A stretch of DNA of 34,374 bases from an uncultured Schlesneria sp. (GTDB lineage: Bacteria; Planctomycetota; Planctomycetia; Planctomycetales; Planctomycetaceae): the NCBI GenBank assembly GCA_903911795.1, contig CAIWEX010000717.1:1-34374 (forward strand). Direction: 5' to 3'. Position 1 is the first letter of the stretch. Each line of letters begins with the position of its first letter. The notes below the pieces were generated by a model, which was not told the DNA's origin, did not search any database, and saw only the letters and a list, made by a program, of their open reading frames with translations. Shown one piece after another: positions 1 through 34,374 of the stretch. The position numbers and the translations under genes are program-made.

Positions 1-189
1 ATTAGGAACCAAGCCGCCGAAAGGCGGAATGTTTGGATCAGTGGGATGTGACTCACATTCCTGGATTGTCGGCTTCTGCATCGCAAAAGACGGACTCTCG
101 CGGAGCGAGAGCGGGCTTTTCACTCGAAGTCGCAAGGTTCGGTGAGAACGAGTCCTACTGATGTTCGCAAAAATTAAGGAGAGCAAGAA

Positions 190-1683
190 ATGTCGAACGG
201 TACTTCAGTTCGTCAATCACTGATGATGTTAATGGCAGGAGGGGCTCTTGCCGTCAGTGCAGTAACGTGGTCACAGCGCCCGGAAGCGGTGGCCGTTCCG
301 CCACTTCCCCGGGCAGACGACTTGTCTGCGGCGTTTCGGACGGTCGCCGCTGAAGCGACCCCGAGCATCGTGTCGATCGAGACGTCGACAAAGCCTCGGC
401 CCGTCCAGGGGCGGCGGGATCAACTCAACGAAGAAGAAATTCCAGCACCATTCCGTGAATTCTTCCGCAACGATCCACGGATGGAAGACTTGTTCCGGGG
501 ACGAGGTCGCGCGACGCCACAGCGGCGCGGAATGGGTTCAGGATTCATTATCGACGCCAGCGGAATCATTTTGACGAATAACCATGTCGTCAACGGGGCG
601 GATGAGGTCAAAATCCGTCTGCATGATGGACGCGAGTTCATCGGGAAAGATATCAAGACGGATCCACGTACTGACGTCGCCATCGTTCGAATCGACGCTT
701 CTGGACTCAAAGCGCTTCGATTGGGTGATAGCCATGCAACTCAAGTCGGCGACTGGGTCCTGGCGATCGGCAGCCCGTTCGGACTGGATATGTCTGTCAC
801 GGCAGGGATCATCAGCGCCAAGGGACGCAGCAATCGGATTACGGCTCGAGCAGACTTCCTGCAAACCGATGCAGCAATCAATCCCGGCAACAGCGGTGGG
901 CCACTCCTGAACATGCGAGGTGAAGTGATTGGTATCAATACCGCGATTGCGACGGAAAGCGGTGGCTACGACGGAATCGGATTTGCCATTCCGACTCATA
1001 TCGCCGGTTGGGTCAGCCAGAAACTAATCGCCAACGGAGAAGTGAAACGCGGGTACCTGGGTACAGAAATCAAGCCCGTCGATGCTGATACGGCTCGACA
1101 GTTCAATCTGAAAGTGCGCGAAGGTGCGATGGTGAAATCGGTTCTTCCCGGTTCACCCGCCGAAAAAGCTGGCCTGGAGCCTGGTGATTTGATTCTGAAA
1201 CTGAATGATCAACCGATCAATGATCCGACGGCCCTGCAGGCAACTGTCGAACAACTGTCGATCGGCAGTTCCTATCCACTCGTTGTCAGCCGTGGCGGCA
1301 AGCAGCAGACACTCAATGTGACCGTAACCGAAATGCCAAAAAATCTGAGTGTTGCGTCTCACGATGAAGAGGATCGATCACCCGGCAATTCCAAATTCGA
1401 CAAATTAGGCCTGGATGTGCGACCGTTGACCCGGGATCTCGCCAAACAATTCGGACTGACGGGAAACCCCAGCGGTTTGATCATCAGCGGAGTCGAGGAT
1501 GGCAGCGTTGCCCAATCGGCGGGTCTGAAGAGCGGCGATTTGATTGAAAAGGCGGGTGGCCAGCCCGTTTCAACGGTGGAAGACTATGAAAAGGCCCGTG
1601 AACAATTCTCCAAGGGAGATGGCCTCGTTCTAAACATCCGTACCAGCGACGGTCGCAAGTCGTTCGTCGTGTTGAAGGATTAG
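190..1683 (+). CDS. HtrA/DegP-family periplasmic serine protease with two PDZ domains
   Basis: N-terminal signal-like segment; trypsin-like motifs TNNHVV (His), DPRTDVAIVRI (Asp), NPGNSGGPL (Ser); two PDZ-like regions (RGYLGTEIK...GSPAEKAGLEPGDLI and LGLDVRPLT...GSVAQSAGLKSGDLIEKAGG). Confidence 0.95.
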   Translation: MSNGTSVRQSLMMLMAGGALAVSAVTWSQRPEAVAVPPLPRADDLSAAFRTVAAEATPSIVSIETSTKPRPVQGRRDQLNEEEIPAPFREFFRNDPRMEDLFRGRGRATPQRRGMGSGFIIDASGIILTNNHVVNGADEVKIRLHDGREFIGKDIKTDPRTDVAIVRIDASGLKALRLGDSHATQVGDWVLAIGSPFGLDMSVTAGIISAKGRSNRITARADFLQTDAAINPGNSGGPLLNMRGEVIGINTAIATESGGYDGIGFAIPTHIAGWVSQKLIANGEVKRGYLGTEIKPVDADTARQFNLKVREGAMVKSVLPGSPAEKAGLEPGDLILKLNDQPINDPTALQATVEQLSIGSSYPLVVSRGGKQQTLNVTVTEMPKNLSVASHDEEDRSPGNSKFDKLGLDVRPLTRDLAKQFGLTGNPSGLIISGVEDGSVAQSAGLKSGDLIEKAGGQPVSTVEDYEKAREQFSKGDGLVLNIRTSDGRKSFVVLKD

Positions 1684-1684
1684 C

Positions 1685-1908
1685 TATCAGCGATCAGCAA
1701 ACAGCTTTCAGCAGGACCGGGACTGGCCTCAGAGTGGGCGGGTCCCGGTTCCTGCATTTGAGCGGTCAGATTTCAGGCAGCGGTCAGCTGTCAGCAGGAG
1801 CAAGATTGCCCGATTCTGGTTTTTGCATTTCAGAAACCAGTTCCTCTTTACTTTTCGCCCTATCAGCGTTCATTAGCGTTTATCAGCGGTTCCTTTCCCC
1901 TGTCAGCG
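1685..1908. repeat. CAGC-family heptamer micro-repeat array
   Basis: TATCAGC GATCAGC AAACAGC TTTCAGC (1685-1712, exact 7-bp period), GGTCAGA TTTCAGG (1764-1777), GGTCAGC TGTCAGC (1782-1795), TATCAGC (1861, 1881), TGTCAGC (1901). Confidence 0.85.
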
Positions 1909-2180
1909 GTGCCAATGACGTTGAGTTTGCGGTCTGGAAAAGAAAGTGCGAAGCGGCAGACTCCGGGGGTCACCAAACCGAAATCAGACCAGTAATTGCA
2001 GATGATGAGGGAATCTGTTTGACATCTACGTGTAACGCGCATAATGTCAGTGGCGGCTTCAAAACGCGTCAAAAACCGTGCCTTGATCACGGCGATGAGT
2101 TGAGTTCAGGAGGAATTCATTCGTTTCGTTCCGGTCGTCCAAACCTGATCCTCCCCCCTCGACGTTCCCAAGGAACAATC

Positions 2181-3269
2181 ATGCCGGTCCCCTCAGTTGT
2201 CCGAATTCTGGTCCCGTTGGTCGTTGTCGCCTGCACGGCACTTCCGGTCGTTGCTCAAGACTGGGGAGCAAAAATGCTCGACCGGACAGAAATCCGGTTC
2301 GGCTCGGTGGCTCGACTCGCAGACACCACTTTCAAGGTGAAAGTGAAGAATCCGTTTATCGAAGAGATCCAGATCTCCAACCTGTCCACATCATGCGGCT
2401 GTATTTCTTGGCAAGACAAGTTGCCAATTTCGATTCCATCCAAGCAGGAACGTGAACTGACGATTCGCCTCGACACCGTTGGACATTCCGGGGACAAAAA
2501 CGTTCGGGCAATCATTTCGTTGTATGAGCCGACGAAGGGTTCCGCATCCACAGTCACAATTCCTGTCCAAGGTCGTATTCGCAGCGATTTTGAAGTTCGA
2601 CCCAGCTATGTCGGATTTGGGCCAATCGATCTGGGAAAAAGCTATCTCCAGCGAATCAGCATCAATTACATCGGTGGGCGACCGGGATGGAAGATTGTTT
2701 CCGCGAAGGTCAGCAGCCCTCACCTGACAGCACAGATTTCAGAAACAGGCCGCTCAGGTGGCACTGCCACCTTTGAAGTCGTGGTTCAGATCGATGCCAA
2801 TGCCCCGCTGGGCGTTCTGCGGGACCAACTGGTGCTGACGACGAACGAGCAGGGTGAATCTCCTATTTCGGTCCCCGTTGAAGCAAAAATTGAATCCGAC
2901 ATTATGGTCACCGATGCCCAATTCGGACCTGTCACACCAGGGACAACCAAGACCATGTCCGTGATCGTCCGTGGCAAAAAACCATTCAAGATTGAAAAGG
3001 TTGATCGCATCACTCGTGAGGTTCGCGCCAAACCAGCGCTCGACGACACGCCAGTTAACTCCACGGTTGCACTGCCGGACGCCATCAAGATTAAGGTTCC
3101 TGAAGCGGTCGCGACTCTGCAAATGCTGACATTGACGCTCACCCCGCCCTCCGAACCAGGGATGTTCGACGAAGAGTTTGCAATTGTGGTCGAAGGTCGC
3201 CCTCAAACCGTGACTTTCAAAGCAAAAGGCCGAATCGTTACCCAAGAAACCGCTGTGCCTCCCAAATAG
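2181..3269 (+). CDS. DUF1573-domain secreted protein
   Basis: ORF with signal peptide MPVPSVVRILVPLVVVACTALPVVAQ and the DUF1573-like STSCGCI motif. The ORF track start at 1734 would translate the intergenic repeat region, so the ATG at 2181 is preferred. Confidence 0.8.
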   Translation: MPVPSVVRILVPLVVVACTALPVVAQDWGAKMLDRTEIRFGSVARLADTTFKVKVKNPFIEEIQISNLSTSCGCISWQDKLPISIPSKQERELTIRLDTVGHSGDKNVRAIISLYEPTKGSASTVTIPVQGRIRSDFEVRPSYVGFGPIDLGKSYLQRISINYIGGRPGWKIVSAKVSSPHLTAQISETGRSGGTATFEVVVQIDANAPLGVLRDQLVLTTNEQGESPISVPVEAKIESDIMVTDAQFGPVTPGTTKTMSVIVRGKKPFKIEKVDRITREVRAKPALDDTPVNSTVALPDAIKIKVPEAVATLQMLTLTLTPPSEPGMFDEEFAIVVEGRPQTVTFKAKGRIVTQETAVPPK

Positions 3270-3319
3270 TTCAAGGGCGCCGGAACACTGATGCTGGCCA
3301 GTTAATTTCCTAATCTGAG

Positions 3320-3355
3320 GGCAGACGAGTCACTTCGTCTGCCTTTTTTCTTTTC
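3320..3355 (+). terminator. Rho-independent terminator after the DUF1573 gene
   Basis: GGCAGACGA...TCGTCTGCC stem followed by TTTTTTCTTTT. Confidence 0.85.
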
Positions 3356-3602
3356 ACAAGCAAGCGTTGGGGCTTGGTGGCGTTACCCGATGTCCGGCAG
3401 ATTCTGCTGATCGAGACGCTGCGTCTTTAAAATCAGCCCAACTTCGGCATGAGTTGCGGGGCGGATCTTAATTTGGGCTGAATGTAACGATTTTGCCGTA
3501 AAGGGGTGGTGTTGACTTTGACGATAGCATCGACTGACGCGATTGCGCAGACATTTCCGGCGGTTCGCGGCCCGCTCGATCACCTCCTGGAATCGGCAAA
3601 GA

Positions 3603-6600
3603 ATGAATCAGCATTTCCCCAAATCGCGACGACTTGCCTTTCGGCCGATGTCGCTGGCGATACACAGCCTGTCACTGGCGACGGCATCGTCGGTCTTCCT
3701 GTGGACCCTGGGAGGAGGGTTTGACGCCCCACTGCCTCCGCTGGCATCGGCGGCAACGAAGTCTGCTAAATCCGATAAAGAAGCGACGCCACGAGCCGAA
3801 GCCAAGGTCGAGGAACCGCTCGCTGCAGGTCCCTCTGCTGTAGGAACCTCACCTGAAGCCGAGCTTCCCGCAGTCAAACTGAATCACATTAGCGCCACGT
3901 GGGAAAAGGTCATCAAGGACCTTGCCAAGCAGTCACAGTCTCAACTGGTGATGGATCGAGTCCCCAAGGGACGTTATACGCGGCGTGATTCCAACAAGTA
4001 CAATCGTCATGACGCGGTCCGTATCCTGAACAAGGACATCGAGCCGTTAGGATTCCGACTGATCGAAAAGGGTGACTTCCTGATCCTGTTGGATCTTCCT
4101 TCTCAGCGTCCCCGGTACCAGGCCGCGGTCCTTCCTGCCAAGCATGAGCAGCCAGACGCCGCTGAGCCCGACACGAGTTCGCCGTTTGTCCAGCGAGTCG
4201 ATTCCATCACGCGTCGACCAGACGAGAAATCGCCAGGTCCAAAACAGCAGGCTGCAACAAAAGCAGCCGGGACCTCAACGGAACCATCACGTCCTGAATC
4301 GCGGACCGTTCGTCCGGTGGCACACGAAGATGCCCCTGAATTCAGTCCTCCAGAACAACTGGCGGACGATGATGCTTCCAAGGTCGTGTTCCGTCCACGA
4401 CATCGCAAAGTCGTCGAGCTGTCGAAACAAGTCCACAAGACGATGAAATCGCGTTCGCAATTGATTTCTGCCGGACGAAATCAGTTGCCAGCGTTCAAGA
4501 TCACGACGGCACTTCCGGGCGACGAATCTGTCGAATCCGCGACTGGGACGAAACAAGTCGTTTCTACAATTACAATTGCCATCGACGAAGCAAACGAAGA
4601 ACTGCTGATCGACGGTGCACCACGAGATACTCAGGCGGCACTGAAGCTGCTGCGAGTCCTTGATCGTCCTTTTGATGACGAGACACCGGTCCAACTGACC
4701 TCAAGCTCCAAGTATGTCTGCCAGATCGCACACCAATTACCGGAAGAAATTGAAAAGCTTCGAGCGGCCCGGGGAACAGAAGTCTCCGCCAAAGCTCCAA
4801 AGTGGAATGTCGACGGAGATCAGATCGCCCAGCTCGATGAGCGTGGTGCGCCGCGTGCCAGTCTGCCAAACGTCCCCCCGGCATTGGGTGATGTCCTCGG
4901 AAGCCTGAAGGGTGAAGTCAATATCGAGGCCGTTGACGACCTCGGCGTGCTGATTCTGCGCGGTAACGAAAAAGATGTCGAACAAGTGATGAAGGTCATT
5001 CGCGAACTGGAAAAGCTCAGCGAAGCGACCGCACCCAAAGTTCATCTGCTGTACCTGAAAAACGTTGATGCAGAATCTCTCTCGGATCTTTTGACAACCG
5101 TCTACGAGCGATTGACTAAGTTTCCAGGCAAAGCGACCCAGCCGCGCCAAAGCGCCGCGATCCTGCCGATCAACAAACCAAACTCGCTGCTCATCATCGC
5201 CCCGGAAGCAGACCTGAAAGCGATTCTCGAACTGGCTGAAGAACTCGACAGCCCTGTCGATCCGCAGACAGAGTTTCAGGTCTTCCGCCTGAAAAATGCC
5301 GTGGCTCAGGAAGTTTCTGACATGATCACTCAGTTCTATCTGGAACGAGTGAACCTGGGTGCCAAGGTCCTGGTGACGCCAGATGCCCGCACCAACTCCG
5401 TGATTGTTCGCGCTCAACCCCGTGATCTCGATGAAGTCACTGCTTTAATTCGCAAAATCGATCGGGATGAAACAGGGACAGTTAATCAACTCCGCATCTT
5501 TCCGTTGAAGAATGCGCTGGCAGCCGAACTGGCAGCGGTGATGAATGCCGCGATTCAAAGTGTCATCGCCCCACCCACGTCAGGGACTGGCGGCGGTGGT
5601 GGACAACAGGGAGCCCTGCAAGGTCTGAACACTGCTCAGATCGACGAAAAATTCAAGAATGTCCGCTCGGCGGTCCTACAGATCTTCAGCACGGGTGGAA
5701 ACGGAGACAAGATTCGTTCGGGAATCCTCGCGGATATTCGGATCACTCCTGATTCGCGAGTGAACAGCCTCGTCGTTTCGGCCTCTGAAAAGAGCATGTC
5801 TCTGATTGAGGAACTGATCAAGCAACTGGACCGACCCACTACGACAGTCTCCGAAATCAAGGTCTTCACTCTTGCCAACGCCGACGCCGAACTGATGGTG
5901 CAGCAGTTGAACGCCTTGTTCAACAACCAGCAACAGGGAGGACAAGGTCAAGGAGGCAATCAGCGACAGAACCTCGGGATCGCTCTGGAAGGGGCAGCCG
6001 ATTCCAGCAGCAGTCTCGTCCCATTGAAGTTCTCGGTCGACAAACGAACGAACAGCGTGATCGCAGTGGGTGCACGCGAGGCACTCGGGGTCGTCGAAGC
6101 GATTCTTTTGAGACTCGACGAAAGTGACCTGCGAGCTCGCCAGAACGTCGTCATCCGATTGCAGAACAGCCAGGCGACATTGATTGCTCAGTCGATTGCC
6201 CAGTTCTATCAGTCTCAGCGTGACATTGCTCAGGCTGATCCAAACCTGATGAGTTCCGTGGAGCAGATGGAAAAGGAAGTTGTTGTCGTACCGGATACGA
6301 CCAACAACAGCCTGCTGCTGAGCGCCACGCCACGCTACTTCAAGAACATCGAAAGTATGATTCTGAAGCTGGACGCTGCTCCGCGACAGGTCATCATCCA
6401 GGCCCTGCTGGTTGAAGTCGAACTGCAGAACACGGATGAATTCGGGATCGAACTCGGGTTTCAGGATCCTACGCTGTTCAAACGGAGTCCTGTCAGCAAC
6501 CTGCAACAGTTCAGCACGACCACGTCACAGACTCAAACCAGTACCGTTTCTACGAACAAACTGTTGTCACTCGACGGAACCCCTGGCTTCAATTTCAATA

Positions 6601-7667
6601 ACCCTGCCATTCCCCTGGGGAATAACGTTTCGAGCGATGCCAGCAACCCTGCAACGGTTGCCGCACAAAGCTTGACGAACTTTTCATTGGGACGAGTCAA
6701 TTCGGACCTGGGATTTGGCGGCCTGGTGCTGTCAGCCGGGTCTGACGCTGTGAACGTCCTGATTCGAGCTTTGTCTGCACACCGCAAGATTACTGTCCTG
6801 AGTCGCCCGCAGATTCGAGCACTCGACAACCAGATGGCCGAAATCTTCAGTGGTCAGAACATCCCGATCATTACTGGCTTCACAGCCAACGGAACGACAG
6901 GGGTCAACACCCCCACGGTGACTCAAAAGGATGCCGGTGTGCAATTGCAGGTGATGCCACGTATTACCGCAGACGGCAACGTTGTCATGATGCTCTACGC
7001 CCAGCGCAGTCAATACCGTCAGCAAGGGGTTCCCTTGTCGACCGATGCAACCGGTAAGACAGTCTCGTCACCGATTCTTGACATCAGCCGCCTGCAAACC
7101 ACGATCAGCGTCCCCACAGGGAACACCGTCGTGATCGGTGGGCTGATCAATACTCGTGATGAATCCTTCACAAACAAGGCACCGTTCCTGTCTGAAATCC
7201 CGTTGCTTGGTCATCTGTTCCGGTTCGATTCACGATCAACCCGCCGTGTGGAACTGCTGGTCTTCCTGACACCACGAATCATCAGTGGACCGATTGATGA
7301 AGAAACCATCAAGGACGTCGAACTGGGGCGGATGCACATCATCGAAAGCGAAGCTGAAGACCTGCATGGTCCGTTGCGAGCCCTTCCTTGTCCTGATGAC
7401 ATCTTCAACGACCCAAACAACACACCGCAATCCGTCCCGCCAGCACCAATGCTGGACCCGGATACCAAGCTGAACCCGCCACCGGCACCAATGCCAGATC
7501 CCTCGACATCTGTCATCCGTGACCCTTCGTTCAGCCCCGTGTCTGCCAGGATCAAATACACCGAAGAAGATCCTCGTACGTCTTCCAAAGTGGAACAGGC
7601 CAAGGGTGAAGCGAAGCCAAAACCAGGTCTGTTTGGAAAGAAGACCAAGAAAACTGAAGAGAAATGA
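3603..7667 (+). CDS. Very large secretin (GspD/PilQ-type outer-membrane pore) with multiple tandem N-type domains
   Basis: C-terminal secretin signature (VLSRPQIRALDNQMAEIFSGQNIPI...VQLQVMPRI...VVIGGLI...KAPFLSEIPLLGHLFR...ELLVFLTPRI); at least five repeats of the secretin_N type (xLKNAxAxELxxxxxxxxx...VxPDxRxNSLxVxA). Start is 3603, or 3543 as in the ORF track. Confidence 0.93.
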   Translation: MNQHFPKSRRLAFRPMSLAIHSLSLATASSVFLWTLGGGFDAPLPPLASAATKSAKSDKEATPRAEAKVEEPLAAGPSAVGTSPEAELPAVKLNHISATWEKVIKDLAKQSQSQLVMDRVPKGRYTRRDSNKYNRHDAVRILNKDIEPLGFRLIEKGDFLILLDLPSQRPRYQAAVLPAKHEQPDAAEPDTSSPFVQRVDSITRRPDEKSPGPKQQAATKAAGTSTEPSRPESRTVRPVAHEDAPEFSPPEQLADDDASKVVFRPRHRKVVELSKQVHKTMKSRSQLISAGRNQLPAFKITTALPGDESVESATGTKQVVSTITIAIDEANEELLIDGAPRDTQAALKLLRVLDRPFDDETPVQLTSSSKYVCQIAHQLPEEIEKLRAARGTEVSAKAPKWNVDGDQIAQLDERGAPRASLPNVPPALGDVLGSLKGEVNIEAVDDLGVLILRGNEKDVEQVMKVIRELEKLSEATAPKVHLLYLKNVDAESLSDLLTTVYERLTKFPGKATQPRQSAAILPINKPNSLLIIAPEADLKAILELAEELDSPVDPQTEFQVFRLKNAVAQEVSDMITQFYLERVNLGAKVLVTPDARTNSVIVRAQPRDLDEVTALIRKIDRDETGTVNQLRIFPLKNALAAELAAVMNAAIQSVIAPPTSGTGGGGGQQGALQGLNTAQIDEKFKNVRSAVLQIFSTGGNGDKIRSGILADIRITPDSRVNSLVVSASEKSMSLIEELIKQLDRPTTTVSEIKVFTLANADAELMVQQLNALFNNQQQGGQGQGGNQRQNLGIALEGAADSSSSLVPLKFSVDKRTNSVIAVGAREALGVVEAILLRLDESDLRARQNVVIRLQNSQATLIAQSIAQFYQSQRDIAQADPNLMSSVEQMEKEVVVVPDTTNNSLLLSATPRYFKNIESMILKLDAAPRQVIIQALLVEVELQNTDEFGIELGFQDPTLFKRSPVSNLQQFSTTTSQTQTSTVSTNKLLSLDGTPGFNFNNPAIPLGNNVSSDASNPATVAAQSLTNFSLGRVNSDLGFGGLVLSAGSDAVNVLIRALSAHRKITVLSRPQIRALDNQMAEIFSGQNIPIITGFTANGTTGVNTPTVTQKDAGVQLQVMPRITADGNVVMMLYAQRSQYRQQGVPLSTDATGKTVSSPILDISRLQTTISVPTGNTVVIGGLINTRDESFTNKAPFLSEIPLLGHLFRFDSRSTRRVELLVFLTPRIISGPIDEETIKDVELGRMHIIESEAEDLHGPLRALPCPDDIFNDPNNTPQSVPPAPMLDPDTKLNPPPAPMPDPSTSVIRDPSFSPVSARIKYTEEDPRTSSKVEQAKGEAKPKPGLFGKKTKKTEEK

Positions 7668-7745
7668 TTTCCAGGCTCCGTCGGCCTGGGGAGCAAACGA
7701 CAAATCCCACTACTATCGCATCACGACGTGTTTTCAGGTTCGACC

Positions 7746-7804
7746 CATCAGCCGGAACGCGCTAGCGTCCGGTTCTAACCGTGGCTGGCACCCAGCCGCT
7801 GATG
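7746..7804. repeat. Palindromic REP-like element with possible three-way-junction fold
   Basis: Outer arms CATCAGC (7746-7752) / GCTGATG (7798-7804) enclose CCGGAACGCGCTAGCGTCCGG (7752-7772) and GGCTGGcacCCAGCC (7783-7797). Confidence 0.7.
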
Positions 7805-7958
7805 ATCCAACCCGATTTCTGAGCCGTGACGCAACACCAGGCTTGTTACACGTCGCCGTCCGAACCAACCTGTGGCAAAGTACGCAAGACTGAGCCATCG
7901 AGGCTTTCTCGATGGGACCGCACAAATGATTTACGCCCGCAATTCCGGAGAGTATTCC

Positions 7959-9299
7959 ATGTCGCCCGTCACTCGCCCCCTTGCGCGACTGCTTGCCTGC
8001 TGGCTGTTGCTGACCACGGTGGGTTGCGCGACATTACACATCCCGCAGCTCGATCTCCGCTCTCGCAAGGCAACGGCCCGTAATCCCGTTGCCAAAGTCG
8101 TCTGTCTCTGGGAACCCGCTGAAGGCCGCGATCCCAAGGGAAATCCGTGTCACGGTTTTGCTGGTCAGATCCTGTTTCTGAATAGTTCATCGCTTCCCGT
8201 CTCTGTCGATGGTGATGTGCGAGTCTACTTGTTCGATGATCAGGGGACCGTCGAAGAACAGTCAGAGCCCTTGCACAAATTTGATTTCGACAACGGTGCC
8301 TGGTCGCAACACTACACCTATGGAACACTTGGCCCAGCCTACAATGTCTTCATTCCGTACATGCGGCATGGGACATACGAAGCAACGTGTGCATTGCGAC
8401 TTCGTTTGACTCCAAAGCAGGGACCGGCGGTCTTCTCAGAAATGGCGTCGATCGAACTGATGAGCTTTCACGGAGGAAGCAAACCCGTCTCGAAGAAGCC
8501 TCAAGTCGATTCACGCGTCGAAGCTGCAACTGCTGAAGACTTGACGTCCGTCAACAAGCGTCGCCGTACCACGACGATCTCGCTCAACCCCAATGGCGCG
8601 AGTGAGACTCCTGCAAATGGCGAACACGACAACGAGATTCAACTCGCAGGGTACGAAGCCGAACCACGTCCCTTGACCAGCAATGACGCAAAAATCGCTC
8701 AACTGGAACAAATGGTCAAAGAACTGCGAGAACAACAGCGAACTCAGGTGGCACCAGTAAAACAGGCCGCCGCGTCTGATGTTGTTCCTTCGCAACCGCC
8801 ACGTCGCCTCGAAGAGGCGATCGATGAGCAATCCCGTGGCCGATTGAAATCTTCCGCTCTGAAACCCGCATCCAGCGACAAAGCTGAGCCCGAAAAAGCA
8901 GAACCATCGGCATCAACAGATTCCGTCAGGCGACAGTTGAAACCAAGAGTCACTCAGCAACGTCACTTGCTCGAGGACGACGAGCCTGCCGATGTCAGTT
9001 CCACGACATCAAAGACTCATCCGTTGCTGGACGACGAGGCTCCTGCACCGCGCCGAGTGACTCAAGCAAGCCGTAAGTCCGCACATCATCCACTAGAAGA
9101 TGCTCTCGATGACGAACGACCTCCGGTACGTGAACGAACAGCCACTCGGAAGGTCATCCCGCCAGAAGACTCTTCGTCGGGACAGGACCACAGTATCTCT
9201 GTGGATCCCTTCGATCCGATCGACATTGACACGATCGAAACCACAGCGGTTGACGAACGACAGATCACTCGCCGACAATTGCGCGCAGTGAACCACTGA
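7959..9299 (+). CDS. Putative lipoprotein with disordered acidic C-terminal region
   Basis: Lipobox-like LLLTTVGC after a hydrophobic segment; GGAG upstream of ATG 7959; coiled-coil-like AKIAQLEQMVKELREQQ; acidic low-complexity tail. Confidence 0.7.
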   Translation: MSPVTRPLARLLACWLLLTTVGCATLHIPQLDLRSRKATARNPVAKVVCLWEPAEGRDPKGNPCHGFAGQILFLNSSSLPVSVDGDVRVYLFDDQGTVEEQSEPLHKFDFDNGAWSQHYTYGTLGPAYNVFIPYMRHGTYEATCALRLRLTPKQGPAVFSEMASIELMSFHGGSKPVSKKPQVDSRVEAATAEDLTSVNKRRRTTTISLNPNGASETPANGEHDNEIQLAGYEAEPRPLTSNDAKIAQLEQMVKELREQQRTQVAPVKQAAASDVVPSQPPRRLEEAIDEQSRGRLKSSALKPASSDKAEPEKAEPSASTDSVRRQLKPRVTQQRHLLEDDEPADVSSTTSKTHPLLDDEAPAPRRVTQASRKSAHHPLEDALDDERPPVRERTATRKVIPPEDSSSGQDHSISVDPFDPIDIDTIETTAVDERQITRRQLRAVNH

Positions 9300-9361
9300 T
9301 TCGACGAAATCCGTCTGTCGAATGTGATCTGTAGCCTCGTGTTGATTCTCCGGAGAATCTC

Positions 9362-10126
9362 GTGTCTGAATCCCCGTCTGAAATGATCCCACTCAAGGAA
9401 CTGTCACGTAAGCAGCGTCGAGTGCTGGGAGTACTGCTGGAAAAGGCGTTTACCGTTCCTGACCAGTATCCGATGACATTGAAAGCGATCACCACCGGTT
9501 GCAATCAAAAGAACAACCGCGATCCTGTTTCCAACTATTCTGAAGACGATGTCGCTGACACGTTGACACAACTGCAGCAGATTGGCTTTATCGGGTGTCT
9601 GCATACCGAAGGTGGACGGACTGAACGCTATCGCCACTACATGCGTCACAAGACCAAGCTGACGGAACCTCAACTGGCGATCATGACCGAATTGCTGCTA
9701 CGAGGTCGTCAGCAACTGGGTGAACTGCGGACTCGAGCCAGCCGCATGGTCGCGATTGATACTCAGGAAACTCTGCGAACTGCCCTGCAAGGTCTGCTCG
9801 ACTTGGGAATTGTCCAGGCAAATGGACGCCTGGAACGACGCGGGATTGAAGTCGACCACAGCCTTTATCCGTCGGGAGAAAATCACGACCAGATGGCAAT
9901 GCTGGCGGAAGAGACTGAAGAGGAAGCCGCAGCGCCAGTTCCGCGAGCGGCAGTGGTTCACACGCAATACACTCAGCCGGCGGCACCAGACCCTGCAGCC
10001 AACGAACGCCTGTCTGGCCTGGAATCACAGATTCGTGAACTGAAGGATGAACTCGCATCCGTCCGTACGGATTTTCGTGAACTGCAAGATCGCTTTGACG
10101 ATTTGCGACGCCAACTGGGAAGTTAG
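9362..10126 (+). CDS. YceH / DUF480 (UPF0502) family protein
   Basis: Family-like sequence RRVLGVLLEKAFTVPDQYPMTLKAITTGCNQKNNRDPVSNYSEDDV...LTEPQLAIMTELLLRGRQQLGELRTRASRM; GTG start preceded by CGGAG; C-terminal coiled coil. Confidence 0.92.
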   Translation: MSESPSEMIPLKELSRKQRRVLGVLLEKAFTVPDQYPMTLKAITTGCNQKNNRDPVSNYSEDDVADTLTQLQQIGFIGCLHTEGGRTERYRHYMRHKTKLTEPQLAIMTELLLRGRQQLGELRTRASRMVAIDTQETLRTALQGLLDLGIVQANGRLERRGIEVDHSLYPSGENHDQMAMLAEETEEEAAAPVPRAAVVHTQYTQPAAPDPAANERLSGLESQIRELKDELASVRTDFRELQDRFDDLRRQLGS

Positions 10127-10195
10127 AAGACGGTTTTCAATCCCGTCATGCCTCAAGAATTGGCTGTACTGATTCCCGTCATCAAAATGGGGTGC

Positions 10196-10231
10196 CACGG
10201 TCTTGGAGTCTTCGACAAGGCCGTGCTTTTC
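10196..10231 (+). terminator. Probable Rho-independent terminator
   Basis: CACGGTCTTG ... CAAGGCCGTG (one G-T pair) followed by CTTTT. Confidence 0.6.
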
Positions 10232-10411
10232 TGTCAGGCCATTTTCCTGATCTGCCCGCACACTTCAAGCGGCGGCATTTGAAAAAACGCGAATCCAATG
10301 GGCGTTGCCTCGGAGCCGAAACATCGCGATATCTTCGCCACCAGGCTCAATTCCTGTTAACCTGCCTTCCAAATTTTGTTTGACTCAACAACTACCAAGG
10401 AATGACATCTG

Positions 10412-11509
10412 ATGAGTAACTCGATCTGCCGCTGGGGAATCCTTTCCACCGCCAATATTGCTCGTAAGAACTGGCTGGCGATCCGTAACACGGGCAATGC
10501 TGTCGTCACTGCCGTGGCGAGTCGCAGTGTTGCCAAAAGCCAGCAGTTCATCGACGATTGCCAGGGCTATAGCCCCTTCGCAACCGTACCTCAGGCACTC
10601 GGCAGTTACGACGAACTGCTGAAGCGAGACGATGTTGATGCTGTTTACATTCCGCTTCCCACAGGGATTCGCAAAGAGTGGGTAATTCGTGCGGCAGAGG
10701 CTGGCAAGCATATTCTGTGTGAGAAGCCTGTTGGTGTCGTTGCTGCTGACGTCTCCGAAATGCTTGCCGCCTGCAAGAAGAACAATGTCCAGTTTATGGA
10801 CGGCGTGATGTTCATGCACAGTCAGCGATTGAATAAGCTGCGTGAAGCCCTGGACGACGGCGAGAGTGTCGGTAAGCTTCGCCGTATCTGCTCTCAATTC
10901 AGCTTCGCAGCGACCGAAGAATTTGTCTCCAGCAACATTCGCGTCAGTGATGAACTGGAACCACTGGGATGTCTTGGTGATCTCGGCTGGTACAACATCC
11001 GGTTCACCCTGTGGGCCATGAAGTATGAAATGCCTCATTCGGTCAGCGGTCGCCTGCTGACGAAAGCGGGGGGCTCGAGCGTTCCGATGGAATTCTCAGG
11101 GGAGTTGTTCTTCCGCGATGGCGTGTCGGCCAGCTTCTATTGTTCTTTCCTCAATGAAAACCAGCAGTGGGCGAACCTGAGTGGCACGAAGGGATTCATC
11201 ACTGTCCCCGGCTTCGTCTGTCCGTTCTACGGAAATGAAGTCTCGTTTGATGTTTCGAACGTGAAGTTCGTGCCTCGCGGCTGCGATTTCAATATGGAAG
11301 ATCACACGCGACGCGTGTCGATTCCAGAATTCGGCAATAGTGCTCCGAATGCTCAGGAAACGAACCTGTTCCGCAACTTCTCGCAACTGGTGCTATCAGG
11401 CAAACGGGATGAATCCTGGGGCCAGATCGCCCTGCAGACTCAGCAGGTGATGGAAGCGACACTGGCCTCGGCCCGGCAGGATGGAAAAGCCGTCCCTGTC
11501 GCAACGTGA
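10412..11509 (+). CDS. Gfo/Idh/MocA family NAD(P)-dependent oxidoreductase
   Basis: N-terminal Rossmann-type WGILSTANIARKN; conserved EKP motif (CEKPVGVVAADVSEML); C-terminal alpha/beta domain. Confidence 0.92.
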   Translation: MSNSICRWGILSTANIARKNWLAIRNTGNAVVTAVASRSVAKSQQFIDDCQGYSPFATVPQALGSYDELLKRDDVDAVYIPLPTGIRKEWVIRAAEAGKHILCEKPVGVVAADVSEMLAACKKNNVQFMDGVMFMHSQRLNKLREALDDGESVGKLRRICSQFSFAATEEFVSSNIRVSDELEPLGCLGDLGWYNIRFTLWAMKYEMPHSVSGRLLTKAGGSSVPMEFSGELFFRDGVSASFYCSFLNENQQWANLSGTKGFITVPGFVCPFYGNEVSFDVSNVKFVPRGCDFNMEDHTRRVSIPEFGNSAPNAQETNLFRNFSQLVLSGKRDESWGQIALQTQQVMEATLASARQDGKAVPVAT

Positions 11510-11537
11510 CTTCAGAAAGCTGTCGTGATCTCAAAAG

Positions 11538-11576
11538 AACGAGCCACCTGTGATTCGCAGGTGGCTCGTTTCGTTC
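11538..11576. terminator. Rho-independent terminator
   Basis: AACGAGCCACCTG-TGATTCG-CAGGTGGCTCGTT, perfect 13-bp stem followed by TCGTTC. Confidence 0.8.
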
Positions 11577-11668
11577 ACTGAGCAGCGGCTCTGCGTATCA
11601 TAGCGTTGCATGGTGCTTGCATTGCAGGGCGAGAGACCTTGGCACGGAAACTGAAATCAGGAAGACCT

Positions 11669-11751
11669 GAAACGCAAAGGCGCAGGACGCAGGGAAAAAC
11701 ATCAAAAGTTGCATTCCTTTGCGTCTCTGCGCCCTTGCGTCTCTGCGTTAC
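11669..11751. repeat. CGCAGAGA-family octamer micro-repeat hairpin, copy 1
   Basis: AACGCAAAGGCGCAGGACGCAGGG facing TGCGTCTC TGCGCCCT TGCGTCTC TGCGTTAC; the last arm has TGCG at 11720, 11728, 11736 and 11744 (exact 8-bp period). Confidence 0.85.
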
Positions 11752-11793
11752 CTTCTTATTGCTGACGATCACTCACGGCGCGACCAGGAAATC

Positions 11794-11891
11794 TTTGAAA
11801 CGCAGAGGTCGCGGAGACCGCTGAGTAAGACGGAGAAGATGATTACGACTGGCATTTTCCTCAGCGTCATCTGCGCGCTCTGCGTTTCAAA
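11794..11891. repeat. CGCAGAG-family inverted repeat, copy 2
   Basis: 32-nt arms TTTGAAACGCAGAGGTCGCGGAGACCGCTGAG (11794-11825) and CTCAGCGTCATCTGCGCGCTCTGCGTTTCAAA (11860-11891), 27/32 complementary. Confidence 0.88.
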
Positions 11892-11910
11892 AGAAACACA
11901 ACGGACTGGG

Positions 11911-11986
11911 GCACAACGATGGAGGGCAGGATGATCGCAGAAATCGGAAACATGGCTCTTCATTGTTCTGCCCTCATCGTTCTGCC
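11911..11986. repeat. 13-mer micro-repeat inverted repeat
   Basis: GCACAACGATGGA GGGCAGGATGATC facing CATTGTTCTGCCC TCATCGTTCTGCC; the reverse complement of the second arm is GGCAGAACGATGA GGGCAGAACAATG. Confidence 0.75.
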
Positions 11987-12058
11987 AATGTCTGGCTTTT
12001 CCAAAGATGTTGATAGCAGTCGTCGGGAGACCCGCGCCGATCGCCCGCTATTTGTAAC

Positions 12059-14608
12059 TTATTCAGACTTTACAGCAGCTGAACCTGATGGCAGTTCGAA
12101 AATCAGCACTTTGCGATAGGCAATTCCGCCAGCTTCGCCATCGAGCATCACATAGCCATCAAGCGGAACACCCTTTTCCAGCGTTGCCGTTAACACATCT
12201 TTTTCGTTGATCCAGACTTTCACATCCGTCCCGCGGACCTGCATCTTCAGCGTGTTCCATTTTCCTTCCGCAAGACTGACGTTCTGGCTGGCGGCGGCTT
12301 TCGCAAACAATGCCCCTGTCGCAAACCTGTCCATCCTTTTCAGGCCAGCATCGTTAGCTAGATGAATTTTCGCTCCGTTATCGAGCGGTTTCCCTTGCCC
12401 TGAATAGCGCAAATAGACTCCTCCCGTTGCGGTGGAACCTTCGACTTTCCATTCACATGATAATTCGAAATCCGTGTATTTCTGGTCGGATTTCAGATAC
12501 GAACCATTGGATCGGGCTGGATCTGCGATAAATGCCCCCTGCTCGCCACGACCCCACTTTCGATTTCCGACCGGGTTCCAATCAACGAGATCGTAGAGCT
12601 TGGAGCGTTGCACAACGGCCTCGCGCGCCGCTGCAGTCCCCGGACCTGAAACGAATGCCACCGAATCGAGGAAATCGATTCCAGCGGCCATATTTCCGCG
12701 GGCCAATTCCGATTTCCCCTGATGCAGGACTCGTGCGGCAAGGCGTTCATGGAAGACTTCTGCTTCCGGACCTGCTCGCTTAAACCAATTCTCGGCCAGC
12801 GTCTGCTGAATCTTTCCCTGAAAGAAGAGGTAAATCGCAAACCGCAGAGCCTGCTCGCCGCTCGCTTTCTCCGTTCCTTCGATCAGCGAGATCCGCTCGC
12901 CAGGTGTCATACTCGTCAGCTTCTTCTGGAATTCCTTGTCCTTCAGCTTCAAATGCAATGTTTCGCCATCGTACGATTCGAACTCGAACCGAGACCCCGC
13001 CACTCGAATCATCGCCCCTGGCTTTAAGGCGCGGAGAGCCGCCTGCAGCTCTTTTTCCAGTTCAGCAAGTGCTTCGGCAAGTTGCAGGTCCCAGGCCAGT
13101 AGCTCTTTGTCCTGACTCATTTTCTTCTGCTTCATCGCCTCCTTCACCAGAGCAACCGCGTCGTCACCCCGATTTGCTTCCAGCAATGCAAGCAGTTCTG
13201 CCCAATGAGACGTATAGGCCAATGGTGTGTTTCGGGCATCGACCGTTTCGGTCGGCATCGGTTCGGGCTTGGGCTTTTCTTCCGGCTCCGTTGTCGCGAC
13301 TACCATCTTGTTAGGAGCAGGCTTGCCCAGGTAGGATCGGCCCCATCCCGGACCATCAGACAATCGCACAACGTACAAGTCGGCGGAACGGCCTGGCTTG
13401 TCGCAATAGAACAGCCATTGCTCGTCGTCGGTCACTGAATACTGTCGATACTGAACGCTTTCAGAATAGTTTTCCGGCGCGATTTCTACGACGGTTTCGG
13501 GAGCACCAAACGTCTGCCGGATTGAACCGCGGCGGGATCGCTTCAGTGTCGTCCCATCAAATGAGAACTGTCGCAAGCCGTCTGACGAAAGATGAGGGTG
13601 AATCCCTGCCAATTCATACGACAACGATTTCCCAAACAGCTTGTTGGATGCTGACCGCGTGGCCGCACGTGTCACGGTCTTGTCATCTCCTTCTTCTGTC
13701 CAGTACAGACGCAAGCTGTCGCCGGAAATCTGTGCGGATCGCCATGACCGCTCCCCCTTTTCGTCGCTGCGAGTGATTTCCTTTCCGTCGAAAGGAACAT
13801 CAATGCTGGGCCGTACCAGTTGCCAGAGTCGTGATTTTTCGGCGACCGCATAGATCAGCGTCAGGCCGTCATTGCTGACGGAAGGCGAAACAGGCAGGTC
13901 AGCACCACTGGAAGCCTGAATGATCTTCGGTTCGCTGAAGTCATGATACGGCGTCGGTCGTGTTGACGTGTAGATCCCGCGAACACCACCCCGTTCGCTG
14001 GCAAAATAAATCGTACAGCCGTCGGGGCTGAGGAATGGATCGAGCTCCTGATCCTTGGAGTTGAGCGATTCCAGCGGAATCGCTCGCCCGACAGCAGCCT
14101 CAAAGAGCGGAGCATTCAAGATCGAAGGATCGTCGGTATCGTTCGGTGACGATGTGACATCGAATTCCAGTTCCTGAGCATTGCGGGTATCCAGTGACTG
14201 AACAGCTCGCTTTCCGCCCGGTCTTTCGACAGAAATCGAATGCAGCCCACGTGAGACGGTAAATTCACATGGAGTAAGAGCTAGTCCTTCGTTTTCATTC
14301 CGAACCGGAACATAGTCCACGAAGACCGCACAACCGGGTGGGTCCGAATAGATCGTGATCTTGGCTCCGGGATCTTCCTTAGCTGTGTCGCGTGGATTGA
14401 CGACCGCAGGTGTCGTATCGGCCGCTGCGGAATTCTTTCCATCAACGTCACCACTGTCCGATTTCCCGCCTGAACCACAGCCAGGAATGTTCAGCAGTAA
14501 CAGACAGACAAGCCCCGTTGCAACTCGGCGTCCTGCCATCGTGAATTTCGCTTCCAGTTGTTTCGTTGCGACAGGCGAAACCGGGCATCTGACGTTTGAA
14601 CTATCCAT
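12059..14608 (-). CDS. Lipoprotein with PEGA-like domain, PD40/TolB-type propeller repeats and C-terminal DUF1080 (3-keto-disaccharide hydrolase-like) domain
   Basis: Lipobox-like LLLLNIPGCGSGG; PEGA-like ITIYSDPPGCAVFVDYVPV...LTPCEFTVSRGLHSISVERPG; propeller motifs DPFLSPDGCTIYFASERGG and PSVSNDGLTLIYAV; C-terminal DFELSCEWKVEGSTATGGVYLRYSG...KWNTLKMQVRGTDVKVWIN. An alternative start at 14539 (MAGRR) fits the signal peptide better. Confidence 0.8.
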   Translation of the reverse strand: MDSSNVRCPVSPVATKQLEAKFTMAGRRVATGLVCLLLLNIPGCGSGGKSDSGDVDGKNSAAADTTPAVVNPRDTAKEDPGAKITIYSDPPGCAVFVDYVPVRNENEGLALTPCEFTVSRGLHSISVERPGGKRAVQSLDTRNAQELEFDVTSSPNDTDDPSILNAPLFEAAVGRAIPLESLNSKDQELDPFLSPDGCTIYFASERGGVRGIYTSTRPTPYHDFSEPKIIQASSGADLPVSPSVSNDGLTLIYAVAEKSRLWQLVRPSIDVPFDGKEITRSDEKGERSWRSAQISGDSLRLYWTEEGDDKTVTRAATRSASNKLFGKSLSYELAGIHPHLSSDGLRQFSFDGTTLKRSRRGSIRQTFGAPETVVEIAPENYSESVQYRQYSVTDDEQWLFYCDKPGRSADLYVVRLSDGPGWGRSYLGKPAPNKMVVATTEPEEKPKPEPMPTETVDARNTPLAYTSHWAELLALLEANRGDDAVALVKEAMKQKKMSQDKELLAWDLQLAEALAELEKELQAALRALKPGAMIRVAGSRFEFESYDGETLHLKLKDKEFQKKLTSMTPGERISLIEGTEKASGEQALRFAIYLFFQGKIQQTLAENWFKRAGPEAEVFHERLAARVLHQGKSELARGNMAAGIDFLDSVAFVSGPGTAAAREAVVQRSKLYDLVDWNPVGNRKWGRGEQGAFIADPARSNGSYLKSDQKYTDFELSCEWKVEGSTATGGVYLRYSGQGKPLDNGAKIHLANDAGLKRMDRFATGALFAKAAASQNVSLAEGKWNTLKMQVRGTDVKVWINEKDVLTATLEKGVPLDGYVMLDGEAGGIAYRKVLIFELPSGSAAVKSE

Positions 14609-14685
14609 TTAAGATCTTGGCATCAAAGTATTGGAGGGAAACTTGTCACAAGAAAGCGACTGTTGAAACCACTTGAGATCTGCCG

Positions 14686-17600
14686 CTATTTCGCTTTGGC
14701 AGGCTCAGCGACAGATTCGGACAAAGCAAACTCTAATTGCCAGCCAATGAAATTTGCAACGATCCGCGAATGTTCAGGATCGGGCTCAAATTGTGGCAAC
14801 TGCAGTGGTGCTTCTTCTTCTGTGGAGTAGATCTTGCGCCCCGTCCGCTTGTCGATAATTTCGGCGTTCATGCGGAACCGATGCTCGAAAGCATTGGCAT
14901 TTCGCCGCTCCGGTTGTCGTGAGGCGAGCATGAGCAAAGGCAGCGACGCAGGCTGAGTTCGATCGTACGCAGCCCGTTCGACGGTTGTCACCCACTGGAC
15001 CTTTCCATCCGTCGGGGTAACGGCGCAGACGTATCCGTTGAAAGCAGCGCCGCCCTGCGATCTCACCATTTCAAATCCGATCACCTGAGTGGTTCTTTCT
15101 CCCGTCAGAATGATGTCCTGCTCGATGGATCGCTGGACGGCGAGCCAGTTTCTCGGACGTGTTGATTTGATCGGAAGTTCCGTCTGATAGACTTCGCGTC
15201 CATCGGTAATGCGAAACATCCTCAGTCGTCCGTCGGGTTCCAGGATTGCCAGATCCTGATGATCAACGACAACCGACAGAGTATCCATTGGGCATTCATG
15301 CTGCCAGACGACTTGATCCATGGCCAGATCACGACATTCGACGAACATCGCACCATCTCGAAACCGATGCAGAACCTGGCGTGACCCCACGTTCCAGATC
15401 GGGCTTCCCGATTGGTGAGTGCGCGTTGGGATGTCAGACCCGTCAATCGTTCTCCACAAGTTCATATTACCGTTGGCTGAAATCGCGATCGTCTGCTCAT
15501 CAGCGGTCACTTCCTTGGTCGAAGCATTTGACCGGGTCCATGCCAGGCGGCCGGAATCCAGATCGGCAGCAATGAGTTTGGCTCCGATCTTGTAGAAGAC
15601 GCTCTCGGAATTGATCCCAATCACACGGCCGACTGCATCGTTTTCAGGATTGCGCGTAAAGTTGATTTCCTGGTTCGCACCGGAATTACGCAATGACTGA
15701 AACCACGCAACCCTGGGAGTAGATCCCGAGACATCAACAACAATAAAAAATGACGAACGCGAAACTGTCAGCCACTGATTACAGATACGAATCTGGCAGG
15801 GGATCGGCAAATTCCGAGTCTCATCGACCAAATCATCGACAGTCAGAGCGAGTCTCCATTGCTCATGCGAGAATTCATCTCGGGCCCGCAAATGCGTTCC
15901 GCGCGAGTCCGTGTCGAACGACCAGCCAACAAACTGCGATCCCGATCGCGAAATCACTTCGGCGGGCAGGCTGGACTCTTGACCAGATTCACGCGGACTC
16001 CGATGAAATTCGATACGACCAGTCGGCCATTTCTTCCTGCCAACAGCCTGCAATTCGGGCCGTGAGGACCATTGATCTGCCAGGTCACGACCAGTCTTGC
16101 CGTTCAAACATTCACGATCGCTGAATTCTCCCTTCAACCGTTTGATCAGTGCGGCGGCTTCTACCCATTGCCCTGCTTTGATAAATTCGTCGCAACGAAT
16201 GGCTGTCGCTTGAGCAGCAATCGCCGAGTCCGATGACCCGAGGAATGAGCGGATCAATTCGTCTCTGTCATCGCCTGGAAGCTCCCTCGCGGCACTCAGT
16301 AGCGTTGATTCAACACCCGGTAAGCCCTTGAAGAATTGCAGGCATTGTTCCAGGTGCTCCACGCGTTCAGATCCCGGGGGAACCGTCTGTAAATACTCTT
16401 TCAGCGACTGATCCAGTTTGCCCCGTTCAACGGGCATTGCCGCAGAATACATTTCGATCAGTCGAGCACGAATCGATCGATCATTGCGGACAGAATGCCC
16501 TGGCCCAACCGACTTCAGGTCATCCAGGAATTGAGACGTTCCCGCCAGACGGATCATCTGGGCAAATGCCCCAGGTCGGTCACCAGCCGCTTCCAGAACC
16601 TGCGAATACAATCGCAGGAATTCATTCTTCTGCTGGGGATCATCGGTGATTGATTCAAATTCGGCGAGATGCGCACGAATGCGAGCAGGTTCGACTCGTG
16701 CGACCGCGAGCAGCGTTGCCGCCAGAACACTCTTGACGCGTGGATCTGGCTTCTTCTTGAGCGAATTACGCAGGTCTGACAGACCCGCGTCCAATTCACC
16801 TCGATGCAACCGCAATTCGCCTCGCAAGGCCAACGCCGCGGGAGCTTCGGGATCACTCTTCAATTCTTCATCGATGCGTTGTTGAATGTTTTTCAGCGGT
16901 GCAAAGCCGACGATTTCACTCATACTCAGGGAAACAATGGCTCCGTGACCTGCGGCCAGATTTCCCGGAACCAGACCATCAGAAAACTTGGAACGGGCCA
17001 GAATTCGTCCGTTGTGCAGATTGACGGACGCGATTTCGCCCGTTTGCAGTGGAAGACAATAGGACATCCCCGATCGGACTCCACGGCCCGAAACTTCGAC
17101 GGTTGTCTCTTCAAAGGAATCGTCCAGTTTGCCATCGGACAACTGCAACGCCTTCACCCCACTTCGATCCACCAGCACGACTTTCCCATCAACGACGCAC
17201 GCAATATACAGCCAACCTTCACGTTCGTGCTTCCAGAGGAGTCGTCCGTCGACCAGATCCAGGCAGAACACCTGATTCGAATCTCGAGGCACCATCAGGA
17301 CTCGACCATCCGCGATGACTGCCGGGCCTTCCATCGAACGACCAACTCGATCCGACTCGTCTGCGGGAGGCTGCGGCGTCACACGTCGAAATCCGGCAAA
17401 ATCACGAGGGTCCGGTTGGACGTTTGTCGGGTACTGAAACCCCCACAGCAATTCACGTCGTTTTTCGTCGATTGCTACGACAGCACCCGAGGCAGTCGGA
17501 CAAATCACGACTCCCTCGGAAATCGAAGGAGACAAACCCGACAGTCGACGAGGCATGTGCGTCCCCACAGATCGATCCGTGGCAATCAGTGTCTGTGACC

Positions 17601-19098
17601 ATTCTTGTTGAACAGCGTCCCCTTCCTCGCCATGCTTCAACACCAGCAGTTGCAAGACTCCCTGTGTTTCAGACAATAGGTACAGCCGATCCTCGACCGG
17701 CAATGGAGGCCCCAGAAAGTATTGGCCAGACATTTCTACCGGTCTGGTTCCACGTGGCCCGCCGATTTCCCATTGGATTCGTCCTCCAGCCAGATCGAAT
17801 GCGACCAGCTTGTTTGCAGATTGGACTTCGTTGAAATGCCCCTGACCATCCAGTTCCTCGAGGGAATAAATCAACCGGCCATCACTGCTTAACATGCCGG
17901 CGGTGTTGTCTCGAAAGACTCGCCGCTCCAGATACGATGCCAATGTCAGTCCACGTCCAGTTCGCAATCGGGCTTCGATCGAGCGGGTATTCAGAACCCG
18001 CTGCAGAGTTTCGTCGACCATGGCAGATCGCCATAGCAGTTCCCCGGTTTTCAAACTGACAGCAGTCACGTCACCGATCGTGCGATAGACGACCGTATCA
18101 CCGATCACCAGTGGTTGGGCCGTCGTAATGTTGGAACGGTTATCCGTCGCCATGGATTGATGAACTCGATCACGGACTTCCTGAATGCGTCCCTGTATTC
18201 GGCGATCTTCATCGGGTCGACCGTCCAGCGACAAATGCTCCAGCGTGGAGACTCGCCAGACATGACCACCCACGGGGCTGGTTGGTGCCGCAGAGACGTT
18301 GCGATTCGAACCCCCTCCGACTGTCATCCACGCTTCTGATTCAGAGACAAGTGCAGGTGATTTCAGAAGTGCCAGCGAACGAAGCCACTTCGGTGCGTTT
18401 TCCTCCTCGGGCAAAGTGACTTCTTTGCCGGCAACGCGCAGTTTCGCCTGCGGCCCCCCTCGCTTGATCTCTCGCAATGCCTTCAGTCCACGATCCATTC
18501 GGCCGGCACTGGTCCAATAGACCGCTTGCTGCAACCAGAATTGCGGTGTACGACGCGGATGATTTTTGAGGACCTCCAGAAGCATGGCCGCTTCGAACGG
18601 ACGATTGGCATCAAAGGCATATGCCGCCAACATGATTCCAGCATCAAACCCTGCGTTGGTTGCCGCATATCGACGAGACACCTCAGCCACGGCTGACATG
18701 TCGTGACTCTCGACTGCTTTCGAAAGCTGATCTTTGGCGGCGATCCCAAATGCCAGTTCATAGGCCGCATGCCCATCTGCGGGCATCATCATCAGGATGC
18801 GCGAGGCTTCTTTTCGGATCCCTCCGCGAGTCCCCCGGTCTTTCAGGAAATCTCGTTCGATAAAACTGTCTTCGGGGTGATCAAGCACCCGCTGCAGCAA
18901 TTGAACCGCGTTGACATATTCCTTGCGCTCGATCGATTCCTGAGCTTCTTTCAAGGCGTCGGCGATATCGTTGTCCGGCTCAACGATCAACGGCGGATCG
19001 AAGGATGATCGATTCGGATTTTGAGCGTATGTCGCGCCGCTGCCAATCAGCATACCGACTGCCAAAGCCACCCTGCCAGATAACCAGATTCGTTGCAT
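14686..19098 (-). CDS. Large PQQ-like beta-propeller / TPR-region secreted protein
   Basis: Signal peptide MQRIWLSGRVALAVGMLIGSGATYAQ; PQQ-like blade motifs (VSLKTGELLWRS, FDLAGGRIQWEIGG, VAIDEKRRELLWGFQ, LDLVDGRLLWKHE, ADLDSGRLAWTRS); central helical repeats. The ORF track starts at a GTG 12 nt upstream (19110); ATG 19098 has GGAG upstream. Confidence 0.82.
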   Translation of the reverse strand: MQRIWLSGRVALAVGMLIGSGATYAQNPNRSSFDPPLIVEPDNDIADALKEAQESIERKEYVNAVQLLQRVLDHPEDSFIERDFLKDRGTRGGIRKEASRILMMMPADGHAAYELAFGIAAKDQLSKAVESHDMSAVAEVSRRYAATNAGFDAGIMLAAYAFDANRPFEAAMLLEVLKNHPRRTPQFWLQQAVYWTSAGRMDRGLKALREIKRGGPQAKLRVAGKEVTLPEEENAPKWLRSLALLKSPALVSESEAWMTVGGGSNRNVSAAPTSPVGGHVWRVSTLEHLSLDGRPDEDRRIQGRIQEVRDRVHQSMATDNRSNITTAQPLVIGDTVVYRTIGDVTAVSLKTGELLWRSAMVDETLQRVLNTRSIEARLRTGRGLTLASYLERRVFRDNTAGMLSSDGRLIYSLEELDGQGHFNEVQSANKLVAFDLAGGRIQWEIGGPRGTRPVEMSGQYFLGPPLPVEDRLYLLSETQGVLQLLVLKHGEEGDAVQQEWSQTLIATDRSVGTHMPRRLSGLSPSISEGVVICPTASGAVVAIDEKRRELLWGFQYPTNVQPDPRDFAGFRRVTPQPPADESDRVGRSMEGPAVIADGRVLMVPRDSNQVFCLDLVDGRLLWKHEREGWLYIACVVDGKVVLVDRSGVKALQLSDGKLDDSFEETTVEVSGRGVRSGMSYCLPLQTGEIASVNLHNGRILARSKFSDGLVPGNLAAGHGAIVSLSMSEIVGFAPLKNIQQRIDEELKSDPEAPAALALRGELRLHRGELDAGLSDLRNSLKKKPDPRVKSVLAATLLAVARVEPARIRAHLAEFESITDDPQQKNEFLRLYSQVLEAAGDRPGAFAQMIRLAGTSQFLDDLKSVGPGHSVRNDRSIRARLIEMYSAAMPVERGKLDQSLKEYLQTVPPGSERVEHLEQCLQFFKGLPGVESTLLSAARELPGDDRDELIRSFLGSSDSAIAAQATAIRCDEFIKAGQWVEAAALIKRLKGEFSDRECLNGKTGRDLADQWSSRPELQAVGRKKWPTGRIEFHRSPRESGQESSLPAEVISRSGSQFVGWSFDTDSRGTHLRARDEFSHEQWRLALTVDDLVDETRNLPIPCQIRICNQWLTVSRSSFFIVVDVSGSTPRVAWFQSLRNSGANQEINFTRNPENDAVGRVIGINSESVFYKIGAKLIAADLDSGRLAWTRSNASTKEVTADEQTIAISANGNMNLWRTIDGSDIPTRTHQSGSPIWNVGSRQVLHRFRDGAMFVECRDLAMDQVVWQHECPMDTLSVVVDHQDLAILEPDGRLRMFRITDGREVYQTELPIKSTRPRNWLAVQRSIEQDIILTGERTTQVIGFEMVRSQGGAAFNGYVCAVTPTDGKVQWVTTVERAAYDRTQPASLPLLMLASRQPERRNANAFEHRFRMNAEIIDKRTGRKIYSTEEEAPLQLPQFEPDPEHSRIVANFIGWQLEFALSESVAEPAKAK

Positions 19099-19240
19099 CC
19101 TATTCTCCACTGGGGAGTTCCAAGCGAGCCAACAGGATACCGAATCGCCACTCCAGAGGAAACCACTGATTCACGTGGGGCGACGTGCGCGGGGGTTCGC
19201 TGCACATTCAACTTCGCGGAAAGGACGGGAAATTGTTGGA

Positions 19241-19267
19241 CACGGAGTGCGCGGATGACACGGATGG
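19241..19267. repeat. 9-bp period direct micro-repeat
   Basis: CACGGAGTG CGCGGATGA CACGGATGG, three contiguous nonamers. Confidence 0.6.
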
Positions 19268-19424
19268 GCCTGAGCGTTGACAGGCTCCAGGGATGGCACC
19301 CAGGCAATAACTTTGAGGTTTTCAAGGGGCAACCGCTGGGGAGTGAACAACGTCCGATCAGTGTTCACCAGCGGTTCAATTGTTACGATATGCGGCAAAT
19401 CTCCGCTCGCTCAGGAAGCACCTC

Positions 19425-22400
19425 ATGAAGTTCACCCTGCGTTCCAGTTGGTTTGTCGTTCTGATCCTCGCGATAACATCATTTGCTGCCGCCCAGGAGC
19501 AAAAGACAGCCATTCCACACGCACAGGACAAGCCGCCGAATGATCCGCGTGATCCGGTGACTGCTGCCAAAATGATGACCGTTCCTGAAGGATTTTCGGT
19601 CGAAGTCGTCGCGGCCGAACCGGATATCGTCAACCCGGTCGCCATGGCAATCGACGAACGTGGCCGTTTCTGGATTACCGAGTCATTCGAATATCCTCGC
19701 CGTGCCCCTGGGCCGGGAAAAGACGTCGTCAAAGTCCTGGAAGACACCGACGGCGACGGCAAGTGCGATAAGTTCACGGTGTTCATGGACGGACTGAATA
19801 TTCCCAGTGGAATCGCCGTCGGACATGGGGGGGTGTGGATCGCGAATTCACCCGATATCCTGTTTGTGCAGGATACGGACGGCGACGGAAAGGCCGACAA
19901 GCAGGAGGTGGTCGTCACCGGTTTCGGACGCACGGATACTCACGAGTTGCCAAATTCGCTCACATGGGGCCCCGATGGATGGCTGTACGGCCTGAATGGT
20001 GTGTTCAACTTCTCGCATGTGAAATATTCAGAAACGAACCCCAACTACAAGAAAGATCACCCCGGCTGGCCATTGACCTGCGCCCTGTTCCGCATTCATC
20101 CACGGACTCGGGAATTCCAGGTCTTTTGCGAAGGGACCAGTAACCCTTGGGGGGTTGCTTTTGATAATGACGGGGAAGCCTTCATCAGTGCCTGCGTCAT
20201 TGATCACCTGTGGCACCTGACCGAAACCGGCTACTACCATCGACAGGGTGGACCCTATCCTCCTTTCACCTGGAAGATCGAAAGTATCGTCAAGCACAAG
20301 CACCAGAAAGCGGCTTATTGCGGGATCCATTATTTCGACAGCGACGCGTATCCCGAGAAATACCGCGGCAAGCTCTACATGGGAAATATCCACGGAGGAT
20401 GCATCAACGTCGACAGGATTGAGCGGGACGGTGCGACCTACAAGGGGTTCGGCGAAGACGATTTCCTGACCGCAAACGATGCTTGGTTCATGCCAGTTGT
20501 TCAGAAGACCGGTCCTGATGGGTCCCTATATATCCTGGATTGGTACGACCGGTACCACTGCTATCAGGATGCGAACAGAGACCCTGCCGGCATTGACCGG
20601 TTGAAAGGCCGCCTTTACCGCGTCCGCTACAAGGAGACTCCCCGCACTCCTAAGGGATTTGACCTCTCCAAGGAGACTGACGAAAAGCTGATCGACCGGC
20701 TGGGAGCGAAAAATGACTATCTCCGATGGACTGCCATGCGGCTGTTACAAGAACGAGGCACAGACGCGACACGCGACTCTCTGCTGGCAGTGATCTCTGA
20801 TCAGAACAACGATCGAACATATCGACTGCAGGCCGCGTTCGCCGCTGCTGGAATAAATGACCCAACCCCGAATCGAGTTCACATCGAGAAGCTAGGCGGC
20901 GCACTGCGACAATCGAGCGACGTCGTGTTGCGAGCCTGGGCACTTCGCCTGGCTTTCAACGATTCCGTAATCCAGAAGCTCGGCGCGACGAAAATGGACC
21001 AAATTACGAGCTGGAACGACCTGCCACCTGATATTCCAGAGCCACAAAAACTGCAGGCCGTGATCGCGCTCTCGAAACTCCCTTCAAAATCGCCGAAGAT
21101 TCTCGAGGGAATGCTCTGGTACCTGTCCAATTCCGGTCAGGACGTCTTGATCCCACGCATTGTCTGGCAAAACCTGCACCCCCGATTGGAAGATCAGACC
21201 GACGATTTCTTAATCGCCCTGCAAAAGAGCAATGCTCTCAAATCCAAACCGGTCGTCGATCTGATGCCTCGGATCGTCGAACGCATTCTCGGTCGTCAAA
21301 AGTTCGACGCACAACCGATTGCGACGTTGTTCGGAATGCTTTTGAACGGCCATGACAATGTCGGTCGGCAGGTCCTGGAAGTCATCTCGACCAAGGTCCA
21401 GACGGGTGAATTGAAAGGCGAAAAGCTTAATCAGCTCAAAGTCGCGATGTCGCCTCATTTGACGAAGATCTTCGAGGGTTCAGCCGACTCGGTTCTCTAT
21501 CTGAATGCCGCGTTTTTGGCGACCGCTTTCGGAGACAAAGCAGGTTTCGCAGCCGCCCGCAAAGCGATCGAAACCCCTTCCGTCGGAGAAGATCAGCGAC
21601 TGGCGGCTTTGGGTGCTCTGGTTTCCGCCGGACAGAATGACGTCGTGGCGAGTGTTACGAAAATCTTCGAACAGACTCCGGCAGCTTCCGTCGATTTTCG
21701 AGGCAAACTGCTGACGGCACTGGCCCGACTCGATCACCCCGATGTCGCCACGCTGGCCCTGACGTTCTATCCGAAGATGGAACCTGACCTGCAACCCCGT
21801 GCGATTGAGCTGTTGACGCAGCGAGCCATTTGGGCAAAGTCGCTGCTGCAGGCCGTCGCCGACAAGAAGATTCCCGCCACTGCCATCAATCTCAATCAAG
21901 CCCGTCGCTTGAAGGAACTGAAGGACGACGCACTATCCAAGCTGCTGACAACACATTGGGGTCAGGTCCGCGAAGGCCGCGACCCGAATCGTGAACAGTA
22001 CATCGCCAACATGAAAACTCTGCTCCGTAAGACGCCCGGCAACGAAGCCGCTGGCGAAAAAGCATTCAAAAAGGTCTGTGCTCAATGTCACAAACTGTAT
22101 GGTGAAGGAGCCGAAGTCGGTCCCGACATCACTCGCAACGGCCGCAACGACTTCACGCAGCTACTGTCCAATGTCTTCGATCCCAGCCTGGTGATTGGTG
22201 CAGGTTATCGCTCGTACACCCTCGTAACCACGGGGGGGCGAGTCCTGAATGGCCTGCTGGTTGAAGAGAGTCCGCAGCGAGTCGTCTTGAAGGTTCAGGG
22301 TGGAAAACAGGAAGTGATTGCGAGAAGCGACATCGAAGAGTTCGTCGTCAGCGAAATTTCGCTGATGCCGGAGCAGTTGGAAAAGCAGTTGAGTCAGCAG

Positions 22401-22940
22401 GAAATCATTGATCTGTTCGCATTCATCACGCTCGACAAACATCCGAGTGATCCGACAGCAAAAAGACTGCCAGGCGTCTCACAAGTCGCCCCGCGCGAAT
22501 CTGTGAATCCCGCGGAATTTCCGTCACTCGTCGCCGAGATCCTGCCGGGTTTCTCAACGAGCGAATCAGGTGAACTGGGCGTCGGACTGCTGTCTGAACA
22601 TCGCGGCCGGGACAACGTCTTGAGAACGCATCCCGTTTCAAAAGACAAACCCTGTGTTCTCGCCACGAAGCTGACACCTCCTGCGGACAAGAAAACCAGG
22701 TTGATTCTCGACCTGTCGCACGACCCTCGTGGAGACTGGCGTCTGGTTGTCCGAGGAAACGGCCAGCGCATGGCGGATGAAATGATCTCGAAAGAGACGT
22801 GTACAAATGGCTGGCGAACGATCACCGTCGACCTGTCCAAGTTCGCAGGCCAGGAACTGAAACTCGACCTCGTCAACCAGGCCAACGACTGGTCATGGGA
22901 GTTCGGCTACTGGGGAGGGGCGAGAATCGTCAGTGAGTAA
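19425..22940 (+). CDS. PVC-type haem-binding dehydrogenase: N-terminal propeller, HEAT-like middle, cytochrome-c CxxCH domain, C-terminal beta domain
   Basis: Signal peptide MKFTLRSSWFVVLILAITSFAAAQ; PEGFSVEVVAAEPDIVNPVAMAIDERGRFWITE opening; haem motif CAQCH; GPDITRNGRNDFTQLLSNVFDPSLVI and SLMPEQLEKQLSQQEIIDLFAFI typical of the family. Confidence 0.93.
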   Translation: MKFTLRSSWFVVLILAITSFAAAQEQKTAIPHAQDKPPNDPRDPVTAAKMMTVPEGFSVEVVAAEPDIVNPVAMAIDERGRFWITESFEYPRRAPGPGKDVVKVLEDTDGDGKCDKFTVFMDGLNIPSGIAVGHGGVWIANSPDILFVQDTDGDGKADKQEVVVTGFGRTDTHELPNSLTWGPDGWLYGLNGVFNFSHVKYSETNPNYKKDHPGWPLTCALFRIHPRTREFQVFCEGTSNPWGVAFDNDGEAFISACVIDHLWHLTETGYYHRQGGPYPPFTWKIESIVKHKHQKAAYCGIHYFDSDAYPEKYRGKLYMGNIHGGCINVDRIERDGATYKGFGEDDFLTANDAWFMPVVQKTGPDGSLYILDWYDRYHCYQDANRDPAGIDRLKGRLYRVRYKETPRTPKGFDLSKETDEKLIDRLGAKNDYLRWTAMRLLQERGTDATRDSLLAVISDQNNDRTYRLQAAFAAAGINDPTPNRVHIEKLGGALRQSSDVVLRAWALRLAFNDSVIQKLGATKMDQITSWNDLPPDIPEPQKLQAVIALSKLPSKSPKILEGMLWYLSNSGQDVLIPRIVWQNLHPRLEDQTDDFLIALQKSNALKSKPVVDLMPRIVERILGRQKFDAQPIATLFGMLLNGHDNVGRQVLEVISTKVQTGELKGEKLNQLKVAMSPHLTKIFEGSADSVLYLNAAFLATAFGDKAGFAAARKAIETPSVGEDQRLAALGALVSAGQNDVVASVTKIFEQTPAASVDFRGKLLTALARLDHPDVATLALTFYPKMEPDLQPRAIELLTQRAIWAKSLLQAVADKKIPATAINLNQARRLKELKDDALSKLLTTHWGQVREGRDPNREQYIANMKTLLRKTPGNEAAGEKAFKKVCAQCHKLYGEGAEVGPDITRNGRNDFTQLLSNVFDPSLVIGAGYRSYTLVTTGGRVLNGLLVEESPQRVVLKVQGGKQEVIARSDIEEFVVSEISLMPEQLEKQLSQQEIIDLFAFITLDKHPSDPTAKRLPGVSQVAPRESVNPAEFPSLVAEILPGFSTSESGELGVGLLSEHRGRDNVLRTHPVSKDKPCVLATKLTPPADKKTRLILDLSHDPRGDWRLVVRGNGQRMADEMISKETCTNGWRTITVDLSKFAGQELKLDLVNQANDWSWEFGYWGGARIVSE

Positions 22941-22963
22941 TGGGACCAAGCTTGTACGGATTT

Positions 22964-23053
22964 GTTCTTGGTTCTTGGTGCTTCGTTCTTCGTTACATGC
23001 TCAGAGTAAGATGACAACCATGAACCAAGCACGAAGAACCCAGAACCCAGAAC
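22964..23053. repeat. GTTCTTG-family heptamer micro-repeat inverted repeat
   Basis: GTTCTTG GTTCTTG GTGCTTC GTTCTTC GTTACAT (22964-22998) facing CATGAAC CAAGCAC GAAGAAC CCAGAAC CCAGAAC (23019-23053); five exact-length heptamers per arm. Confidence 0.9.
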
Positions 23054-23067
23054 TGATAAATTTTCGC

Positions 23068-25752
23068 CTACGACCTTCTGCCTGGTTCGTTCGTAGCAGC
23101 TTTCAGGCTTTCTTTTGTCGCCTGTGCGGCTGCCATTTGCAGGCCCTCGTCGTCGGGGCGGCGTGAGGCACACCACTTCAGGTGTTCTGCTGCTTCACGG
23201 TATCGCTTGGCACTATACAGTTCCCATGCCAGGCGATTGCGGATCAGATAGCTCTGTGGAACCCGCTTCAAACCGCGATTCAGGATGCGAATTGCGAGGT
23301 CTGTATCTTCCAATGCCTGGCATGCGTCGTGCATCGACAGAATCGCGTACTCGAGCCGCTGTTCCGGCAGAGGGGACTTCAGCCGCTGCATCCCTTCGTT
23401 GATGTGCCTGATCCAGATGGGTCGGGCCGCATCGACTCGATCGAGTTCCGTATAGGCTCGAGCAACCATCCCCTGTGCTTCCCAATCGGGTTTCAGGTTA
23501 TCCAGAAAAAACTCTGGTTCGACCTGCGGGGCGAGTTGCGTCACAATGATGCTTTGAATCCGACGGCTGCGTGAAAAGGCTTCTCGCCAGTATTCCATGG
23601 CTCCTTCAACGTCGCCCGACAGCATCACGTTGCGACCGACCTGGAACAAGACTTGAGGGTCATGCGGTCGCAGTCGCAAGGCCTGCTTCAGCACTTTCAT
23701 TTCATCGTCGTCCGAGGAAAGTTCCAGGAATCCAAGTTCGGCGAGTTTCACATACGAGTACGCTCGCAGTGGAGATGCGTGGACGGCGCGGCGATAGGAC
23801 TTCACCGCCAATTGCAGCATCTTCACATTTTTGCCGACCGCCAGTTGCATCCAGGCCTTCATCTTGGCGAGTGACTCGAATTCAGAGCCCTTCACGACAT
23901 CGCGGATCTGGCCGAATGACAGCGGATTCTCACTGGTTTCCTGCAAGGCATCGAACCGCCGCAGGTATTCCATTCCGGCAGACTCCTGCAGCTTGGAATC
24001 TGAAGGATCAAGCTTCGCGGCTCGAATCAGATAGTCTCCGCGCTCTTCCACAGTATCGGGATCTTCTTCGTCTTGAGCAGAATTCTGATAGGCCAGAGTC
24101 AAGTAACGCATCCGATCGGGTTCGGCCTGTGCTGCGGGAATCTTGTGGCCAAGCATCCAGACACCCGATGCCGCCAGACCGCAACCCGATACCAGCGTAA
24201 TTAAACGCGGAAGTCGAAATCCAGGGGCAACCAGTTCATCAGATTCGTTCGCGGTGACCATCGATCGGCTGACACGTATCACGGCTGCCAATTGGGCTGC
24301 CAGCAGGAACATGCATGACGGGGTGTACCAGAAGAAATCAAAGGCCGCGTGACCGATGTTCGCCAGCAGGCTCGCCAGGACCGCAGCCGCAACCGACTGA
24401 TATTTCAGATCGTGATGCCATAATGCTCGGAGACAATGTCGCAGGCTGAATGCGATGAAGGCAAAGGCGACGACCAGCCCACACATCCCCGATTCCGAGG
24501 CAACCTGCAAGTACCCACACTCGGCATGGGTGTATTCCATGCTGTCTTCGTTCGCCTGATCGAAATGCAGATGGTAAGCGTCGGCGTGAGTTCCAATGCC
24601 GGTTCCCAGCCACGGGAAATCGCGAGCCACATCGATATTCGACTGCCAGATGACATAGCGGCCTTCGTTCGAATTGCTGTCGAGAGTTCCTTCCAGCCGT
24701 TTTTCCAAAGTCTCCATGCCAGTGACGAAAAAGATCACGCCGATGACCACTCCGGCGATACTGAGTCCCAAAACCAGCTTCGCGGATGCCAACCCCATGC
24801 GACAAAGGAGTCCCAGGCTGACAACTGTTGCGATCGTCAGTGACAGCAGGCCACCTCGCGAGTAGCACAACAGCGATGCCAGGGCTGCAGTTCCCAGTCC
24901 TGCCAACAGGAGCAGAACGGCAGCATTGTGAACAGGGGGTGCCAGACCATTATCGCCAGCCTGCTCCTGATCGTGAAACCGGCGCAGGATCCACCAGACC
25001 AGCGGGCCCACTCCCAGGGCCAGGAACTGTGAAAGGTGATTACGATTTGTGAAGCATCCCAGCGCGCAATGACTGGTGGTCATGAAGGGATGATCGACCA
25101 TCCAGAAAAACTTGTCGTTGCTGAACTTGTATTGCAGAAGTGCGAATGCCCCCATCGCGACACTCGCCAGGGCAGCACAACAGAGAATCCGTTCGGCATC
25201 GGCCAATGTTTGAATCCGCTGGACCATCACCAAGAACAGCAGGCCGTAGGCTGCGAACGTCGCCAGTCCAGAGGCCGTTTCTGCGGGGGCCAGTGAAAGC
25301 TGATTCCAACCGCCTGGCAGAATTCCTGAAGCGGTCGAACTGAGCATCAGGGGCAGGACATCATTCAATTGGGGGGAAAGCCACAACAGCCATGGTTGCG
25401 ACAGCGGAACAATCTGAATCGCCGCAACCGCGATTCCAAGACACCACAGCCACTCGCTGCCGCTCCAGACATACTTTCGTTCCGACGCAGTCAATTGATG
25501 CAGCAGCCAGCAGGTCGTCGTCGCCAGCGCGCCGACAACCAGAAACAATTGTCCAATCGCTGCGCGCCCACCAAACCCTAATGCGACCAGAATGAACGTC
25601 AGGCAGAGGCAAACATCGGTGGCAGTCACCAGCAGTGGCTGCGAGACACCATGCTTCGAACCCGGTTCCATAAATTGAACGGGCCCGGGTGATCGTCGTT
25701 TGTGTCGACGGCGACGATGACGATGTTCCTGAGACGGTTCTTCGTGGGACAT
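23068..25752 (-). CDS. O-antigen ligase-like (Wzy_C type) multi-TM protein with C-terminal TPR region
   Basis: Many hydrophobic segments; Wzy_C-like GRYVIWQSNIDVARDFPWLGTGIGTHADAY...YTHAECGYLQVASESG; C-terminal helical repeats (LRLRPHDPQVLFQVGRNVMLSGDVEGAMEYWREAF). Confidence 0.85.
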   Translation of the reverse strand: MSHEEPSQEHRHRRRRHKRRSPGPVQFMEPGSKHGVSQPLLVTATDVCLCLTFILVALGFGGRAAIGQLFLVVGALATTTCWLLHQLTASERKYVWSGSEWLWCLGIAVAAIQIVPLSQPWLLWLSPQLNDVLPLMLSSTASGILPGGWNQLSLAPAETASGLATFAAYGLLFLVMVQRIQTLADAERILCCAALASVAMGAFALLQYKFSNDKFFWMVDHPFMTTSHCALGCFTNRNHLSQFLALGVGPLVWWILRRFHDQEQAGDNGLAPPVHNAAVLLLLAGLGTAALASLLCYSRGGLLSLTIATVVSLGLLCRMGLASAKLVLGLSIAGVVIGVIFFVTGMETLEKRLEGTLDSNSNEGRYVIWQSNIDVARDFPWLGTGIGTHADAYHLHFDQANEDSMEYTHAECGYLQVASESGMCGLVVAFAFIAFSLRHCLRALWHHDLKYQSVAAAVLASLLANIGHAAFDFFWYTPSCMFLLAAQLAAVIRVSRSMVTANESDELVAPGFRLPRLITLVSGCGLAASGVWMLGHKIPAAQAEPDRMRYLTLAYQNSAQDEEDPDTVEERGDYLIRAAKLDPSDSKLQESAGMEYLRRFDALQETSENPLSFGQIRDVVKGSEFESLAKMKAWMQLAVGKNVKMLQLAVKSYRRAVHASPLRAYSYVKLAELGFLELSSDDDEMKVLKQALRLRPHDPQVLFQVGRNVMLSGDVEGAMEYWREAFSRSRRIQSIIVTQLAPQVEPEFFLDNLKPDWEAQGMVARAYTELDRVDAARPIWIRHINEGMQRLKSPLPEQRLEYAILSMHDACQALEDTDLAIRILNRGLKRVPQSYLIRNRLAWELYSAKRYREAAEHLKWCASRRPDDEGLQMAAAQATKESLKAATNEPGRRS

Positions 25753-25953
25753 GACGGAATTTCAATCCCTGCGAGGGAGTACCTTTGCTCTGCTTCCAGA
25801 GCGACTAGCAACTTACGAATCGCGGCGGCGAATAATTGCTGAAATCCTCAAGTCTTAAAAGACCGATTCGCCACGATTTACGTCTTCGCTCGACGAGGGG
25901 ACTTCGACTATGATCCCCATGTCGCCGATCAGCCAACTGGAAGAAATGCCGGA

Positions 25954-26409
25954 ATGCGTATTCCCACTTCACATTCACGCCGCACGCCCATCGATCTGCA
26001 GGGGGCGATGACCCCTTTGATTGACGTCGTTTTTCAATTGCTGATTTTCTTTATCTGTGCTTCGTCAGGGCACTTACGCGAAAAGTTACTTCCCACGGAT
26101 TTTGCGTCGGGTGCGATCGGAGACAAACCTGTTGCCTTGGAAAAACCGCTGGGTGAAGTTCGCATCAAACTGGTCCGTGAAATCGATCTGACGGTTTATC
26201 ATGTCGCTGGTCAGGAATTTCGGGACATCGACATCCTGGAAAAATGGCTTCGTGAAATGGCCGGGACGACCCGAGAAATCCCCGTGATCCTGGAAATTGG
26301 CGGGGATGTCCCGCTGGGGGACGCAGTCGGCGTTTACGATGCCTGCCGTGCGTCTCGCTTTGATTCCATCCATTTCGCGGCTGACGCGAAGTTGTTGCGA
26401 CCGAAGTGA
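25954..26409 (+). CDS. ExbD/TolR-family biopolymer transport protein
   Basis: N-terminal TM with the family-conserved Asp (MTPLIDVVFQLLIFFICASS) and a periplasmic domain ending in a peptide-like GDAVGVYDACRASRFDSIHFAA. Confidence 0.88.
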   Translation: MRIPTSHSRRTPIDLQGAMTPLIDVVFQLLIFFICASSGHLREKLLPTDFASGAIGDKPVALEKPLGEVRIKLVREIDLTVYHVAGQEFRDIDILEKWLREMAGTTREIPVILEIGGDVPLGDAVGVYDACRASRFDSIHFAADAKLLRPK

Positions 26410-26487
26410 TAACAGAAATACTCCCCTTGTTTGGATTGCCCCGCGATGGTTCAATAGCGGATCGGAATTCACTCAAGGAGTCCATGG

Positions 26488-27891
26488 ATGGACATGCTGG
26501 TCGTGCGCGGTGGTCGCCCTCTGCGCGGAATCGTAAAAGTTGGCGGTGCCAAGAACGCTGCGCTCCCGATCATGGCTGCGGCGCTGGTGGCCGAGGGAAC
26601 GACCGTTCTGCACGGGGTCCCGGACCTCGTTGATGTCACGACTCTGTCAGCCGTCTTGCGTTCGCTGGGAGCCCACGTCGAACGTCGCGCTGATGGTGCG
26701 CTGCAGATCACTGTCATCGATCAGCAGCCTTGTCTCGCCGATTACGAACTGGTTCGAAGAATGCGGGCCAGCGTCTGTGTTCTCGGTCCGTTACTCGGTC
26801 GTCGCCGACGGGCCTGCGTTTCACTCCCCGGTGGATGCAACATTGGACACCGTCCGATCGACCTGCATCTGAAAGGCCTACGAGCCCTGGGGGCTGAGAT
26901 CACCATCGAACGGGGCTATGTGTTTGCTCGAGCGGATCGTTTGCGCGGAGCCGACATTTACCTTGGCGGGTCGTTTGGCAGTACTGTCACGGGAACCTGC
27001 AACGTGATGTCTGCAGCGATCTTTGCAGAAGGGACAACAACGATCTCGGCTGCGGCGTGTGAACCAGAAGTCGTCGACCTGGGAAACATGCTGAACGCGA
27101 TGGGGGCTCGCATCGAAGGGCTGGGAACTCCATTGCTGCGGATCGAAGGTGTCAGCAACTTGCATTCAGTGGAACACACCATCATTCCGGATCGCATTGA
27201 AGCGGCAACACTGATGGTTGCAGCAGCAATCACTCGCGGAGAATTGACGATTGAAAACGTCTGTTCCGCCCATCTGGCAGCGGTGACGGATGTCCTGCGC
27301 GCCACAGGGACCGAAGTCCACTTCTCAGGAAGCAAATCTTTTGTCCGATCAACGGCAGCACCACGACCGGTTGATGTGACGGCACTCCCTTACCCGGGCG
27401 TTCCGACGGACGTCCAAGCCCAGTTGACGGCGCTATTAGCGCTTGCGGACGGTATCAGCGTTGTCACAGACAAGGTCTTTCCAGATCGCTTCATGCACAT
27501 TCCAGAACTGATGCGACTTGGGGCCAATATTCGGCGCGAAGGAGCCAGTGCGATTATCAGTGGAACGAACCGATTGAGCGGAACGTGCGTCATGGCTTCT
27601 GACTTGCGAGCCAGTGCAGCGCTCTTGTTGGCATCACTGGCAGCAGAAGGAGAATCCGTCATCCGGCGTGTTTACCACCTGGATCGTGGCTACGAACATC
27701 TGGAACGGAAACTGAACGGGGTCGGCGGGGACATCCAGCGTGTAGCAGATGACCCAGCAAACATGCCGGACAGTCTGCAATTGTCGGCGGACGAATTGTC
27801 GGTTCCGGCAATCGATTCCAGCGACACGCCCCCTCCGCCGAAGTTCCTTCGGCGAGGGGAGTCGCAACGTATTCATTCGCACGTTGATTGA
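26488..27891 (+). CDS. murA: UDP-N-acetylglucosamine 1-carboxyvinyltransferase MurA
   Basis: [27 protein letters not shown] start; catalytic-loop region [24 protein letters not shown] (Cys at the C(A/D)IG position as in other MurA); [56 protein letters not shown] upstream of the ATG. Confidence 0.96.
27830..27859. repeat. GC-rich palindrome inside the 3' end of murA
   Basis: CCCCT(C)CGCCGAA-GTTCC-TTCGGCGAGGGG: 12-bp stem with one bulge, located in the murA C-terminal extension. Confidence 0.75.
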
Positions 27892-27901
27892 CACTACAGC
27901 A

Positions 27902-29890
27902 TCAGGGGACGTTGATCGTGGTCGTCTTGGTGATCGAATTCCCTGAATATGTCACCGTGTCAGACCCCGTTCCGCCGTCCACAGACAGCACCGTACTGAT
28001 TGTGTTGAAGAGGAAGTTGGCAGTGTCGCTTCCGGCTCCCAGATTCAACAAAATCGTCGACGCGTAGAACGAGTTGAAAGTGATGTTATCGTCGCCATCG
28101 CCCATATTCGCATCGACGTTGAAGCGATTGATCCCTACGTCAATCGTAACGGTTTGCTGACCATTGATCTTGGTGAAAGTGTCATTTGCAGTGACTGTGA
28201 CACTCGCACTCTTCAACACTCCGGAAACCTTTACTTGCTTGTAGGTCATCGTGATGTTGTTGGGCTGATCGTCGCCGTTAATGTTCAGCGTCCCATTCGT
28301 AAACGAGACCGCCACCTGGCTGGGGGCAATGGTGACAGGCACACTGAGTGATTCAATCCCGTTGGCAATAATGCTGACGTTATAGGTCCCGGGTGCGAGT
28401 CCCGCAGGAATATCAATCACTGCCGAGTCAAAGTTGAAAAACGTTGGGTCGCCAATCCCAGGGGTCCATCCTGAAGTCCGTCCATATTTCACAAGACCGA
28501 CTTGCGTCAGCTTGGCAATTGGGTAGTTCGAGGACATCCGGGCATCACATCCGTACGTTGCTCCTTCCGAAATCCCCGTAATATTGAATCCATCCAGCGA
28601 TAATTGGGAGGGACTTGATCGGAAGATGTCGTAGATGTAGGGGCGCCAGCTATCGAGTGGTGTCCCGGAGGGGATGTACTGGAAAATATTGAAGCTGCCC
28701 GAGCCTGTGGTCACCAGGATACCTCCGTTAGGAATCACCAGAAAACGGAAGGTATTCGCTGCAGAAAAACTCATTCGAGATCGCAACTGGGATGGTAAGG
28801 TCGCGGTGATGTCGGTCAACGTCCCATCTGCGTAATTATAGTCGAACATTTTCGTCGGTGATCGTGATGGAACTGTATCCGCCATGAAAATGAAGTGCCC
28901 ATCAGGGAGCATCGCTCCTGGCGCACCGTCTGCACCCATACCAACTGGCAATGGAGGACCTGAAGCCCAAGTCCCCCCACTCGAGAAAGTACCTGATGGG
29001 GTGAAGATGGCGGTCTGGTTGTTTCCACCAATCTGAATCACTTTACCGTTTGGCAAGACCGATCCAGGCCCGATGCGCGTGGCAGGTGCTGGTGAAGTGA
29101 GCGTGGCAAGCGTTCCCGCATCAGACCAACTGAATCCACTCGTTTCCTGGGCCGACCCCGTCCCGGCGGTGACGCTTGCTCCGACGTCATAGGACAGAAT
29201 GTTCTGGTTGGGCAGTTGCAGCCAGGTTTCCAAGGCGCTGATATCGCCGCGAAGTTTGGGTGTCGTTGACGAGAACCAGAAATCAGAAGGTGGATAATAG
29301 GTATAGGTGAAGGCGGTCGTGGGGCTACCCGCAACGACATACTGGCTGAACGAATAGCCTGGTACCGGGGCTGCAGGACCGTTCCCAAATGTTGCTTCAG
29401 GAAAAGGGGCAATCGCTTTCCAGGAATTCTTGACCGGATCGTAAATCTCACCCGTGTTGGTGTTGTTTCTAGTGAGGCTTGATCCGCTGTACTCACCACC
29501 GAGAACCAGCAGTTTACCACTGGGTAGAATAATCGATGCAAAATTGCGCCGAGCTCGCGACATGGAAGCAACCGATGTCCATGTCCCATTGACGTAGCTA
29601 CCCGTTGAATCCGGCGTGAGCTTGGACCACCTCTGGTAATTCAGATTCGACTGCACCATGACAGAACCGTCTGTCAACAGGATCATTGTCCCATTATAGA
29701 ATTCGGGACTTGTACTGTTGACGGTACTCCAAGTTCCCGTGGTTACGGCGGCCGTCAGTTTCTGCGGCTGGGCGGCCGTCATTCCAAGGCAAGCCAATCC
29801 GACCAACAACGACAAGCGCCACTTTGACCGCCGGGGGGAAGCCGGAACGGCCTGACGCTGCAACAACGATGAACGGATGATGAAGAACAT
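27902..29890 (-). CDS. Secreted kelch / galactose-oxidase-like propeller protein with DUF1929-like Ig domain and RTX-like C-terminal tail
   Basis: Kelch-like repeats (SMSRARRNFASIILPSGKLLVLGGEYSG, GPGSVLPNGKVIQIGGNNQ, DGAPGAMLPDGHFIFMAD); AQVGLVKYGR-like segment (LTQVGLVKYGRTSGW); tail with MGDGDDNITF, LGAGSDTANF, GGTGSDTVTY. Start refined from 30028 to the ATG at 29890 by signal peptide. Confidence 0.78.
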   Translation of the reverse strand: MFFIIRSSLLQRQAVPASPRRSKWRLSLLVGLACLGMTAAQPQKLTAAVTTGTWSTVNSTSPEFYNGTMILLTDGSVMVQSNLNYQRWSKLTPDSTGSYVNGTWTSVASMSRARRNFASIILPSGKLLVLGGEYSGSSLTRNNTNTGEIYDPVKNSWKAIAPFPEATFGNGPAAPVPGYSFSQYVVAGSPTTAFTYTYYPPSDFWFSSTTPKLRGDISALETWLQLPNQNILSYDVGASVTAGTGSAQETSGFSWSDAGTLATLTSPAPATRIGPGSVLPNGKVIQIGGNNQTAIFTPSGTFSSGGTWASGPPLPVGMGADGAPGAMLPDGHFIFMADTVPSRSPTKMFDYNYADGTLTDITATLPSQLRSRMSFSAANTFRFLVIPNGGILVTTGSGSFNIFQYIPSGTPLDSWRPYIYDIFRSSPSQLSLDGFNITGISEGATYGCDARMSSNYPIAKLTQVGLVKYGRTSGWTPGIGDPTFFNFDSAVIDIPAGLAPGTYNVSIIANGIESLSVPVTIAPSQVAVSFTNGTLNINGDDQPNNITMTYKQVKVSGVLKSASVTVTANDTFTKINGQQTVTIDVGINRFNVDANMGDGDDNITFNSFYASTILLNLGAGSDTANFLFNTISTVLSVDGGTGSDTVTYSGNSITKTTTINVP

Positions 29891-30285
29891 GTTGTCGTCC
29901 TGAAAACTTGAAACCGCGAGGCTCGGAAATTTGACGGAAATATGACTCTCACCCGGCGAAGGCGATTTTGCAAGCAGAAAATCGACCACGGGGAATGATT
30001 TACCATACGCACACGGCGCTGCAATCAATGTCGTCTCGATCTCGTCGACACCTGAAGCATGAATGGAACATTGTCAGTCGTTACACCATGGTGAGGATCA
30101 TCGTCCGGCATGGGCAAATGTTAGGCATTCTGAGGGGTCAGACGATCAGGGGAAATCTGCGGGCAAATAATCGCAATTTTGAACCCGGAAGTGACTGAAA
30201 TGCTGTTGATCCTCTGGATTGTGAATCGGTAGTCTATAGCCCGCCAGCACTTCACTGTACACATTCTGTCTTTTCAGGTTTTTCC

Positions 30286-31635
30286 ATGACCGAACTCTTG
30301 AGTACCGTCTGTGAGCATTGCGATGCCAAGCTCAAACTGAAAAATCCGGACCTGGAAGGCAAGAAAATCAAATGCCCCAAGTGTGGCGAAGCGTTCGTCG
30401 TCGTGGCATCAGGAGGAAAGTCTGCGGCGAAGCCTGTCAAAAAGAAAAAGTCGGACGACGAACTCGACTTTCTCGATGTCGCCACCGACGACTATGACGA
30501 ACCACCCGAGGACGAAGAGCTTGAGGATTATGACGACCAGCCCAAGCGTCGCTCCAAAGGGGGCAAAGGGAAATCGAAAAAGAAGTCTCGCAAGGGAAGT
30601 GGCGATTCAGGCCAGGTCGTCAAGATTCTGGCCATCGTCGCTGTCGCACTCCTGGTACTTGGAGGGGGTGGCTATGGAATGGTACAGCTTCTTAAGGGAG
30701 ATGGTTCCAGTGACTTGGACTGGCTCCCGACAGAAGCCAAGGGATATGTCAAAGTTCAAATTGCCAATATCTGGAATGCCAACCTGATTCAGACCTTTAA
30801 AAACAGTAAAGCTGGTCAGAGTGCGGCCGAAGAGATGACTAAGAGTTTCGGGAAAGGTCCTCAGGACCTGAAAGAAGTCATCACCGCGATTGCGCCGGGC
30901 CAGAACAATGGAACGGTCCTCTTTCGTGCCACTCAGCCCTTCGATCTGGCCACAATCAAGACGCTCAATCCCACTGCAACAGAGGCCACACATGGATCAG
31001 GATCGTACCTGAAGCAGGGCTCAACGGCCATTTTTCTGGCAGACGCCACCACGCTGTTGATCGGCCAGGAAGCGACGATTCAGGCCATTATCACCCGCGG
31101 CAAGAAACATCCGAATGCGTCCAAATTCAGTTTTGCCAGGGGTTATCGAGACCACATCGTCTGGGCGATGGTCGAACCGGACACGTTTTCGGGAAACTCC
31201 ATGAATCCCATCGGGGCATCGCCGTTCATGGGGAACGTGAAAGTCGCGGTCCCGCAAACGGCACTGATTCGTGTCAACGCAGGATCTGACATTACGATTT
31301 CCGCACTGATCGCGTTCAATACCTCGGAAGAGTCCAAAGTGACCGTCGAAAAGAACAAGGCGGAATTTGAAACGGCAAAAGCCAATTTTGCCAAACAAAA
31401 GCCAGCGATGCAGAGCGGGCAGAATCTGTTCATGAAGCCGGAACAGGTCACGAAATTGATCAATGGAATCGAGCAAGTCATGAATTCTGTTCAGATGTCC
31501 CAATCGGGCACGCGGATGAACATGAGTGCGACGATCAGTCAACAGACTGTCAATGACTTTTCCAGCTTCGTTGCAGAGTCACCGATGGGTGGAAGTCCTC
31601 CGGGATTGAAGATGTTGCTTCCTTCGGGCAGATAG
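30286..31635 (+). CDS. N-terminal zinc-ribbon, single-TM protein of unknown function
   Basis: Two CxxC pairs (CEHCDAKLKLKNPDLEGKKIKCPKCGEAFVV), acidic/basic linker, one TM (VVKILAIVAVALLVLGGGGYGMVQLL), uncharacterised C-terminal domain. Confidence 0.8.
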   Translation: MTELLSTVCEHCDAKLKLKNPDLEGKKIKCPKCGEAFVVVASGGKSAAKPVKKKKSDDELDFLDVATDDYDEPPEDEELEDYDDQPKRRSKGGKGKSKKKSRKGSGDSGQVVKILAIVAVALLVLGGGGYGMVQLLKGDGSSDLDWLPTEAKGYVKVQIANIWNANLIQTFKNSKAGQSAAEEMTKSFGKGPQDLKEVITAIAPGQNNGTVLFRATQPFDLATIKTLNPTATEATHGSGSYLKQGSTAIFLADATTLLIGQEATIQAIITRGKKHPNASKFSFARGYRDHIVWAMVEPDTFSGNSMNPIGASPFMGNVKVAVPQTALIRVNAGSDITISALIAFNTSEESKVTVEKNKAEFETAKANFAKQKPAMQSGQNLFMKPEQVTKLINGIEQVMNSVQMSQSGTRMNMSATISQQTVNDFSSFVAESPMGGSPPGLKMLLPSGR

Positions 31636-31721
31636 AAAGTTTCATCGTGGAATTCCAAGGTTGAGTTCCCAATTGCTTTTCGCCTGGCGAATGCGTTGAT
31701 CGACGATCATGTGGGAGCACT

Positions 31722-32216
31722 ATGGAACTCAGACTGATTCCACCGGTTGATTTTCGGATCCGCATTCCAATTCTGATCGTCTTGCTGTTGCCGGTCGTGC
31801 TTGCCCCGAATCTGGGTCTTGGCTGGAGGCTTGTGGCCTGTTTCATGCCTCTGGCACTGTCAGGTACGTTTCGGATCACGCGATTCAAAGGCGAGTGGTT
31901 GCATACGTGCCTTTACCTGGGATTTGTTCCGGTACGCCGGCACAAGTGCAAACTGGCCGCGATTGTGCATATCGGCACGAAGTATGGCGGATCAGAGCCT
32001 GGCATGTGGACCTATATTCTGTTCGGACCAGTCCAGTGGATCTTCAGTTGGATTTTTGACTATCTGATTCCGGCGATCGGTGGCCCGTTTGAACTCTGGG
32101 TTGAAACCGCGAGAGGCCGTGAATTCATCGTCTGGCAAGGATTTCACCAGGGGAATTTCGAACAGAATCTGGACCTGCTGAGAAATCAAAGCGGGGGCGA
32201 AATTCGTGCCCGGTAA
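31722..32216 (+). CDS. Hypothetical small membrane protein
   Basis: ORF with hydrophobic segments (IPILIVLLLPVVLAPNLGLGWRLVACFMPLALSG; VQWIFSWIFDYLIPAIGG); no antisense competitor of similar quality. Confidence 0.6.
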   Translation: MELRLIPPVDFRIRIPILIVLLLPVVLAPNLGLGWRLVACFMPLALSGTFRITRFKGEWLHTCLYLGFVPVRRHKCKLAAIVHIGTKYGGSEPGMWTYILFGPVQWIFSWIFDYLIPAIGGPFELWVETARGREFIVWQGFHQGNFEQNLDLLRNQSGGEIRAR

Positions 32217-32231
32217 ATCTGCGGTCAAACA

Positions 32232-32331
32232 GGGGTCGGGTCTGCGATTTTACGATTTTGGCCAGAAGTAACCGTGTTCGTTTAAGGAAGTCATTGTCTG
32301 GCCAAAATCGAAAAATCGTAGACCCGACCCC
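32232..32331. repeat. REP/RAYT-like 35-bp inverted repeat
   Basis: GGGGTCGGGTCTGCGATTTTACGATTTTGGCCAGA (32232-32266) and TCTGGCCAAAATCGAAAAATCGTAGACCCGACCCC (32297-32331); 33/35 complementary with a 30-nt loop. Confidence 0.92.
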
Positions 32332-32394
32332 GACGCACCAGTGATCGATACAGTAAGACGCAGAGTCGCGGAGCGACTCACCTGCTACTAACGG

Positions 32395-34374
32395 CTACTT
32401 CTTCCCTTTTTTCTTCCCGTTCTTTGACCCGCCATCGCCGTTCCTGGAATCAGTTCCGTTCTTATCTTCACGCCGGATTGAAACGTCCTTGTCAGCCGCC
32501 TCCTGAAGTTTCTTCAGCCATTCTCCCCAGACCGACGGCTTTGGTGGTTCCGGCTTTGATCCGGGAGCAGGGCCAACGGGCGTCGGGGGCGGGTTGAGTG
32601 CCGCCAGCTTGGCTTTCTTTTCGAAGTATGAACGCTCGGTCATACTCCAGACATTTGTCGCGATGAAGTACAGGCAAAGCCCTGCGGGGACTCGGTAGAA
32701 CGTCGCACCCATCACGAACATCATCACGTTCATCATCTTGTATTGGGCAGCCTGCTCTTCGTTCTGCGGTGGCGGCATTGTCAGCTTCTGATGAATCATC
32801 ATCAGGCCGATCGAAATGCAGGGCAGCAGATTGAATTCCGACCACGTCAGAAACGGAATCTTGAACGGCAAGGCAAACAGGGCATCGGGCGAGGCGAGAT
32901 TCTCAAACCACAGGAACGGCTCCATTCGCAATTCGATGGAGCTGCTGAGTGATCGGTAGAGAGCGATGAAAATTGGCAATTGCAGGAAAACAGGCAGGCA
33001 GCCACCGAGCATCATCTTGGATTGCTCTGCCACCAGTTCCTGTGACGCCTTCAAATACTCTTCCGTATTCTTTCCATGACGAGCTTCGAGTTCCTTCTGC
33101 TTAGCCTGAATCTTCGGCTGCAATTCTTTCATCTTCGCCGCATGGACAGCCTGATGCTTCGACAGCGGAATCAGGCACGTCCTGACCAGCACAGTGAGAC
33201 AGATGATTGCTACGCCGTAACTGAGGCCCAGCGAATGGAAGATATTCAGAACCCAGACCATCCCGCGGCAGATCGAATCGAACCAGCCGTAATCCAGAAC
33301 GGCCGCCGCAAAAACCTGCTGCAGCAGTTGCTGGCGTTTGGGGCCTGCAAACAATGTGAAATGGTGTTCGACCTGGTCGTTCGCTGGAACCGTGATATCG
33401 CGCGAGGTCAGATCGAGCGAGATATCACTGTATTGCGGGTAGGTCTTGTCTTCCTTGACGAGCGTGGCGTGCGAATCATCAATTGTCTGTTGCTTGACCT
33501 GATCTTCGCCTGGCAGAACGAGAGCGGCGAAGTATGCGACGTCGACACCGATGTACTTCAACGGGCGCTTCCACAAAGTGGGCGAGTTTGCCTTGGACTT
33601 CTTCACGACGTCTGTCGCAGCCATCTTGCTGTCGTCGATCGTTTTCCCATCATCGCGCAGAAAGCCCATCCGAATGTCACGGTGCTTGTAGGCGTTGTCA
33701 GCGTCCTCCAGAGGAACGCCGGTGGGACCGTTCAATTCGTACTTGATCTCTTGAGCTTTAGCGGAAAGATTTTTCAGCGTGACGGTCAACTTCACTTTGT
33801 AGCCATCAGCCAGGTTATCCCGAACGTTCGGTTGCTTTTGCTCATCATCCGTCAACTGCCTTAACTGGAACTTTTTCGAAAGTTCCCAGACCCCATCCGG
33901 GGTTTTCAGACTGAATGTGATCGAGTCGGCGGTTTCTTCGGTGACATCCCACGAGAGTTCGTCGAGCGACTGGCCTTTGAAGAGCTTTTCGAACTGGGGA
34001 ATTCGCATGGCGAATGTTCGGCGGTCAGTACGCTCGTCGTCCCCAACCAATCGGACTCGACGGTCACGGTGCCCGAACCGGGGATAGCGTTTGATATCCG
34101 TCAACTCGACGGTATCGATGCTGGCTCCTTCACTGCGGAACTTGGCGGCGAGCAGGAACTTTTCGAACTTTGAGGGATCCTGATCATCCAGCTTGGGACC
34201 GATCCATACGGTCCGACTGGGATGTTCTGGAAGCTTGACTTCGGGCTTAACGTCGCTATTGGCCTGGGCATTCACTTCGTCGGATGTACGACGATTCTCT
34301 GGCTGCAATGCATCTGCGACCGCCTCGATCTTTGGTTTTTGAGGTGGCGCTGGAAAGAGGATTGGAACAACATA
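32395..34374 (-). CDS. yidC: YidC/Oxa1-family membrane protein insertase (5' end beyond window)
   Basis: YidC periplasmic domain followed by GMVWVLNIFHSLGLSYGVAIICLTVLVRTCLIPLSKHQAVHAAKMKELQPKIQAKQKEL and LGGCLPVFLQLPIFIALYRSL; the reading frame stays open to the window end (YVVPILFPAPPQKPKIEAVADALQPENRR). Lys-rich C-terminus. Confidence 0.93.
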   Translation of the reverse strand, partial: YVVPILFPAPPQKPKIEAVADALQPENRRTSDEVNAQANSDVKPEVKLPEHPSRTVWIGPKLDDQDPSKFEKFLLAAKFRSEGASIDTVELTDIKRYPRFGHRDRRVRLVGDDERTDRRTFAMRIPQFEKLFKGQSLDELSWDVTEETADSITFSLKTPDGVWELSKKFQLRQLTDDEQKQPNVRDNLADGYKVKLTVTLKNLSAKAQEIKYELNGPTGVPLEDADNAYKHRDIRMGFLRDDGKTIDDSKMAATDVVKKSKANSPTLWKRPLKYIGVDVAYFAALVLPGEDQVKQQTIDDSHATLVKEDKTYPQYSDISLDLTSRDITVPANDQVEHHFTLFAGPKRQQLLQQVFAAAVLDYGWFDSICRGMVWVLNIFHSLGLSYGVAIICLTVLVRTCLIPLSKHQAVHAAKMKELQPKIQAKQKELEARHGKNTEEYLKASQELVAEQSKMMLGGCLPVFLQLPIFIALYRSLSSSIELRMEPFLWFENLASPDALFALPFKIPFLTWSEFNLLPCISIGLMMIHQKLTMPPPQNEEQAAQYKMMNVMMFVMGATFYRVPAGLCLYFIATNVWSMTERSYFEKKAKLAALNPPPTPVGPAPGSKPEPPKPSVWGEWLKKLQEAADKDVSIRREDKNGTDSRNGDGGSKNGKKKGKK

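What the first reader, a model, noticed from the sequence alone, without database searches (positions are those of the whole stretch)
22964..23053. Hairpin built from five heptamers per arm that fills a convergent gap
GTTCTTG-GTTCTTG-GTGCTTC-GTTCTTC-GTTACAT pairs imperfectly with CATGAAC-CAAGCAC-GAAGAAC-CCAGAAC-CCAGAAC. Both arms keep an exact 7-bp register and differ by transitions between arms, while the 127-bp gap between stops (22940 and 23068) is almost entirely this element. A 7-bp period cannot be coding-derived and suggests a periodic template process or selection on helix geometry.
Basis: partly seen in the sequence, partly recalled or inferred. Interest (0 to 1): 0.62.

Follow-up and report, generated by a model that had tools for sequence, protein, structure and literature searches.

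The report
Inverted seven-letter repeat arrays between genes
The hairpin is real, but it is one local copy of a seven-letter intergenic repeat that occurs at many places in this planctomycete genome, in many unrelated bacteria and in phages; it changes by gaining or losing whole seven-letter units, and its two arms match only because both are built from the same unit.

Summary
The 127-bp gap between two convergent genes (stops 22940 and 23068) holds two inverted heptamer arrays, 22964-22991(-22998) and 23019-23053. They are the most 7-periodic stretch of the window, and none of 5000 shuffles matches them. The arms do not pair in one fixed register: sliding by one heptamer pairs better (82% against 74%). 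All nine arm-to-arm differences are transversions, not transitions. In 33 inverted pairs from many taxa, unit order is not mirrored beyond shuffles, so nothing shows compensatory change. The unit is AAGNACN / GTTCTTN-like, variable at positions 4 and 7. Similar arrays lie at about 15 other places in this genome, in a same-genus genome (Schlesneria), in many phyla and in phage contigs. Two other loci in this genome share the element's core, and their arms differ by three indels of exactly 7 nt, as 7-nt slippage predicts. Orientation is strongly biased (38 rows GTT-loop-AAG against 1). Heptameric intergenic repeats, including convergent pairs close to stop codons, are published for Xanthomonas and cyanobacteria. 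This is a new motif and host for a known kind. Function is unproven; there is no U-tract terminator and no Rfam family.

The parts
22964..22991 (+). left heptamer array GTTCTTG GTTCTTG GTGCTTC GTTCTTC (a degenerate fifth unit GTTACAT to 22998); reads AAGNACN on the minus strand; starts 23 nt after the stop of the upstream gene
22992..23018 (.). loop/core between the arms (GTTACATGCTCAGAGTAAGATGACAAC); its reverse complement begins GTTGTCATC, as do the loops of two other loci (C407, C664) in the same genome
23019..23053 (+). right heptamer array CATGAAC CAAGCAC GAAGAAC CCAGAAC CCAGAAC (inverted; 14 nt from the stop of the minus-strand gene)
19380..22940 (+). upstream convergent gene: DUF7133 / HEAT / cytochrome-c type protein; start codon not checked
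23068..25752 (-). downstream convergent gene: O-antigen ligase (Wzy_C) with TPR repeats

Best explanation
The element is an inverted (convergent) pair of degenerate heptameric simple-sequence arrays, unit AAGNACN / NGTNCTT, in the spacer between two convergent genes. Shown: the unit recurs at many loci in this and other genomes, and two loci with a shared core differ by whole 7-nt units. Inferred: the arrays lengthen and shorten by 7-nt slipped-strand replication; they are tolerated next to gene ends because nothing there is coding; and this copy descends from a small dispersed repeat (core GTTGTCATC...) with two other recognisable copies in this genome. The hairpin follows from having the same unit in both orientations and can form in RNA from either strand in several heptamer-shifted registers. 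Its most likely effect, not shown, is modest: a structured 3' end or barrier between two converging transcripts, with no need for exact pairing and no evidence of a dedicated binding protein.
For: Eleven exact array hits in the own genome against 0 for the reversed control pattern; 39 against 7 in same-genus G006. The two variable positions (4 and 7) are the same in the own genome, G006 and other taxa. C407 and C664 share a 40-42 nt core and differ in the arms by three gaps of exactly 7 nt; the window copy shares GTTGTCATC and a near-identical arm. Arrays sit next to gene ends: GTT orientation within 40 nt after a stop, 35 of 188 against 5.5 expected; AAG orientation within 25 nt before a start, 19 of 188 against 5.5 (viral contigs 22 of 137 against 4.5). 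No mirrored unit order in 33 pairs. No terminator-like site at the element. The same kind is described in Xanthomonas: (GGGANTN)n, four units typical, mean 28 nt from the 5' neighbouring ORF, 70-75 convergent pairs per genome (PMC4692102).
Against: The strong orientation bias of inverted pairs (38 rows to 1) and of arrays relative to genes is more order than plain slippage predicts. Slippage has not been observed directly; no second strain of this species was available. Descent of the window copy from the C407/C664 repeat rests on 9 loop-junction bases plus heptamer sequence that could converge. Relatives do not share the gene order, so no empty site could be compared.
Confidence: 0.72

Rival explanations
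1. A bidirectional transcription terminator or RNA-stabilising hairpin selected for pairing: each convergent mRNA ends in the stem.
For: Position between two stops; stable folding on both strands (-35.7 and -40.2 kcal/mol; z -3.45 for the 141-nt plus strand). Similar hairpins fill gene-to-gene gaps in other taxa (L112, L113) and directly follow stop codons in phage contigs (L298, L326); L310 has AAAACC/GGTTTT around the stem. STRR hairpins in cyanobacteria have been suggested to terminate transcription (PMC2670836).
Against: No U-tract, and the terminator scan does not call it. Stem units are not mirrored. Many arrays elsewhere are single-armed.
Confidence: 0.3
2. A mobile MITE- or REP-like element, mobilised in trans (for example by a Y1/RAYT-type transposase), with heptamer arms as its termini.
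For: Two loci, probably three, share a core. Six Y1_Tnp matches exist in the genome.
Against: Only two or three copies; no target-site duplication seen by eye in the flanks; no match to the core with E <= 1e-3 in 39 other genomes; arms vary in unit number; single-armed arrays are common; no GTAG-type foot.
Confidence: 0.12
3. A 7-bp-phased recognition array for a DNA- or RNA-binding protein (AAGnAC sites repeated), the hairpin being incidental.
For: Positions 1, 3, 5 and 6 are 91-100% and position 2 84-96% conserved while 4 and 7 vary, in own, G006 and other taxa alike. AAG orientation lies before starts (22 against 3 for GTT in viral contigs).
Against: The sets were collected with a pattern that fixes those positions, so the conservation is partly built in. 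Host distribution is patchy: 6 of 59 relatives.
Confidence: 0.15

Closest known systems
Heterogeneous GGGAATC / (GGGANTN)n heptamer repeats of Xanthomonas (PMC4692102)
   Same: 7-nt unit with two free positions, mostly four units, intergenic, near the end of the upstream ORF, frequent convergent inverted pairs able to form stem-loops; preference for one strand after ORFs and the other before them.
   Different: Unit GTTCTTN/AAGNACN has no G-tracts, so no G-quadruplex; about 15-17 arrays seen here against 183-186 in Xanthomonas; different phylum.
Cyanobacterial short tandemly repeated repetitive (STRR) heptamers
   Same: 7-bp repeats between genes that can fold into hairpins (PMC2670836).
   Different: Different units; present here in a planctomycete.
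TAACTGA heptamer direct repeats of Beggiatoaceae, cyanobacteria and Bacteroidetes (PMC4679880)
   Same: Intergenic heptamers, patchy spread over distant phyla, 7-nt indels between related strains, many just upstream of start codons.
   Different: Different unit; almost always direct (one inverted case reported in BOGUAY).
Long simple sequence repeats, heptanucleotide class (Mrazek 2007, as cited in PMC4679880)
   Same: Heptamers are the commonest long-unit class in many bacteria; polymerase slippage proposed.
   Different: Those are mostly perfect tandem runs; these arrays are short and degenerate.

Membership tests
Heptameric intergenic simple-sequence repeats (LSSR/STRR/GGGANTN kind) | tandem unit of 7 nt | tested here: met
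Heptameric intergenic simple-sequence repeats (LSSR/STRR/GGGANTN kind) | many dispersed loci in the genome | tested here: met
   17 arrays of at least 3 units by one criterion
Heptameric intergenic simple-sequence repeats (LSSR/STRR/GGGANTN kind) | mostly outside genes, near gene ends | tested here: met
   mechanical ORFs only, and 7 of 17 own arrays fall inside a mechanical ORF, so the intergenic fraction is approximate
Heptameric intergenic simple-sequence repeats (LSSR/STRR/GGGANTN kind) | length variation in steps of 7 nt | tested here: met
   C407 against C664 (paralogous copies, not strains)
Heptameric intergenic simple-sequence repeats (LSSR/STRR/GGGANTN kind) | convergent inverted pairs (Xanthomonas class) | tested here: met
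Xanthomonas GGGANTN repeats | G-rich, G-quadruplex-forming unit | tested here: not met
   unit sequence
TAACTGA repeats | TAACTGA unit | tested here: not met
   unit sequence
Intrinsic (Rho-independent) terminator | GC-rich stem followed by a U-tract | tested here: not met
   no site at the element
Intrinsic (Rho-independent) terminator | terminates transcription in vivo | not testable with these tools
   needs RNA 3'-end mapping
REP/RAYT elements | 20-40 bp palindrome with a GTAG or CGTC tag at one end, in high copy | tested here: not met
   no such tag in the element; two or three copies
Rfam RNA families | score above a family's gathering threshold | tested here: not met
   best matches are eukaryotic miRNA models far below threshold

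The most novel reading that the evidence does not exclude
Convergent heptamer pairs follow one orientation rule (GTT arm after a stop, AAG arm before a start; GTT-loop-AAG 38 rows to 1) across phyla and phages, and the published Xanthomonas heptamer has a comparable rule with an unrelated unit. That could mean that a common, still unidentified process, for example repeat addition at 3' ends or transcription-coupled slippage, builds oriented 7-nt arrays at gene ends.
Probability: 0.12. Interest if true: 0.7.

Novelty: new member of a known kind. Interest (0 to 1): 0.33.

Why it matters
Heptamer repeats are the commonest long-unit tandem repeats in many bacteria and have no established origin or function. 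This case adds a unit (AAGNACN) shared by distant phyla and phages, a strong orientation rule for inverted pairs, and evidence that the arms change by whole units without compensatory pairing. It argues against reading such hairpins as structures selected base by base.

Tried and rejected
Orthologous gap in relatives: the O-antigen ligase gene is found in 12 of the 14 other same-genus genomes, but the neighbouring gene is not beside it and no hairpin of this kind follows the stop in the loci read. Phylum-wide search for the exact inverted pair with an 8-38 bp spacer: only the own genome of 392; opposite order 0 of 392. Conserved core in relatives: only weak 27-bp matches, E about 0.06. Rfam: nothing. 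Terminator scan: nothing at the element. A simple histogram of ATG positions after arrays showed no clear peak; a stricter test requiring a nearby upstream stop did. Loop homology of C982, C975 and C85 was weak and not used. A first mirror test using positions 4 and 7 only gave 0.57 observed against 0.59 shuffled, and was repeated with all positions.

Full report
WHAT IS THERE. The gap between the plus-strand gene ending at 22940 (DUF7133/HEAT/cytochrome-c type) and the minus-strand gene ending at 23068 (O-antigen ligase with TPRs) is 127 bp. It holds GTTCTTG GTTCTTG GTGCTTC GTTCTTC (GTTACAT) at 22964-22998, a 20-bp spacer, and CATGAAC CAAGCAC GAAGAAC CCAGAAC CCAGAAC at 23019-23053. Lag-7 identity is 0.75 and 0.79; none of 5000 dinucleotide shuffles of either arm reaches that at any lag from 3 to 14, and the top 7-periodic windows of the 34 kb all lie in these arms. 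TRF reports period 7 only here. The RNA folds at -40.9 kcal/mol over 141 nt, z -3.45; the bare gap gives -35.7 (plus strand) and -40.2 (minus strand).

The arm-to-arm differences in the stated register are nine transversions and no transitions (read from the arms printed). The register is not unique: inverted identity is 74% at the stated register, 82% when slid by one heptamer, 76% at +14 and 86% at +21 over 14 nt, and 6-47% at registers that are not multiples of 7. The arms therefore pair because both consist of the same unit.

COPIES IN THE GENOME. The window is contig C717 of an 8.39-Mb, 1338-contig planctomycete assembly. The same-genus genome G006 is 'uncultured Schlesneria sp. Umea3_bin-3867': its contig C145 has the same length (27,224 bp) and sequence as CAILLA010000145.1. 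AAGMACNAAGMACNAAGMAC matches 11 times exactly in the own genome against 0 for the reversed control, and 39 against 7 in G006; only 6 of the 59 genomes have any match. With up to 2 mismatches the own genome has 50 matches against 17 for the control. By a uniform criterion there are 17 arrays in the own-genome loci, ten of them with four units, and 15 in the G006 loci; positions 4 and 7 are the variable ones in both, as in other taxa. The pattern used for collection fixes the other positions, so their conservation is partly built in.

HOW COPIES DIFFER. C407 and C664 share the loop core (40 and 42 nt) and align with three gaps of exactly 7 nt in the arms and one of 2 nt in the loop. The window copy (reverse complement) has the same loop start GTTGTCATC and an arm that differs from that of C407 at one base over the last 33 nt. 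This is the most direct evidence that arms change by whole units. That the window copy descends from the same dispersed repeat is likely but inferred.

OTHER TAXA. Among 39 rows of inverted pairs with a spacer of at most 70 bp, 38 are GTT-loop-AAG and one is the reverse; counted once per locus this is 29 against 1, with some elements still seen from two contig ends. At least one reverse-order pair with a longer spacer (L123) falls outside that limit. In 33 pairs with at least three units per arm, the best arm-to-arm match is no better than after shuffling unit order: mean 20.4 against 19.8 in cellular loci and 18.8 against 18.7 in viral loci, one of 33 with p < 0.1. Power per pair is low; together they give no sign of compensatory evolution.

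POSITION RELATIVE TO GENES. With mechanical ORFs of at least 150 aa, arrays in GTT orientation lie within 40 nt after a stop 35 times of 188 (5.5 expected at random positions of the same loci; AAG orientation 19 of 180) and arrays in AAG orientation lie within 25 nt before a start 19 of 188 (5.5 expected; GTT 10 of 180). In viral contigs AAG before start is 22 of 137 (4.5 expected) against 3 of 126 for GTT, while after stops the two orientations are equal there (16 and 17). Random positions are mostly coding, so part of the excess merely says the arrays are intergenic; the orientation contrasts do not suffer from that. The window fits: each arm is in GTT orientation after its own gene's stop, 23 and 14 nt away. 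For two convergent genes that rule by itself produces an inverted pair.

WHAT IT IS NOT. No terminator-like site at the element; no Rfam family (only miRNA models far below threshold); no conserved core in relatives; no synteny that would allow an empty-site comparison.

KNOWN KIND. [quoted passage not shown] the authors cite the proposal that heptamers are favoured by polymerase slippage. PMC2670836 notes that cyanobacterial STRRs are usually 7-bp repeats and can form hairpins. PMC4679880 describes TAACTGA heptamers in distant phyla, with 7-nt indels between strains. The present element is this kind with another unit in another phylum.

VERDICT. A real, strongly non-random element of a known but unexplained kind. 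Slippage-built arrays tolerated at gene ends explain it best. The orientation rule is the part that deserves follow-up.

Noticed in passing
L298 7717-8829; L326 6281-6350; L332 1200-1262; L353 323-3350 (phage contigs): Several phage contigs carry two or three heptamer hairpins each in gene-to-gene gaps, many directly after stop codons; L310 8695-8764 is also flanked by AAAACC/GGTTTT like a bidirectional terminator.
   Followed up: partly
L120 and L138: In two Flavobacteriaceae genera (Leeuwenhoekiella, Aequorivita) an AAGAACN array lies immediately upstream of what looks like the same gene (murG-like N-terminus), so arrays may persist at orthologous places.
   Followed up: no
L112 1999-2093; L113 2877-2958: In a Pyrinomonadaceae and a Planctomycetaceae MAG the whole gap from stop codon to next start codon is a heptamer hairpin, GTT arm first and AAG arm last.
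   Followed up: partly
L206 771-1042 (G006:C44): A 19-bp tandem array (TTGAGCACCTTCGTGTTGA, 14 copies, 96% identity) lies next to a heptamer array in the same-genus genome.
   Followed up: no
L006 and L007 (G000 C85, C982): GGAGACCTTCGGTCG...GCGCCGAAC palindromic sequence occurs beside heptamer arrays at two loci of the own genome and looks like a separate dispersed repeat.
   Followed up: no
L136 and L144: One intergenic region can hold blocks of different heptamers in a row (e.g. GTGGAGG, AAGCACC, AGAAGTG; or GGGGCAT then AAGAACC then ACAACTG), as if the 7-nt period were kept while the unit changes.
   Followed up: no
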